From positions 1-64,000 of the forward strand of contig JANXBW010000019.1 of assembly GCA_025060325.1 (NCBI GenBank): a stretch of 64,000 nt of DNA, written 5' to 3'. Below the pieces are notes generated by a model. It was not told where the DNA came from. It worked only from the letters and a program-made list of their open reading frames with translations, and did not search any database. The stretch's first letter is position 1; each line of letters starts with the position of its first letter. Of this stretch, positions 1 to 64,000 are shown in pieces. Source of the DNA: Thermoguttaceae bacterium (lineage in GTDB: Bacteria > Planctomycetota > Planctomycetia > Pirellulales > Thermoguttaceae). The translations under genes were made by a program, and so were the position numbers.

Positions 1-416
1 GCGAGCGGTGCCGTCGCGGATTTTCGGGGCCAAAGCGGGGGTTAGCACCTGCGTCAAAAAGTCGGGGGCGTGGCACTGCGCGGAGGGCGGTCGGCCGTGT
101 ATTAGGTTGTTGAGGTAAGGAGGACTGAAAGTACCTTCAGCTCATATAAGGGCATCAGCCGGGCGATAGTGCGGCAGCAAAATCCGGCCCGTCCTTCCGG
201 CGTGGGGGCCGGGGACCCCCTCGAGCAAGTCTAATGTTGTCGGGGGATATTTCGCGCACGGGGAAGACCGGTAGTTCAGTGTGCTCCCCCGGACCGGCTG
301 AGCCCCTGCCCAAGAAGGGCTCGCAGGCCGTGGTGCGGCTCAGCAAGTCCTTCGGGTTGCGGGCAAAGGGGCGGTTTGGCCGCGGGTCGAAGACGATATG
401 CGGGGGTAACAGCTTA
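1..416. other. Gap at left edge, downstream of accD
   Basis: No convincing gene is seen here. The open frames that enter this stretch are antisense shadows of accD. A G/C-rich stretch near 190-230 could form a short hairpin after the accD stop on the minus strand, but no clear T-run follows it, so I do not call a terminator. Confidence 0.4.
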
Positions 417-1268
417 TCACTTCCCGCAGTAGTCGATTGCCCGGGCAATTTCCGACTTGAGGTCCTGCCGGCGAACAATCCGGTCGATGAACCCGTGTTC
501 CAATAGGAACTCGCTTGTCTGGAAGCCTTTTGGCAGCTCGATGCGGATGGTGGCTTTAATTGTCCGCGGGCCGGCAAAACCAATGAGGGCCTTCGGCTCC
601 GCAAAGATGACATCGCCCAAAGCGGCGAAACTTGCAGCCACGCCCCCCATGGTTGGATTGGTAAGGACGGAAATGTAGAGTCCGCCTGCCTCATGAAAGC
701 GGGCCAAAGCGGCAGTGACCTTCGCCATCTGCATAAGCGAAAGTGCTCCCTCGTGCATTCGCGCACCGCCCCCAGATCCGGAAACGAAGATAAGCGGCAG
801 ATTCTGCTCTGTGGCCCGCTCGATCGTTCGCGTAAGCTTCTCGCCAACCACCGAGCCCATGCTCCCCATAATGAAGGCCGAGTCGGTGACGCCGAAAGCG
901 ACCCGGCGGGCTCGAATCATCCCTGTCCCCACGATAGCGGCATCCTTCAGGCCGGTACGCTCTTGCTCTTCTCTGAGCCGTTCGGTGTATGGCCGACGGT
1001 CAACAAACCCAAGGGGGTCGGCTGGCTCAAGATCGGCATCCCACTCCTCAAAGGTGCCCTCATCTAGAAGCTGGCGGATTCGCTCCCGAGCGGAAACATA
1101 CCAGTGGTAGTCGCATTCCGGACATACGCCGAGGCGCTTCTCCACCTCTTTACGGAAAACAGTGGCCTGGCAGGACGGGCACCGCAACCACAGTCCTTCC
1201 GGGACCCCGCGTTTAGGCTTTTTCAGGAAATTACGCCAGACACTGGGATCAAATTCGCCACCGGTCAT
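417..1268 (-). CDS. accD: Acetyl-CoA carboxylase carboxyltransferase subunit beta
   Basis: AccD is the beta half of the carboxyltransferase that moves the carboxyl group from biotin on BCCP to acetyl-CoA, giving malonyl-CoA for fatty acid synthesis in the cytoplasm. The 283-aa length is close to the family norm of about 300. The N-terminal four-cysteine zinc ribbon is complete (C30, C33, C49, C52). It is followed by the crotonase-like carboxyltransferase core with the [11 protein letters not shown] glycine-rich segment and a GGVAASFA segment. The start ATG at 1268 gives the expected N-terminus just before the zinc ribbon. The partner accA is not in the window. The next gene to the right, an LpxL-type acyltransferase, is on the other strand, with folC beyond it; accD and folC are adjacent in many bacteria. 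Confidence 0.95.
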
Positions 1269-2553
1269 CGCTTAAGCACTCTCCGAGATAGAGGAACCGT
1301 GATCCGAAGACCCAAAAAGTTCGGTTGAGTCCTGTGGCCGGGCTGTAAGCTAGGGACCAGCTTACGCGGAATTGGTAGCCCGCTTACCTCACTCACGCCC
1401 CATTTATTTCCTGCGTTCGCCAAATGCCTAAGTCCCACCAATTTACCTGGGCTTTTGAAGACAGCGAACCCAACTGTCCCCTCTTGGGCGGAACCACCTT
1501 CGGTATTATTCCGGCGAGGCATCGTGGCCTTTCCGGGCGGAAATTCGGCAAAATCCCGCAGTTTTTCGCCCGAATGACCCCTGGCCACCGCGGCCTGTCG
1601 GCCATCCCAAACGCGTAATGCTGCCCAAGCTGCTAAGAGTGAAGGCTAACTCTCTGGCGGATCAAGCGGCGAAACCTGCTATGCAGGAGGGTATCACACT
1701 GCCGTCGAGGGAGGCAACGCCGCTGGATCGTGCCCTCTTGCTACTTGTTGAAGCAGGACAATGTTCTCTATCGGAGTACTTGGGAACTTTCCTGGAGAAT
1801 GATTATTAAGATAATGATCTTCTTCTGGACCTTTCTTTCTGCCCGGTTCGTGCATTCCCCAATTCGCGGGAATCATCGGGGGGTGACAACTCCGTGTAGG
1901 CCAGGCAGTGGGAATTCTGGGTGCACATCCGAAAGGTGGGCGAAAAACGCCGGCTGCGCCCGTGTCCAAGTTGTCCAAACGCGGCGGACCGAGTCGTCGA
2001 TCGCTGCGGTCGGCCGAGGCTGTTGCCTCCGGGCCGGAGCCGCGGGTCATCAGGCACGCCAAGAAACACAAAATTGCGGCCCAGGATAAGTGGCAGGCTG
2101 GACCGCATGGTTGCCCTGGTCGCTGCTATTTACGGAGGCTTTCGGAGGTTACACCGCGCGCTCGGGGATGCGATCAGATATCCGATGCTGGCGACGCAAG
2201 CTCAAATGGCTACAGCGCGCCCGGGGATGCCGGACATAAAGCCTCCGAAAATATGGGGATAGCCACTCCCCCTTATTCGGGAACCGTCATCGCTCCCATT
2301 TCCAGTTGAGTGGTCGCCGGCCAAGAAGGCGGACGCACATCCTGTCTTCGGCCTGCATCGTATGCGCCCTTAAACTGAGCTAGCCCCGAGCCATAGATTA
2401 AACCGATACTTTCGCCCGGCCAATTTAAATTCCTGACCGTGGTCGTCCACGAACCGGTTGGGTCGCGCTTGCCCCAACGGGTCCTGGCTCAGGCTAGGTT
2501 CCTTCTGTTCAGTCCGGCTACTGCAAGAAGACAACTTCAAGAACATTATCCCC
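1269..2553. other. Gap between divergent accD and the acyltransferase
   Basis: About 1.3 kb between two divergent genes. Several short open frames exist on both strands, but none has a recognisable domain, a good ribosome-binding site or a believable composition. Promoters for both flanking genes should lie here, but I could not pick a convincing pair of boxes. Confidence 0.4.
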
Positions 2554-3501
2554 ATGGTCTTCCCCAAATTGTGCGTGGACTTTGTCGCTTACCTGGGTGT
2601 TCGCCTGGTTGCCACTGTTGCCGAGGTGTTATCCGCCGAGTCCGTTCGGGCTCTTGCCAAGTTTCTTTCCTGGCTTGCGGCGGATGTCCTCAAGATCCGC
2701 CGACGGGTCATCGTGGAAAACCTGGGGTATGCCTTTCCGGCGGTCACGGCAGCAGAGCGCCAACAGTTGGTCCGGAAGATGTGGGAGCATCTATTCCTGC
2801 TGGCTTACGAGATCCTCCTTACCCCCCGCAAAATTCATGAAACTAACTGGCGCAAATTCGTGCGACTATGCAAGCACGAGGGGCCCCTACTTGATATTCT
2901 CAGGGGCCGACCGCTCGTGTTGGTGACGGGTCATTTTGGAAACTTCGAAATCGGTGGATACGTGCTCGCCCTTTTAGGTGTTCCGCTTTATAGCGTGGCC
3001 CGGCCGATTGACAACCCATTCTTGGACCGATTTCTCACGCGTTTACGGACAGCCGGGGGCCAAATGCTGATTCCCAAGCTCGGCGCGACCGAAGCGGTAG
3101 ACCAAGTGGCCAAAGAAGGCAAGACGGTGGCCTTTTTGGCCGACCAGTCGGCCGGACCCAAAGGGTGTTTTGTGGACTTTTTTGGCCGAAAGGCTTCGAC
3201 CTTCAAGGCCGTCGCTTTGGTGTCGCTCGTGCACCAAGCACCTATTGTGGTGTGCTACGCCCGGCGACGAGAAAGGGTCTTTCAATTTGACCTAGAGGTT
3301 CTCGGTGTTTTCGATCCTCTGCGTGATTCACACGTCTCGGCCGACGTGCCGTCGATTACGCAGTGGTTCACTACGGTCCTTGAAGAGGAGATTCGTCAAC
3401 ATCCGGAACAGTACTGGTGGCTTCATCGGCGCTGGAAAGAGCAGCCGCCCCTGCGAAGGAAAGAGCTGGCTGAGCTTCCTTCAGCCAAACAGGCCGCATG
3501 A
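2554..3501 (+). CDS. LpxL/HtrB-like lipid acyltransferase
   Basis: This is a lysophospholipid acyltransferase-family protein of the LpxL/LpxM type, which adds secondary acyl chains to lipid A at the inner face of the cytoplasmic membrane. The signature is the HX4E catalytic motif HFGNFE at residues 127-132, followed by the conserved region around SVARPIDNPFLDRF, the GG-x-LIPK segment, the FLADQSAG motif and a C-terminal WWLHRRWK, all typical of the family. I chose ATG 2554, giving 315 aa, because the frame upstream to 2458 has no family-like sequence and the protein begins well with MVFPKLCVDF. A hydrophobic N-terminus could anchor it to the membrane. Function on lipid A itself is inferred; some family members acylate other lipids such as ornithine or mannosides. 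Confidence 0.85.
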   Translation: MVFPKLCVDFVAYLGVRLVATVAEVLSAESVRALAKFLSWLAADVLKIRRRVIVENLGYAFPAVTAAERQQLVRKMWEHLFLLAYEILLTPRKIHETNWRKFVRLCKHEGPLLDILRGRPLVLVTGHFGNFEIGGYVLALLGVPLYSVARPIDNPFLDRFLTRLRTAGGQMLIPKLGATEAVDQVAKEGKTVAFLADQSAGPKGCFVDFFGRKASTFKAVALVSLVHQAPIVVCYARRRERVFQFDLEVLGVFDPLRDSHVSADVPSITQWFTTVLEEEIRQHPEQYWWLHRRWKEQPPLRRKELAELPSAKQAA

Positions 3502-3562
3502 ACGCAGGTGTCAACCGGAGGGTCATCTCGCCTTAAGCTAGATTTCTGAGTGGCTCCGTCAA

Positions 3563-5017
3563 TTATTCCGGAGGACTGGCCAAACCTGCCCCGGTCAAAT
3601 CCGCGATAATTGGGCGGCGAAGCTCTCCTACAAGGAAAAGCGAACCAGTGACACAAAGGACATCCCGCGGCGAAGCCAAATGTTTGAGCGCTTGCCAGGC
3701 TGGAAAAGCCTGAGCAACAACGCGCAAGGAATCGGCTTTGGCCCCCAACTGTTGGGCCAGCTGGGCTAGCTCCTCAGCGGGCATAGCCCGGGGGTTATCG
3801 GCCACCTGAGTCAACACAAGAAGATCGGCTTCCGCTAGCAAGCATTTCAGCATCCCAGCCACATCTTTGTCGCGGCTAGTACCGAAAAGAACAAGCAACC
3901 TCCGTTTACCGAAGTACGTTCTGAGCGTCTGGAGTAAAGCCGCCATCGAGGCTTGATTGTGAGCCCCGTCGAGGATCACCACCGGTTTGGTACACAGGAC
4001 TTCCACTCTGCCAGGCCAGCTTGTTTCGCGAAGACCCTCGCGGATGGTTGCTTCCGAAACTTCCCAGCCTTGGCGGACAAGTTCCCGCACTGTGGCCACT
4101 GCCACAGCTCCATTGGCAGCCTGATGCTCGCCGAGCAAACTGACGGCTAACTTTGACAACGCTACTGCCGAAGCCGATCCCCCTGGCGGATCCTCGCCGC
4201 TCGTGCGGGGCACGTTCTCCACGTAGTCAAAAATCGTACACAACAAGCTAGTGTCAACCTGGTCGGCAAAAGCCGTTTGTGGTGGGTAAAACGAGTAGTC
4301 AAAATCTACTCCCAGCTGCCGCAGCGGACTTCCCACTTGCGCACAAACCGCCTCGATGACCTCGCGGGCCTCAGGCTCGCGGACACCAGAGATGCTAGGG
4401 ACGCCGCGCTTGATGATACCGGCCTTTTCCCGGGCGATCGAAGCAAGCGAATAGCCGAGCTGGTCCATGTGATCAAAGCTAATACTTGTCACGACCGTAA
4501 CAAGCGGCAAACACACATTGGTGGCATCAAGCCGACCCCCGAGACCCACTTCTAACACAGCAAAGTCAACATCCTCCTGGGCGAAATATAAGAACGCAGC
4601 CGCCGTGACAATTTCGAAGTAGGTGGGACCGTGGAGATATCCTCGTGCCTCGGCCTTTTTGTCCACCTCCTCGATAGCCGAAATAAGTTGGCGGATGAGC
4701 TGGGCGAATTGGTCCTGCGGACAGATTTGCCCGTCCACAACCAGCCGTTCCCGGACTGTTTCCAGATGAGGCGAGGTAAACCGCCCTACACGGTAGCCCG
4801 CCCGGCTAAGAATTGAACTTATCATCGCTGCGGTCGACCCCTTACCCTTGGTGCCGGCAATATGAATTGCTCGCAATGACCGGTGTGGACTTCCTACCAG
4901 GGCAAGAAGGTCCTCCATCCGCTGGAGCTTAAAGCACCGCGATTGGTAAGGAATGGCCGCCGCCCGTTCGAAATTAATTCGCGAGTTTAAGTACTCAAGC
5001 GCTTGTTGGTAGTTCAT
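3563..5017 (-). CDS. folC: Bifunctional folylpolyglutamate/dihydrofolate synthase
   Basis: FolC is an ATP-dependent Mur-ligase-like enzyme that joins glutamate to dihydropteroate and then extends the glutamate tail of folates. The P-loop GTKGKGS is at residues 55-61, followed by the substrate region TSPHLETVRERL. The DGAHN motif marks the C-terminal domain (ILDGAHNQAS). At 484 aa it is longer than the E. coli protein of about 420. A poorly conserved insertion rich in D, G and S lies between the ATPase core and the C-terminal domain, around DYVENVPRTSGEDPPGG. The gene lies 158 bp downstream of proS on the same strand, so co-transcription is likely. It ends convergently, 61 bp from the acyltransferase stop. 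Confidence 0.93.
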   Translation of the reverse strand: MNYQQALEYLNSRINFERAAAIPYQSRCFKLQRMEDLLALVGSPHRSLRAIHIAGTKGKGSTAAMISSILSRAGYRVGRFTSPHLETVRERLVVDGQICPQDQFAQLIRQLISAIEEVDKKAEARGYLHGPTYFEIVTAAAFLYFAQEDVDFAVLEVGLGGRLDATNVCLPLVTVVTSISFDHMDQLGYSLASIAREKAGIIKRGVPSISGVREPEAREVIEAVCAQVGSPLRQLGVDFDYSFYPPQTAFADQVDTSLLCTIFDYVENVPRTSGEDPPGGSASAVALSKLAVSLLGEHQAANGAVAVATVRELVRQGWEVSEATIREGLRETSWPGRVEVLCTKPVVILDGAHNQASMAALLQTLRTYFGKRRLLVLFGTSRDKDVAGMLKCLLAEADLLVLTQVADNPRAMPAEELAQLAQQLGAKADSLRVVAQAFPAWQALKHLASPRDVLCVTGSLFLVGELRRPIIADLTGAGLASPPE

Positions 5018-5175
5018 TTTGGAAAAGCTGGCGGAGGATGAGGAAAAGGTTTGTTACGTCATTCACTCTTCGTTGACAGACCTCGTTCGGCAGATCTGTG
5101 TGTTTCCCGTTCGGCCGAAATAGCGTCCTAACCTTTGGCCGGTGTGCAGGTTGGGGACGACGCCTCCGAACTGAC

Positions 5176-6699
5176 TTAGTAAGCTTTGGCAAAGATGACC
5201 CGGCGGCGACTTGGCTTACCTGTAAACGGGCAAACACCTGGCTCCTCGTCCAAATCGAGCGGGATACAGCGCACAGAGACCTGAAGATCGTCTTTTAGCC
5301 GGGCTTCAACCTCTGGGTCCTCAGCCCAATGGCAGAGAGCAAACCCCCCGTGGATCTCGGGATTCTCCGGGTTTTTCGGGGTGAAAAATTCGTAAAAGTC
5401 CGCCTTGTTGTCAATTCGGACGATGTACTGGTCGCGGAAGTTTCGAGCCTTGGCCAGGAGGTTCGCCTGAATCTCGGCCAGGATATCACCCACGCGGTTG
5501 ACGAATTCAGCCCGGGGGATACTTTCCCGTTGTCGAGGCGGTCGATCACGCCGGCCCATAAACACTGCATCCTGAGTGACATCCCGCGGCCCGATTTCCA
5601 GCCGAATTGGCACTCCCTTCTTGATCCACTCCCACACCTTCTCGCCGCCTCGCATCTCGCGAAGGTCAAGCTCCACGCGGACGTTCTGGCCGGCATACTG
5701 CTGGGCTTCGAGCTCCCTTTTGAGCCGCTCACAATAGCCGAGGACAGCGTCCTTGTGCTCCTCCTTGTGGATGACCGGCAAAATGGCCACGTGGGCCGGG
5801 GCAACCCGCGGCGGAACCACAAGCCCATCGTCGTCCCCATGAGTCATCACAATGGCCCCGATGAGCCGGGTGGAGACTCCCCACGAAGTAGTCCAGGCAT
5901 ATTCCTCCCGACCGGCCGGTCCAAGGAACTTGATGTCCGAGGCCTTGGCGAAATTCTGCCCCAAAAAATGCGAGGTGCCCGCCTGAAGGGCCTTCCGGTC
6001 TTGCATCATTGCTTCGATGGTGAAAGTAGCCTCAGCGCCGGGGAATCGTTCGCTTTCCGTCTTTTCCCCTTTAACAACCGGGATTGCTAGGCAGCTTTCC
6101 GCAAACTCGGCGTAAACGTCCAGCATTTGGCGGGCAAAGGCCATAGCTTCTTCGGCAGTTGCATGGACCGTGTGGCCTTCCTGCCAAAGGAATTCGGCAG
6201 TGCGCAGGAACAGCCGGGGCCGCATTTCCCAGCGCACAACGTTGGCCCATTGGTTGATCAGGAGAGGGAGGTCCCGATAAGACTGAACCCATTTGGCAAA
6301 CATTGCCCCAATGATCGTCTCGGAGGTGGGGCGGACCACAAGGGGCTCTTCAAGCGGAGCCGCTGGCCGAAGCCCTCCCTGACCGTCCGATTCCAGCCGG
6401 TGGTGAGTAACAACCGCGCATTCTTTGGCAAATCCCTCAACGTGCTTAGCTTCTTTGACCAGAAAACTGAGAGGGATAAAAAGTGGAAAATAGGCGTTAC
6501 GCACCCCCAACGCTCGGAATCTCGCATCAAGCAGCCGCTGGATATTCTCCCATATGGCGTATCCCCACGGCTTAATCACCATGCAGCCTCGGACGGGAGC
6601 GTTCTCGGCCAAATCGGCCGCCCGGACCACCTGCTGGTACCATTCCGGGTAATCCTCTGCCCGAGTGGGGGAAATAGCATGTTCGACCTGAGTGGCCAT
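5176..6699 (-). CDS. proS: Prolyl-tRNA synthetase, archaeal/eukaryal (type 3) form
   Basis: ProS charges tRNA-Pro with proline. The class II core is present: motif 2 is visible as RWEMRPRLFLRTAEFLWQEG followed by TVHATAEEA, and the N-terminus carries the type 3 region ENAPVRGCMVIKPWGYAIWE. The 507-aa length and absence of the large editing insertion of the E. coli type put it in the archaeal/eukaryal-like group found in some bacteria. It ends in RRVIFAKAY, and the terminal tyrosine is a hallmark of this group. The ATG at 6699 begins MATQVEHAIS. It heads the proS-folC pair on the minus strand and diverges from the SRP RNA/dnaX group. Confidence 0.95.
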   Translation of the reverse strand: MATQVEHAISPTRAEDYPEWYQQVVRAADLAENAPVRGCMVIKPWGYAIWENIQRLLDARFRALGVRNAYFPLFIPLSFLVKEAKHVEGFAKECAVVTHHRLESDGQGGLRPAAPLEEPLVVRPTSETIIGAMFAKWVQSYRDLPLLINQWANVVRWEMRPRLFLRTAEFLWQEGHTVHATAEEAMAFARQMLDVYAEFAESCLAIPVVKGEKTESERFPGAEATFTIEAMMQDRKALQAGTSHFLGQNFAKASDIKFLGPAGREEYAWTTSWGVSTRLIGAIVMTHGDDDGLVVPPRVAPAHVAILPVIHKEEHKDAVLGYCERLKRELEAQQYAGQNVRVELDLREMRGGEKVWEWIKKGVPIRLEIGPRDVTQDAVFMGRRDRPPRQRESIPRAEFVNRVGDILAEIQANLLAKARNFRDQYIVRIDNKADFYEFFTPKNPENPEIHGGFALCHWAEDPEVEARLKDDLQVSVRCIPLDLDEEPGVCPFTGKPSRRRVIFAKAY

Positions 6700-7127
6700 A
6701 TCAATCGCTGACCCTCACGCTTCAATTCGTTCTTTGGAAACAAGATAATGTTTCTCTCAATTTTCGTGGCGACGGTTTAGCGCCTTCCGCCTTTAAGACG
6801 TCTCGTAGACCGTACCGAACAGCGCTGTCTGATTGAGCTCCCAGGTTGTGTTGCGGAGTCTCAGCGGCTTCGGTGCGGCTTTTTCCCTTGTTGTCGGCTG
6901 TTACCAAAGCATATGGGAAGCTTTATCTCGCGGTAAGCGGCCTGTCGGCTGGATCCGGAAGCGGGTTCCCGCGGGGTTTGCATGCCCCCCATCGTTAAGG
7001 CGGGAGGCGACGCCATTATAAAGCTTGCTCCGCCCGTTGCGATTCGGCCCCCAATGGTCTTAGCTAACTTGTTGCCCACAAGAAGGTCAGGGCAACGAGC
7101 CGATGCCATTTTCGGGTGGATAGTCGT

Positions 7128-7156
7128 TTGACACCTGGCCCGACCCATCGTATAAG
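7128..7156 (+). promoter_or_regulatory. Strong sigma-70-like promoter upstream of SRP RNA and dnaX
   Basis: A perfect -35 box TTGACA at 7128-7133 is followed after exactly 17 bp by TATAAG at 7151-7156, a five-of-six match to the -10 consensus. Transcription would start near 7163, about 84 nt before the closing helix of the SRP RNA. No better promoter is visible closer to that helix. It probably drives the SRP RNA and perhaps dnaX by read-through. Confidence 0.65.
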
Positions 7157-7246
7157 GAAAACCAGGTCACAAATCGGGAGGCGTGAGCGTAATACAAAAA
7201 TAGGGGAGAGGGCTGAGCGAAACATCCGCGATCCCTCGGGGACAAA

Positions 7247-7364
7247 GGGCGGCCTCGGGCGAGGGGCCCCCACAATGGGGAGCTACGAACCTGGTCAGGG
7301 GCGAAAGCCAGCAGCCATAAGTAGTTATCCTCATGTGTGGCGGGTTCCTCGCCGGGGGCCGCCC
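7247..7364 (+). ncRNA. ffs: Signal recognition particle RNA
   Basis: This is the RNA scaffold of the signal recognition particle, which binds Ffh and targets nascent membrane proteins. The Ffh-binding domain IV is read directly at 7294-7317 as GGT-CAGG-GGC-GAAA-GCC-AGCA-GCC, matching the E. coli layout helix-CAGG/AGCA loop-helix-tetraloop, with GAAA in place of GGAA. Below it, AGCTAC pairs with GTAGTT and CCACA with TGTGG. The base is closed by GGGCGGCC at 7247-7254 pairing with GGCCGCCC at 7357-7364, and GGGCGAGG pairing with CCTCGCC. A T-rich run (7365-7373) follows. The position upstream of dnaX resembles the Bacillus scr gene. Exact ends are uncertain, and a longer RNA starting near 7163 is possible. 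Confidence 0.88.
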
Positions 7365-7373
7365 TCTTTTTCT
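7357..7373 (+). terminator. Possible terminator at the SRP RNA 3' end
   Basis: The 3' strand of the closing SRP helix ends in GGCCGCCC at 7364 and runs straight into TCTTTTTCT. A G/C-rich stem followed by a T-run is the form of an intrinsic terminator. Read-through into dnaX may still occur, as no separate strong dnaX promoter is obvious. Confidence 0.5.
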
Positions 7374-7468
7374 CTTCGGGTTCACGGTTAAGCTGATTGG
7401 GCGATCTCTGAGACTATTTTCAGCCCAAATCCTTTCGGGCGACGCGACTTAAAAAGGAGCGAAAACCA

Positions 7469-9460
7469 GTGAATGGGAAGTCGGAGCGAAAGGGGGAGCT
7501 TAGCTTGGAAAGCGGCGAGAGTCACTATCAGGTGGTGGCCCGCCGGTATCGCCCGCAAACTTTCGAGGAACTTGTCGGCCAGGAACATGTAGCCCAGGCG
7601 CTAAAGAACGCTGTCCAAACTGGCCGCGTGGGCCACGCCTATCTGTTTGCCGGCGCTCGCGGTGTGGGGAAGACCTCAGCGGCCCGAATCTTAGCAAAAG
7701 CGCTTAACTGCGAAAGAGGTCCCACGCCCGAGCCATGCAACAAATGCTCCTTTTGCATGGAGATCGCCCAAGGGGGAGCTATTGATGTCCTAGAAATCGA
7801 CGGGGCAAGCAACCGCGGAATTGAAGAGGTTCGTGCGCTGCGGCAGAACGCCACGCTCCGGCCTAGTCGCGCACGATTCAAAATCTACATCATCGACGAA
7901 GTCCACATGCTGACCCGGGAGGCGTTCAATGCCCTGCTCAAGACTCTGGAAGAGCCTCCCCCCCATGTAAAGTTCATTTTCTGCACGACTGAACCAACGA
8001 AAATTCCCCCTACCATTCTTTCGCGATGTCAGCGGTTCGATTTCGCGGGTATTTCCGCGGCTAGCATCTGCCGGCGACTTGGCCAAATTGTGGAGGCAGA
8101 GGGCATCCCGGCTGAGGAGGCGGCCCTTGAGATCATCGCTCGCCGAGCTGGGGGCTCAATGCGGGATGCTCAGTCGCTCCTGGAGCAGGTGCTTGCCTTC
8201 GGCGGGGGAGCGGTAACCAAGTCGGTCGTTAGGGACCTTCTGGGGCTCGGGCCGGAGGAGATCGTCGGCAATCTGGCGGAGCTCATTGCCGAGGGAGAAG
8301 TGGCGAAGGTTCTCCAGGCCTTCGCCAAAGCCTTGGATCAGGGGATTGATCTTGCAGTCCTGATGGAGCAGCTAGCCTGTTACTATCGGGACATGCTGGT
8401 AGTGGCGGCCGGCTGCGGGCCAGAATTGCTCCTGTTTTCGTCGCCAGAGGAGATTCCCCGGCTCAAGAAGCTTGCAGACCGGTACGGGATTGACACGGTC
8501 CTGGCAGCGTTTCAAATCCTTGACCACACTTTGGCCCGGATGAAGTATTCGTTCCATCCACGCCTTGTGGCCGAGGCAGGACTTGCTCGGCTTGCTCGGC
8601 TCAATTCACTCCTTGAGCTAGGAAGCCTGTTAGCCCGCCTGGAAGCGGAAAAGCAGATCGCGCCCATTGCCACTCCTGCGCGGGTGAATAGTGGGAGTGC
8701 TCAGCTGGGGCGGCCTCAAGACGTAGGGGCGCGCCTAGCTGGTGCTTCCCAGCCCGCCACAGAGCTACCCCCGAGGGAGGATCCTCAGGCTGTCGCGACA
8801 CAATTAAAGCAGATGTTGGCCCTGGCGGCCGACAAAGGTGCAAACGCCCAGGCGCAGACTTCGGCACCGTCGGCCGCAAAACCTGTCCGGACGAAGGCCG
8901 GGGAGTCTAAACCCGCATCCACCGAACCCCCCGTGTCCGCAGCTCGGAGCTCAGTGAGTGCCGGCGATGTCCCATCCGCTTCGGAGGGGCAGCGGGGCGG
9001 ATCTTTGTCACAATCTGCCAGTAGTCCCACGTATAAAAAAGAAGGAAGGTCCGCCCGTTTGCCCGGGGCTTCGGCCGTTTGGCTTCAATTGGTGGAGCAA
9101 TTGGGCGGCTACACAGCGGAGTTAATCCGCGATGTGGAAGATGTGAAATGGCAGTCCCCCAATTGCCTTGCAGTGACATTTCCCACCGGTCGGCAAATCG
9201 CCAAATCTGCCTGCCAAGCTAAGTTGAAAGAGCTCGAAAATGGCCTCTCCGTAATGCTTGGCCGTCCGGCGCGGATTGAAATCACGGTCGCAGGAGGTGC
9301 GGCGGAGGAAGGAACCACCTCGGAAACGCAACGCCCAGAGGCCATTCCCCGCCCTGGCAACACATCCAATTCCAGGAATTGGCGAACCCATCCCCTCGTC
9401 CGCAAAGCAGCCGAGATTTTTGATGCGGTACCCTCCAACCCCGAAAATGTCGGCGAGTAG
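7469..9460 (+). CDS. dnaX: DNA polymerase III subunit gamma/tau
   Basis: DnaX is the ATPase of the clamp loader that places the beta sliding clamp on DNA. The Walker A GARGVGKTS starts at residue 62, followed by a four-cysteine zinc module (CERGPTPEPCNKCSFC), the DEVHML Walker B segment, and the SRC sensor region (ILSRCQRFDF). Residues about 390-540 are a low-complexity A/P/S-rich linker, and the C-terminal part about 540-630 resembles a tau-type domain. Length is 663 aa. The start is GTG 7469, chosen because AAGGAG sits at 7454-7459 with good spacing. An A6G run at 9035-9041 lies in the linker but in the wrong register for a classical -1 slip. The next gene is ybaB; the usual third partner recR is absent. 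Confidence 0.95.
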   Translation: MNGKSERKGELSLESGESHYQVVARRYRPQTFEELVGQEHVAQALKNAVQTGRVGHAYLFAGARGVGKTSAARILAKALNCERGPTPEPCNKCSFCMEIAQGGAIDVLEIDGASNRGIEEVRALRQNATLRPSRARFKIYIIDEVHMLTREAFNALLKTLEEPPPHVKFIFCTTEPTKIPPTILSRCQRFDFAGISAASICRRLGQIVEAEGIPAEEAALEIIARRAGGSMRDAQSLLEQVLAFGGGAVTKSVVRDLLGLGPEEIVGNLAELIAEGEVAKVLQAFAKALDQGIDLAVLMEQLACYYRDMLVVAAGCGPELLLFSSPEEIPRLKKLADRYGIDTVLAAFQILDHTLARMKYSFHPRLVAEAGLARLARLNSLLELGSLLARLEAEKQIAPIATPARVNSGSAQLGRPQDVGARLAGASQPATELPPREDPQAVATQLKQMLALAADKGANAQAQTSAPSAAKPVRTKAGESKPASTEPPVSAARSSVSAGDVPSASEGQRGGSLSQSASSPTYKKEGRSARLPGASAVWLQLVEQLGGYTAELIRDVEDVKWQSPNCLAVTFPTGRQIAKSACQAKLKELENGLSVMLGRPARIEITVAGGAAEEGTTSETQRPEAIPRPGNTSNSRNWRTHPLVRKAAEIFDAVPSNPENVGE

Positions 9461-9676
9461 TCCATTCGTCGACTTTCCGACTGTGGGGTTGATCTCCTCC
9501 TGGGGTGATATGAAAGTCTGATCAGTTTCTTCGGTATCTTTGTTGCAGATGGGATGGCGCCACTCGTAATGATGTTAGAGAGGAGAGCCAGCACTGGCAA
9601 AGCGAAGACAAGTCGCCGTGCCGAACGTCGGAAGGTTCGTCAAGGCCCAAACCGTTTTACACAGGGGGTGAACGTC

Positions 9677-10084
9677 ATGGATTTCCGCGGGCATTGGTTC
9701 TTCAACGTGTTCGAAAGTTTGGGGCAACAGCGGGAAGTTTTGCAGAAGGCGGCCGCTGTTTACGAGCGCTTCAGCTCTCTGCGGCGAAACTTGCGAAAGC
9801 AAGAGGTGGTCGGCAGCGCCGGCGCCGGATTGGTAGAAGTGGAGATGAACGCCCTAGGCGAGGCCATCGGCTGCAAGATTGACCCCGAGCTCTTAAAAGT
9901 GGACGAAAAAGAGTTTCTGGAGGGTCTGCTTGTGGAGGCCATCAACGCGGCGCTGAAGAAGGCTGCCGAAGCTCAGGTTGAGGCGATGAAAAAAGCGGCC
10001 AAGGAGTTGGACTTTCGCTCGCTGCAGCCTTTCCTTCAAGGCCTTTTCGGTAGCCCCTCGCCCCCGGCTGACCCCAACGGGTAA
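9677..10084 (+). CDS. YbaB/EbfC family nucleoid-associated protein
   Basis: Small DNA-binding protein of the YbaB/EbfC family, commonly encoded just after dnaX. The family core is recognisable in GSAGAGLVEVEMNALGEAIG followed by CKIDPELL and the helical segment EGLLVEAINAALKKAAE with EAMKKAAKEL. I chose ATG 9677, giving 135 aa, because AGGGGGTG lies just upstream (9663-9670) and the longer frame from 9554 adds only a basic, non-family stretch. The family is usually 100-110 aa; here the N-terminus is slightly long and the C-terminus ends in a proline-rich tail. In many bacteria recR follows; here a secreted beta-helix protein does, so the usual dnaX-ybaB-recR group is broken. Confidence 0.85.
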   Translation: MDFRGHWFFNVFESLGQQREVLQKAAAVYERFSSLRRNLRKQEVVGSAGAGLVEVEMNALGEAIGCKIDPELLKVDEKEFLEGLLVEAINAALKKAAEAQVEAMKKAAKELDFRSLQPFLQGLFGSPSPPADPNG

Positions 10085-10250
10085 CCCGGACGGAGGCGGC
10101 TTCCTGGATTAGTCCCGCCCTAACCGACTTATCTTTGGATTCCCTCCGATTAGTCTTGCCTCTATGATTTGTCCGATGTCCTTCAGTAGTTGCGCTCACC
10201 TCGGCGGCCACGGATGGCCAGCTCTCTTTCCAGGTGTTGGGAGCTCACTT

Positions 10251-12275
10251 ATGGACCGTGTGAGATTCATGTACACGTTGCGGGTGAAGATTCTGCTTGT
10301 GATCACATCTTGGATCGCGGGTGTCAAAAGTACGCCGGCCAACACCCAGCAAGAGGTGGTAGGAGAGCGGCAGCCCCCGAATCCGGAAGCGATTGCAGAA
10401 CTAAAGGCCGGCAAGCGCACCGAAGCCAACGCCGCGTGGTGGGGCTTTAATCCGGAAGACAGCACGGCCGCGCTTCAGGCCGCTATCCGCTCCGGGGCCA
10501 GACGGGTGGTGGTGCCCAAAATGCCAGCTCCCTGGGTCGTTGACAAAATCGAGCTAGAAAGTAACCAGGAGATTTTCTTTGAGGCAGGCACAGAGGTTGT
10601 TGCCAAGAAGGGAGCCTTTCGCGGTAAGACGGATTCTTTGTTTACAGCATGGAACAAGCAGAACATTCGCCTCATTGGTCCTGGGGCAATTCTGCGGATG
10701 CATCGCGCTGATTATGCCGCTCCCCCTTACGAAAAGGCCGAATGGCGGCATGTGCTTGCGCTTCGCGGCTGTACGAATGTTTTGGTGGAAGGGCTTACGC
10801 TGGCAGAAAGCGGCGGGGACGGTATTTACCTCGGAGCCGGACGGAACGGCGAGCCTAATTGCGACATCGTCATTCGCAATGTAACTTGCGAAAACAACTA
10901 TCGGCAGGGAATTAGCGTCATCACCGCCAAGAACCTACTGATCGAAAGCGTGGTCTTGCGCGGGACCGGGGGGACGCCGCCCGCCGCGGGAATCGACTTT
11001 GAGCCCAATCATGCTTCCGAGCTTCTCGTCAACTGTGTGCTGCGAAATTGCCTTATCGAAAACAACCAAGGCTTGGGTATTCTTTTCTATCTTGCTAACT
11101 TAAACGCTTCGTCCGAGCCGGTTTCCGTCCGCATTGAGAATTGCGTGACGCGCGGATCTAATGCCCGATCGCTGGAAGTCACAACGGGGAACGATCCGCA
11201 GGCAGCTGTGCGGGGGGTCATCGAGGTAGTGGGCTGCCGGTTTGAAGAGCCGGGTCGCGCCGGGATACTTGTTCGCTCAAAACCAGCGGGAGGCCTTCGC
11301 CTAATTCTTGCTGACTGCGTGTTTGCTGACCCGGAGGCAAAGCCGATCACTGCCGCTCCGATTGCCTTCATGTCCCTTTCGGGGGACACCCAACCGGTAG
11401 GCGGGGTGCGGTTTGATAACGTGCTCGTTGTCGACAAAGTGGTTCGTCGGCCTATCGCATGGGGTGACCCGGGGCTAGTGTGCTTGCAAGATGTGACCGG
11501 GAAGATTACCGTCCGCAATCCCGAGGGAGAAACGGTCTTTAATGTCGACGAATCGCTCCTTGCCGAGTGGTTCCCCTGTCCGCCAATCGCCCGGTTGCCC
11601 ATCCGGAAGTTAGATGAATCATCACTGAAGGAGGTGTTAAGCCTCCAGACAGGGCAAGAGCCAACTCTGCCAGCGCATCGGCTTCGTCAACAGGCTGTTT
11701 ATGCCTTCTGGGCTGGGGAGTCGGAGGTGGTCCGCTTCGAACTTTTGGCGGAAGGGGTCGGGCAATCGCGTTCGGGCAGTATCCGGGCGGAAATTACGGA
11801 CCTCGGCGGAAAGCAAGTTCGTCAACTGGCACTACCCCTTGGTAAGCCAACCGCGGTAGAGTTTTTCAGCTCTAAAGCCGGATGCTACCTCCTGGCCGCG
11901 TCAGCCGGAGTTGACACGGTCCGACTTTTGAAGTCGTCCCATCCGGTAGCGATCGTCGCTCCGAGGGATACCATTCGGTTCTTCTGCACAGCTGGCAGTT
12001 TTTGGCTTTATGTTCCAGCGCACGAGAGACTGGGCCTTGGCGTTGGGGGAGATGGCGAGGTGGAGCGCGTTTCTGTGGAGCTTAGCGATCCCCAGGGGAA
12101 GGTGCTATGGCAAGCCGAGAATTTACCCTCGCTCGAGTGGATTGTCTTGCCGGCTCAGTCGACGCCTCAAATTGTCCAGCTGCGCTTAGCCCGCCCAACG
12201 CAGGGAATCCTTGAAGACGTAAGGGTAGTCATTCGGGGGGTGGCCCCGATTCTCCTTCTTATGCCGCCCCGGTGA
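10251..12275 (+). CDS. Secreted right-handed beta-helix repeat protein
   Basis: A 674-aa predicted exported protein. The N-terminus has a basic start and a hydrophobic run (MYTLRVKILLVITSWIAG), consistent with a signal peptide. Residues about 70-370 have the short periodic repeats of a right-handed parallel beta-helix, with segments such as NVLVEGLTLAESGGDGIYL, CDIVIRNVTCENNYRQGI and LLVNCVLRNCLIENNQGLGI, as in pectate lyase/polygalacturonase-like folds. The C-terminal third is beta-rich and unassigned. Such proteins often act on polysaccharides, but I see no definite catalytic signature, so no substrate is given. The ATG at 10251 has GGGAG at 10239-10243. Confidence 0.75.
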   Translation: MDRVRFMYTLRVKILLVITSWIAGVKSTPANTQQEVVGERQPPNPEAIAELKAGKRTEANAAWWGFNPEDSTAALQAAIRSGARRVVVPKMPAPWVVDKIELESNQEIFFEAGTEVVAKKGAFRGKTDSLFTAWNKQNIRLIGPGAILRMHRADYAAPPYEKAEWRHVLALRGCTNVLVEGLTLAESGGDGIYLGAGRNGEPNCDIVIRNVTCENNYRQGISVITAKNLLIESVVLRGTGGTPPAAGIDFEPNHASELLVNCVLRNCLIENNQGLGILFYLANLNASSEPVSVRIENCVTRGSNARSLEVTTGNDPQAAVRGVIEVVGCRFEEPGRAGILVRSKPAGGLRLILADCVFADPEAKPITAAPIAFMSLSGDTQPVGGVRFDNVLVVDKVVRRPIAWGDPGLVCLQDVTGKITVRNPEGETVFNVDESLLAEWFPCPPIARLPIRKLDESSLKEVLSLQTGQEPTLPAHRLRQQAVYAFWAGESEVVRFELLAEGVGQSRSGSIRAEITDLGGKQVRQLALPLGKPTAVEFFSSKAGCYLLAASAGVDTVRLLKSSHPVAIVAPRDTIRFFCTAGSFWLYVPAHERLGLGVGGDGEVERVSVELSDPQGKVLWQAENLPSLEWIVLPAQSTPQIVQLRLARPTQGILEDVRVVIRGVAPILLLMPPR

Positions 12276-12939
12276 CGATAGCTCCTTGTGGACGTTGTGG
12301 ACGTTTAGGTGTGCATGCGCACAAGCGGGTCGTTGGGAGGCATGTGCCCGTTGAAATTTGGGGGCGAACTCGCGGGCCTCGGATTTTGGGGCGGGATGAA
12401 TCGGCACCTTGCGTCTCCATTTGACAAATTAAGCCAGCTGGGTAGGCGATTTCGGCTCGGCGGCCCAACCTCCGCGATCTCATCCGAATAATCCACAAAA
12501 CCGATCCGTACGGTTTGTGCATTTCCGCCCTTACTGTTGAAAGGTGGATTCACTTTTTCTTTTTTCTGCCGATTTGCCCAGTAAGAAATTGTGACCTAAT
12601 CTAAGGTGAAGCCAATCCAAAGGGGGAGTGAATCCTTCCGAAGAGGCAGTCGGTTGGGGGAGGCCGACTGGCTAAGCCACTCTTGCGTGACCTGCCCAAA
12701 TGGGCCGATCCGCCTAGCGGGGAACTGCCTGGAGGCGGGCGGTTACCGGTCAACACCTATCCCGAGGTATGGTCCTGCAAAAGTGCCGGAACAGTGTCGT
12801 GTGGTCAAGTGGCGCTCCAGGCCACGGACCAGAGGGGCGGTTCCCACCTAAGGGCCGCTTATGCGGCTGCGCGTAGTAACACAGTACTCACTTACCTCGG
12901 CAAAAAGAAAGGGAAATGAACTGGGAGGTGTAAGCACCC
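12276..12939. other. Gap with an inverted repeat
   Basis: No gene seen. It holds an imperfect inverted repeat at 12494-12519 (CACAAAACCG, 7-nt loop, CGGTTTGTG) and a T-rich stretch near 12553-12568. A TTGACA at 12421 could be a -35 box, but no matching -10 box is convincing. The chemoreceptor promoter probably lies here. Confidence 0.4.
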
Positions 12940-15015
12940 ATGCGACTTGCGACGCGAGTCCTTCTAGTCAGTGCGGCAGGCGTTGTAACCACTGCCGGAA
13001 TCACCGTTGGGCTGCTGCTAGTTAACCGCTCTTCCTTATCCCAAAAAGTCGGCAAAGAACTCGTGGCCCAAGGCGACCACACCTGCGAGCATGTTGCCCG
13101 TGGTGTCTACAACTTGCTTGAGTGTTACCACAAATCCCTTGTTCGGACCCTTGATCGCGGGATGAAGGTGGCGGAGGACGTCCTTGCCGAAGCCGGAGGG
13201 GTCCGCCTCGGCCCGGAAAAGACGACCTGGCAAGCCAAGAATCAACTTACCGGTCAGGTCGTGCAAGCGGAGCTTCCGAGGTTTTACATCGGGCAGGTGG
13301 CCCTCGAGCCAAATGATGATCCCTCGCGCCCCTTGCCAGTCGTGGACGAAGTAACAAGACTTACAGATTTGACGTGCACAATCTTCCAGAAACTCAATCC
13401 GCAAGGTGATATGCTTCGTGTGGCAACCACAGTGCGGACAGCCGACGGCCGCCGGGCAGTGGGTACCTATATTCCCGCAGTCAATCCGGACGGATCGCCA
13501 AATCCGGTGGTTAGCGCCGTGCTCCAGGGCAAGGAGTACACCGGAACTGCCTTGGTGGTCGATAAGTGGTATATCACCAAGTACGTCCCGCTTCGGGACG
13601 ATCGAGGGGAAATCATCGGGTGCCTATACGTGGGGGTACCTCGCGACGAAATCGGCCAGGTTCGCGAGGCCATCATGAAGACGGTCGTAGGGAAGACAGG
13701 TTACGTGTACGTGCTTCAAGGCAAGGGAGAAAAACGGGGCTGTTACATCATTTCCTATCAAGGCAAACGTGACGGTGAAAACATCTGGGAGTCTAAGGAC
13801 GCCGACGGACGTTACTTCATTCAATCGATTATCCACAAGGCACTTGCGCTTAAGCCGGGCGAGGTGGATTTTGAGCGATATCCTTGGCAAAACCCGGGGG
13901 AACCGCGCCCGCGATGGAAAGTTGCCGCTATCGCGTACTTTGAGCCTTGGGACTGGGTAATCGGTGCGAGCACTTATGAGGACGATTTCGAAGAACCGCT
14001 AGCCCATGTCAACGCCGCCATCAACGGCACCATCTTGTGGACGGCGCTAGGAGGACTAGGCGTTGCGGGCGTGATGATCGCTTTAAGCTTCCGCACCGCC
14101 AATTATCTGCGGCGACAAATTGGCCGGGCTTTGGCCGTCATGCGGGACATCGCCCAAGGCCATGGAGACCTCACCAAGCGGCTTGACATTAATACCAAGG
14201 ACGAGCTTGGGGAGCTGGCCCAATGGTTCAATGCCTTTGTGAGCAAACTCCAAGATCTTGTGGGCCAGGTGATGAGCGGGGCGCAGCAAGTGTCGGAAGG
14301 TTCCCGCATCGTCGCCGAAAGCTCCCAGATGGTCGCTCAAGGAGCCCAGTCGCAGTCGGCTAGCGTCCAGCAAATCACGGCGGCTGTGGATCAACTGGTC
14401 AGTTCGATCGAAGCAGTGCAGAACCTGGCCGCGGAGGCCGACCAGCTTGCCCGCCAAAGCCGCGAAAGTGCCTTGCGGGGCAATCAGGCGGTGGAAAAAT
14501 CCTTGGCGGCAATGAACGCCATCCGCGATGCCTCGAAGAAAATCGCCGATATCATTCAGGTGATTTCGGAGATTGCTGGGCAGACCAATCTGCTTGCGCT
14601 TAACGCCGCCATTGAAGCGGCCCGCGCCGGGGAGCACGGAATGGGCTTCGCCGTGGTGGCCGACGAAGTTCGCAAACTTGCTGAGCGTTCCAACCAGGCT
14701 GCCCGCGAAATCGCTCAGCTCATCCGTCAGTCCACTGACCTGGTGGAATCCGGTGCCGAACTGAGCGATCAAATGGGCGCTGCACTTAACGAAATCTTGA
14801 GCTCCGTCAATTCCACGGCGGACAAAGTGGCGCTTATTACTCAGAAAACCATGGAGCAAACTTCGGCGGCTCAGGAGGTGCGAAGCGCTGTCCACGGTAT
14901 TGCCCAAGTTACCGAGCAGGCAGCCGCAAGTAGCGAGGAAATGGCCTCTAGCAGCCAAGAACTGGGCGCCCAGGCCCAGGCACTTCGCGAGCTGGTAAGC
15001 GGCTTTAAGATCTAA
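12940..15015 (+). CDS. Methyl-accepting chemotaxis protein with double-Cache sensor
   Basis: A 691-aa chemoreceptor. TM1 is at about residues 7-28, then a long periplasmic region of the Cache_3-Cache_2 type to about residue 360, TM2 at about 363-385, a HAMP domain ([24 protein letters not shown]) and a cytoplasmic signalling hairpin. The hairpin tip is highly conserved around residues 542-575 ([20 protein letters not shown], then [15 protein letters not shown]). It would sense a small ligand outside the cytoplasmic membrane and control a CheA/CheW array. No che or flagellar genes are nearby, so it is an orphan receptor. It ends in [10 protein letters not shown] with no CheR/CheB docking pentapeptide. 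The ATG at 12940 has GGGAGGTG at 12923-12930. A strong terminator candidate follows at 15136. Confidence 0.93.
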
Positions 15016-15135
15016 CGGAGCAAGTAGTTGGCCTTTCGACGGCATTAACTGGCCAGCCCGGCCGCGAGAGCTCCAAAACCAGCTAAAGAGCGTATCCCCT
15101 CCTCTGCCAAGGGAGTGCCCCTGGCCCCGTTTGGT

Positions 15136-15170
15136 GCGGGGATCCCGGTTGGGATCCCCGCTTTGCTTTG
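15136..15170 (+). terminator. Intrinsic terminator after the chemoreceptor gene
   Basis: A perfect 11-bp inverted repeat, GCGGGGATCCC at 15136-15146 and GGGATCCCCGC at 15151-15161, with a GGTT loop, is followed by TTTGCTTTG. This is the clearest intrinsic terminator form in the window, about 120 bp after the chemoreceptor stop. Confidence 0.75.
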
Positions 15171-15502
15171 TGCTTGGCCACCCCGGTCACACCTCCACAA
15201 ATGAGGTGCGCCAAGTTTTCGAGTAACAACCAGGCCCAATCTGGTATCATATAAGGCCCCGCGCGGGAGTTTGCCCGACTCACCGGTGCGATTTCGGCTT
15301 GCCCCGCGGTTGGGGCGGAAATCCTAAAGCTAGCCAGCTGCCGAAGTTACTTCTTAAGCAGAACAAACGGTCCTCGGCCGAAAGGGAGTGTATTTTCTGT
15401 GGCGGACTGAGTCCGGCACGGGCCACCTCTCCGACATCACTAACGTCATTTGGCACCAAATTCTGCGAGAAAAGTGGTTTCGATTTGCGGACGAGGCATG
15501 CA
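15171..15502. other. Gap before the DUF1611 gene
   Basis: No gene seen. The open frame of the next gene extends upstream to 15299, but that part has no family-like sequence and the better start is ATG 15503. The promoter of the DUF1611 gene should lie here; I could not pick definite boxes. Confidence 0.4.
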
Positions 15503-16564
15503 ATGAGCGTTGACGTTCGCAAAGGCCAGCGGCGGATGATCCTTCTTGTGGATGGTTACCGCGATTGGCACACAGCTAAGACAGCCATTTGCCTTCTGCG
15601 ATATTGCCCGGAAGAGGTCGTCGCCGTTTATGATCGGGAAATGGCAGGCCGAACTTGCCAGGAAGCTTTAGGGATTGGCGGCGACATTCCCGTCATTGGA
15701 AAATTAGAGGATGCTCCCCCGTCGGCCAACATGTTGACAATCGGCATCGCCCCACCAGGGGGCAAGATACCGGCAGCTTGGCGGCCGATTATCCTTCAAG
15801 CCATTCACGCCGGTCTGAATATCCTTTCCGGACTTCATGATTTCGTCAGCGAAGACCCGGAATTTTCCGCGGCGGCCGCTACCCGGAATGTGGCGCTAAT
15901 CGATGTTCGCAAAAACGATGAGCGAGACGTCGCCCACCGAAAAGGTATTCGCCAGGGGTGCTTGCGCATCCACACCGTCGCCAATGATTGTAGCTGTGGC
16001 AAGATGGTGACTGCGGTGGAAGTCACGCGGGGACTGCAGCGGCGGGGGGTGGATGCCAAATTCGTGGCCACTGGTCAAACCGGAATCATGGTCGAAGGCG
16101 ATGGCTGCCCGGTCGATCGAGTGATTTGCGATTTCCTTAACGGTGCCGCAGAAAAACTGGTTCTTCGTAACCAACACCACGAGGTCATTGTGATCGAAGG
16201 GCAGGGGAGCCTTTATCACCCCCGTTATTCCGCCGTGACGTTAGGCCTGCTTCACGGCTCGATGCCTGACGGCCTTATTGTTTGCTACGAAATGGGGCGA
16301 ACTCATATTGCCGGCATGCCGGAGTTTCCGCTTCCGCCCCTTCGTGAACTGATCGATTATTACGAGCGGACAGCAAGCATCATGCACCCCTGTCGGGTGA
16401 TCGGCATTGCCGTCAATGGATACAAATTCTCTGATGCCGAAGTGGCTGCCGAATGTGCCAGGGTGGAACAAGAGGTGGGACTACCCGCTTGCGATGTAAT
16501 CCGCCATGGGCCAGATAAGCTAGTGGACGCCGTTTTGGAGCTGAAAAAGAAACTCGGCAAGTGA
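15503..16564 (+). CDS. DUF1611 domain protein (DgcN-like)
   Basis: A 353-aa cytoplasmic protein of the DUF1611 family. It has an N-terminal nucleotide-fold-like half and a C-terminal P-loop-like half, with a Walker-like segment NDCSCGKM followed by VEVTRGLQRRGVDAKFVATGQTGIM and an EGQGSLYHP segment. Some family members (DgcN) have been linked to acylation of D-glutamate and work with the enolase-superfamily partner DgcA. No DgcA-like gene is next to it, so that function is not assigned here. ATG 15503 was chosen for its position right before the conserved MILLVDGYRDWHTAKTA region and for GAGG at 15493-15496. Next to it, on the opposite strand, is the CinA/NadD-like fusion. Confidence 0.8.
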   Translation: MSVDVRKGQRRMILLVDGYRDWHTAKTAICLLRYCPEEVVAVYDREMAGRTCQEALGIGGDIPVIGKLEDAPPSANMLTIGIAPPGGKIPAAWRPIILQAIHAGLNILSGLHDFVSEDPEFSAAAATRNVALIDVRKNDERDVAHRKGIRQGCLRIHTVANDCSCGKMVTAVEVTRGLQRRGVDAKFVATGQTGIMVEGDGCPVDRVICDFLNGAAEKLVLRNQHHEVIVIEGQGSLYHPRYSAVTLGLLHGSMPDGLIVCYEMGRTHIAGMPEFPLPPLRELIDYYERTASIMHPCRVIGIAVNGYKFSDAEVAAECARVEQEVGLPACDVIRHGPDKLVDAVLELKKKLGK

Positions 16565-16605
16565 CGACGTCCGGGTTTTCACTTCGGGGACCTTTTACCC
16601 GCTTC

Positions 16606-17775
16606 TTAGTTCGGCGTCTCTGGCTGACTAGGACCCCCGCGGCCGCGTCGGACTTCTGTCGACGAAATGTCCATGCGGAACTCGCTTTCCGAAATCCCTT
16701 GGCAAAGTGACCGTAAAAACTCCGGCACCCCGGCCGAGTCCAACTCGCGGAACTCTCCTTCGATTAATCTTCCGAACACAAGAAACCGGCAACCGGCCTC
16801 GGCGATCTCCTTGATTGCCCGGTCCCTGGCCGCCACACTCCCGCCATAAAAGCGCGGATCGGCGATCCGCAAAAGGGTATCAATTCCCACGAGGAAAACA
16901 CACCCCGGGAAAAGCCGAGCTTTTTCCGCAAATGTTGGCGCCTGCGATAGAATCACTGGGATCTCCGCGGGTATGCCGGCAAGTCTGTCCGCCAGGGAAC
17001 AATAATCGACCGGTGGCTTATCCGCGTTAATTACGGAGAGCTCAAGCACCACTGGCCGACCCAAGTGCCGGGAGGCCACCTGGATCATGCGGCGATGCCC
17101 TTCATGGAACGGGTTGAATGACCCGGGCAAAATAGCCAGCTTTGTTAAGTCAGGCGCCGCGGGTTCCCCGCGGGCAAAAGTAAACGGGGTGTTTCCCAAG
17201 AGGACGGCAGACCAACTCGTCGGGGCCTCGACCCGCGACATCTGAGGGTCTTCCCCGGGAAGAATGGGGAGGGCCGGCCGGGCCTCAAGGCCGCAGGCCT
17301 CGGCAAGCTCCCAAAGGACAAGCCGTGCAGCCAACTCATCTTCAGCCGACCGGTCTCGGGCGCCTTTTTGGAGGACAAGCGAGCTGGACCCGGCCGTCGT
17401 TTCTCCCTGGTATGCTACATGAACCCGGTGATCTCCCCGCTTGGGTCGGTCGGTTACCAGACTGGCCGTGCAAGCCAGACCGATGCAATTGGTCACTTGG
17501 CCCGCAATCCTCCGTGCCCGGAAAAAACCAACCATGGCAAGTGCCCGGCTTGTCGCCAGGGAACAAAATTGCTCGGGACGATGTCCTAAATATTCACAAA
17601 GTGCCTGATCATGATAAGGAACTACAATTTCGAGGATGCTGCGCGAGGCCCCAGGCTGGGTAAGTAACCACGATATTGCCGCGGCACCGCCCCCCGTGAT
17701 TACCATGGCCAGGTGTTTGCCCGACCGGTGAATCCTCTCCACCAATTCGGGAATTGAGACGGTTTGGTGGGACAT
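16606..17775 (-). CDS. CinA-like domain fused to NadD-like nucleotidylyltransferase
   Basis: A 389-aa protein with two parts. Residues about 5-170 resemble the CinA C-terminal (nicotinamide-nucleotide amidohydrolase-like) domain, with MVITGGGAAAISWLL, a P-G-A-S-R segment and YLG. Residues about 215-380 are a nucleotidylyltransferase of the NMN/NaMN adenylyltransferase type, with LPGSFNPFHEGHRRM containing the HXGH motif (HEGH) and a C-terminal SSTEVR motif. The likely role is in NAD synthesis or salvage, joining nucleotide to AMP, possibly with deamidation of NMN; this is inference. I chose ATG 17775 because the 126 residues upstream look like non-coding translation. The usual CinA TGIAGP stretch is not recognisable, so the first domain may be inactive. 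Confidence 0.72.
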   Translation of the reverse strand: MSHQTVSIPELVERIHRSGKHLAMVITGGGAAAISWLLTQPGASRSILEIVVPYHDQALCEYLGHRPEQFCSLATSRALAMVGFFRARRIAGQVTNCIGLACTASLVTDRPKRGDHRVHVAYQGETTAGSSSLVLQKGARDRSAEDELAARLVLWELAEACGLEARPALPILPGEDPQMSRVEAPTSWSAVLLGNTPFTFARGEPAAPDLTKLAILPGSFNPFHEGHRRMIQVASRHLGRPVVLELSVINADKPPVDYCSLADRLAGIPAEIPVILSQAPTFAEKARLFPGCVFLVGIDTLLRIADPRFYGGSVAARDRAIKEIAEAGCRFLVFGRLIEGEFRELDSAGVPEFLRSLCQGISESEFRMDISSTEVRRGRGGPSQPETPN

Positions 17776-18210
17776 GGGTACCGAACCCCGGACCAACTCT
17801 TGGCCTTGCCGAAATATTACGGGCTGAAAAAGTTTAAGAGTTGTTGGCGATACCTTGCACCTGGCTGATCCTGCGAAAGGCGCCAGGAAGGACCGCTGCA
17901 AATTTGAGGAATTATCGGAAAAAGGCGGTGCCTCAAGTCGGCTCAATTCGCTGGCCCGGTCATCCGCGCCGCCTGCCGAGTATGCAGCCAAGGTTAATGA
18001 CCTTCGGCCGAGTGACGGATAGTCTTTTGCCAGGGTAACTATTGCAGATTTAGGAATCTCCGGCCGTGGGTCCTTCCTTGGCGGGTACGCTTTGTTGTTT
18101 GGGTGATTTTTTCCGTTCCGCCGGGGTGGCAGCAATGCATCAGGCGGTAACATAGAGGGGGACGAGGCCCTGGGGAGACGTTGGCGATACTGTTTCGCGA
18201 GTAATGTGCG
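17776..18210. other. Gap between divergent CinA/NadD-like and rhomboid genes
   Basis: An open frame continues upstream of the chosen CinA/NadD start as far as 18153, but its sequence is proline/arginine-rich with no domain and I treat it as non-coding. If the true start is upstream, this space would be part of that gene. Divergent promoters are expected here. Confidence 0.4.
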
Positions 18211-19101
18211 ATGGGAATTTACGATCGGGAATACTACCGAAGACCAACTGAGGCAACGGCACCGATTTGGCCGCGAACTGCAGTCGTTAACATCATCCTG
18301 ATTTGTGTTGGCCTGTATCTAATCGACTGGCTCTTTTTTAGCGAAGACCACACCCTTACCGCTGCTTTAGCTGTCACGGAGGCAACGCTTCTTATCCCTT
18401 GGCTGTGGTGGAAATTTTTGACCTATGGATTTGTCCACGCGCCGCAGCCGGGCCACATCATTCTGAATATGCTCCAGCTCTTTTTCCTCGGCCGGGAGGT
18501 AGAGGAGCGGTATGGCACCCGCGAGTTCTGGCTCCTTTACCTTGCTATGATCGTGGTAGGGGGACTTGCCCATGCGATTGTCAACTTCGGAACTCATTTC
18601 ATCTTGATTGGCGCCTCGGGGGCGGTAAACGGAGTGGTGCTGCTTTTTGTGCTGAACAATCCCCATGCAACGCTGACGCTTTTTCCTATTCCGATTCCGA
18701 TCCCAGCTTGGTTTCTGGGCCTGGCCCTTGTTGTGATGAACACACTTGGCGCTTTGTCGGAACTTGGGTTAATCGCCGGTGGCGAGGGCAGTGGCATCGC
18801 TTTTGTTGTTCACCTAACGGGGCTTGCATTTGCTTATCTTTACTTTCGCTTTCGGTGGAACCTTTCGGGCCTCTTAACACGGTTCCACGGTGGGTTCTTC
18901 AAATTTTCCCGACGACCGCGGCTGCGGGTTGTTGACGAAGCCGATGAGGAGACTGACAATCTCGACGCCGAGATCGACCGGATTTTGGAGAAAATCTCTC
19001 GCTATGGTGAAGCGAGCTTAAGCCGCCGGGAACGCAAGATCCTAATGAACGCAGCCGAGCGATATCGCTCTAAGCTCAAGAAAGAAGAATCCAAAGAGTG
19101 A
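18211..19101 (+). CDS. Rhomboid family intramembrane serine protease
   Basis: A 296-aa membrane protease. About six hydrophobic segments span residues 30-215. The catalytic serine lies in GASGAVNG, and the partner histidine is the H of HLTGLAFAYLYF in the last helix. The conserved FLGREVEERYGTREFW segment between early helices and the HAIVN region also fit the rhomboid fold. After the membrane part comes a charged cytoplasmic tail of about 80 residues ending in LSRRERKILMNAAERYRSKL, a C-terminal motif seen in many planctomycete and bacterioidete rhomboids. The substrate is unknown. No ribosome-binding site is obvious at ATG 18211, but the protein starts well with MGIYDREYYRR. Confidence 0.9.
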   Translation: MGIYDREYYRRPTEATAPIWPRTAVVNIILICVGLYLIDWLFFSEDHTLTAALAVTEATLLIPWLWWKFLTYGFVHAPQPGHIILNMLQLFFLGREVEERYGTREFWLLYLAMIVVGGLAHAIVNFGTHFILIGASGAVNGVVLLFVLNNPHATLTLFPIPIPIPAWFLGLALVVMNTLGALSELGLIAGGEGSGIAFVVHLTGLAFAYLYFRFRWNLSGLLTRFHGGFFKFSRRPRLRVVDEADEETDNLDAEIDRILEKISRYGEASLSRRERKILMNAAERYRSKLKKEESKE

Positions 19102-19971
19102 GTCTCAATATTTTGGTGGGAAAAGTTCCCCAACTTGTTCTGGACGGCCTCCCGCGTGAAGCAGGCTGGCTTTTGTCGAGCGAGGCGTGTTCTCTTCTGG
19201 CACGCGGTGTCGTCTAACCCTGGCGATCTTGCAGGGAAGTGTTTTCCCGCGGCAAATTTTCCGGGAGAGAGAGGCTAGCAAAGGATAGAAGAAGCCCGGG
19301 TCACCCGGGTGATTGGAGGGATCGTTAGATAACTTAGGCGAACTCTGCAAGTGATACACGAGCAAGTATCAGAATTTCCACCATTGCAATAAAGGCTTCA
19401 TTCGAAGCAAATTTTCCTGTAGAAATTAACTGAATTTTCACGGCGCAGGTGCTGGGGGGTGTGCCGCGGCACTCCGGTTACGGATAAGGCAGGGTCTGGA
19501 TCAATAGCGCCCAGACGAACCCGGGCGGCCGTGTGCTCCTGCTCGAAAGCCGGATGTAAGGCCGAGTCTGAGCAGGCTCGAGGCATAGCTTCAAACAAAG
19601 ACGACAGCGTTTGACAGGGCGGTCAATGCCGCTTGATCGGCTTGAGGTGCGAACATGTAGGGATTTGGGCAGAGCAAGTTTGAGTAGTTTTCCTGGAGGT
19701 TCGGCCCTCCAGCCGTGTGGGAAGATTTGGTGGCATGGTTAAGGCGGCATCAGGAAGTAGTTCGGTGGGCTAGCGGAAAACCATCGGAACGGCCCAAAGC
19801 AACGCGGCTTTATGTGTACACGGCCTGAACGTGAGCTGGCACGCCCCGCGTTTTAGGCATGGGAAGGTTTGAGTTTGGTGCAAGAGCCTTCGGGCCAAGC
19901 TATTTTCGGCCGAGGAGGATCTCTGCCCACATTTACCGAATGGGTGCAAGGTTTCTTAAAGGATAAGTGCG
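19102..19971. other. Gap before the ferredoxin gene
   Basis: 870 bp without a credible gene. It contains the direct repeat CCCGGGTCACCCGGGT near 19296-19311, which is also self-complementary. A short open frame from 19869 leads into the ferredoxin gene but is out of its frame. Nothing else is recognised. Confidence 0.4.
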
Positions 19972-20253
19972 ATGCCCCACGTAGTTTGTCAACCCTGCGA
20001 GAATTGCAAATACACGGACTGTGTGGTGGTTTGCCCGGTGGAGGCCTTCCGCGAAGGCGACATCATGGTGTACATCGATCCAGACGTCTGCATCGATTGT
20101 GAAGCCTGTGTTGCCGAGTGCCCTGTTGAGGCCATCTACCATGAAGATAATGTGCCGGAACAGTGGCGGCACTATATCCAACTGAATGCCGAGATGTCTA
20201 AGAAGTGCCCGGTTATCCGGGAGAAAAAGCCACCTTTGGCCAAAGGGCGCTAA
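19972..20253 (+). CDS. fdxA: FdxA-type 7Fe ferredoxin
   Basis: A 93-aa electron carrier with two Fe-S clusters. It aligns along its length with Azotobacter ferredoxin I: cysteines C9, C17 and C50 correspond to the 3Fe-4S ligands, and C21, C40, C43 and C46 to the 4Fe-4S ligands. C12 corresponds to the free C11, so a second 4Fe-4S cluster cannot be excluded. The non-ligand Cys24 of the Azotobacter protein is alanine (A25) here. The downstream segment EDNVPEQWRHYIQLNAEM is typical of FdxA. It ends at residue 93, shorter than the 106-aa Azotobacter protein. AAAGGAT lies at 19958-19964 before ATG 19972. Its electron partners are not evident from neighbours. Confidence 0.92.
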   Translation: MPHVVCQPCENCKYTDCVVVCPVEAFREGDIMVYIDPDVCIDCEACVAECPVEAIYHEDNVPEQWRHYIQLNAEMSKKCPVIREKKPPLAKGR

Positions 20254-20588
20254 GTGCAAGGGGAACTCCCCGCCCCAAAGCGCTTAAGAGCCCTGAAAGT
20301 TTAGTGATCGCGCAGAGCCACCTGCCTTGTCACTTGGGGCGTTGGGGGCCGGCGCAGCCCCTCTTGACTCTGAGAGTGCCTACGAGCTGCGGCACTTCGT
20401 GGGGTTGGTATGGCGTTTGCACGCCGTGTGGTGCTCCTCTCCGTAACCTCCTCTGTGTAGCTCGGTGGGAACCGTCCCCCGCCTGGGTTGCAGCCAATCA
20501 GGCTCTGTGGTTAGTATGAGAGGAGGGTGTGAGTGAGACAGCGGCTCTGGGGTGGTCGACTGATCTTGCTGGAGGAAGGAGCCGAGGA
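20254..20588. other. Gap with a possible short leader peptide
   Basis: After the ferredoxin stop there is a small GGGG-AACT-CCCC hairpin at about 20260-20271. Near the right end an AGGAGG at 20521-20526 precedes a GTG at 20533 that opens a 19-codon frame. Its TGA (20590-20592) overlaps the ATG of the next gene. See the findings; I do not call it a gene. Confidence 0.35.
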
Positions 20589-20897
20589 ATGATTCGCTAC
20601 GTGTGCGATCTTTGTGGGCGAGAAATAGACCCGGAGGAGGACTCGCGGTTTGTAGTATTGATCGAAGTTCGGCCGGCGCTTCGCCCACCCACTGTTGGCA
20701 ACATTGAGGAGGAAATCGACCATTTAGAAGAGCTTCAGCGATTGCTTGAAAATCTGGACGATTCTCAGCTGGAACAACCGCCGGCTGAGGTGACAAGAAA
20801 ATTTCGTTTCGACTTGTGCGCTTCCTGCCGCGAGCGCTTTGTAAAAGAACCTTTGGGACGAGAAGCTAGGAAGATTTGGCAATTTAGCAAAAACTAG
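20589..20897 (+). CDS. Small zinc-ribbon-like protein, function unknown
   Basis: A 102-aa protein with a CXXC pair near the N-terminus (C6, C9 in YVCDLCGREI) and another near the C-terminus (DLCASCRERF), which together could bind one zinc ion as a zinc ribbon. Between them is an acidic, probably helical region (EEEIDHLEELQRLLENLDD). I do not recognise a named family. ATG 20589 was chosen because AAGGAG lies at 20576-20581 with 7-nt spacing; the frame also opens at GTG 20529, but AGGAGG there is too close. There are no obvious functional neighbours: FdxA upstream, a nuclease downstream. Confidence 0.7.
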   Translation: MIRYVCDLCGREIDPEEDSRFVVLIEVRPALRPPTVGNIEEEIDHLEELQRLLENLDDSQLEQPPAEVTRKFRFDLCASCRERFVKEPLGREARKIWQFSKN

Positions 20898-21113
20898 GGG
20901 CTCTCGCCGGCTCCCGTGGCGCGTAGCCGCCCTGTTAGGTTGGCGACATTCGTCAGCAAGCTGTTGCGAAATCGAATGCGACCTAGCAAGCGGTTCGAAC
21001 CGCGCCGCTGGAAAGCTACCCGTTAACCCATCGGACACGCGTGAGCTGCGTGAACATCTGATCATAAAACTCGGTGGACCTTTCCCGGCTGAACGAAGTA
21101 TTCTGACTTCCGT

Positions 21114-21671
21114 ATGCCCCGGAGGAAACTCTTTAGGCGAGCCAGACGGGGTTTCCCTCTGCCTCGATGGATCTGGCTTGTCGTTTTAGGGCTTTTAATC
21201 GCCGCTAGGCTAGCCGGTCTATGGCCGGAAGGACCACCGGTCGAACTTTCCCCTGGGGTCTACTCAGTATCCGAGGTTGTTGATGGGGACACACTTCGGC
21301 TTATAAACGGTGCTCGGATCCGACTCATCGGAGTGGACGCGCCGGAGATGGCCGGGTCCCACGGGCGTCCTGAGCCAGGAGCAGAGGCGGCAACGCAGTT
21401 CGTTCGCCAATTAGTGGACTCTGCCGGCGGTCAGGTCCGCCTCGAATTCGACAGAATCCTTAAAGATCAGTATGGCCGATTTCTCGCTTATGTTTACGCA
21501 GGGGACATCTTCGTCAACGAAGAACTTTTGCGACAGGGCCTGGCACGGAGCCGATTGGAATTTAACTTCTCGTCGATTATGAAAACTCGCTTTCGCCAGG
21601 CTGAAGAATCCGCTCGCCAAGCATCCCGCGGCATTTGGCAATTAAAAGGGGAGCCACCTACCTCCAACTAG
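21114..21671 (+). CDS. Membrane-anchored thermonuclease family protein
   Basis: A 185-aa staphylococcal-nuclease-like protein. The N-terminus is very basic (MPRRKLFRRARRG), then a hydrophobic segment about residues 20-37 (WIWLVVLGLLIAARLAG) forms a signal anchor or uncleaved signal. The catalytic set is visible: DGDT near residue 59, the arginine and glutamate of RLIGVDAPEM, and the second arginine of YGRFLAYVY. These match Asp21, Arg35, Glu43 and Arg87 of the Staphylococcus enzyme. It probably degrades nucleic acid outside the cytoplasm. ATG 21114 lacks a strong ribosome-binding site but is the only start before the basic region. Confidence 0.9.
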   Translation: MPRRKLFRRARRGFPLPRWIWLVVLGLLIAARLAGLWPEGPPVELSPGVYSVSEVVDGDTLRLINGARIRLIGVDAPEMAGSHGRPEPGAEAATQFVRQLVDSAGGQVRLEFDRILKDQYGRFLAYVYAGDIFVNEELLRQGLARSRLEFNFSSIMKTRFRQAEESARQASRGIWQLKGEPPTSN

Positions 21672-22162
21672 ACGCTAATCCGCCGGAAGAGCGGCCAAAG
21701 GACCCCGCTGGGCAAGCTTCTTTCAAGAACCCAAGCGACGCACTTACACCACTCGCCCCGGCGTTGGACTACCACCCCATAGCCCCACGAGTTTCGCACC
21801 TGGCAGACCCGCCTGACCGTCTCCGGGGCACCACCCGTTGCCGCAACTGTCGCCGAAGTCGGTGGAAGTGTCATTCCGACCTGCCAGAGGATTGCCGCTA
21901 CGAGCAAGCCCTGCCAATAATGGTGGGTCCGTTTCCCGAAGCTTGAGACGCTGGGCTTAGGCACGCGAAGTCACGTGGCATTGCCGGAGCGGCCTGTTGT
22001 CCTCGGACTTGACCTCTTGCGCTGGGGCAGATCTCCACTGGCGCACAATAACCACGGCGCCCGGCTCACTGCGGGGGCCTTCCGGCTTTAGCTTTCGAAA
22101 AGTATCGGCCCTTTATTGGAAAAAACGCGGCAAGCTTTTAGGCCGTAGGAGCCCCAAAGGCC
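21672..22162. other. Gap between nuclease and MazG-like genes
   Basis: About 490 bp with no recognised gene or RNA. Open frames on both strands are proline/arginine-rich and lack ribosome-binding sites. Confidence 0.4.
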
Positions 22163-22462
22163 ATGACCATTGCCGAGTTCCAACAGCTGATTCGTACAAT
22201 GTACCTAAGGAAGGATGTCGCCCGGGGGATCGAAGGGACGTTCATGTGGCTTATTGAAGAAATTGGCGAACTTGCTGCCGCGCTGCGGAAAGGCTCGCCG
22301 GAGGAAATGGCCTCGGAATTTGCGGACGTTTTGGCGTGGCTAGCAACGATCGCTAACGTGGCCGGTGTGGATCTGACGGCAGCGGTGGCCGAAAAATATG
22401 GCAGCGGATGTCCTGGCTGCAAACAAATGGTATGCATCTGTCCAGATGAAGGAAAACCATGA
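22163..22462 (+). CDS. MazG-like nucleotide pyrophosphohydrolase
   Basis: A 99-aa all-helical protein of the MazG/dUTPase-like superfamily, which hydrolyses nucleoside triphosphates to monophosphates. The metal-binding helices are visible as EEIGELAAALR and the later EFADVLAWLATIANVAGVDL, giving the EEXXE...EXXD pattern. The end of the protein is unusual: a cysteine cluster CPGCKQMVCIC follows the core and might bind metal. Its stop codon overlaps the start of the next gene in an ATGA, so the two are translationally coupled. Upstream AGGAG lies at 22147-22151. Confidence 0.82.
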   Translation: MTIAEFQQLIRTMYLRKDVARGIEGTFMWLIEEIGELAAALRKGSPEEMASEFADVLAWLATIANVAGVDLTAAVAEKYGSGCPGCKQMVCICPDEGKP

Positions 22463-24897
22463 TCGCTTCGTGCAAGCCCAGGGTCGGTTTGTACTTTATA
22501 CTATTCGCGGTGGTGGCGCTTCTCGGGTCGGTTACCCCAAGCCGCGGGAATGATCATTCTCCCCAGAGGGACTGCTCCCCCAACCTTGTCTCTGGTGCCT
22601 CTTTTGTTGCCTCTCTTTCCGCGACAGAGGAATCGTCTCCGATAACTGCCGCTAGCTCCTCCTGGGAACTTGTGGCGATAAACGTCGGACTGCGCGGCAT
22701 GTGGCGGGCAGGATCGTGGGTACCGTTGACAATCAAGGTGCGACCGCCCGATGGCACGGAGCTGCCCAAAGTTCTCCCGCAGCTTCGTTTACAAATCGCA
22801 ACACCTGATGGCGATGGCCAGAGAGTGTTGTGGACTTGCGCTCTTTCGGCTGCGGAAGGTAAGGAGACCGGCGAGGTAAACAAGCTAGGGAAGTTTCCCC
22901 AGGTTTATGCCCGGGCCGTTGACGGTGCGCTCGTTCTGAAGACGTCTGTACGATTAGGCTCGCGGGTGGCTTGGCTTGAGCTTAAATTGTGGCAAGGCGA
23001 TCGTGTTGTGTTAGACCGGCGGCTCAAGGCCGGCGCCGTAAAGGGTTTTCCGATCGGTGTTCGCGATACGCAGCCAATCTATGTGTTTGTTGGGACCAAT
23101 GAAGCAGGGTTGAGAGAAGCCTTTGCCCTGGCCGAAGTGCCCTCCGATCACCGTCCTGCCATTGCCCTGGTAGAAAGTGTTGACGATCTTCCGGCAAGCC
23201 CCCTTGCCTATCAAGGTGTTCGTGGGGTTGTGTTTTCGTTCCTGACGCCGCAACTTGTCACCGAGCTGGCTCAATTATCCGTGGAGCAAGAGGCCCTTCG
23301 CACGTGGGTCCGCTTGGGCGGGGACATTGTGGTGGGATTTGATCCTGCCGCTTTGCAGGTCGCCTCAAAGCAATATGGGGAGGCTCTTTCGTGGCTTGTG
23401 CCCGGAACGTTTGAACAGGGGGTGCCTCTCTCGCGGACTCGGGCCAGTGCGCTTGAGCTTTTTGCCGGTGCGCGGACCCCTTTAGGTGGCTTAGGCCCGG
23501 GAGGGCCGGGGTCGTCCGTGGCGTATATCAGTAACCCGCGGGGACAAGTTCGCGCTGCCGAGGGACGGTTGCCGCTTGTTGTGGTCGCCCCGATAGGCCT
23601 AGGGACGTTGACTTGGTGCGCTTTGGCCCTCGATAGTCCGATGCTTGTAAACTGGCGCGACCGAGGGCTTTTCTTTGCCCGACTTCTGGATATTCCGATC
23701 GCCGCGTCAACACCGGAGGGGGAATACCCTCGCGCGGTCCGATACGGATTTGAAGATCTGGCCGGACAGCTTCGGCGGGGCTTGGACCGGTTTCCCGCTG
23801 TGGTTCAATTTCCGTTTGGTCTTATTGTTTCGCTCATGTTAATCCACATCGCTTTGATTGGTCCGCTCGATTATTTCTTGTTCCGCCGGGCCGGGAACTG
23901 GCGATGGTTGGCTTGGCTTAGCTTACTTGGGGCAATTGTGGCATTTACTGCGCTGGCAGGCGGTCTTGGTCGTTGGGCAAAAGGCAAAGAAATCCGCGTT
24001 CAACAACTTGATTTAGTTGACATAGCTGCAAGCGACGGGCTAGTCCGGGCGACATCCTGGGCCCACGTGTTTTCACCGGTCACGGGTCGGCTATCGGTCG
24101 GGGCAACGCCTTTGCCGCCGGATCCCCAGGGAGATTTGGACACACTGGATGTGGCTTTTGCTTGGTGGGGTTTGCCGGGCGAGGGCTTCGGCGGAATGAG
24201 CTCACTTCGTGCAGAAGCACTTTTTGAAAATGAGGGGTACGTGCTGTCGGGCGACAAAACAGAGCTGCGGGGACTGACTTTTCGACCCGGGGCAACGAAA
24301 GCTTTGACGGCGCAGTGTTTCGGCACCACGAGAAGCCCCGGGATCTCGTGGGAGCTGCGAGTCCGCCACGACGAGCTAAGTGGTTGGATCCGCAATCAAT
24401 TGCCTTGGCCAATTGAGAATTGCCGGCTTGTGTTTGGCAAATACGTTTACCAGGTGGAACGGATCCCGCCGGGAGAATTGCTAGTCGTCGACCGCTCGGT
24501 ACCGCGGCGGGACTTGCGGGGGTTCCTCACCGGTACCCAACTTGTCAAAGAAAAGGATACCTATCGCACTCAAACAAGCCCTTATGATGTGGGAAGCACC
24601 GATTGGGACTATATCGTGGAGATGATGATGTTCCACGAAGCCGCTGGGGGCACCGGCTATACCGGGCTGCTCCACGTGGCCGAGGGATGGGTTGATTTTT
24701 CCGGCCGGCTGACTACCGATCAGGCGATACTGGTTGGTCGGATCGCAACCGGGCCGGGAGAAGGCGGCGGCTTTCGGCTTGAGGTACGGGACGCTCAAGC
24801 CCTCGGTCCGAGCCAGCAGCTAAAACGAGTCATTTATCGGTGGTTGTTGCCGGTCACGGCCGACCGCCCGGAGAAACAAACGCGAAGAATGTTGTAA
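22459..24897 (+). CDS. Large membrane protein of unknown function
   Basis: An 812-aa protein. It has an N-terminal hydrophobic segment (about residues 10-30) that looks like a signal peptide, and two membrane helices in the middle, at about residues 455-475 (FGLIVSLMLIHIALIGPLDY) and 482-505 (LAWLSLLGAIVAFTALAGGL). The part before them, including GVRGVVFSFLTPQL and WVRLGGDIVVGFD, looks like a class I amidotransferase-like or flavodoxin-like fold. The rest is beta-rich. Similar two-helix proteins occur near ABC-2 transporter or MoxR/DUF58 genes in many bacteria; this is from general knowledge. Its ATG 22459 overlaps the stop of the MazG-like gene. An ABC ATPase gene follows after 850 bp. Confidence 0.7.
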   Translation: MIASCKPRVGLYFILFAVVALLGSVTPSRGNDHSPQRDCSPNLVSGASFVASLSATEESSPITAASSSWELVAINVGLRGMWRAGSWVPLTIKVRPPDGTELPKVLPQLRLQIATPDGDGQRVLWTCALSAAEGKETGEVNKLGKFPQVYARAVDGALVLKTSVRLGSRVAWLELKLWQGDRVVLDRRLKAGAVKGFPIGVRDTQPIYVFVGTNEAGLREAFALAEVPSDHRPAIALVESVDDLPASPLAYQGVRGVVFSFLTPQLVTELAQLSVEQEALRTWVRLGGDIVVGFDPAALQVASKQYGEALSWLVPGTFEQGVPLSRTRASALELFAGARTPLGGLGPGGPGSSVAYISNPRGQVRAAEGRLPLVVVAPIGLGTLTWCALALDSPMLVNWRDRGLFFARLLDIPIAASTPEGEYPRAVRYGFEDLAGQLRRGLDRFPAVVQFPFGLIVSLMLIHIALIGPLDYFLFRRAGNWRWLAWLSLLGAIVAFTALAGGLGRWAKGKEIRVQQLDLVDIAASDGLVRATSWAHVFSPVTGRLSVGATPLPPDPQGDLDTLDVAFAWWGLPGEGFGGMSSLRAEALFENEGYVLSGDKTELRGLTFRPGATKALTAQCFGTTRSPGISWELRVRHDELSGWIRNQLPWPIENCRLVFGKYVYQVERIPPGELLVVDRSVPRRDLRGFLTGTQLVKEKDTYRTQTSPYDVGSTDWDYIVEMMMFHEAAGGTGYTGLLHVAEGWVDFSGRLTTDQAILVGRIATGPGEGGGFRLEVRDAQALGPSQQLKRVIYRWLLPVTADRPEKQTRRML

Positions 24898-25749
24898 AGG
24901 AGGCCCTGGGACGCTAGTGGCTGGAAGCCCTGATGTGGAAAGCGTTTAAGCGACGTTTCCTACCAAGCACCGCAAAAATCGGTTAGTTAGTGCATTATGA
25001 TTCGCAATCGGGCGCGGTGCTGAGGTTAGATCCGGCTCCGGAGCCAAATGGCGTTCTCGGGGAGATAGGATGCGCAGGGGGAATTGCCCAAGAATCGCAG
25101 ACTTCTGCCTAAGACGCCTGGCGTAAACTGGGTAAAGTGGGGCAGGAGCAAAAATTGATGGGAAGGTGCCCGGCTGGTGGTGTTGTCGGGCGGGTGCATT
25201 AATTGCCGGACGGGCACGGTGTGTGGAGGTCCTCTCTGGGTTGGGTAGGCGGTGCGCGGCACGGCGGGCGGTAGAAGACCGTTATGGTTGGCCCAGGAGC
25301 CAAGGCCATGCCGCGTCCGCAATGCCGTAGGGGCTGAAGCGGGACCGCTGAGTCCTCGAATAAGTTCCTAGGCTCCTCCCCGAAAGCCCTGCGCGCCGAG
25401 TAACTCCGGGCAAACAAGCTAGCTTTGGTCCGGAGAAGAAGGGGCCTGGGTCATTCCGGCAGGAGAGCTTTCCCCGTAGGTAACAGCATACTTTTGGTGC
25501 GGAAAAGGTCACCGCGTAACCCGGCCCGGTACTGAGGCCGCGGGTGCCCATGTTGGGGGCAGGCAAGGGCTTTTTCCGGTGGAACCCGGAGGGAGGTTGG
25601 CCCGGACTGTCGCGCCGAAGCGCTAGTGTCAAAAACCCAACTCAGCCACACGCCGGCAAGCGCAACTTGCTGGCAAAGCGCCGCATAGAATCAGAGATTG
25701 CTTCCGGCCAAATCGGGATTGTCCACGCTGGCCATGTGGCTTTCACTAG
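24898..25749. other. Gap before the ABC ATPase gene
   Basis: About 850 bp with no convincing gene. AAAGGAGG at 24896-24903 is followed only by a 10-codon frame. Open frames on both strands have no domain. Confidence 0.4.
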
Positions 25750-26697
25750 TTGACCTGTGCGGATAAGACCGTGATCAAGACTTACGACCTTACAAAAGTT
25801 TACGGCGAAATCCGAGCCATCGACGGCCTAACGCTTGAGCTTCAGGAGGGGGATCTTTATGGCTATATCGGGCCGAACGGTTCCGGCAAAACTACCACTA
25901 TGCGTATCTTGGCTACGCTTCTGCAACCCTCTTGGGGCGAGGCTTATGTCTGCGGCTACTCGATCTACACCCACCCCAAAGAGATCCGTCGGCTAGTGGG
26001 CTTCATGCCGGACTATTTCGGCCTGTATGACGATATGAAGGTGATCGAGTACCTCGAATTCTTTGCGGCCTGCTACCGGATCAAAGGTCCCACCCGACGG
26101 AAACTGTGCGAGCAGATGCTCGAACTTGTTGACTTAGCGTACAAGCGGGACGCCTTGGTGACGAGTCTTTCCCGCGGAATGACTCAGCGTTTAGGACTTG
26201 CTCGGGTCCTGCTTCACGATCCCCAAGTGCTCATTTTGGATGAGCCGGCAAGCGGACTGGACCCACGGGCGCGCATTGAAATCCGCAATTTGCTTAAGCA
26301 ACTTCGGAGTATGGGCAAGACGATTATGGTCTCCAGTCACATCTTGCCCGAGCTAGCTGATATTTGCAACAAGGTTGGCATCATTGAGCGCGGCAAATTG
26401 CTGGTTTCGGCCGAGGTCGCCGAGGTGATGCGGCAAGTTCGCCAGCAACCCGTTCTTAAGATCCGTGTCTTGACAAGCCAGGATCAAGCCGCTCGCTTGC
26501 TGGAAGATCATCCGAGCGTGGAGCGGGTGGATATTCGTGATGGACACATCTACGCCACACTCCGGAAAGGTGTGGATGATTACAGCGAACTTGCGACTCT
26601 CCTAGTGGGTGCCGGCCACCGCTTGGTCCTCTTTCAGGAAGAGGAAATCAACTTGGAGACTGCCTTCATGGCCCTGACTAAAGGCTTAACAGCTTAA
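25750..26697 (+). CDS. ABC transporter ATP-binding protein
   Basis: A 315-aa ATPase of the ABC-2 type (exporter/drug-antibiotic family). The Walker A GPNGSGKTT starts near residue 42, the signature motif is LSRGMTQRLGLAR, the Walker B is VLILDEPASGLDP, and the H-loop is VSSHILPEL. A C-terminal domain of about 90 residues follows, as usual in this group. It would power a two-component exporter, but no permease gene is next to it. The start is uncertain: there is no ATG, the frame opens with TTG 25750, and GTG 25771 seven codons later is equally possible. Neither has a good ribosome-binding site. The gap to thiH is only about 34 bp, so the two may be co-transcribed. Confidence 0.88.
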   Translation: MTCADKTVIKTYDLTKVYGEIRAIDGLTLELQEGDLYGYIGPNGSGKTTTMRILATLLQPSWGEAYVCGYSIYTHPKEIRRLVGFMPDYFGLYDDMKVIEYLEFFAACYRIKGPTRRKLCEQMLELVDLAYKRDALVTSLSRGMTQRLGLARVLLHDPQVLILDEPASGLDPRARIEIRNLLKQLRSMGKTIMVSSHILPELADICNKVGIIERGKLLVSAEVAEVMRQVRQQPVLKIRVLTSQDQAARLLEDHPSVERVDIRDGHIYATLRKGVDDYSELATLLVGAGHRLVLFQEEEINLETAFMALTKGLTA

Positions 26698-26731
26698 CCC
26701 GTCACGTGTTGCCTTGAAGTATGCGTTGCTG

Positions 26732-28153
26732 ATGTCAACAACAGTTTTTCCCACAGCACCTGAGCTTGTAGCATTTGTCCAGGCGGAAGATCCCCACGCC
26801 CAGCACCATCTTGCCCTTCTGCGGCAAGCGGAGGATTGGGTGCGGGATGCTGGGCGTCGAGGAACGCTGGAGGCTTGCCGGCTTGCCGCCCGGCTTGAGC
26901 GCTGGCGGTATCAACACCTCCGGGAACGCCAGGGCCGATGGGATAGCCGGGATTGGCAGCTGGCTGATCGGCTAGATGAACTGGCTCGGCAACTGGCCGG
27001 CCGACAGCCGCTGCCGCCGCGATGGACTTACCAGGCCCTTGCTTCCGCGCAATTCGATCCTGCCGCCCTCAACGAGGCCTTGGCGGCACTTAATCCATGC
27101 ACGCCACTTGAGAAAATTTGTCAACAAGCCCGGCAAATTACCGAAGCCAATTTTTCCGTTGACATAAGCAAACCAGGTCTTGTGACTGGTATCTCCGCGG
27201 GGGAAGCAGGTGGCTTGACCGGTCAAGGACAGTTGGGGGCCAAGCAGCTTCGTAAGCGGCGGATGTTTATGTATGCGCCGCTTTATCTTTCAAGTTTCTG
27301 TGTCAACTATTGTGCTTACTGCGGCTTTCGTTTTCCGGAACCGATCGAGCGACGGCACTTGACACGTGGGGAGGCCCGCCAAGAGGCAGAGGCCTTGCGT
27401 CAGCTGGGCTTTCGCCACATCCTCCTGGTGACCGGCGATTATCCCCAGCTTGTTAGCCCGCACTATCTGGCCGAAATTGCCTCAGACCTTTGCCAATTGG
27501 GTATTCACCCCGGCGTTGAAATTGCCCCCTTAGACACGGACGGCTACGAGACCCTTGTTCGGGCCGGCGTGCGAAGCATCACTCTTTACCAGGAGACATA
27601 CGACCTGGGTCGCTACGAGAAGTATCATCCACGAGGGCCGAAATCGTCTTTCTTGTGGCGGCTAGAAGGACTCGATCGTGCTGCTGAGGCCGGAATGCGA
27701 CGCCTGGGCCTCGGAATTCTCTTGGGCCTTGGCGAACCCCAAACGGAGTTAGTTCAACTCATGCGGCACGGTGTTTATCTGGAGCGGCGATTCCCCGGCC
27801 GGCGCATAGCGTTTAGTCTGCCGCGGATCCATGAGGCTCCAAGTGACTTTGCCATTCCTCACCCCGTGGACGACGAAACCTTTATCCGGCTATATTGCGC
27901 TTTGCGGATTGCCTTCCCACGGGCAGAACTTGTCCTGTCAACAAGGGAGCGACCCGAACTGCGTGACTATCTTGCCCGGGTCTGCATCACGCAAATGAGC
28001 GCGGGCAGTTCCACGGCACCCGGCGGGTACACAAGCCCCGCGGAGGTGACCGGACTTGGTAAACAGTTCCCTGTGCACGACTCCCGCCCTGCTCCCGAGG
28101 TATTTCGAAGTTTGGAGGAGGCAGGCTTCCATCTTGTTTGGCAAATCGATTAG
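26732..28153 (+). CDS. thiH: 2-iminoacetate synthase with a long N-terminal extension
   Basis: ThiH is a radical SAM enzyme that cleaves tyrosine to dehydroglycine and p-cresol for the thiazole half of thiamine. The CX3CX2C cluster motif is at C190, C194 and C197 (CVNYCAYCGF). The following sequence tracks E. coli ThiH: LGFRHILLVTGD, ITLYQETYDLGRYEKYHPRG, LGLGILLGLGE, LSTRERPELRD and a QMSAGSSTAPGGY segment. Length is 473 aa, against about 377 in E. coli; the first 105 or so residues are extra and helical. The related HydG has extra C-terminal cysteines that are absent here. ATG 26732 is chosen; a TTG lies six codons upstream. No other thi genes are nearby. Confidence 0.82.
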   Translation: MSTTVFPTAPELVAFVQAEDPHAQHHLALLRQAEDWVRDAGRRGTLEACRLAARLERWRYQHLRERQGRWDSRDWQLADRLDELARQLAGRQPLPPRWTYQALASAQFDPAALNEALAALNPCTPLEKICQQARQITEANFSVDISKPGLVTGISAGEAGGLTGQGQLGAKQLRKRRMFMYAPLYLSSFCVNYCAYCGFRFPEPIERRHLTRGEARQEAEALRQLGFRHILLVTGDYPQLVSPHYLAEIASDLCQLGIHPGVEIAPLDTDGYETLVRAGVRSITLYQETYDLGRYEKYHPRGPKSSFLWRLEGLDRAAEAGMRRLGLGILLGLGEPQTELVQLMRHGVYLERRFPGRRIAFSLPRIHEAPSDFAIPHPVDDETFIRLYCALRIAFPRAELVLSTRERPELRDYLARVCITQMSAGSSTAPGGYTSPAEVTGLGKQFPVHDSRPAPEVFRSLEEAGFHLVWQID

Positions 28154-28365
28154 CCGGCCAGGGACGGGTACAGACCGTTCAGTAGCACAGTGTCGACCCG
28201 CTCTCAGCAGGGTAACTTTAACATGTTTGCGCTCGGCAGGGCCTAGGTTCAGAACTTGCTCTGCAAGCCGGCTTTAAAGTCCTGCGCTCTTCTGCGAGTT
28301 GACCTGATAAACTTTCCTCCCCGCTAAGTCGGGCCGCCCCGCTAAGTCGGGCCGCCCGAGGATGC
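28154..28365. repeat. Convergent gap with an 18-bp tandem duplication
   Basis: Between the convergent thiH and alpha-CTD genes an exact 18-bp unit CCGCTAAGTCGGGCCGCC occurs twice in tandem at 28321-28338 and 28339-28356, ten bases beyond the alpha-CTD stop. Each unit can fold only weakly, and I do not call it a terminator. Confidence 0.75.
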
Positions 28366-28746
28366 TTAATCCCCGTCAGCGGTGCCGGCCGACTCGGTCG
28401 TTTCCTTCTCAAGATCATCCCGCTCGCAGGACTTGGTCTCAAACGAGGCCCGAAAGCTCCGGTTTTTTCCCTTCTCGCCTCCTTGCCGCCGGGACTTGTG
28501 ATAAAAGCCGAGCCGTTCGAGGCACCGGTAAACCTCTTCCAAAGTCTTTTCGCCGAAGTTCGGGATCGAAAGGAGGAATTCTGGTGTGCAATTCAGGAGG
28601 TCCTCGACCGTGAAAATTCCCTTTTCCTCTAAACAATTCGTGGTTCGGACGGCCAACCCAATTTCTGCAGTACTCAGTTCCAGCTTGGCCCGCATCTCCT
28701 GGTGACGAGCGTAAGCAGGGTTGATAGGAATACGGGTTTTGCTCAC
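28366..28746 (-). CDS. Stand-alone RNA polymerase alpha C-terminal domain protein
   Basis: A 126-aa protein whose residues about 28-82 are an RNA polymerase alpha-CTD, the domain that binds UP-element DNA and activators. An ungapped alignment with E. coli alpha (offset 231) keeps R34 (R265), N37 (N268), C38 (C269), G65 (G296), K67 (K298) and E71 (E302); S299 is T68 and K297 is E66. There is no alpha N-terminal assembly domain. An N-terminal stretch of about 27 residues and a charged C-terminal tail of about 40 flank the domain. The start is GTG 28746, with AAGGAG on the minus strand about 8 nt before it, so it is well set for translation. It could act as a DNA-binding regulator or compete with the polymerase alpha-CTD; that is inference. 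Confidence 0.85.
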   Translation of the reverse strand: MSKTRIPINPAYARHQEMRAKLELSTAEIGLAVRTTNCLEEKGIFTVEDLLNCTPEFLLSIPNFGEKTLEEVYRCLERLGFYHKSRRQGGEKGKNRSFRASFETKSCERDDLEKETTESAGTADGD

Positions 28747-29753
28747 GGTTTCGACTCCTTTCTGGAACGGAATCCTTTCCTAATTCCACCCCGCCGGCGG
28801 GGCTAAAGACTTTTCCAGGCTCCGAGCCGCCGTTCACCGAGCGGAAAGAGCCGTAAAGCCTAGCGGCCTCGAGCGGGCCAACAATGTAACAAAAGCAGCT
28901 TGTTTCAACCAATAACCCATCCGGAGGGTTTGATTCCCGTTTCGGATCATTTGGGGGTTCGATCGCTTTCGAATGGACAAAAGCACCGACCGATACCCCC
29001 AGCCACGGCTCCGGGTGGACCGAGCCTTAGCCGAGAGTGATGAGCTTCAAAGGTGGAGGATAGGAGGCACGAAATTTGGCAGGTAATGAGCGGCACATTA
29101 TTTGGAGCCCTAAACCGCATGCACCGCGTGGGCGGCGGACAGAACTTCTGTGCCCATTCCCAAAAAGTTATAATTGCCGAAAGATTTACAGTTTTACGGG
29201 CCAGCGAGGTAAGCCGGTGTTGTGAAGGGGGAGCTTCGCGAACCCTCCTCCAGAGGGGGAAGCCGGCCTAAACCGGTAAGAACCGGCTTATCGGAAACTT
29301 GGTCGGGCCTCCTTTGCCGAAGTTTCGGCCTTTCCCCCGTTTGGCCGGTCGGGCTAAGAAGTTCGCACCGAAAAGGGTTCGATCCTTGCCGGAACATCCG
29401 GACCCAGGCCCGAGCCCGGGTAGCTTACGCGCAAACTGCTGACCGTCCACCGAAATCGGCCGGTTTTAGTTCCGGCCAGAACTGGATCCCCACGGGTTAA
29501 GCCGGCCGGGGACTGCGAGCCCTTTTGTATCGCAGGTTAGAATAACCCCGGGGGAGACAGGACCGGAACCCGCGAATCTTTGGCCTGGGGGCTTTGGCCC
29601 AGGTAGTGCCAACCCGAATTAGTACGAGTTTAGAGTGGCCCTTTACCGGGTTGCGGCGGGGGTACTCGCGCAAGCGGCTGCAAAAGAGCCTGAAGGCGGT
29701 TTTTCAAGCCCGGCTTAAGCCGAGGTTTTTCCCACGGCGGTTCGTTGCGCCAT
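28747..29753. other. Gap upstream of tRNA-Thr and the alpha-CTD gene
   Basis: About 1 kb. No gene or known RNA was recognised; I looked for the tmRNA, RNase P and 6S core motifs without success. Inverted repeats rich in CCGGC occur: AAGCCGG at 29260-29266 pairs with CCGGCTT at 29283-29289, and the palindrome CGGCTTAAGCCG at 29711-29722 is followed by AGGTTTTT. A structured transcript is possible but unsupported. Confidence 0.35.
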
Positions 29754-29826
29754 GCTAGCGTAGCTCAATCGGCAGAGCAGCTGATTTGTAATCAGCAGGT
29801 TGTGGGTTCGAGTCCCACCGCTAGCT
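29754..29826 (+). tRNA. tRNA-Thr (anticodon UGU)
   Basis: A complete cloverleaf can be drawn. The acceptor stem GCTAGCG (29754-29760) pairs with CGCTAGC (29819-29825), and the discriminator base is T. The D-arm is GCTC...GAGC, and the anticodon stem GCTGA/TCAGC holds the loop TTTGTAA with anticodon TGT. The T-arm is GTGGG TTCGAGT CCCAC. The CCA end is not encoded, so it must be added after transcription. Confidence 0.95.
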
Positions 29827-30255
29827 TTTCCCGAATCAGTGCCAGTTTTCCTGGTTGGCTCATCCTCTGAGATCCAACCAGCGACGCACCTCATCAGGGG
29901 CTACCTGCAAACTCCCGACGGGCTTTCCGGAATCACTAACTTGTGGGAATGAGCCAAAAAATCAGGGCCTCACGCAGAAGACTTTAAGGGGGTGAGCTCG
30001 ATTCACGGCTGGGAAGGCCGCCAAAGCGTGCCAGCTTTTCCTGAAAGTCCTCCCGGCGGTCGGGGCCAGAAATGACCTCTCAGCCCCAGACCTGGGGAAA
30101 GCCCTTCGGGATTTTCGCGGCGAATTTCCGTAGGCATAATTATGTGAGCCTAAATTGTGTGAACCTGAGACGACCGCTGGGGTTAGGGAGAAGGAAGCTC
30201 GCTTTGGGGCGAGGCTTCCTCGTTGCAGGTTAGCGTGACCGTAGCAAGCTTCCAA
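29827..30255. other. Gap between the two tRNA genes
   Basis: No gene seen. An 8-bp inverted repeat, CTGGTTGG at 29851-29858 and CCAACCAG at 29874-29881, lies about 25 bp after tRNA-Thr. It could help end the transcript, although no T-run follows. Confidence 0.35.
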
Positions 30256-30329
30256 GCGCCCGTAGCTCAACTGGATAGAGCATCGGTCTTCGGAACCGAG
30301 GGTTGGGGGTTCGACTCCCTCCGGGCGCG
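30256..30329 (+). tRNA. tRNA-Arg (anticodon UCG)
   Basis: The cloverleaf is complete. The acceptor stem GCGCCCG (30256-30262) pairs with CGGGCGC (30322-30328), and the discriminator is G. The D-arm is GCTC...GAGC, and the anticodon stem TCGGT/ACCGA holds the loop CTTCGGA with anticodon TCG. The T-arm is GGGGG TTCGACT CCCTC with one G-T pair. No CCA is encoded. It reads CGA codons, and possibly other CGN codons by wobble. Confidence 0.94.
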
Positions 30330-31723
30330 CTTCCGGTCCTGCCTTCTCAAGCCAAGTCCTTGGAGGCCGCCTCGGCCAAGGCCAATGGCCAGGGCCCCCA
30401 ACTCACGAGACTTCCTTGGAACGCCGCTCACCATTTTTCCCCGATTGGCGAGGAATTGCTGTGAGAGCTCCGGCCCCACACTACGAGGCCCAATGCTCTC
30501 GTTCAAAGACGGCCGTGCAACTCCTGGGTGAGAACTCGAATCAGGAGAAATCAGCAGCCCGGATCCGAAGGCCCCAAAGCTGTCACACGACTTGCTGCCC
30601 ACTGGTCGTTTTTTGGAAGTGGTGCTGGGAGGAAGCATGTGCTGCTGGGGGGAAGCATGAGGTGGCGTTAAAGCAGGCAGTCCACTCTTTGGAAGTCGAC
30701 CTTTGGGGTGCACGGTCCCTCGCCGAGGTCGTTAGCAAGGCATCTCGAGCGCGGTAAAAGGGGCATCAACGCGGGGTGCCGCACCGGTGCCCATGGTCGG
30801 CTTCCTTGACGGCGTTGAGCAACCCCTAGGCCAAAGTCTGAGAATCGTTTTTTCGCCTCCCCGGGAACCGCCACCGCAGGGAAAGTTAACGTCCCTCGGG
30901 AACCGTCTTCAAATCCGTACGGCCTTAGGCGAACGTTTACTCGCAGTTGGCAAAAGCAGCTGAGCTGGCCGTAAACATTTGATAAACTGCCCACTACCTC
31001 GCGCTCCCTTAGGTGCACGGCAGCTTCGAGTTAGGTTGGGGCACTAACTGCTTGGCAGGTAAGCTCTCCGTCTAAGATTTTCAACCAGTCTCTGGACCGG
31101 CGGGTGAACTAGGCAGCTTGCCTGCCCAGGACAGTTTCCTTTGGACCCCTTGTAGGAACGCGCTCCCCGCACCGTCCCCTCTCGTTCAGACCGAAGAGAA
31201 TGCTTGGCCTCCGAGCTGCCGAGCCTCCCTGTCTTATTCGCGGCCGATCCGGAATTTTACACAGGTCCTTGCGGACAATCGTGGCTGGGGCCTCGGGCTG
31301 TTCGCAGCACGAAAACTCGTTGAGAGCTGCCCCTTGTTGACAAATCGTCCGCCAGGCTGGTTTTCAACAACCGGAAGAACATTTGCCCCGCGGAAGGGTG
31401 TTTCCCAGCGGCCGGGTCTCCGATCGCCCGCATGGCCGGCATCATCGCCGCCTCGCCCGTCGCCCGCGGCACTCGGAACGGGAGGATTCCTCATTTGAGA
31501 TTGTCTTCCCAAACGGCCCCGCGTTACTGGCTACTTAACGGTGCAATTTTCGGCCTACGCGCCCTGCGGCAGCTAAGCCACGCAGCTTGTGGTCTGTGCC
31601 CGTGGAGCCCGCAACTACTAAGACCCTTTGGCGGCCGGGGGCGGTCGGTCTAAAATCTTGGAGTTCCGTTTGGTAACAGACTCGCCTTTTGTCACATTAA
31701 GCGACCGCCTCGGAGGGACAGCG
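30330..31723. other. Gap before the C45 acyltransferase gene
   Basis: About 1.4 kb with no credible gene on either strand. Open frames present have no domains or ribosome-binding sites. Nothing else was recognised. Confidence 0.4.
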
Positions 31724-32893
31724 ATGATGAAGCGTAGTTGGCGGACTAACGCTGCCGCTTTTGTTGTCATCACTGCCTTAACGTTTTCGAAAGGGCTTGC
31801 CCTTGCCCAGCCGGCCGGGGCTTTTCGCCCGGGTCAATATGCTGGAGCTCAGTTGCACTATGTTGGTCACATCCCCATTCTCCACCTATCAGGAACGGCC
31901 GAAGACCGGGGCCGACAAATAGCGCTGGCCGCCCAACATTTAATCCCCGCGCTTATAAGCTATCCGGAAGAGCTTTATGGAGCTCTGGGCAGTAAAAAGG
32001 GCTGGGCAAGACATCTTGAGCTTGCTCAGAAGATACGGGACAAATTTCCGCCGGAGCATCTTCGCGAGCTCTCGGCTTTGGCGGAGGCCGCGGGGGTTGC
32101 GGAGGATGTGCTTTTGGCCGTCAACACGCTTCCGGATTTCTATCGAGCTTTGGTGGGATGTTCATCGATCGTCGTGGATAAAGCGCGTAGTGCCACCGGC
32201 GGTCCCATTTTCGGGCGAAACCTCGACTTCCATGGGCTAGGCAAGCTCCATAAATTTGCCTGGGTGGTGATTTACCACCCGCCGGACAAACATAGGTTTG
32301 CGGCGGTCACTTTCCCCGGCTTTCTGGGATGCCTTTCCGGAATCAACGACGCTGGCCTGGCCCTGGCTGTGCACGAAAGCGGGGGTCACAAACCAGGTAC
32401 GCCCTCTGTTGACCCGGAGGGCATCCCGCAGGGTTTTCTCTGCCGTAGGATCCTCGAAGAATGTGCCAGTGTGGACGACGCGATCAAGCTTCTCCGAGCT
32501 TGCCGACACACGGCGCCGACTATCCTCGTGCTTTGCGATCCCCGCAGGCATGCTGTTGTCGAATTCGTGCCCGGCGAAGTAGCAGTCCGCGGGGAGAAAG
32601 ACACGGTGGTTGCCTGTACGAATCACTTCCGGACGGCACTTGCCGGAACTATCCCCATGTGTCCCCGCTATGAGAAGTTGATAAAGGCAGAGAAGCTTGC
32701 TCGCATCAGCGTTGCGGATGTCATTTCGGTGCTTCATGCCGCCAATCAAGGCGAGCGGACGATTCAAACGATGGTTTTCGAGCCGCAGTCCCTGCGATTG
32801 CATTTGTCGCTAGGAAGCATCCCTGCCAGTGCCGGGCCATTTGTCAGCGTTGATCTGAAAACCTGGTTCGCAAACAGCCAGCCGCTCAAGTAG
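31724..32893 (+). CDS. Secreted C45-family autoproteolytic acyltransferase/hydrolase
   Basis: A 389-aa Ntn-hydrolase-fold protein of the C45 (acyl-CoA:6-aminopenicillanate acyltransferase-like) family, which hydrolyses or transfers acyl groups on linear amides. After a signal peptide (about residues 1-30, ending near LALAQPAG) comes a pro-segment, then the Gly-Cys junction at 145-146 (LVGCSS), where self-cleavage would expose Cys146 as nucleophile. GRNLDFHG, about 20-30 residues later, is typical of the family, as are the later GFLGCLSGINDAGLALAVHE and ACTNHF segments. The natural substrate is unknown. The start is ATG 31724 (a second ATG follows directly), with GGAGG at 31712-31716. Confidence 0.85.
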   Translation: MMKRSWRTNAAAFVVITALTFSKGLALAQPAGAFRPGQYAGAQLHYVGHIPILHLSGTAEDRGRQIALAAQHLIPALISYPEELYGALGSKKGWARHLELAQKIRDKFPPEHLRELSALAEAAGVAEDVLLAVNTLPDFYRALVGCSSIVVDKARSATGGPIFGRNLDFHGLGKLHKFAWVVIYHPPDKHRFAAVTFPGFLGCLSGINDAGLALAVHESGGHKPGTPSVDPEGIPQGFLCRRILEECASVDDAIKLLRACRHTAPTILVLCDPRRHAVVEFVPGEVAVRGEKDTVVACTNHFRTALAGTIPMCPRYEKLIKAEKLARISVADVISVLHAANQGERTIQTMVFEPQSLRLHLSLGSIPASAGPFVSVDLKTWFANSQPLK

Positions 32894-33423
32894 CTTGGTA
32901 TTTGCCGCTGAAAATGATCGGCATAAACCTCCAACCCACTGCGGCTGACCAGTCGCCGCATGTGTTCTTGCAACGAAAGGCCGGCTTGAAAGCTACTTGT
33001 GAGATGGTGCACGCACTGCCGGGAAAACGTCTTGCCATCGGCTAGCCCGGTTTGTTGACAAAAAGCCTTTAGACGAGAACTTTTCCGGATTGACGAATGG
33101 GTAATGCCGGATTTCTTAACGCTCGCCGTAAGGTAGCTTTGCTCTTGGGAAGCGAATGCTGCTAGAGGTGCGAACTGGCGCCGCCTGGGCTCGCGATTGC
33201 CTCAGGGGCGCTTTCGCAGAGCAGTGACTAAGGGATCGCCACTTCCCGGTTTTAAGGGAGATTGCCCGCGGTTATCATTTCGGCAAGTGGGACCAGCGAA
33301 CCCTCCGCGCCATGTTGGCACACCGCAGCCGGTTGCCTCGCTTTTTCCCCGGCTAATTCCACCCCAAAGGAATCGCATAGATCAACTAGCTATTTCGGGA
33401 AATCTCACAAAGGAGCCACACGC
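32894..33423. other. Gap before the secreted BNR-type gene
   Basis: 530 bp. The frame of the next gene opens at 33262, but the strong AAGGAG at 33409-33414 points to ATG 33424 as the true start. No other gene is seen. Confidence 0.4.
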
Positions 33424-35991
33424 ATGCAAGCCACCCCTAGGGAGCGGGCCATCTGTAAACGGCCGAAAGCTCTTTCCCGGATGGGAAGTGCTTTTTGCGC
33501 ACTAACTTTGCTTGCAACGGCACTGGCGGCCTTTTGGGTGGGGATCCCGTCCGGCACTGGGCCAGAGGTTTTCGCCGCCGACCAGCCGGATAAGCAGGGA
33601 GACCAGGGCGCAAGTGTCAACAGAATGGCGATCGCTCAGGACGCAGCGGAGCTTTCGTTCGGCCCATTAGCCCGGGGAATTGAGCTTGGCGGAATAGGAG
33701 GGGCCTACTTTTTAGCGGATCCGGGTGAGCTTGTCATCGAAGTCTCCAAGCGAGATCTCAATCGCATCTCGCGGACGACGGAACTTTGGGCGATCCTTGC
33801 CGGCCCGGACCGCCGCGTGCTTGCAGAGGCGAAAATTCCCGACGATGGCCTTCCCCTTGGCACCCTGGGGCCCCGACGGACAGCAATTCTTCGCGCTCCC
33901 GTTCCCCGCAAAGGTGTATATGCTTTGAATATCACGGTGTCTCAAGATCGGTACGGAGAGGCGATGTACTGGAGCTTTCGGACCAATTGTCGGCAATATG
34001 TGATTGAAACTTCCCGCGGCCACCGCGATGCCCCGCACGAAGAACCGATTGTCCTTTTCTGCCCGGAGCAAGCTGCGGAGGTGTGGTTTCGCCCCACGCC
34101 ACTTGAATTCCGGATCGAGGTGTTGACAGATTCGTCGACGCCTCCTCAGCTTCTTGACCAAGAGGGCCGGGTGCTACCCACTTTTGTTCGGGCCGATAAT
34201 GCCGGATGGCAGGCGGACGTACCGGCGGACAGTAATCGGCAAGGGCTCTGGAAGTTGGTGCTCCCGCCGGGCGTAAGCACCGTCCATGTCGACGGGCTGA
34301 CGCGGTGGCGATCGGGTGATCCCTATCGTGACCTATGCTACTGGGCACCTGAGGCGGAAGCATATATCCCATTTGTCGACTATCGCTGGCTACTAGTTCC
34401 CTACCGCCGCGTTGTTTATCTAGAGGATAAGCCGGAAAAGCAGGTCTCCTTCCAACTTCATAACAACGGTCGACAGCCGATGGACGTGACACTTTCCGTG
34501 GAATATCCCAGCGAACCAGTCCCGGTACGTTTGGGGACCTCCCAGGTGCGGATTGCCCCGGGAGCAACGGAAAGCGTGGAGCTGGCTTGTGGCCTCGCGG
34601 CCGGCCAGTCGGCCGGAGTCTTCCACATTCGCGTTACACCAACGCATGATGCCTCGTGGAGCACTTACAGTACGGTCGAAGTTTCCACCGGACTGCCACC
34701 GGCGGCCAAACCCTTTGAGCCGCCTTTGGTTCTTAAACCTTATCAACACGAAAACGAGCAACTCGGGCTTTTGCCGGATTATCCGACCGAGGGTGAACTT
34801 TACTTTGACCTCCGGAATTATCCGTATGTGGTGGCGCGGGGGGATCTGTGGACTTTGGCCGACGGATCCTGGCAACCGATTCAGTTAAACCAAAAGTGTG
34901 TCTGGGCTGGCGAGGGTACCCGGGCCCGGTGGGTCCGTCCCCTAACCCCAAAAGTTGCCTTCGATAACGCTGGCGCCATCTACCTGGTGTGCCGCGTTGA
35001 TGATAAGGACGCACTTATCTTTTCGGCAGACGGCGGAAGCCATTGGCAGGCGGTTGCCTTCCCTCAACCTAATGTGCAGGCGGCCTACGACTTAGAGGTG
35101 TTTACCGGCCATAACGTGCCGCAAGGTCCGCCGGCCATCCTGCGTTTTGTCTACCTCGGGCGGGATCCCAAACTGTTTTGGCGATACATGCACCGCTTGG
35201 AACTTTATGTGCCTGAGAAGACGGCTGGCACAATCACGCTGGGCGAGCCGATCGTGTTGAGCGAGGAGTGCCTTGGACTTTCCTCCCATTCGGGAAGCCC
35301 TAACTGTGTCCTCTCTTGCGGGGACATGGTTCATGCTATTTGGGCACAGGCCACAGATCCGAATGTCAAACTTCCCGGGACACCGGCTTATGTCAACACT
35401 TGGAACAGAAAGAGCCGGACGCTAGGGAAGCCGGTGCTCGTTGGATATGGTGCTCCGCCCAACGACATCCACAACACTCCGGCTCTTACCATCGATAGCA
35501 AAGGGTTTCTCCATACGCTGGGCGGAACGCACGGCACTCCGTTCCCCTATGCCCAATCTCTGGTGCCCAATGATACCCAGAAGGGCTTCACTGAACCTAT
35601 TTATATTTCGAAGGGTGAGCAAACATACATTGGATTTGTCTGTGGGCCTGATGATACGCTATACACGGCCTTCAGACTGTGGCAGCGGGCCAAAGATCCC
35701 TTCCCCAACTCCCACTTTGCGACCCTGGCCCTGCAAAGGAAAAAGCCTGATCAACCTTGGCAGGAGCCGGTTGTGCTTATTATCCCACCATTTTCTGAGT
35801 ACAGCGTTTACTACCACCGATTGACAATCGACCGAAAAGGGCGACTTTTCCTTTCCTACGATTACTGGTCAACACATTGGTTCTATCGGATCGACCATTT
35901 TGGCCGGCGGCGGGTGAGTATGTTCTCCGCCGATGGCGGGCGGACATGGAAGTTCCTCACCACTGCCGACCTTCTGCCGAGTGGAAAGTAA
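33424..35991 (+). CDS. Secreted BNR/Asp-box repeat protein
   Basis: An 855-aa exported protein. The N-terminus has a basic start and a hydrophobic segment (MGSAFCALTLLATALAAFWV), consistent with a signal peptide. The first half is beta-rich with Ig-like stretches. The second half contains sialidase-type Asp boxes SADGGSHW near residue 534 and SADGGRTW near residue 835, and segments such as PALTIDSKGFLHTLGGTHG that fit a beta-propeller of the BNR type. Many planctomycete proteins of this type are thought to bind or act on sulfated or complex glycans; no catalytic set is identified here. It precedes an oxidoreductase and a GH106-like hydrolase on the same strand. Confidence 0.75.
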   Translation: MQATPRERAICKRPKALSRMGSAFCALTLLATALAAFWVGIPSGTGPEVFAADQPDKQGDQGASVNRMAIAQDAAELSFGPLARGIELGGIGGAYFLADPGELVIEVSKRDLNRISRTTELWAILAGPDRRVLAEAKIPDDGLPLGTLGPRRTAILRAPVPRKGVYALNITVSQDRYGEAMYWSFRTNCRQYVIETSRGHRDAPHEEPIVLFCPEQAAEVWFRPTPLEFRIEVLTDSSTPPQLLDQEGRVLPTFVRADNAGWQADVPADSNRQGLWKLVLPPGVSTVHVDGLTRWRSGDPYRDLCYWAPEAEAYIPFVDYRWLLVPYRRVVYLEDKPEKQVSFQLHNNGRQPMDVTLSVEYPSEPVPVRLGTSQVRIAPGATESVELACGLAAGQSAGVFHIRVTPTHDASWSTYSTVEVSTGLPPAAKPFEPPLVLKPYQHENEQLGLLPDYPTEGELYFDLRNYPYVVARGDLWTLADGSWQPIQLNQKCVWAGEGTRARWVRPLTPKVAFDNAGAIYLVCRVDDKDALIFSADGGSHWQAVAFPQPNVQAAYDLEVFTGHNVPQGPPAILRFVYLGRDPKLFWRYMHRLELYVPEKTAGTITLGEPIVLSEECLGLSSHSGSPNCVLSCGDMVHAIWAQATDPNVKLPGTPAYVNTWNRKSRTLGKPVLVGYGAPPNDIHNTPALTIDSKGFLHTLGGTHGTPFPYAQSLVPNDTQKGFTEPIYISKGEQTYIGFVCGPDDTLYTAFRLWQRAKDPFPNSHFATLALQRKKPDQPWQEPVVLIIPPFSEYSVYYHRLTIDRKGRLFLSYDYWSTHWFYRIDHFGRRRVSMFSADGGRTWKFLTTADLLPSGK

Positions 35992-36461
35992 CGCAAAAGG
36001 GCGGAGCGATTGGCGATTGACCTGGCCGACTGTCGCGCTTACGCCCTTCATCGGCCTGGCTGTCGCCGAAGCTGACCATGGTCCGGTGCCGGCCGACGGG
36101 GCTCGAAGCGCTCGAGGAGAATGGGGCCTTCCACAAAACGCACTCCTGCACAAGGACCGGCTTTTGCCTAAAGTGCCTTCTCGGGATTTTCGGGTGCATA
36201 GTACGGGGACTTGCCTAGGGCTTAAACCTCGTCGGAAGGGAATGGCCCGGCAGTTAGCGCAGGGCCTTGCCCAGATTTGCCGATCGGTGCCGACAGCACT
36301 CCGCCGGCTCTTTGACACTCTGCGGCAAGTTGCTAGACTATCGCTGTCAAAGCGCGTAGCTAACCGTGGCTTGTCCGGCCGGTCAAGTTGTGGTTTTTTT
36401 GAAGGCCGACCGCTAAGTGTTAGGAAAATGCGACGTTTACAGCAACACGAGGAGTATTTCC
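35992..36461. other. Gap between the BNR-type and oxidoreductase genes
   Basis: 470 bp with no gene. It contains a promoter candidate at 36312-36339 (listed separately). The remaining sequence shows nothing recognisable. Confidence 0.4.
36312..36339 (+). promoter_or_regulatory. Sigma-70-like promoter before the Gfo/Idh/MocA gene
   Basis: A perfect -35 box TTGACA at 36312-36317 is followed after 16 bp by TAGACT at 36334-36339, preceded by TGC, giving an extended -10 element. Transcription would start near 36346, about 115 nt before the ATG at 36462. Confidence 0.5.
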
Positions 36462-37769
36462 ATGCAAGGTCACGGTCACGGAACCTCTCGGCGGGAATTT
36501 GTTGGCAAAATGGTCCAGGGCGCTGCGGTACTTCATTCGGTAGGCTTACTAGCGCGGATGGCTCACGGGGGACTGTACGAAGAGACACTCCGGGTAGCCC
36601 TTGTCGGATGTGGTGGACGAGGCATCGGTGCCGCGGTCAACTGTTTTGCCGTGTCTGGTCCGGTGAAGATTGTAGCCCTTGCTGATGTCTTCGAGGATCA
36701 GGTCCGCAATGCCAAAGCGCAGCTGGAGGCTCGTGATAAATCAAAAACCGACCTGCCCAATGATCGCCTTTTCTGGGGCTTAGATGCTTATAAACATGCT
36801 ATCGACTGCGATGTTGACCTAGTTCTCATTGCCACGCCGCCTGGTGTTCGACCAAAGCAGTACCGTTATGCTATCGAAAAAGGTCGGCATGTGTTCATGG
36901 AAAAGCCTCTTTGCACTGATGTAGGGGGTTATCGGGAACTTGTTGAGGTCAACAAGCTTGCCGACAGTAAGGGGCTTAAGGTCGGTGTAGGCCTGCAGCG
37001 GCGGCACGAGCCCCGATACCAGGAAACTATCAAGCGCATTCAAGACGGGGCGATCGGGCGGATTCTGTTTCTCCGCTGCTATTGGAATATGGGGAACATC
37101 TGGACCAAAAGCCGACAACCGGGCGATACGGAGCTGGCCTATCAACTGCGCAACTGGCAATACTTCTACTATTTCGGCGGCGACAACATCACGGAGCAAC
37201 ACATCCACAATATTGACATCTGCAATTGGGTCATGAACAAACACCCGGTCGAGGCCAACGGGATGGGTGGCCGGCAAGGGCGGGACCGCTTCCCCGACAT
37301 GGGTATGATCTTCGACCATCACGCCGTCGAATTTACTTATGATGATGGGGTGAAGATGTTTAGCCAGTGCCGACAGATGCCCGACTGCTGGAACATCGTG
37401 GCCGAATTCGTCCACGGCACAGAAGGGTGGGCTGATTGCTCCGGGCGAATTTGGGGTCGGCAGGAATGGCAATACCGTGGCCCCAATCCCAACCCTTATG
37501 ACCAGGAAATCATCGATTTGGTCGCGGCGATTCGGGAGGACAAGCCGTACAATGAAGGTTGGTTCGGGGCCACAAGCAGCATGACCGCTGTCCTGGGCCG
37601 GATTGCCACCTATTCCGGCCAGGTCGTCCGCTGGGACGAGGCCGTGGCCAAAGCCCCGCCGGAGGTGCCCGAGCTTGTCAGTTGGGACCAAAAAATGCCG
37701 ATCATGCCCGATCCGGATGGCACCTACCGCAGCTCCGTAGCGATGCCGGGCGTATGGAAGCTATTTTAA
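36462..37769 (+). CDS. Tat-exported Gfo/Idh/MocA family oxidoreductase
   Basis: A 435-aa NAD(P)-dependent sugar or sugar-acid dehydrogenase-like protein. The N-terminus carries a twin-arginine signal (TSRREFVGK), so it is exported folded. The Rossmann motif is VALVGCGGRGIG at about residues 45-55, and the family motif EKPL is followed by CTDVGGY. The C-terminal half has the usual GGDNITEQHIHNIDICNWV segment, which includes the histidines and aspartate near the active site. The start is ATG 36462, with GAGGAG at 36449-36454. Exported Gfo/Idh/MocA proteins are abundant in planctomycetes and often work in polysaccharide breakdown; the substrate here is unknown. Confidence 0.9.
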   Translation: MQGHGHGTSRREFVGKMVQGAAVLHSVGLLARMAHGGLYEETLRVALVGCGGRGIGAAVNCFAVSGPVKIVALADVFEDQVRNAKAQLEARDKSKTDLPNDRLFWGLDAYKHAIDCDVDLVLIATPPGVRPKQYRYAIEKGRHVFMEKPLCTDVGGYRELVEVNKLADSKGLKVGVGLQRRHEPRYQETIKRIQDGAIGRILFLRCYWNMGNIWTKSRQPGDTELAYQLRNWQYFYYFGGDNITEQHIHNIDICNWVMNKHPVEANGMGGRQGRDRFPDMGMIFDHHAVEFTYDDGVKMFSQCRQMPDCWNIVAEFVHGTEGWADCSGRIWGRQEWQYRGPNPNPYDQEIIDLVAAIREDKPYNEGWFGATSSMTAVLGRIATYSGQVVRWDEAVAKAPPEVPELVSWDQKMPIMPDPDGTYRSSVAMPGVWKLF

Positions 37770-37871
37770 TCCACATCGCCGTTTGTGGGCTAAAGCCTTT
37801 AAAGCGATCGCGCAAGTGGCAAATTTGCCCTGGTCGTGGTTAGTTTGCGCCTCCACAGAGGGGACTTTTCC

Positions 37872-39920
37872 ATGAAGATCCGTCCCGCTGGCGGAATAGC
37901 GTTGTGGATGCAAGGCTTCGTGGTCATTCTCACAGGCGGCATGAGCGTCTTTTCGCTTGGCCAGGAAGCGACAACGCCGGCCACTAAGCCAGCTCCGCTT
38001 CCGCCGGAATGGCTTGCCGCTTGGCAGGAACCGCCGCTTGCGGATTTGCCGCTCCAAATCGTCCACGCTATTCCGCCAGCACGGGCGCGGGGCCACGTGC
38101 TGCCTCGTATTAAGGGTGTTCCTTGGACTGAGCTTCAAACGGACGAAGGCATGGCTTACTACCTTCGTCGGGGTATTGGGGGTCTTGTGTGCAATGTGGC
38201 TTTTCGGGACTACCTTCGCTCCGAGGAAGCTTGGCAAGTCCTGACTCAAGCAGTTGACATTTGCGCCCAGTTGGGGATGCCGATTTGGATTTATGATGAG
38301 GAGGGCTATCCGAGTGGCGCTGCCGGCGGATTAGTCCTCCAGCAATATCCCGAGGGAGAAGCACTTGCTCTGGTGTGGGATCCAGATGATCCGCGGCAAT
38401 ATTTCGTCCGCCGAGCCTTTGAGCATACGCACGCGGCCAACAATTACTTCGCCGTCCGCCGATACATCAACATTATTGACGAGCAAGCGACCAGAACTTT
38501 TGTTGCGTTAACGCACGATGCCTATTACAAGCGGCTAAGTAAACACTTTGGCAAGACGATCGTGGCGTTCTTTACTGACGAGCCGTCGCTTATTGCCGTC
38601 AATTTAGGCCCCATTCCCGAGCCGGCCCAGAGCCGCGTACCGGTACGCGATAAGCCCGATCCGGCGATTAAACCTCTTCCATCGATACCGTGGGGACATG
38701 ACCTTGCCGATTGCTACAGGAAGCGATATGGCGAAGACATCACCCAGGTTCGGCAAAGCCTTTTCCAGGGGGACAACCCCGTCGATCGACAAGTCCGGCG
38801 ACAGTTTTGGTCGCTTATTTCCGAGCTTGTAGCCGAGCGATACTTTCGCGTCCTTCGGGACTGGTGTCGGGAGCATGGGGTGGCCTCGTCTGGGCATAAT
38901 TTGGCAGAGGAGTCGCTTCTCCTTCATGTGCCCCTATACGGCAATGCGCTAAAGGCTATTGCCCTTATGGATATTCCCGGCCTTGATATGCTAAGCTCCG
39001 ATCCAGGAGTGGTGACGTCGATCGGGTGGATGACGGCAGCCCTGCCGCTTTCTGGCGCACTTCTTGAAGGTAATCGCCGCGTAATGACGGAAGTGAGTGA
39101 TTTTTCTCAGAAGATGTTTGGTCCAGGTCCTGTTAACTTAGGGGCCATGCAAGCAACGGCTGCCTGGCAAGCCGCGTGGGGCGTTACCGAATTCACGCTT
39201 TACTATAGCCCGGAAGATCGCTCCGTGGATGACAATCGCCTTTACGGGCTCTTCGTCGGGCGACTTAACGCCCTCCTGAAGTCAGCCCTTCCTGTTCCGA
39301 AAGTCGCGCTTTACTACCCGATTTACGATTTATGGGCGGAATATATTCCAAGCGCAGATCGCCCCACGGATCAATCGCAATCGGAGCGTTTTCGTCGCAT
39401 TAGCGAGTCCTTTTACCGCATCGGTCGGTCGCTGCAACAGCGCCAGATACCGTTTGTCCTTATCGACCACGAATACCTCGGGCGAGCCCGGGTGGAAAAT
39501 GGTCAACTACGGATTGGCAATCTTAACCTCACACATCTTGTCCTCCCGATGGATGTTGAGCTTCCGCCAGAGACCGAGCGTGCCGCAAGCCAGCTTGCCA
39601 CAACCGGCGGTAAGGTTATCCGCGATGGCAGTCCGGAGCGAATCACGCCGGCAACCGTCCACCGCTTGGTTTCGGCCCCAGTTGTTGTCGAACCTCCGAA
39701 TGAGCATTTAACGCTGGGGCATTTCTTGCGCGATGGCCGCGAGATTCTCCTTCTGGTCAACGTCGGCAAGAGCAAGTGGACAGGAGCGATTTCTCCGGCC
39801 GGAGAGCAACCGTGGTGGCTTCTTGATCCACATTCTGGCCAGGTCAAGGAGTTAACCCCCAGCGAAGGGCGCGTGCCAGTTGAGCTTGAAGCCTATCGCA
39901 CGGTAATACTCGTGCATTAA
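37872..39920 (+). CDS. Secreted glycoside hydrolase, GH106-like
   Basis: A 682-aa protein with an N-terminal signal peptide (hydrophobic about residues 7-28). The segment MPIWIYDEEGYPSGAAGG and the later FFTDEPSL resemble the acidic catalytic region of GH106-like alpha-L-rhamnosidases and related planctomycete hydrolases. These assignments are by eye, and a different glycosidase family is possible. The C-terminus is beta-rich. The ATG at 37872 has GAGGGG at 37858-37863. It lies 102 bp after the oxidoreductase on the same strand, so the two are probably co-transcribed and act in the same sugar degradation. Confidence 0.68.
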   Translation: MKIRPAGGIALWMQGFVVILTGGMSVFSLGQEATTPATKPAPLPPEWLAAWQEPPLADLPLQIVHAIPPARARGHVLPRIKGVPWTELQTDEGMAYYLRRGIGGLVCNVAFRDYLRSEEAWQVLTQAVDICAQLGMPIWIYDEEGYPSGAAGGLVLQQYPEGEALALVWDPDDPRQYFVRRAFEHTHAANNYFAVRRYINIIDEQATRTFVALTHDAYYKRLSKHFGKTIVAFFTDEPSLIAVNLGPIPEPAQSRVPVRDKPDPAIKPLPSIPWGHDLADCYRKRYGEDITQVRQSLFQGDNPVDRQVRRQFWSLISELVAERYFRVLRDWCREHGVASSGHNLAEESLLLHVPLYGNALKAIALMDIPGLDMLSSDPGVVTSIGWMTAALPLSGALLEGNRRVMTEVSDFSQKMFGPGPVNLGAMQATAAWQAAWGVTEFTLYYSPEDRSVDDNRLYGLFVGRLNALLKSALPVPKVALYYPIYDLWAEYIPSADRPTDQSQSERFRRISESFYRIGRSLQQRQIPFVLIDHEYLGRARVENGQLRIGNLNLTHLVLPMDVELPPETERAASQLATTGGKVIRDGSPERITPATVHRLVSAPVVVEPPNEHLTLGHFLRDGREILLLVNVGKSKWTGAISPAGEQPWWLLDPHSGQVKELTPSEGRVPVELEAYRTVILVH

Positions 39921-40332
39921 ACTGAGGGCTTTTCCTTAATGCCCGTCCCCATTGCGATGTCCCGGCGCTAAACGTGGAAAGTCGCAAGACACGCTCAAAG
40001 AGGGCCGTGTGCCTCCTTGAAAAATAATTGTCCACAATTTGCCAAAGTGGCAGGAAGTGAGGTGAGCACCGGAACAATAGACAAGGCCTAAGTTGCACAA
40101 GTCCCTGTCTATTTGGGCAGGAATCAGTACCGGTCGATGGTAACGCAGTCAAAAAGCGAATTGGGACATCTTAGCCGCCTGTGAACGAATGGCTTGGCAA
40201 CTTGGCGGATTTATCGGCCTTTTGGCGTGAAAATAAAATTCTGCCTCATCGGTTTGATTCATTTAGCCCAAATGAGCTGCCCGCCTTGAGCTTCGCTGGT
40301 GAGGATACGAGGGCTACCGGCGCCTACAAAGT
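39921..40332. other. Gap between convergent GH106-like and DUF58 genes
   Basis: 412 bp between two converging genes. No gene or clear terminator was found; one weak GGGC...GCCC hairpin occurs just after 39925. Confidence 0.4.
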
Positions 40333-41235
40333 TTACCAGCGCAACTTTGCTCGTCGGGCCAGATATCCCGCCAGCGCTAGCCCAAGGGGCTGATCGGTTC
40401 GCAAGAGTTGATAATCAATCTTGTGCAGCCGACAGCCGGCCGCCAAGGTGCGTGTGTGTTTCTCTAGGGCCGCTAAGTAAGCCCGCCGGATAGCCCGGGG
40501 ATCCACAAGCACCTGTGCCGTGCCCTCCAGCGCGCGGAATTGGGCAAGTTGAGAAAAGGGAAAATCCACCTCGGCCGGATCTAGTATCTGAAAAACAATC
40601 ACGTCGTGCCGTCGAAAGCGAAAGTATTTTAAGCCGGCCAGAAGTTCGTCCACGTTGTCCAGCAAGTCACTAAGGATGATCACCAATCCCCGTTTGCGAA
40701 ACCGCTGGGCCAGCTCGTAAAAAACCGTTTTAGCGGACGAATGTTCACCTGCTGAAATTCGGTCGACGACAGTCAGTAAACGATCCAGGTGAGCAGCGGT
40801 CCCAGCTGGGCTTAACCACTCTCTAAGCTGCCAGTCATAGCTAGCAAATGCCACCGCGTCGTTTTGAAGCAAGGCCAAGTAGGCCAAGGCAGCCACGGCA
40901 CACTTGGCATACTCGAGTTTCGTTAGCGGCGCGGGCTCACTGCGATAGGTCATGCTGGCGCTGACGTCCAGCACGAAGTAGCAGATCTGATTGGTCTCCT
41001 CCTCGTATTGTTTCAGGTAGATTTTGTCCGTTCGGCCGAAGACCTTCCAATCCACATACCGGAGGTCATCGCCCGGCGAATACTCGCGATGTTGGGCAAA
41101 CTCGACAGAAAAACCCCGATAAGGGCTCCGGTGAAGACCGGCCAAATAGCCCTCCACCACTGTCCGGGCACGGAGCGGAAGACCTTGAAGCTTAGCTAGA
41201 TGTTGCGGGTCTAAATACTTTTGCCAGCTGTTCAC
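40333..41235 (-). CDS. DUF58 domain protein
   Basis: A 300-aa cytoplasmic protein. The DUF58 core is visible as [40 protein letters not shown], read in two parts, followed by a von Willebrand factor A-like domain with the metal-site motif DVSASM near residue 90. It overlaps the MoxR gene upstream by 44 bp, and the two are the classical MoxR-DUF58 pair, where the AAA ATPase is thought to act as a chaperone for the A-domain protein. No transglutaminase or further A-domain genes follow in this window. Confidence 0.9.
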
Positions 41236-42316
41236 GGAGCCAGGTGTTCTCTTCCGATGCGCTTACCAAATCGAGCAAACGACGAATGATTTCGTCGGAG
41301 CGGATCCCTTCCGCTTCCGCATTGAAGTTGGTCAAGATGCGGTGACGCAGTACTGGGTAAGCGACCGCGTGAATATCCTCGGGTGTGACGTGGTATCGTC
41401 CTTGAAGAACCGCTCGAGCCTTCCCACCCAGGATTAAGTACTGACTTCCCCGCGGACCGGCCCCCCAAGCTACGTACCGGCGGACCCACTCCGGAGCCTC
41501 CGGGTGCTGGGGACGGGAAAGCCGTACCAGCCGAAGGGCGAATCGCCCCACATATTCAGGCACAGGGACACGCCGCACAATCCGCTGGAGCATCACGATC
41601 TGCGGTCCGCTGAGAACCGGCTCCACGGACAGTTCTTGGTCGCTAGTTGTGCGGCAGACGATCTCCCATTCTTCGTCCTCGTTGGGATAGTCGATAAAGC
41701 ATTTGAACATGAATCGGTCCAGTTGCGCCTCAGGAAGCGGGTAAGTGCCCTCCTGCTCGATAGGATTCTGCGTGGCCAAAACAAAAAAGGGCTCGTCCAA
41801 CGGATATCGCTTCCCGGCCACAGTGACCTGATGTTCCTGCATGGCTTCCAGGAGCGCGGCCTGGGTTTTCGGAGGAGTTCGGTTAATCTCGTCGGCAAGA
41901 ATTACGTTGGCAAAAATGGGCCCCTTAAAGAACCGCAATTCCCGAGTGCCCGAAACCTTATCTTCTTGAATCAACTCGGTCCCGGTGATGTCCGCCGGCA
42001 TCAAATCGGGGGTGAACTGGATCCGGCTAAACTTGAGCGACAAACAATTGGCCAGGGTCCGGATCATCAAAGTTTTGGCAAGCCCGGGCACACCTTCCAA
42101 TAAACAATGTCCCCGGGCAAAAAGAGCGATGAGAAGTTCGTCTATCACCCGAGATTGGCCCACAATGATTCGGCCGATCTGGTCGACGAGCTTCTCGTAT
42201 GCCTCGCGAAGGAATCTGACGGCTTCGGCATCGTTTTCCGGGAGCTTGGCCCCGACGGAAACGCCGAGTTCGCTAGCGCCTCCGGCGCCCAATGGATTGG
42301 GGGTGGTCTCACTCAT
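41192..42316 (-). CDS. MoxR family AAA+ ATPase
   Basis: A 374-aa AAA+ ATPase. Walker A is [11 protein letters not shown] at about residues 73-83, Walker B is [23 protein letters not shown] in two parts, and the sensor region is [25 protein letters not shown], all typical of MoxR. It lies first in a two-gene operon with the DUF58 protein, with which it overlaps by 44 bp. MoxR proteins act as chaperones in assembling metal or protein complexes; no target is evident here. The first 30 residues are a variable tail before the conserved IGRIIVGQ. Confidence 0.92.
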
Positions 42317-43325
42317 CGGCTAGCAGCTCAATGGGGCGAAATTAATACTCCGGAAAGGGCAAACACTGATTTCGCAGGGTGATAGTTACTTGTGGTGGTT
42401 GGCTCCTTCGGGACGATCACGCCAGGTAGGGACGCGGCCTCATTCGCGTGGGCAAGCTTCCTCAAACCCGCACCCGACCACAGGCGCCCGACTGCCGGCA
42501 CACCAATCCTTGGTCATCCAGACCAAGCCCGCAGGCGATCACAGGCGCCCGTCCTAGCGGTTTATTCCCGGTTCAATGTGCCGGTATTTGACCAATCGTA
42601 CGAGTAAGACCGGGACATCACAACCGGCGCGTCCCCAATTTGACCAGCTTGCCAAGCCCGTGGGCTAGCTCCCCTAGTGTCCTGAACGGACCGGGCGGCG
42701 TGAGCTGCCGACGCACCTTGCCGATACTTTGGCCCTGGCCGGAGGTTTCTCTACCGCGTGGTGAGCCATGGCCCACTAAGCTAGCGTAATGAACTTGCCA
42801 CTTGGGAAGTCCTGCGCCTGTGAAAACGATGGTTTGCGCCCGAATATGACACTTTCCTCATGGGTGGTAAAAGTCCGGGCCGTCAAGAATCAACGCACAT
42901 CTAGTAATCAATCTCGATGCCATAAACCCGCCGTTCCGCGTCGACCTTATGCCATGAACCCGCCGCTCGGCCTGGACCTTGCACCCTTATTCCCCGGGGT
43001 GATCATCGGCCCGACCAGCCACCTCCGTAGAAGCCTTGTGAGAGGGGCCTTACGGAACGACGGTGATAACGCTCGTAAAATTGGGATGCTCCGGGCGGAA
43101 CGTCATAGGTCGGAGTAGGGGCAGGTTTGGTCCGGCAGCCCGTCACAAAGGCCCTCAGTTCCGGCTGAATTTTGACGCCTGACTTTGGGAGCCCAGCTTC
43201 CGCAACGAGGGTGCTCGGTGGGCTTCCAATTGGTAGGCCAGCCCCGAGATAGGCAGCCCCGAGCCGAGCAATGGTGTGCTTTCCGTGACAAGGGCTGAAT
43301 ACTGAGTTAACTCAAAGTCCCCGCA
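42317..43325. other. Gap upstream of pncB with repeats and a palindrome
   Basis: About 1 kb with no gene. It holds two near-identical 32-bp units in tandem (42917-42948 and 42949-42980, 27 of 32 bases identical), the short repeat ACAGGCGCCCG twice (about 42480 and 42540), and a perfect 12-bp palindrome TGAGTTAACTCA at 43303-43314. Confidence 0.5.
43303..43314. promoter_or_regulatory. Palindrome directly upstream of pncB
   Basis: A perfect 12-bp palindrome TGAGTTAACTCA ends 11 bp before the pncB ATG at 43326. Its position would suit a repressor or operator site. No regulator is known for it here; the match could be chance. Confidence 0.3.
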
Positions 43326-44888
43326 ATGAACGGCAACCATTCCCCTAATGGACACCGCGAAAAAGCAAGCGAAATGAGCCAGCTCCTTTCGAAACTTTAT
43401 CGAGTCTCTTTTGGGCTCTTAACGGATTTCTATGAAATCACGATGGCGTTCGGCTATTGGAAGGGGGGGATTGCCGAGCGACGGGCGGCGTTCCATGTGG
43501 TTTTTCGGCACAATCCGTTTGGCGGGGGCTTTACTGTGGCGTGTGGCCTCGCCACTGTGGTGGAGTTCCTGCAAAACTTTGGGTTTGACGCCGACGATAT
43601 CCAGTGGCTTGCAACCCTCCGCGGGAGAGACGGAAACCCGATCTTTGAGCCGGCTTTTCTTGACTATCTCCGCCATCTTCGCTTTACGGCCGATGTGGAT
43701 GCTGTCCCAGAGGGGACCGTGGTCTTTCCGCACGAGCCGATTCTGCGGGTGATTGGGCCGCTGGCGCAGTGCCAGCTTGTGGAGTCGGCTGTTCTTAACA
43801 TTCTCAACTTCCAAACTTTGATTGCCACCAAGGCTGCCCGGGTTGTCCTAGCAGCCCGAGGAAAGCCGGTTTTGGAGTTTGGCTTGCGGCGTGCTCAGGG
43901 AATCGACGGTGCAATTTCGGCCACGCGGGCCGCCTATATTGGCGGATGTGTGGGCACATCGAATACCTTGGCGGGGAAGCTGCTTGGGATCCCTGTCCGG
44001 GGAACCCATGCCCACAGCTGGGTGATGTGCTTTGACTCGGAGCTTGAGGCCTTTCGGGCTTTTGCCCAGACGGTGCCGGGCAATTGCATCCTCTTAGTCG
44101 ACACCTATCAGACCCTCCAGGGTGTCCGCCATGCGGTGGAAATTGCGCGCGAACTGGGGGCGGCCGGTCACCGGCTGATCGGCATCCGCCTCGATTCCGG
44201 CGACTTGGCGTATCTCAGCCAAGAGGCCCGGCGGATTTTGGACGAAGCCGGCCTGCATGATGTGTTGATTGCAGCCTCCGGCGATTTAGACGAGCATATT
44301 ATCGCCTCTTTGCACGAACAGGGGGCAAAGATCGATCTTTGGGGCGTGGGGACGCGCTTAGTAACCGCATATGACGAACCGGCGTTAGGGGGTGTTTACA
44401 AGCTGACGGCGCTTCAGGATGCGGAAGGCCGGTGGGTGGATAAAGTGAAGGTCTCGGAGCAGGCTGTGAAATCTTCAACACCGGGTATCCTCCAAGTGAG
44501 GCGGTATATCCAAAACGGGGAAGCCATCGGCGATGCCATATTTGATGAGCTTCGTCCGCCGGCAGCGGAGTGCGTGATTGTGGACCCGGCCGATCCCACG
44601 CGTCGCAAGCGTCTGCCTGCCGATGCCCAGCGAGAAGACCTTCTTATTCCTATTTTGCGCGGCGGGGAGCTTGTCCGACCACTCCCGTCGCTGGAGGAGG
44701 CCCGGATGCGTCTCCAAGGTCAACTGGCTCTTTTCCACCCGGGAATAAAGCGTTTTGTCAACCCGCACAGCTATCCTGCCGGTTTGGAGTTGAGTCTTCA
44801 TCAACGCAAGTTCCGGGCTATTCTCCGACAAAAAGGGCACGCCCCGGAGCAGAACTCGGAACATTCGCCGGTGGTCAGCTCCGGTTAA
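43326..44888 (+). CDS. pncB: Nicotinate phosphoribosyltransferase
   Basis: PncB joins nicotinate and PRPP with ATP to give nicotinate mononucleotide, the first step of Preiss-Handler NAD synthesis. The type II phosphoribosyltransferase fold is recognisable from [15 protein letters not shown], the [20 protein letters not shown] region with its RR..G..GA core, [11 protein letters not shown] and [20 protein letters not shown], which binds the phosphoribosyl group. The 520-aa length fits. ATG 43326 is possible, but ATG 43374 (starting MSQLLSKLY) just before the conserved region may be the true start. It lies 69 bp before nadE, and the pair is an NAD synthesis operon. Confidence 0.92.
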
Positions 44889-44957
44889 TTCGCTCGCCAC
44901 CTCCTATAGTGTCCATGTGATTCCGTGTTTACCTTCTTTCGGGAAAGGAGTATGCGC

Positions 44958-46913
44958 ATGAAGTCCTTCGTTGTGGCAGGCGCGGCCGTGAATCAGACGG
45001 CGCTGGATTGGGCGGGCAATGTTTCCCGAATCAAGTCGGCCATCGAGGCTGCTCGGGCAAGCGGTGCCCCCATTCTGTGTCTGCCGGAACTATCCCTTTC
45101 CGGCTATGGCTGTCAGGATGCTTTCCTTTTACCGATTGTCCGCACCGCGGCAACAAAGGCCCTTGCGGATGTTCTTCCCTTTACAGAAAAGATGCTAGTC
45201 GTGGTGGGTTTACCGTGGCCTTACGAAGGCCAGCTGTATGACGCGGCGGCCGTACTTGTTGACAGGAAATTGGTCGGGATTGTGTTTAAGAAACAGCTTC
45301 GGCAAAACGCCCTTTTTCAGGAACCACGCTGGTTTGCCAGCTGGCCCACCGGTGTGTCCGCGGAAAGCATCGTGGATGGTCAGCAGGTACCAGTCGGCGA
45401 TTTGACATTCCAATGGGCTGGCCTCCGAATAGCCGTTGCCATCGGGGATGATCTTTGGAACCTAGGCCGACTGTCCCCCGAAGTTGAGCTTGTGCTTAAT
45501 CCGATTGCCGAGCCGATGAGCCTGGGCGGATTTGCTCCCCGGCGAGACCGACTGATTAATCTTTGCCGGACCAATCGGTGGACATGTGTGTCGGTCAATC
45601 TCTTGGGAAATGACGCTGGGCAACTGATTTACGATGGCAGTGTGTTAATTTCCGGCCCCGAGGGGCTTGCTGCACGGGGCCCCCGGCTTAGCTTTCGGCC
45701 GGTGGTTGTAGGGGTGGCCCCGCTGACTGTTTCGCGACAGGCACTTAGCGGCGAGTCGCCTTCCCCGACTCCGGCTGGCCAAGATCCAAGACAGAAAGGC
45801 CGAGTCCTTCTCCCTTTGTCAACAAGCGAAATTGTGCCCGCGCCGCTTGCCCCCTCACCCGGCCCTGCAACTTGGGAGGAGTCGCCTTACGTAATCGAGG
45901 AAGAGTTCACCCGTGTCATGGCACTTGGATTGTTCGACTACATGCGGAAAGTGCAGGCCCGCGGCTATGTCGTTAGCATAAGTGGCGGAGCTGATTCCTC
46001 AAGTATTTCCTCCCTTGTAGCCGTGGGAGTTCGGTTGGCGTATGAGGAGCTAGGCCGGGAAGGCCTCCTTAGCGCGCTTTCATATTTCCCGGAGTTGCGA
46101 GAAGCGGACTCCGCTCAGGAGATGGTGCGGCGACTCCTTCGCTTGATTTACCAACCCAGTCGAAATAGTAGTGAGGCCTCTCGGCAGTCGGCCCAGGCGG
46201 TGGCCGATGCGCTGGGGGTTCCTTTGGCAGTCGTGCCGATCGACCCGGTGGTTGACCTTTACGTGAAGGCTGCCGAACGAGTTTTGGGCCGGCCGCTGCG
46301 ATGGGAGTCCGATGATGTCGCCCTCCAGAACATTCAGTCGCGGGTGCGTGGCCCGATGGCTTGGCTTCTGGCCAACGCCGAGGGGAAAATTCTGCTGGCC
46401 ACCGGCAACCGCTCCGAAGCCGTGGTCGGTTACGCCACGATGGACGGCGACACTTGCGGCGGATTGACCCCACTTGGTTCCATCAGCAAACCGTTCCTTC
46501 GTAATTGGCTTGCGTGGTTGGAAAAAGAGGGGCCAATGGGGATCGGACCTATACCGGCCCTGAGGCTCGTCAATCAATTGGCTCCCAGCGCCGAGCTTCG
46601 TCCGCCCGAGGCCGGCCAAACCGACGAGGGCGAGCTTATGCCCTACACGGTGCTGGAGGCAATTGAGGAAGCTCTTCTTCGCGACATGCTCCCGGTGGCC
46701 GAAACGATAGATCGGGTGGCGGCACGCTTTCCGGGATACTCTCGTGAGCAAATCGCCGACTGGACGGCCAAGTTCCTTCGGCTTTGGTCGCAAAGTCAGT
46801 GGAAGCGTGCGCGGCTTGCGCCGGCTTTCATCATTGGCGATTCTGGTCCACAGGGCTGGGCCTTGCTACGGTTACCGGTACTCTCCGCCGGAGTTGTGAG
46901 TGAGCTGGATTGA
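44958..46913 (+). CDS. nadE: NAD synthase with a glutaminase domain lacking its catalytic cysteine
   Basis: NadE converts nicotinate adenine dinucleotide to NAD. The 651-aa protein has an N-terminal nitrilase-type glutaminase domain and a C-terminal NAD synthase domain. The latter shows the ATP pyrophosphatase motif SGGADSSS and the conserved LATGNRSEAVVGYATMDGD segment. In the glutaminase half the catalytic glutamate (LPELSLSGYG) and lysine (FKKQL) are present, but the nucleophile is missing: where the family has ICEDLW, residues 162-167 are I-G-D-D-L-W, with Gly163 (GGG codon) replacing cysteine. The protein may use free ammonia. ATG 44958 has AAAGGAG at 44944-44950; ATG 44952 is too close to it. 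Confidence 0.9.
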   Translation: MKSFVVAGAAVNQTALDWAGNVSRIKSAIEAARASGAPILCLPELSLSGYGCQDAFLLPIVRTAATKALADVLPFTEKMLVVVGLPWPYEGQLYDAAAVLVDRKLVGIVFKKQLRQNALFQEPRWFASWPTGVSAESIVDGQQVPVGDLTFQWAGLRIAVAIGDDLWNLGRLSPEVELVLNPIAEPMSLGGFAPRRDRLINLCRTNRWTCVSVNLLGNDAGQLIYDGSVLISGPEGLAARGPRLSFRPVVVGVAPLTVSRQALSGESPSPTPAGQDPRQKGRVLLPLSTSEIVPAPLAPSPGPATWEESPYVIEEEFTRVMALGLFDYMRKVQARGYVVSISGGADSSSISSLVAVGVRLAYEELGREGLLSALSYFPELREADSAQEMVRRLLRLIYQPSRNSSEASRQSAQAVADALGVPLAVVPIDPVVDLYVKAAERVLGRPLRWESDDVALQNIQSRVRGPMAWLLANAEGKILLATGNRSEAVVGYATMDGDTCGGLTPLGSISKPFLRNWLAWLEKEGPMGIGPIPALRLVNQLAPSAELRPPEAGQTDEGELMPYTVLEAIEEALLRDMLPVAETIDRVAARFPGYSREQIADWTAKFLRLWSQSQWKRARLAPAFIIGDSGPQGWALLRLPVLSAGVVSELD

Positions 46914-48065
46914 TAGCTTCGGCGGCAGTATGGGGCGGTTTTTGGGCTTTCGACAAGAGTTTGGGACCTTTCCGCGTCGACGGGTAAATTCCCGTGTCAC
47001 CACGGGATAGGCGCGTTGACGAAGGGATTGAGCGTTGCCCGGAAGTTTTGCCCGCAACTCGGCATATCGCTAGGACTCCTCGACCGTGGGGTGGTCCTTT
47101 GACTAGCACTAACCGTCTGCCGAGCGAATGTGAATGCCAATGAAAACAGCCCGCAAGAGTTACGGCCGCAAAATCTGATCGACTGGAAACAGCAATAACA
47201 GACAAACGGGCCACGTCGACACGCAGGGGAAGGCGGCATAAACTAGGCGGCGTCGGCTAGATACCTTTTGCTGGCTTCCACCCGCGGAGGGGACTGCCAT
47301 CGAAACGGGGGTGCAAGCGCTTTATCTTAACGAAGGAGGCAATGCTTTTGGCCGCTCTGGGAAGTCTGAGGCCTAGCCGCCGAAAGGTCTTGGCCTCCTG
47401 GGACGGCGGCCGAGGCGATCCCTCAGTAGTCGCGGGCGGTTGGGGAAATCGCTCCGGCCCTGCGGCCAATGGCGACCCGATAGCCCGACGCAATTCACGG
47501 AACGCAGCACGGACCCGCTCCGGGCGGCTTTACTGAAAAATCTCCGCCTCGGGCCGTGAACAGTCCGAATCAACCTCCCCGGCACGCCGAGGCGACGTTT
47601 CTTTAGACCGGTCGGAAGAAGGAGCTTCATCTGACGTTTGGGGGGGAGCCGACCGGGCCCCTGGCCTTTTGGGCCACCTAACCCTCTATATGCGGGAGAC
47701 CGGAGGGGAACCTTGCTACCTGCGGGGAGGAGCTGTCTGCCACTTGCCAGCTGGCAATAGGTATCAGCTTTCCGGATAGCCGCCGAAGCCGGATCCTTTC
47801 TTACCGGCCTGTCCTTTTCGGCCAGTTGGCTTACCACCGTGCACCAAAGAAAAATTGTCCGCGCCTTGCACACAAACGAGTTTTTAGGTATAAAGTGTGC
47901 TGAAAGAGGTGGGCGGAAGGGGGTAGCCTCATCCAAATTGTTTTTGGGGTCTGTGGCCGGTTCAGGGAATTGGGGAGGCAATTCCGGCAGGGGACCGGCC
48001 AAGTCATCGTCTGGTTACTGTCTCAATTCGGGTGGTTGCACTTTTCACTTGAGGAGGATCTTGCT
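46914..48065. other. Gap between nadE and the DUF1559 gene
   Basis: 1.15 kb with no gene I can support. A short open frame at 47342 has AAGGAGG right before it but with spacing too small to be convincing. A good promoter is found at 47866-47894 (listed separately). Confidence 0.4.
47866..47894 (+). promoter_or_regulatory. Sigma-70-like promoter of the DUF1559 gene
   Basis: TTGCAC at 47866-47871 and TATAAA at 47889-47894 are separated by exactly 17 bp. Transcription would begin near 47901, leaving a 5' leader of about 165 nt before the DUF1559 start at 48066. Confidence 0.6.
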
Positions 48066-49106
48066 ATGCGGCGCAGACTAATCCGTGGTGGCTTCACCCT
48101 AGTGGAACTTCTGGTCGTTATCGCCATTATCGGTATTTTGATTGCTTTGCTTTTGCCGGCCGTTCAGGCGGCAAGGGAGGCGGCAAGAAGGAGTCAATGC
48201 ATCAACAACCTTAAGCAGTTGGGGCTTGCCCTTCATAACTATCACGATGTCAACAATTCTTTCCCGCCGAGCGGCATCCTGGCAGGTGACCTTCGTATAC
48301 CTCCTTATCCAAGCACTGCTTCAGCTGTACCTTATCACCACACATGGCTCGTAATGATTCTTCCGTATATTGAGCAAGGGCCTCTTTACGACAGAATCGA
48401 CAAGAAAAATCGCATCTACAATGTTCCCTTGATTGGCTCGACCGAGTTGGCCATGAGCCAGCAAGTGAACGTGCTTTTGTGCCCCAGCAATCCGCGGCTT
48501 GACCTCGGCAAGACAAGGAACATGTCGTATACGAACTATGCAGCAAGTGAGGGATATCACTGGTGGACGACCGCGGTGATTAGCCCCGGTCAATTCCCGG
48601 AAGTCAGCGTCACGCGAACAACCGACTTCAGTGGGATCTTCACAATCTTGCAGACGCGTACCGTGGCCGATGTACTGGATGGCACTTCGAACACCGTGGC
48701 TGTGGCAGAGGTCAACAGCACGGGTTATAAGAACGGGCCGATTCGGACTTGCGGTACGGGAGTGCCGCGTCTGGATACCAGCGAACGGGTTGTTCGGGCG
48801 GCCTTTGTGTTTACGGGAACAAATGGTACCTGCTGTGAGAGCGGACTGTTCCGCAATCCGGATGGGTCCGGCCCGTCGAGCGCTGCGCGGTGGTTCCCCG
48901 CTGGTAGCCCGCATGTTTTCTCGCCCACCTTCCTGGCTGCTTGGGGACCGAATGCCGAATGGCCGGGCGCAAGTAGCTTGCATCCAGGCGGAATAAACGT
49001 CGGCTTGGCAGATGGCTCGGTGCGATTCGTCACCCAGACCATCTCCTACGACGTCTGGATCAAGATGAATGGCCTGTCCGACGGCCATACGTTCGACATG
49101 CCGTAG
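48066..49106 (+). CDS. DUF1559 pseudopilin-like protein
   Basis: A 346-aa protein typical of planctomycetes. The N-terminus is a type IV pilin-like prepilin signal (RGGFTLVELLVVIAIIGIL), with cleavage after G and the conserved glutamate at position 5 of the mature chain. A conserved ALLLPAVQAAREAARRSQC segment follows. The C-terminus carries the H-X9-DG signature, read as HPGGINVGLADGS. These proteins are thought to be exported and assembled or cleaved like pseudopilins. ATG 48066 is preceded by GAGGAGG at 48051-48057. A predicted 53-aa lipoprotein gene lies 173 bp downstream, an arrangement common in the phylum. Confidence 0.95.
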   Translation: MRRRLIRGGFTLVELLVVIAIIGILIALLLPAVQAAREAARRSQCINNLKQLGLALHNYHDVNNSFPPSGILAGDLRIPPYPSTASAVPYHHTWLVMILPYIEQGPLYDRIDKKNRIYNVPLIGSTELAMSQQVNVLLCPSNPRLDLGKTRNMSYTNYAASEGYHWWTTAVISPGQFPEVSVTRTTDFSGIFTILQTRTVADVLDGTSNTVAVAEVNSTGYKNGPIRTCGTGVPRLDTSERVVRAAFVFTGTNGTCCESGLFRNPDGSGPSSAARWFPAGSPHVFSPTFLAAWGPNAEWPGASSLHPGGINVGLADGSVRFVTQTISYDVWIKMNGLSDGHTFDMP

Positions 49107-49279
49107 AGATTCCCTTGGTGCTGGCGCGCCGTAAACAGTCCGTCTTTGTGCCGAGGCCGGGTGGTTGCATCGAGCTTCAATTCCTTTCGGCCGTTCGGCA
49201 GGGCGGCTCCTCAGACCCTGAGCGATAAACCTGCCTAGCCGTTTTTCGCTATGTCAAACGCAATTTCGGAGGGGATGTG

Positions 49280-49441
49280 ATGTACTGGCTTAGACTTGTG
49301 CTCTTACTGGTTGTGATCGGTGTGACAAGCGGATTGGTGACCGGCTGTGGAGGGAACCAAGCGTCGAAGCAGCCTGCGGCACAGTCGACAACTGATCCAG
49401 CGGAGCTGAGCAAAACGCTCCCGCCTCCGAGTAATCCGTAA
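49280..49441 (+). CDS. Small lipoprotein downstream of DUF1559 gene
   Basis: A 53-aa predicted lipoprotein with a hydrophobic signal (MYWLRLVLLLVVIGV) and a lipobox-like VTGC at residues 20-23, so C23 would be lipidated. The remainder is a short polar, proline-rich tail ending in LPPPSNP. The start is ATG 49280, with GGAGGGG at 49268-49274, five bases before it. It is too short for many gene finders, but tiny lipoproteins next to DUF1559 genes are common in planctomycetes. Function is unknown. Confidence 0.75.
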   Translation: MYWLRLVLLLVVIGVTSGLVTGCGGNQASKQPAAQSTTDPAELSKTLPPPSNP

Positions 49442-50179
49442 ACGTTTCGCTAACTTTTGCGCAAAGGCCGCGGCCGGAGTTGCTCGGACGGGGGATAGGT
49501 TTTCCGCGCAAGTCTTGCGCCGGCGGTATGGCCTACCCTGGCAGTAGCGGGAACGCGCTGTTTTGCGCCCGGAGAGGTCGTCCGACTGCCCTGCTATCTA
49601 GCGCCACGGCGGACCGACGGGCGAAGCGGACGTGCGGTATGCGCTCGGAGGATTCTTGACTTACCGGCAAGGCAGGACCACGATCGACGACAAGTTGGTC
49701 TGCGATCGAACCGCGTGTCCCAAGCCGTGGGTCGGCCTTTCAAAGTGAGCAGCCGGCTCAAAAACAACCGATTCCGCCCTTGATGCCCAAGTGTCGATCG
49801 CGAAAAATCGCCGCGGTGGGTCGCGCGGCGGACCGCGGGGAACGCGCCAATCCCCATCGGCCGCGGCAAGGGTGTGCTTTGCCCTTGCTCTTTAAGTAGC
49901 CGGCGGGGGAGCGGAACGGCAGGGCCCATATTCTAAATAGTTCCACTACGGCACCGGACCGCTAGGGGGCCTGCTGGTAGGACTCTTAGAAATCGGCGAG
50001 CCTTTTTATTTGGCGAGGGCAAGTTCAGGTCCTTACCTTAGCGTTCCCGTGTGGAGCTATTTAGTCGATTCCGCGATCCTCGAAAGGCCGAATGTTGGCG
50101 AAAAGGCATTCCCTTCCGTCAACAAAAGGCAGCTGTTAGCCGCTTGAGCTCCGTGTCCTGCCGGGCGTTTCCGGATGCT
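49442..50179. other. Gap between convergent lipoprotein and Tat-exported BNR genes
   Basis: 738 bp with no gene. Open frames on the minus strand between 49594 and 49946 are arginine-rich with no domain. No clear terminator was found. Confidence 0.4.
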
Positions 50180-51448
50180 TCAGATCTTCGGTTTCACAAA
50201 TAGCACGTCTGCCCGCTCGATCCACCCGCGGCGAAGCTCCAGCCGGTACCATCCCTCCTCATTTGGCGGATGGATCCTGACAACGGCTCGCTTTCCAAAT
50301 TCGACAAGGTCGTGCTCCGCCCAAGTCTCGCCGCCATCCAGAGAAATAATGATCCCGGCATGATAGGGGCAGGCAGGTCCCAGGTGCCCGGCCAAGATCA
50401 CCGGCCCGTTGATCACCATGCACCCACATTCGTAAACAGGGTTGTAATGCATGGTGTGACGCTCGGTGTGAGGCAAATCCTCAGGCCGACAGGAGAAAAG
50501 TCCTCGATCGTGGGGTAGCGGGCCATTGGCGTCGCTTATCCACCAAATCCGACCATCCACACAATTAATCCCACCCGACTTGTACCGCGTATTCTGAGAG
50601 GCCGACACTACTACCTTCCAATCCCACCGGTCGCCTGCCCAGTCGTACGCGCCCCGAAGCCAGTGACACTCAAACCAACCCGGCCGATTGAAGTCCCCGG
50701 TGCAACAATAAAAAGCATCTTCGGCTGGATTATAGGCCACGCTGTGGATGTGTCGACAAAGTACCGGGTTATCGGGATTACCTAGCGGCGTTCCCGTCGA
50801 GCCGCCGCCTTCCGAACCGTCATCGCAAAAATGGGGATTTCGCCCAAAGGAGTAGGCAAGCTTTACTGTCTGCCCGTTGTCAACAGAGTAGTAGATGTTG
50901 ATCGGTGATGCCCCACCAAGCACGTTGCAGTAGTTGCCCCACACGAGGATCTCCCGGTCCTTGAGCATCCACGAAGTGATGCCCGAGAGCGAATAAAAAT
51001 ACCATCCCGGTCGATCCGGATTCTTTGGTTCATGGGGCCGATAAACGGATCCATCCGGATTTAAGACGGGAACTTCTCGAATCGTTTTCAGCCGATCTGT
51101 GCTCAAAAACAACCGATTGCTCGTCGCAAATAAGACGTTCCCATTGGTAAAGATGTGACTAAAGGTGATTTTTTGAGCCTCCGGGAATTCCTTCTCCCAG
51201 GCCCATGTGCGGGCATTCTCATCAGAAAGATAGAGACGGTCCTTTCCGAACGCAAAAGCCCAGTTTCCTCGCTGCGAATCAATATAAAGCCCCTCCGGTT
51301 GCAGGCGATACCAGAAGTGCTCTGTGGACTTGGCTTCAGGCCAGGGAAACTTTTGGTGGGCTTTTGCTATGCCGGAAGGGACCATCGAACCAGCTAGAGC
51401 GATTCCTCCGGCCAGCAGGAATTGGCGACGCGACTGGCGGATTTGCAT
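50180..51448 (-). CDS. Tat-exported BNR/sialidase-like beta-propeller protein
   Basis: A 422-aa protein with a twin-arginine signal (SRRQFLLAGGIALAGS) for export in a folded form. The mature chain has several Asp-box-like segments (for example LYLSDENARTW, YYSVDNGQT and ISLDGGETW), which suggest a sialidase/BNR beta-propeller. Cysteines are frequent in the central part (HFCDDGSEG, FYCCTGDF, YECGCMV), so disulfides are possible. No catalytic set for a sialidase is seen, so it may bind rather than cleave. It stands alone on this strand. The start at 51448 encodes M-Q-I-R-Q, just before the Tat motif. Confidence 0.75.
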   Translation of the reverse strand: MQIRQSRRQFLLAGGIALAGSMVPSGIAKAHQKFPWPEAKSTEHFWYRLQPEGLYIDSQRGNWAFAFGKDRLYLSDENARTWAWEKEFPEAQKITFSHIFTNGNVLFATSNRLFLSTDRLKTIREVPVLNPDGSVYRPHEPKNPDRPGWYFYSLSGITSWMLKDREILVWGNYCNVLGGASPINIYYSVDNGQTVKLAYSFGRNPHFCDDGSEGGGSTGTPLGNPDNPVLCRHIHSVAYNPAEDAFYCCTGDFNRPGWFECHWLRGAYDWAGDRWDWKVVVSASQNTRYKSGGINCVDGRIWWISDANGPLPHDRGLFSCRPEDLPHTERHTMHYNPVYECGCMVINGPVILAGHLGPACPYHAGIIISLDGGETWAEHDLVEFGKRAVVRIHPPNEEGWYRLELRRGWIERADVLFVKPKI

Positions 51449-52087
51449 GACCTTGCCCTCCGTCTACTTCTAAACAGGGTGCGAAGGATCAGCTTTCGAG
51501 GAAAAACCTTCGCCAAGCGGTGGCCTCCTCGGGAGAGCATTAGAACACCGGGAGATAGCTTAGCCAATTCGGCGGAGGGACTGGCTCGGGAATATGCGAG
51601 AACCTGCGCCCTGTGAATTGGGCTGGAAGACGGCGCGGTTTTGGGCCTGCCGCGAAACTGCCGCTTAGGATCCAGACAGAGGAGCCTCTGCCCCGGGGGA
51701 AGGTCCATACTTCCCAACCTTTGGAAGCGGAACCAACCGCAAAGAAGGAGCTCCGCTTGATTGCTCACTTGGTGCCGGGGTTACGGGGTTCAAGTAGGCT
51801 CGCGAATCGGCGCAATTTTCCCTTGTTTTTTGCGTCTTGATAGTTGAACGAGGGTTGACGGGGGCCGGTATTAAGCCCAGCGGTAACGAAATCGAGCATC
51901 CCTCCTCAACCTGATGGTGAGGACGCTAGTTTTGCGTTTGATTAGCTCAGTGCTTTCTCCCAGAGCCGGGAGAGGCTTCGCCGGCCGAGGGGAGGGCAAG
52001 GCTGCAGTCAAGGTGAAACCGCTCGGCGAGCGGTAGACTTTCGGTGCTTTCTTGCCCGCGTGGGGGTTGTAACGGGAGGTTTCACGC
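51449..52087. other. Gap between divergent BNR-type and YbjN-like genes
   Basis: About 640 bp between divergent genes. Open frames have no domain, and no definite promoter was selected. Confidence 0.4.
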
Positions 52088-52720
52088 ATGGCCATTGATT
52101 TTCAGCAACTCCAGTCTCTCATGGCAAAAGCCGGCTTCAGTTCGTTTGCCGATCCGGAGAAACAGTTGTTAGTTTGCCTTTGCGTTGGTTGGACGGACGT
52201 ACTCACGTGTCTACTAATTCGGTTAGCGGAGGACGGTGAAGCTGTCGAATTTTGCGTCCCCAGGATTGCCTCCGTGCCTCCGGAGACGCCCCATCGGGAA
52301 AAAGTGTTCAAGGCGGTGCTTGAGCACAACCATCTGACAAAGATTGGGCGGGCCTGTTTTGATCCGTCTCAGAACGAAATTTATGTTGATTGGGTTCACG
52401 CCATCGAAGATGGCCATTTCACCGCGAAACAACTCCAGCGGTGTGTCATTATGCTTATTGACCTCGCCGGCCAAATATCTCGCCGAGTAAACCATATTTT
52501 GGCGACTGGGGAGGACCTTCCGCCGGAAAGGCTGGGAGTTAGGGGATTGCTTCGATCCCTCGCCGAGTTTGCCGCCAAGTCACCTCGGGTTCGGCCGGCC
52601 ATTCGCGAACTTCTTCGGGAGTTAGCGGAGGCTGAGGGAGGGCCCTCGGAGTACCGCGCGATCCTGGAGCGGTATCGGGAGTTGCTGCACTTGGACGATA
52701 CCGAGGAGGATGGCAAGTAA
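52088..52720 (+). CDS. YbjN-like domain protein, function unknown
   Basis: A 210-aa cytoplasmic protein. Residues about 45-150 resemble the YbjN / type III secretion chaperone-like fold, with VEFCVPRIASVP, HREKVFKAVLEHNHLTKIGR, EIYVDWVHAIEDGHFT and HILATGEDLPP as its clearest parts. The assignment is tentative. The C-terminal 55 residues are helical and acidic. ATG 52088 has GGGAGGT at 52074-52080. A decayed copy of the same gene lies about 780 bp downstream (53499-53830), showing a local duplication. YbjN-type proteins are often linked to regulation or chaperone roles, but the target is unknown here. Confidence 0.7.
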   Translation: MAIDFQQLQSLMAKAGFSSFADPEKQLLVCLCVGWTDVLTCLLIRLAEDGEAVEFCVPRIASVPPETPHREKVFKAVLEHNHLTKIGRACFDPSQNEIYVDWVHAIEDGHFTAKQLQRCVIMLIDLAGQISRRVNHILATGEDLPPERLGVRGLLRSLAEFAAKSPRVRPAIRELLRELAEAEGGPSEYRAILERYRELLHLDDTEEDGK

Positions 52721-53390
52721 CTTGGCCTGGCCGGCTGCGTCCGATAGCGCGCTCTACCTTGTAGCAGCTGTGTTTAAACTCTGCGGACGAAAAACATCCA
52801 CTCCAAGCAAAACTGCAGCTATGGGTCCTCCGCCGCGAGCTCCAGACAAGATTTGCAAGTTCCGCAAGTCCATCCCGAATTGAGGGAACCGTGTTGAGCC
52901 TAACGACTCCGGATCCGTCGCCGTTGGCACCTTGGCCGGGGATGTTGAAAACGGTCCCTTTTAGCGACTCGGCTCTTTTGCGGAACCCTCGAGCAGCTTA
53001 GATCACTTTGGGCCGTCTCGGCGTGACTGCAAAAGGAATTGCCGGCCCCCGCTGCGCGGATTCTTGGCCCGGTTGGGGCTGCCATCGTCTGGATGACGCC
53101 CTACCTGAATCGGCCTGCCTCAGCCAGTCAACAAGCACATCAGACAGATTGCAAAGAGGGGTTGCCCGTAGACATACAGTGGCGGAGCTTCGCCTCGACT
53201 CCGCTAACCGTATCGAGGAGCTGCGCCAAGTTTGGTTCATGTTTACCCCTGGGTAGTCGGTCGATCGCGCCCTCTGAACAAATGACGCCTGTGCCGGCGT
53301 TGGCTAAGAGCGCACCGCAGAGTTTAAGCGATTTCCCCAAATGAATCGTTTAATGTTTTGCGGTCAGGGTCGTCAATTGTGACATGAGGA
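52721..53390. other. Gap between YbjN-like gene and its pseudogene copy
   Basis: About 670 bp. No gene seen. At its right end a 9-bp direct repeat, ATTGTGACA, occurs at 53376-53384 and 53390-53398, overlapping the -35 box of the promoter candidate in front of the pseudogene. Confidence 0.4.
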
Positions 53391-53418
53391 TTGTGACAAG
53401 CCTATTGTGTTCTAATAT
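53391..53418 (+). promoter_or_regulatory. Promoter candidate with direct repeats before the pseudogene
   Basis: TTGTGA at 53391-53396 and TAATAT at 53413-53418 are 16 bp apart. The direct repeat ATTGTGACA at 53376-53384 and 53390-53398 overlaps the -35 element and could be a binding site. It is a candidate only. Confidence 0.35.
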
Positions 53419-53498
53419 CTTTACTCCCTCCAAAAAGGTCAGCACTACCGCTGTTAGCTAATTCCCACAAAAGGTTCCGGTGTGGAGGGCGCCATTAT

Positions 53499-53830
53499 GG
53501 GAGGGGAGGATGGGGTTACTGACAATTCAGTTGCCAAAAGATGGCAAAGCTATTTCCGCATGCTGAGAGTTGCCCCAATGGCCTTTGACGTGCCGCATCG
53601 GCGACGGATGTTCGAAGTTCTACTCGGGGACCACGACTTGCTGACTTTGGCCGGGCTTGCGTTGACCCGTGCGATGGCGAAGTGTACGTCGATTGGTGTC
53701 AGCTGATCGCACACGGTTATATCACGGAAAAGCAGCTCCACCACTCCTTCCCTCCCCTTCGATGCTGGCTACGGAGTTGCGCGGCCGGGTGCTTCAAATC
53801 TTAGCGACCGGCAAAGGCCTCCCCCTATGA
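53499..53830 (+). pseudogene. Frameshifted copy of the YbjN-like gene
   Basis: Three reading frames in turn match consecutive parts of the 210-aa protein encoded at 52088. Frame one (to about 53660) gives HRRRMFEVLLGDHDLLTLAGLA, matching HREKVFKAVLEHNHLTKIGRA. Frame two (from 53664) gives DPCDGEVYVDWCQLIAHGYI followed by TEKQL, matching FDPSQNEIYVDWVHAIEDGH with FTAKQL. Frame three (53762-53830) gives MLATELRGRVLQILATGKGLPL, ending in TGA, matching MLIDLAGQISRRVNHILATGEDLP. Each frame change fits loss of a single base, the second in a C/T-rich stretch. The N-terminal and C-terminal parts of the parent are missing, so no full protein can be made. Confidence 0.8.
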
Positions 53831-54522
53831 GGGAAAGGGAATTCCGGGAGTTTTGAGCCCTCCCGCAGCACCTTGCTGACCTGCCTAGCCCGCGACCGGT
53901 TACGAAACAATCGCGCAGAAAAGGTGAGTCCGTTTGAAGCCTTTTCCCTGAGTCCTCCGGGTTTGTCGACTGGTCCTCCGCAATTTCTCCCGGCATTTGC
54001 CAACCCCGTCGGGGATGGTCTGGTAGTGGTCGCCGCATTTAAATCCCGGGCGTCTTTGCCAGTATCGACGCTGATACCTGTACGGCTGGATAGATGGTCC
54101 GTCTCCGTCTCTGCCTCGGAAGGCCGGGCGGAATTCGCCCCCAAGGCTCTCGTTGACGAGTCCTCGGAACTGCCCCGGGAACATGCGCTTTTCCTTTATA
54201 TTGATTACCTCCTAAGTGCGCCCGTCCCTTGCCTATTCCCAACCTCCGCACCCTTGGGGCCCGCCAGGTGGTAGTAAGGATTCCTAGTCCTTTGCTAAAA
54301 TGTTGGCTCGGCTTTATTCAGAGCGTTCTCAGAGAGATCGGGGCGCGGCGGATCTTTAGTCTGGCCGATTGCAAATCGGGGATAAGCCTTGGCTTGTTGA
54401 TGGCCTCTCGGCCCCACCGATCTAAATGACGGTGCTAATCCCGAAGATGGTGAGCCAACGTTACTGGGCGAGGGTCGGCAAAAGTTTTCTCAAGAGACAC
54501 AGGACCAACACGGAGAGCTGCC
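53831..54522. other. Gap between the pseudogene and the FGGY kinase gene
   Basis: About 690 bp. Open frames here have no domain and may be further decay of the pseudogene region. No RNA or terminator was recognised. Confidence 0.4.
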
Positions 54523-56100
54523 ATGGCTGACAGACCACGCTTCGTTCCCGCGGAGAGCGTCATTACCGGATGGGACTTCAGCACTGGTGCAGTCAAGTGC
54601 TTAGCTTTTGACCTGTCCGGCCAGGTGCTAGCGGAAGTTCGCCTGCCTACCGATTTGTGGAAGGGAGAACCTTACGATGAACGCATCTCGGAACTGAACC
54701 TGATGCAGCTTGAAGGTCAGGCCCGGGCGAGTGTCCGGGGCATTGTTGCGGCCCTTCGGGAAATCGGCCGGCTCAAAGATTGGATTGCGGGGGGGATTTC
54801 GGCAACACACCATACGGCGGGACGCATCGACAAAAACCGGATCCAGATCCGCCGTGCCATTTGCTGGAATGACCAAACGCTCGCCGACTATCGCCGAAAA
54901 GGGGAAGCCCGGTTGGGTGGGCCGGCGCGGGTTCGCGAATTGATCGGCGGACCTTGGGCTGACCGGTATTCGCTAAGCCACCTGGTGAAGGACGAAGATC
55001 CCGGCTACTTGTCCCGCGAAGGATGGCGACGCACGTGGCGGATCCTGCCCCACGGTCCTTTGGCTGCCGGATTCCTCACGGGGAATTTCGATGTGATCAG
55101 TGTCTCCTCGGCGGCTTCCACAGGCATGATGGACCTTCGCACATGCCAGTGGCGCCGGGAGATGTTGGGCGCCCTTGAGTCGGAGGAATACCGCGAACTT
55201 GCTTGGCGGCAGCTCCCGCGGATTGTAGACATGTACGAACCTGTCGGCCGACTGGCGGCTCACGTGTGTGCCGAGGTTGGGCTTGTGGCCGAGGAAGCGC
55301 CGTGGATCTTTCCCACCTCTGATGACCAGCAGGCGGGACTGGTGGGCGGGGGAGCTGTGGATGCCGGTCAGGTCGCCGTTATTCTCGGCAATTCTGCCGT
55401 GGTCAATTCGTCATCGGCTGAACTGCCCCAAACCGACGAGCTTGACGTGATGCGGCTCAACTGGGGCCCCTACTTGTGGATGCGCTGCTACAACAATGGG
55501 GCACAATTCCTGGACTGGGTGGTGGGGGAAAACCCGGATTGGGCCAAGCTGCAGGCAGAAGCTCGGCAGCTTCCTCCGGGAAGCGGTGACGTGCAGGTGA
55601 TGCCGTTTATCATGCCGGAGCCCTCGCTTGGCATTCGGGGCAATGTCCAACCCAAGTGGTATCCGGTCCGGCCGGAATCGCCCGGCGCGCAATTCCGCGC
55701 CGCGCTGGAGGCTATCGCCTATCTCATCAAGCTGGGGATCGAAGCTCATCAACGTGCCGGCCAAAAGATTACGCAAATGACCGTCTCTGGCGGCATTGCC
55801 CGAAGCGATTTGATGTGCGAAATCCTTGCCAGCGTCCTTAATCACCGGCTTGAGCGCCTGGTGTCGGCGGAAGGCCCTGCTTTGGGTGCGGCTGTCACCG
55901 CTTTGGCCGGAGTGGAGACGCTCCTCCGGCGTCAACACGGTGTTAACGAGCCCTTCCGCGTGGCTGATGCAGTAGCCACCATGGTACGTTACGCGGCACC
56001 GGTTGAACCGCGACCGGATTGGGTGCAAGCCTATCAGGCGGAAATGGAAAAATTCCGCAGGCGGTTGGAGGAATATCGGGCCACACTGAGCGGAGCGTAA
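54523..56100 (+). CDS. FGGY family carbohydrate kinase
   Basis: A 525-aa sugar kinase of the FGGY family, which phosphorylates pentoses, pentuloses or similar sugars with ATP. The phosphate-1 region is ITGWDFSTGAVKCLAFD at about residues 14-30, the N-terminal substrate region is GISATHHTAGRID, and the C-terminal domain has VSGGIARSDLMCEILASVL near residue 425 and GPALGAAVTAL. The DDQQAGLVGGG segment (about residue 268) contains the catalytic-type aspartates. Substrate cannot be given; xylulokinase is the usual comparison. ATG 54523 has GGAG at 54512-54515. It is alone on this strand, with no transporter or isomerase next to it. Confidence 0.88.
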   Translation: MADRPRFVPAESVITGWDFSTGAVKCLAFDLSGQVLAEVRLPTDLWKGEPYDERISELNLMQLEGQARASVRGIVAALREIGRLKDWIAGGISATHHTAGRIDKNRIQIRRAICWNDQTLADYRRKGEARLGGPARVRELIGGPWADRYSLSHLVKDEDPGYLSREGWRRTWRILPHGPLAAGFLTGNFDVISVSSAASTGMMDLRTCQWRREMLGALESEEYRELAWRQLPRIVDMYEPVGRLAAHVCAEVGLVAEEAPWIFPTSDDQQAGLVGGGAVDAGQVAVILGNSAVVNSSSAELPQTDELDVMRLNWGPYLWMRCYNNGAQFLDWVVGENPDWAKLQAEARQLPPGSGDVQVMPFIMPEPSLGIRGNVQPKWYPVRPESPGAQFRAALEAIAYLIKLGIEAHQRAGQKITQMTVSGGIARSDLMCEILASVLNHRLERLVSAEGPALGAAVTALAGVETLLRRQHGVNEPFRVADAVATMVRYAAPVEPRPDWVQAYQAEMEKFRRRLEEYRATLSGA

Positions 56101-56292
56101 CGGAGCGAATCCGAATGCCACCAACCATTCGTTCAGCCGAGCCGAGGGCGGCGCTCTCCATCGCAGGGGAAGGTAGCCCGGCAACTCACCGGCGGGTGTT
56201 TTTGCCGGCTTGTAAAGTCACACGCGCGGCCGTTCGGGGGAGCAAAGCGGCTGTGGTTCCCCACCCCACCCGGAGCACTTACAGGCGGCTTA

Positions 56293-57426
56293 TCATCGCG
56301 GTATGGGGACAGGCTGTATGGAAGCTTGGGGCAGAGGCATGGCCGGCGTAGTTTGCGCCGCTATACCCTGGCCCCAGGAAGTCTGTCCAGAAGGAGGTGC
56401 CGCCCCAGGCTGGACACTTCCCCAAACATACCGGGGGACCATCGGGCGGCTGCGGGTAAATCCCTGTCGCCAAGCGTTAGGCGGGGTGTTTGTGGACGTC
56501 GGGGCCTGGAAAGCTGCTGGAGGCTGGCTTGGCATATGTAAACTTGTCGGCTGGACGGATGACTGCGCAGCCGTTTGCGGGGAGCCCCCGATCGGTTGGC
56601 CAAAGACGGCCGGGGAGGCAGTTGACAAAGGAGCTTGGATCGGGGGCATCGCCGTTCCGCCTTGGGGAATAAGTGCCGGTGCTGGCATTTCGCCACCGTT
56701 TTGGGAGAGACCCGGCGCCGGCTGCGCGACATTGCCACCCGCGGCATGACCGGGACTAGGTTCGCCCCCTGCGGCCGAATTAGAGGTTGATACCGGCGGG
56801 CTGATCGGCTTGCCGGCCGTCGCCCTTACAGGTGCAGGTACCGTCCACACTTGGGCTTGTGTACCGCTTTTTGTTTCCCTGGAGGCAAGCTGGGGCTGAT
56901 CTCCCTCTTTACGTGGCCCCGGAAGCATCATTTTCGATTGCTGGCTAACTACTGTCTTGCCACCCCGTGCCGTGAAGCAAACAATCAGGCTTACCGTCCG
57001 TTGTGCGCCCCCAGCCTCGTCCCAGGGAATCCACACGCTGTACGAATGTCCTAAACGGGATTCGCTGTAGCACCGTGCCAAGTCTTCTGGCGAAAAAACG
57101 TATCGCCGATCCGGAACAATTTTTTCCTGTTGAGAGTTCGTTTCCTCAAAGGCGTAGACGACTAGAGTTCCGTCCACTTTGATGGGCTTATCGCGGCCGT
57201 CTTGGAAGAACATAATTCGGCCACCAAACCCCCGCGTAGGGGGCTGCCCCGGTGTGTGGGCGACTGCATACGTCCACACGGCGACAATCGTATCCGGGAT
57301 GCCATATTCCTTCCTTTCGTTTTTCCAAGGAAGGGGAATCGCAAGCTTTTCGGCTAGCGCCGCATCCGCACACAGTAGCCACACCGTGATCGGAAGGATA
57401 GTTGCAATCTGTCGCCAACTTCTCAT
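56293..57426 (-). CDS. Secreted proline-rich protein, function unknown
   Basis: A 377-aa predicted exported protein. It has a signal peptide (about residues 1-25, ending near DAALA), a first domain of about 145 residues (PLPWKNERKEYGIPDTIVAVW through VSLIVCFTARGGK) and a second half of low complexity, very rich in P, A, G, Q and S (for example PPVSTSNSAAGGEPSPG). I do not recognise a named family for the first domain. It lies 147 bp downstream of the secretin on the same strand, so an operon and a link to the secretin are likely; the disordered tail could be periplasmic or a surface spacer. Confidence 0.7.
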   Translation of the reverse strand: MRSWRQIATILPITVWLLCADAALAEKLAIPLPWKNERKEYGIPDTIVAVWTYAVAHTPGQPPTRGFGGRIMFFQDGRDKPIKVDGTLVVYAFEETNSQQEKIVPDRRYVFSPEDLARCYSESRLGHSYSVWIPWDEAGGAQRTVSLIVCFTARGGKTVVSQQSKMMLPGPRKEGDQPQLASRETKSGTQAQVWTVPAPVRATAGKPISPPVSTSNSAAGGEPSPGHAAGGNVAQPAPGLSQNGGEMPAPALIPQGGTAMPPIQAPLSTASPAVFGQPIGGSPQTAAQSSVQPTSLHMPSQPPAAFQAPTSTNTPPNAWRQGFTRSRPMVPRYVWGSVQPGAAPPSGQTSWGQGIAAQTTPAMPLPQASIQPVPIPR

Positions 57427-57573
57427 GGCCGCACGACCTCAGGCTGAAACGTTCGCCGAAAAGAGATTGGTATACGTATGTTGCCAATAAAGCTTCCAGG
57501 TGACTAGTTATCGATCCGAGCTTACTCCCTAGAACTGTTCCCGCGGGATTTTGCCTCCTTGCGGACACTTTCT

Positions 57574-60500
57574 TTACTGGGGAAGTTCCTTTGGGGCTGA
57601 CGGGGCGGGGAGAGCGGGACCTTGAGTCGGCTCAGCCGGCGCCGGTGTGGGAATCACCTCTGCCGGAGGTGTTTGCGCTTCAGTGGGCATCTCCATCACC
57701 GGCTGCTGGATAGGTACCTCCCAGGGCGCCGGCGGTTGGCACCGCCGAGAGCTGAGGCCGCTTCCGTCATGCAGCTCCATCACGTCACGCAAGCACCAAT
57801 CGATTCGGGCCGACTCGATCTGCTTGATCCGCTCCACGTCGGCGTCGTTGGTGATGATATGCGGAGTCAAGATGATGAGAAGCTCAGTTCGATTGGTCCG
57901 CAGAGAATCAAAGCGGAAGAGCCGCCCGACTACGGGAATGTCTGCAAGTACCGGAATCTTTCGGGTCGCCGTGGATTTCGACTTAGTAATCAAACCGCCC
58001 AGGACCACTGTCTGCCCGTCTGCGGCGCTCACCACTGTTCGGGCAGACGTGGTGTTGATTCGCGGGGCTCGGATCACCTGCCCCTGTGAGACCGACACCG
58101 GAATACCCTCAGCCTCAGGCCCAACCTCCGATTTGGTGGCGTCGACCTCCATCACGACCAATCGATCCGGGCTGATACGTGGGGTCACTGTCAAGATGAG
58201 ACCGACTTCCCGCCAGGTGATTGTGTTGATTTGACCGCCAAGATCTGTAAACTGTGTGCCGCTAATGGTGGGAACTTCTTGGCCAACCAAGATCTGAGCC
58301 AACATGTTGTCCATGGTCATGATTTGCGGCCGGCTCAAGATTTCCAGCCTACGCGAATCTTGCAGCGCCCGAATCAGGACGCTGACAGATTCGCTCGAAG
58401 CCGACAGCACCAACCCACCAAAGCCTAGCTCGGCATTCCCGCGACCTACGCTAAAGTTGGTGAGACCTTGCGTTCCAATCCGGTCGGAATTGGCCAAGGC
58501 CGTCGCGGAGTTACTATTGCCCAAAGGATCTGTGGTGTTAAACAGGAAACCCGGCACGTTTGTTCCAGCCAAGTTGCCCGTGCCGGCGACGCTCCGGTCA
58601 AACAGGATGGAATCCTGCAGACCCAGCTCGACACCAAACTCGTCCGTTTCGCCAAGGGTAACCTCGGCGATGAGGACCTGAATCATTACCATCGGCGGGC
58701 GGGCATCTAGTTCTTCCACCAACCGGAGCACATCCTCGAAAAACCGTGGCGTGGCGCTAACGATAAGGGAGTTACTCACCGGCTCCGGAACAATGACCAC
58801 CTCGCGTTCAATCTGCTCGAAGGCACTCACTAGCCCAGGGGCAACCTGGAGAAGTTGCCGTTCGCTACGGAGGAATTCATTCAGGGCGTTGGCCACGTCG
58901 TTTGCCGGTGAATTCTTCAGCCGAAAGACTCGGTTCACCCGGGCGCGAACCTCCGTGGTATCCAGACGCAAAAGGATGGCTTCCACCAACGCCAGGTCGC
59001 CGGCGGTTCCTGAAGCGATGATGCTGTTGGTCCGCACGTCAACAGCGAAGCGGAGAGGAATGAGGGCACTTTCGCCCGGCTGGGCTCCCGTGCGGATCGC
59101 CACCTGCTGCGCTGCCACCTGTTGTTGCTGGCCGAAGATTGTTTGCAACATCTCGGCCATGTTCTGGGCATCGCCGTTGACGAGGGTAAAGACCTTGATC
59201 TGGGCCTCCGCGGTGGGCAATTGGTCAAGCTCTTCAATTAGCGCGGCGATAAGAGGCATACTGTCCGGCGAGGCAGTCACCAGCAAGGAGTTTGAGCGCG
59301 TATCCGCGGTGATTACTGCGTCGGTCAGAATGCCGGAACTAACAATTTGTCGGCCCTTTTCGTCAATAGTCACGAACCGCAGAACAGCAGACTTGCGCTC
59401 CTGTTGTTGCTGGGCTGCAGCGGCCGGCTGCCCTACTGCCACACCCCGAACGCCATAAGCCTGGCCGGTAATAGCGTCCTGAAGGATAGTCGCCAGCTCA
59501 GAAGCCAGGGCGTTCTTCAATTTGAAAACGCGGATCTCACTTTGGGCCTCTGTGTGGCTAATGTCTAATTGAGCAATAAGCTCGCTTACCTCGGCCATGT
59601 CGCGGGGACTTGCCTCCACGATAAGCGAGTTGGAGCGGAAGTCTGTGGAGACACGCACTTGCGTCCCCAGCCCGGCGCGATCTTCATAAAACTCAGTAAT
59701 CGTTTGCGCCACTTGATCAGCCGGTGCATGCCGAAGACGGAAAACTTTAAACTGCGTCTCCGGCCGGACGGGGCGGTCCAGCTGTTGAGCCAAATCGATC
59801 ACCGCCTGCACGCTTTCCTGTCGGCCGGCTACGAGGATGGCGTTGGGCTTGACAAGGGCCAAGATAAGAACCGTGCCCAACCGCGGTTGATAAACCTGTT
59901 GATAAATTTGGGTTAACACGGTGATGAGCGGCTCGCAATTAACATGCCTAAGTTGATGAATTTGGATGACCGGGACAATTTCGGCACTGAGCCGCTCGAT
60001 TTCCTGAATAAGTTCCGCCACCCGCTGCACATCGCGTTCATGACCGCGAATGATCAGGATGTCAAGTCCCTCGAGCCATTCAATCTGCACCGGCCCGATA
60101 AGTCCTGCCGGAGCTTCGGCTGCCGCAGCCGGGGGTTGCTGCTGGGCCGGTTGGGCTTGACCAGGTGCTGGCTGGGGCTGCTCCGCTGGAGCTGGTTGAA
60201 CTTGCGCAGCCTGAGCCAAAAGGATACCTTGCCCGGAGAGATTCGATTCTACAGATTGGGGTCCCACCGCACCGGGGCCTGCCCGAAGAACGTTACCGCG
60301 GATCGCAACCGCCGCTGTCTCTCCCATCTCGGGGGAAGCAAGCTGGTCTCGCGGCACTGGTGCACTTTGTGACATCTCCTGAATCGTTGACAGGGCTTGC
60401 TGAAGCACCGCCTGTCGGGGCCGCTGGAGTGCCACAAAGGCCGTCGGAGTAGGTCCCGAGGCATAATCGCCCTTAACGAGCATCTCGAGGACGCCTGCGA

Positions 60501-61386
60501 GCTTGCCGACTAACTCGGAGCTACCTTGCACCACCACAAACTGGCCGGCTGGATCCACGCTCAATAGAAGCTCGCCACCCTCTAATGTGCGAATGCGGTA
60601 TCCTCTGTGGCCCTGGGCGGTCTTTCCCACTGGCTGGAAGCGAGGCCCGAATACGCGAAGGAGTTCGGCTTCCAGTTGTTCCGGGGTGGTTCCCGCTAGA
60701 CTTACCACCTGAAAGCCGGGCGTACCGGCCGAAGGTGCCATGCCCCCAGGAGTGACCTGCACCCCTTGGTTCGGCACGGGCGAAGCGGCGGGCTCTTGCG
60801 CGGGGGTTCCTCCCGATTCACTTGGCTTGGCGGCCACCTCCTTTTGCCAGGAGGCAAGAAACTCGGCGACTTGGGCGTGGAGCTTTTCCGTGGCAAGGAC
60901 GATCAACTGCTGGTTGCGGCGGTCCACTGCCACGCGAACCTCGTTCTGGCCAAACCGGCGTTCGATGGCCTCCCGGGCAGCCTCTAAGTTTCCGTTTGGC
61001 CGATATTGGCGGACCACTGCCGCATCCGGCACAGCCCGCGCAGGATTGCCCGCGGATTGGGCGGTTCCGGCGTTTTGCGCTGAAGCGGCTTTAGCCGTTA
61101 CACCACTCGAAGAGGCTGTCCCCTCGCCCACAGGGGCTTCAAGCGAGGCAAACTGCACCGGCTGAGGACCATAAGGGGTTTGTGAAAGCCACGGGGGTCT
61201 TTCCTGGGGAGAGGACCAAGGTGCCGAGCCCGGACGGCCGGCCGTGTGGGCCTCTTCTGATGTGCGAGCACTCCCCCGCCAGGTCATGCCCCACACAAGC
61301 CCGACGGCGCACACGATTCCCAAAACGGCAAAGACTAAGCGCTTCCCGGCAAGATAAGCGACCATCGCCTCAAGCTTTGCAGCCAT
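57574..61386 (-). CDS. Giant secretin with about seven N-type domains
   Basis: A 1270-aa outer-membrane secretin-family protein (GspD/PilQ-like). A membrane segment at about residues 10-30 (RLVFAVLGIVCAVGLVWGMTW) anchors the N-terminus. After a Q/A/P-rich linker and two N-type domains, five more secretin N-type repeats run in tandem, with related starts: IQIHQLRHVNCEPL, FKVFRLRHAPADQV, IRVFKLKNALASEL, IKVFTLVNGDAQNM and NRVFRLKNSPANDV. The C-terminal secretin domain is clear from VMIQVLIAEVTLGETDEFGV, LEILSRPQIMTMDN and VLADIPVVGRLFRFDS. Standard GspD has three or four N domains. ATG 61386 is chosen; a TTG lies seven codons upstream. A secreted proline-rich protein follows on the same strand. 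Confidence 0.9.
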   Translation of the reverse strand: MAAKLEAMVAYLAGKRLVFAVLGIVCAVGLVWGMTWRGSARTSEEAHTAGRPGSAPWSSPQERPPWLSQTPYGPQPVQFASLEAPVGEGTASSSGVTAKAASAQNAGTAQSAGNPARAVPDAAVVRQYRPNGNLEAAREAIERRFGQNEVRVAVDRRNQQLIVLATEKLHAQVAEFLASWQKEVAAKPSESGGTPAQEPAASPVPNQGVQVTPGGMAPSAGTPGFQVVSLAGTTPEQLEAELLRVFGPRFQPVGKTAQGHRGYRIRTLEGGELLLSVDPAGQFVVVQGSSELVGKLAGVLEMLVKGDYASGPTPTAFVALQRPRQAVLQQALSTIQEMSQSAPVPRDQLASPEMGETAAVAIRGNVLRAGPGAVGPQSVESNLSGQGILLAQAAQVQPAPAEQPQPAPGQAQPAQQQPPAAAAEAPAGLIGPVQIEWLEGLDILIIRGHERDVQRVAELIQEIERLSAEIVPVIQIHQLRHVNCEPLITVLTQIYQQVYQPRLGTVLILALVKPNAILVAGRQESVQAVIDLAQQLDRPVRPETQFKVFRLRHAPADQVAQTITEFYEDRAGLGTQVRVSTDFRSNSLIVEASPRDMAEVSELIAQLDISHTEAQSEIRVFKLKNALASELATILQDAITGQAYGVRGVAVGQPAAAAQQQQERKSAVLRFVTIDEKGRQIVSSGILTDAVITADTRSNSLLVTASPDSMPLIAALIEELDQLPTAEAQIKVFTLVNGDAQNMAEMLQTIFGQQQQVAAQQVAIRTGAQPGESALIPLRFAVDVRTNSIIASGTAGDLALVEAILLRLDTTEVRARVNRVFRLKNSPANDVANALNEFLRSERQLLQVAPGLVSAFEQIEREVVIVPEPVSNSLIVSATPRFFEDVLRLVEELDARPPMVMIQVLIAEVTLGETDEFGVELGLQDSILFDRSVAGTGNLAGTNVPGFLFNTTDPLGNSNSATALANSDRIGTQGLTNFSVGRGNAELGFGGLVLSASSESVSVLIRALQDSRRLEILSRPQIMTMDNMLAQILVGQEVPTISGTQFTDLGGQINTITWREVGLILTVTPRISPDRLVVMEVDATKSEVGPEAEGIPVSVSQGQVIRAPRINTTSARTVVSAADGQTVVLGGLITKSKSTATRKIPVLADIPVVGRLFRFDSLRTNRTELLIILTPHIITNDADVERIKQIESARIDWCLRDVMELHDGSGLSSRRCQPPAPWEVPIQQPVMEMPTEAQTPPAEVIPTPAPAEPTQGPALPAPSAPKELPQ

Positions 61387-62266
61387 ATCCGTACACCGTT
61401 CTGACAAGAAGTGCCGACAAGAAAGACAAGTGACCAGAATCTTGCCTCACTGCCCCGCACCCCCAGTCGGCAGTATTTCGAGGCACTTTCACGATCGGCT
61501 TCCGATGCTTGAAGCTTTAAATTTCTCGGCCCGATTTGCTGCCGAGCTACCGCAGCGCTACCTCCTCCGGGGACTTCGCAGGACTAACGCCCGCGATTCT
61601 CCGGCGATCTCGATAACACTCGGAGCCGCCTAGCGTCTTGCCCCGACTGCGTGGCGAAGTGGATGGGTGCGGCCAAACTCTCCCACTGGGCAATCGCTCT
61701 CTCCATCCAGGGAGGTTCTTCAATCCGTGCAAGGGGCCGCGTCAGCGAAAAATTTCCCCCCTCCGGCCCTGCTTATTGATACCAGTCCAAAGAAGGCCGC
61801 AGAGTCACGATCAAGGCTCGACCTGCGCTCGGCTTTTTGCCCCTCCACTTGCTGGCTGGCCCACCTCACGGGTGCGCCACGAAAGTATTAGCAGAGTATC
61901 ATCGACATGCTAGCGCTAGCATTCTCCCCGCCAAATGAGCGCGCTGTTTGAACCGATCTAACCCCGATGGGACGGTTGTCGAGCATCCTTCTTTTGGATT
62001 GCTTATGACCGGCCTTTTCTCGATTAGGGGCAGGAAAGTTGCAAGTTGCTGCCTTGCCCTTTTAGTAACCACCCAAACCGTCTCATGCAAAGCGACAGTC
62101 ATAAGAGCGCAAACCGCATGCCGCCATAGTGCCCTTTGGTTTTCGCCGCTTCGGTGGTTGATCAGGAAAACCTTTCGGGCTATTGACGCTTTTGCCTTCG
62201 CGCGGCTAGATTGGACTCGTCGAAGGCTAATGGCCGTTAGACCTCGCCCCAGACGGAGGTGAAATA
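61387..62266. other. Gap between divergent secretin and cytidylyltransferase-like genes
   Basis: About 880 bp. An open frame at 61948-62262 is arginine-rich with no domain and is not called. Promoters for both flanking genes should lie here; none is definite. Confidence 0.4.
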
Positions 62267-63031
62267 ATGGCTTGGATGCCCAGAACCATTTGTTTTGTGG
62301 ACGCTTGTTACACCACGCCTCAAGCGCGGTGTCAGGCGGCGCGAAGACTGGGCGGCAAACCTGTTCTGGAGTGGATTGTTCGCGCTGCCACAGATGCTCA
62401 ACGGGTCGACGGGGTGGTCGTGATCACATCGGATGATCCGGCCAACGAATTAGTCGACAAGATCGTCCCGCCCGATGTTCCTGTCTTTCGCGCTTTTGGC
62501 ACTACCCCCCTTGAGTGTTTTGTGGCAGGGATCGAGCGGTTTTCCGCCGAGGCAGCTGTCCGGGTAGCTGGCACCTGGCCGTTTGTTGACTCTGTTCTTT
62601 TAGATAACTTAGTTCTCAAAGCCGAACAAGTTGTTGACGCCGATTTTATCGGCTATTGCGGAAGCGACAACAATCCGGCCGCTTTAGCCCGGATTGGCCT
62701 TCTGCCGGAATGGTACCGCGGCAGTAGCTTGCGGCGAGCCGCTCGTCGACTAGGCGCAGGATTTTCCGGAAATCCCGCCGAGTTTATTTACAATTTTGAA
62801 AAGCGATTCCGCATCCGTCATCTCCCGCTCCCGGCCGAGCTCGACGTGACGGAGCTTGATCCCCTCTGCTCGCCTCAAGATGCATGGGATATGACGGAAA
62901 CCATCTTTGAAACGTTAGGCCCTGACGTCCACAACTGGCGGCGAGTGGTTCGGGTGATCATCGACTTTTGTCGACATCATCAATTGCATCGACATTCGAG
63001 CGTCAAAGCCCGTTCCCTGGAACCAGAATAA
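62267..63031 (+). CDS. Degenerate cytidylyltransferase-like protein (SpsF-like)
   Basis: A 254-aa protein that resembles the SpsF / acylneuraminate cytidylyltransferase family, which makes CMP-activated sugars. The matching region is ICFVDACYT, RRLGGKPVLEWIV, VVVITSDDPANELVD, VPVFRAFGTTPLECFVAGIERF and VRVAGTWPFVD. Two family elements are poor: the arginine/serine-rich start loop is not the usual RXXSXRLPGK, and the T-A-D-C-P stretch that carries a metal-binding aspartate is A-G-T-W-P here. It may have changed substrate or lost activity. ATG 62267 has a perfect GGAGGTGA at 62255-62262. It stands alone on its strand. Confidence 0.68.
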   Translation: MAWMPRTICFVDACYTTPQARCQAARRLGGKPVLEWIVRAATDAQRVDGVVVITSDDPANELVDKIVPPDVPVFRAFGTTPLECFVAGIERFSAEAAVRVAGTWPFVDSVLLDNLVLKAEQVVDADFIGYCGSDNNPAALARIGLLPEWYRGSSLRRAARRLGAGFSGNPAEFIYNFEKRFRIRHLPLPAELDVTELDPLCSPQDAWDMTETIFETLGPDVHNWRRVVRVIIDFCRHHQLHRHSSVKARSLEPE

Positions 63032-63241
63032 GCCACCGCGGTCGCGCCACAAACCACTTGCCCCAGGAGAAGCTCGGATCTTCATAGAACGACCGTGGCT
63101 ATTTTTGTGCGCCGTAGCACCCACTGAACACAACTTAGGCAGGAGGTTTTAGGAAGGCTGCCCCCAAAAGCCGCAAGGAACATCTAACCTGCCAGAATCT
63201 TTTCTGAGCGGTGGGTTTCCTGTCCCCCGGTGCTTCGTTTG

Positions 63242-64000
63242 TCAACTCCCTGCTTTTGTCAAGCGTTTACGCCACGGAAAATCCTGCTTGACAAGCCGAA
63301 TCTCAATGAACCGGGCAATCGCATCCTCCACATTCAAACCTTGCACCCCCAAAAGTCGTGTCCCTTGAAGCGACGTGTTAAGTTGACCAAAGAAAAGGTT
63401 CCGCTGGGCCGGGGGCAATGTCTCCAGTTCGGGCCGGGCTTTTTCCAGCAGTCCATGAATCCGTCGTGCATCAGCAGCCGCTTTCGACTCGCCCGTCCCC
63501 ACGAGGATCATTATTGACATCCCGGAACGAATAAACGGATCGGCCAACGCCCTTTGCACATCAAGCCCACGGAAATTCCACGGGGGAGACAAAAGCACTA
63601 GGGCTTTAACGTCCTGCCCCTGCTTGACCCCGGGATATTGGGGCCAGCTCCAGTCAAGCAAAGCCCAGTTAAGTGCGACCGCTGCCCCCATTTCTGCCCC
63701 CACCACGCACAGCTTCTCGATGTTGAGTCCCTCCGCGTCGTTTCGTTCAAGCAGGAACCTCTTCCACGCCTCCAAGTCGAATTGGACCATGGCGGCGAAA
63801 TCGGCCGGGGCTAGCTTCTCGGCATCCAAGACTTCGACACTTGGTCCACGAGGTGTGGCGATTAGACGGCGACGACTCTGCCCATGGCCCCGCAGATCCG
63901 GTACCAAAATGGCGTGACCTTTGTCCTGAAGGACCGGCACGAGCGGAGCAAAATCCGCTCGGCTTCCTTTCCACATGTGAAGCAAGATGACCGGCACCGA
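63242..64000 (-). CDS. Alpha/beta-hydrolase-like protein (partial at the right edge)
   Basis: The frame runs off the window at 64000, so the N-terminus is missing; the first codon seen as a possible start is an internal GTG. The part present is 252 codons long. It has the alpha/beta-hydrolase pattern: VILLHMWKGS, the DLRGHGQS oxyanion-region segment, and the nucleophile elbow in LCVVGAEMGAAVAL. The elbow is G-A-E-M-G, so the usual serine is replaced by glutamate. The start is cut off, so a signal peptide cannot be checked. With no standard nucleophile the protein may not be a serine hydrolase. Confidence 0.72.
   Translation of the reverse strand, partial: SVPVILLHMWKGSRADFAPLVPVLQDKGHAILVPDLRGHGQSRRRLIATPRGPSVEVLDAEKLAPADFAAMVQFDLEAWKRFLLERNDAEGLNIEKLCVVGAEMGAAVALNWALLDWSWPQYPGVKQGQDVKALVLLSPPWNFRGLDVQRALADPFIRSGMSIMILVGTGESKAAADARRIHGLLEKARPELETLPPAQRNLFFGQLNTSLQGTRLLGVQGLNVEDAIARFIEIRLVKQDFPWRKRLTKAGS

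Follow-up and report, generated by a model that had tools for sequence, protein, structure and literature searches.

The C-terminal domain of the RNA polymerase alpha subunit (alpha-CTD) is one of the main meeting points of bacterial promoters and activators with the polymerase, and has been known chiefly in tethered form. The window, by which we mean the whole 64,000-nucleotide stretch of Thermoguttaceae DNA that was analysed, encodes an alpha-CTD as a protein of its own. This raises the question of what such a domain might do when it is detached from the polymerase. We argue that this free-standing, untethered alpha-CTD is probably a DNA-binding transcription factor that acts in trans, a reading to which we assign a probability of about 0.55.

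A short gene encodes a predicted alpha-CTD fold

The stand-alone alpha-CTD gene occupies positions 28366..28746 on the minus strand, stop codon included, and encodes 126 aa. The ORF was confirmed as a protein with an alpha-CTD (PF03118) and without the alpha N-terminal domain, as the sequence-only reading of this DNA had described it with no strand given. The ribosome-binding site and GTG start noted there also held up, since a Shine-Dalgarno-like AAAGGAG (28755..28761, minus strand) is located 8 nt upstream of the GTG at 28746. The alpha-CTD proper corresponds to residues about 20-83 (28498..28689, minus strand) and is preceded by an N-terminal arm of residues 1-19 (28690..28746, minus strand) with a T-R-I-P-L/I stretch at residues 4-8. 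The C-terminal tail, residues 87-126 (28369..28488, minus strand), varies in length and sequence across the stand-alone family and mostly has low AlphaFold2 confidence.

In Pfam searches the protein matched RNA_pol_A_CTD (PF03118) over residues 16-77 with an E-value of 3.1e-17 and 62.5 bits (cut-off 23.8), while HHH_5 scored 28.2 bits, which is marginally above its cut-off of 27 and far under the alpha-CTD score. The NCBIfam RpoA models covered the CTD part only, and their top score, 54.2 bits, was far under the cut-offs of 227.8-523. The solved chains nearest by sequence were Bacillus-type alpha-CTDs, the closest being the alpha-CTD in complex 3gfk (B. subtilis Spx/alpha-CTD; E 1e-11). An AlphaFold2 model based on 30 orthologues had block means of 90-94 at residues 21-80, with an extra helix predicted at residues 10-22 and most of the tail uncertain. 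The Foldseek matches of this model were alpha-CTDs, several of them from DNA complexes, the top match, with a TM-score by target of 0.93, being the alpha-CTD of an RpaA-DNA complex. The window protein is thus predicted to have the alpha-CTD fold. The gap-free alignment to E. coli alpha-CTD at an offset of 231 was correct, and it equates R34, N37, C38, G65, K67 and E71 of the window protein with R265, N268, C269, G296, K298 and E302; T68, the remaining 265-determinant equivalent, stands at S299.

The stand-alone gene is conserved and appears nearly confined to one order

The sequence-only reading had suspected that similar proteins occur in other planctomycetes, and conserved homologues were indeed found: of the 60 genomes searched (59 relatives and that of the window), 58 carried the stand-alone gene, as read from match rows. 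All 60 gave some alpha-CTD match, part of these being RpoA, and completeness is 82% for G003 and 68% for G013, the two genomes without the stand-alone gene. In a sample of 392 genomes from the phylum, 89 had a match with an E-value of 1e-15 or better. Among these 89, twelve belong to the window's order, and in each of them the stand-alone match scored 132-160 bits; this count covers genomes with a match, and the order may have further members among 283 matchless genomes. For the matches listed outside the order, the highest score was 79.6 bits, from a 399-aa frame, and the frames were all at least 234 aa long, although distant short forms may remain, scoring having covered the top 12 candidates in most genomes.

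From a different order of the class (probably Planctomycetales), 46 genomes were searched, every one of which had a match in an rpoA-sized frame at an E-value of 1e-4. Short free alpha-CTD frames of 84-97 aa were present in two of the 46 (one in G440, two in G459), scoring 53-57 bits as against 132 and more in the stand-alone family, and a further genome (G421) had a 168-aa frame with two alpha-CTD domains. The titles of the best 80 of 402 loci were planctomycete, bar one plain 'bacterium', and include Pirellulales, Pirellulaceae, Thermoguttaceae, Blastopirellula, Bythopirellula and Botrimarina. The stand-alone gene is conserved in the families sampled from the order, and the gene family appears nearly confined to that one order, apparently Pirellulales.

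Genomic neighbours and the helicase explanation

Neighbours and leaders were counted at 81 loci, namely the window and the best 80 of 402 loci, which had been picked by the peptide patterns VRTTNCL[ED][ED] or I[SP]NFGEKT. A UvrD/PcrA-type helicase gene was found divergently oriented within 1.5 kb upstream at 58/81 loci, and it was absent from 23/81, the window among them. The helicase belongs to an ORF cluster covering 72 loci, a number to which shadow ORFs may contribute, as they do in clusters of this kind; after it come families covering 39, 33 and 32. The helicase at locus L108 has UvrD-helicase and UvrD_C domains, with PcrA_UvrD_tudor at 20.2 bits, under the cut-off of 23.9. The likeliest counterpart in the window genome, a candidate orthologue, is encoded on another contig and has the same two domains, with PcrA_UvrD_tudor at 19.5 bits, again under 23.9.

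This arrangement suggests another explanation, in which the protein assists the PcrA/UvrD helicase as a DNA-binding helix-hairpin-helix accessory, serving repair or the clearing of stalled polymerase and not initiation. The divergent neighbour, ahead in number of the next neighbour family (39), is consistent with such a role, as are the HHH_5 score above its cut-off and the weak, sub-cut-off tudor match in the helicase. PcrA/UvrD is, moreover, described as binding RNA polymerase in three papers (PMC8318588, PMC5397179, PMC7585439), although passages of PMC7585439 name no alpha-CTD contact. Against it stand the alpha-CTD score of 62.5 bits versus 28.2 for HHH_5 and the loci without the neighbour, including the window with its candidate counterpart on another contig. 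Also, 58/81 is a raw count, to be read against whatever background rate of conserved divergent pairs the order has. We consider a helicase accessory unlikely.

The window gene itself and a radical-SAM/BATS gene point toward each other in a convergent pair, and an ABC ATPase gene is nearby. Genes for tRNA-Thr and tRNA-Arg are located 1.0-1.6 kb upstream (window 29754-30330), on the side where the 58 loci have the helicase gene, and this region may be a site of rearrangement.

Leader and upstream sequence

At 44/81 loci GGGAGGGA stands just ahead of the start codon, and in 44/44 it is followed by C at the third and fourth position. The extended form GGGAGGGA[AC]CCC stands before ATG at 35/81 loci (for example L108, L048 and L053). 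In about 768 kb of sequence from the 81 loci, the strand of the gene showed no further copy. Searches of six whole genomes for GGGAGGGAMCCC-N0-6-ATG gave two occurrences, both at the stand-alone gene, and zero in the other four genomes. This type of leader exceeds the length needed by a ribosome-binding site, and the window has the plain AAAGGAG instead. The GGGAGGGA[AC]CCC leader is possibly a translational operator. RNA folding of the leader at four loci gave no signal (z-scores -1.51 to +2.26), and a promoter scan of 28200-29300 returned one sigma-70-like site, inside the gene, and none upstream.

The heptamers TGCTAGC or GCTAGCA occur in the 400 bp upstream at 46/81 loci (among L036-L115 and the window) and are about 13 times commoner there than over whole loci, some of the matches being helicase codons. 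Upstream copies of the palindrome TGCTAGCA sometimes come in pairs spaced by about 14 bp; the 400 bp preceding the window gene showed none. The palindrome was rejected as a gene-specific operator and kept as a lead, as six genomes of the order contain between 15 and 267 copies each. A control, the pattern read backwards, was commoner than TGCTAGCA in five of these six genomes, and in G026 seven of the 15 copies lie outside long ORFs, before unrelated genes.

The DNA-contact residues are retained in the stand-alone family

The residues of the 265-determinant are known to contact DNA from work on the E. coli alpha-CTD. Residue counts on the 80 pattern-picked loci are not independent of the picking, and DNA contacts were therefore counted in 61 stand-alone loci of 60 genomes (58 of the 60 searched plus G447 and G449, with G023 represented by two cut-off loci), on an 80-residue reference. 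The equivalents of R265, N268, G296 and K298 were invariant (61/61), those of C269 and T299 were each kept in 59/61, and that of E302 in 56/61. The determinant as a whole read RNCGKTE at 56 loci, RNFGKAQ at two, and RNCGKTD, RNCGKTT and RNCGKT with a gap at one each.

The corresponding string in the polymerase subunit was RNCGT(T/S)E in 37 of the 41 RpoA fetched from the 60 genomes and in all 20 RpoA fetched from outside the order (out of 77 genomes with a match). T298 was found in 40/41 and 20/20 of these, thus in 60/61 sampled planctomycete RpoA, and K298 marks the stand-alone family against it. The RpoA tails that deviate were those of the window genome (RGSGGAE), G001 (RSCGTTE), G002 (RNSGTTE) and G026 (RNAGTAE), and each of these genomes has an intact RNCGKTE stand-alone copy beside the changed RpoA. 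The window genome's RpoA has G268, S269, G298 and A299 in E. coli numbering, and its DNA-contact set looks largely lost. Three further genomes of G026's genus had RpoA changed in one (G448, RNAGTAE) and unchanged in two (G447, G449); no stand-alone copy was seen in the G448 assembly of about 1,120 contigs. G014 and G017 show the reverse pattern, with RNFGKAQ in the stand-alone copy and an intact RpoA. Within this sample, decay of the RpoA DNA contacts is seen in a single lineage. An order-wide division of labour with RpoA was rejected, as just 4/41 RpoA were changed (5/44 with the additions from G026's genus).

Outside the 265-determinant, position 259 is E in 57/61 and position 261 is Gly in 58/61 stand-alone loci. 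In the E. coli alpha-CTD these positions face sigma region 4, with E261 as the sigma contact, so that the contact made by E261 may be absent from the stand-alone proteins. In the N-terminal arm, residue 5 is R in 59/61 and residue 7 is P in 50/61. Such positions bear on a further explanation, that the protein is a decoy or adaptor which binds the activators, anti-factors or sigma that touch the RpoA tail, with DNA binding being secondary. Several invariant or almost invariant positions of the stand-alone family have other residues than RpoA, namely G261 and T266 and, in the pattern-picked loci, E272, F276, Y304 and R314 (Y304 in 55 of the 61 as well). These family-specific positions, together with the conserved TRIPL arm, fit a protein partner. 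A pure decoy, however, would not need the DNA-contact set, which is kept whole in 56/61 loci, and we judge this explanation quite improbable.

The stand-alone gene is distinct from rpoA

Three loci of the window genome (4.78 Mb in 89 contigs) together give four PF03118 matches: the stand-alone gene, a full rpoA, and a gene for a TPR protein with two alpha-CTDs. The rpoA gene is full-length, encoding about 344 aa with its own CTD (L004:1438-2472; G000 contig C33). A tree was constructed from 131 domains and 63 columns, which comprised 33 of 81 stand-alone rows, 56 of 62 RpoA rows, 36 TPR-alphaCTD rows and six other short alpha-CTDs, two of these six being divergent orthologues from G014 and G017. 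A branch with 100/100 support split the stand-alone rows and the six other short alpha-CTDs from all RpoA and TPR-alphaCTD rows, a rough value because of the few columns, long branches and unsettled bootstrap. The dN/dS ratio was near 0.04, 0.03, 0.015, 0.17, 0.03 and 0.06 in the six of eight tested pairs with unsaturated dS; in both pairs that included the window gene, dS was saturated (dN 0.21 and 0.49). In those six pairs the stand-alone gene is under purifying selection.

The stand-alone gene is distinct from rpoA, and its product is best explained, as far as sequence can tell, as an untethered paralogue of the RNA polymerase alpha tail. That it is instead a displaced rpoA fragment, as the sequence-only reading had considered, or a spurious ORF has a negligible probability: the resemblance is indeed limited to the CTD part of RpoA, but a full rpoA is present and the separate branch excludes a fragment together with the orthologues in 58/60 genomes, which, with the purifying selection in 6/8 pairs, also mean that the ORF is not due to chance.

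Comparison with other alpha-CTD proteins

The stand-alone protein is like the CTD of RpoA (E. coli, B. subtilis, Caulobacter; PF03118) in its predicted fold, its R265/N268/C269/G296/K298/E302 set and its gap-free alignment. It differs in having no N-terminal domain, no tether and no GLxLGM-type end, in its conserved TRIPL arm and G261, and in K298 where 60/61 of the sampled planctomycete RpoA have T298. The TPR protein (441 aa, with the two alpha-CTDs at its C-terminus; L001:391-1716, G000 contig C11, about 182105-183430) is another case in the window genome of the domain being used outside RpoA. It differs by its fusion to TPR and by carrying the domain twice, with K268 in the second copy of the rows examined; the two form separate groups in the tree. 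Two-domain alpha-CTD frames of a size like that of the TPR protein occur in another order of the class.

Two viral contigs from IMG/VR, L228 and L229 (208 kb and 60 kb), also encode an alpha-CTD, in L228 as a protein of 113 aa (L228:2887-3228). The viral proteins are free-standing short frames as well, with 40% identity to the window protein over residues 22-81. Unlike the stand-alone family, the short viral and other-order alpha-CTDs are sporadic, and the frames examined had no TRIPL arm. A 163-aa frame in G045 (L225) combines a cysteine-rich stretch with a following alpha-CTD. A PHROGs match at 0.017 was taken as noise.

We recognised no paper on planctomycete or stand-alone alpha-CTDs in a literature of mostly open-access coverage, with Greek-letter spellings partly missed, and the stand-alone alpha-CTD seems unstudied. 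Databases may well contain annotated proteins of this single-domain PF03118 type already. Passages of a study on Spx and the B. subtilis alpha-CTD describe this domain as binding promoter DNA by itself (PMC2801614).

Proposed role

Because its DNA-contact residues are kept almost unchanged, the stand-alone protein is probably a small DNA-binding transcription factor, and we rank a trans-acting alpha-CTD first, the helicase accessory second and the decoy third. Judging from these residues, it would bind the minor groove of A+T-rich DNA through the 265-determinant, as alpha-CTDs do. On DNA upstream of promoters it might, as the retained acidic residue at 259 more weakly suggests, contact sigma region 4 or a regulator. 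Such a contact could help or block the polymerase, and it is more speculative than the DNA binding. In the window's lineage the protein may have partially taken over the DNA contact that the RpoA tail has in part lost. A more far-reaching version, in which a diffusible 'third alpha-CTD' marks promoters across the order and replaces the DNA contact of the decaying RpoA tail in the Thermogutta-like lineage, seems to us doubtful.

To our knowledge, little is known of promoter biology in Planctomycetota, and the stand-alone alpha-CTD provides a concrete candidate for a regulator in this phylum. A conserved free alpha-CTD beside the tethered one offers, moreover, a natural experiment on the purpose of the tether.
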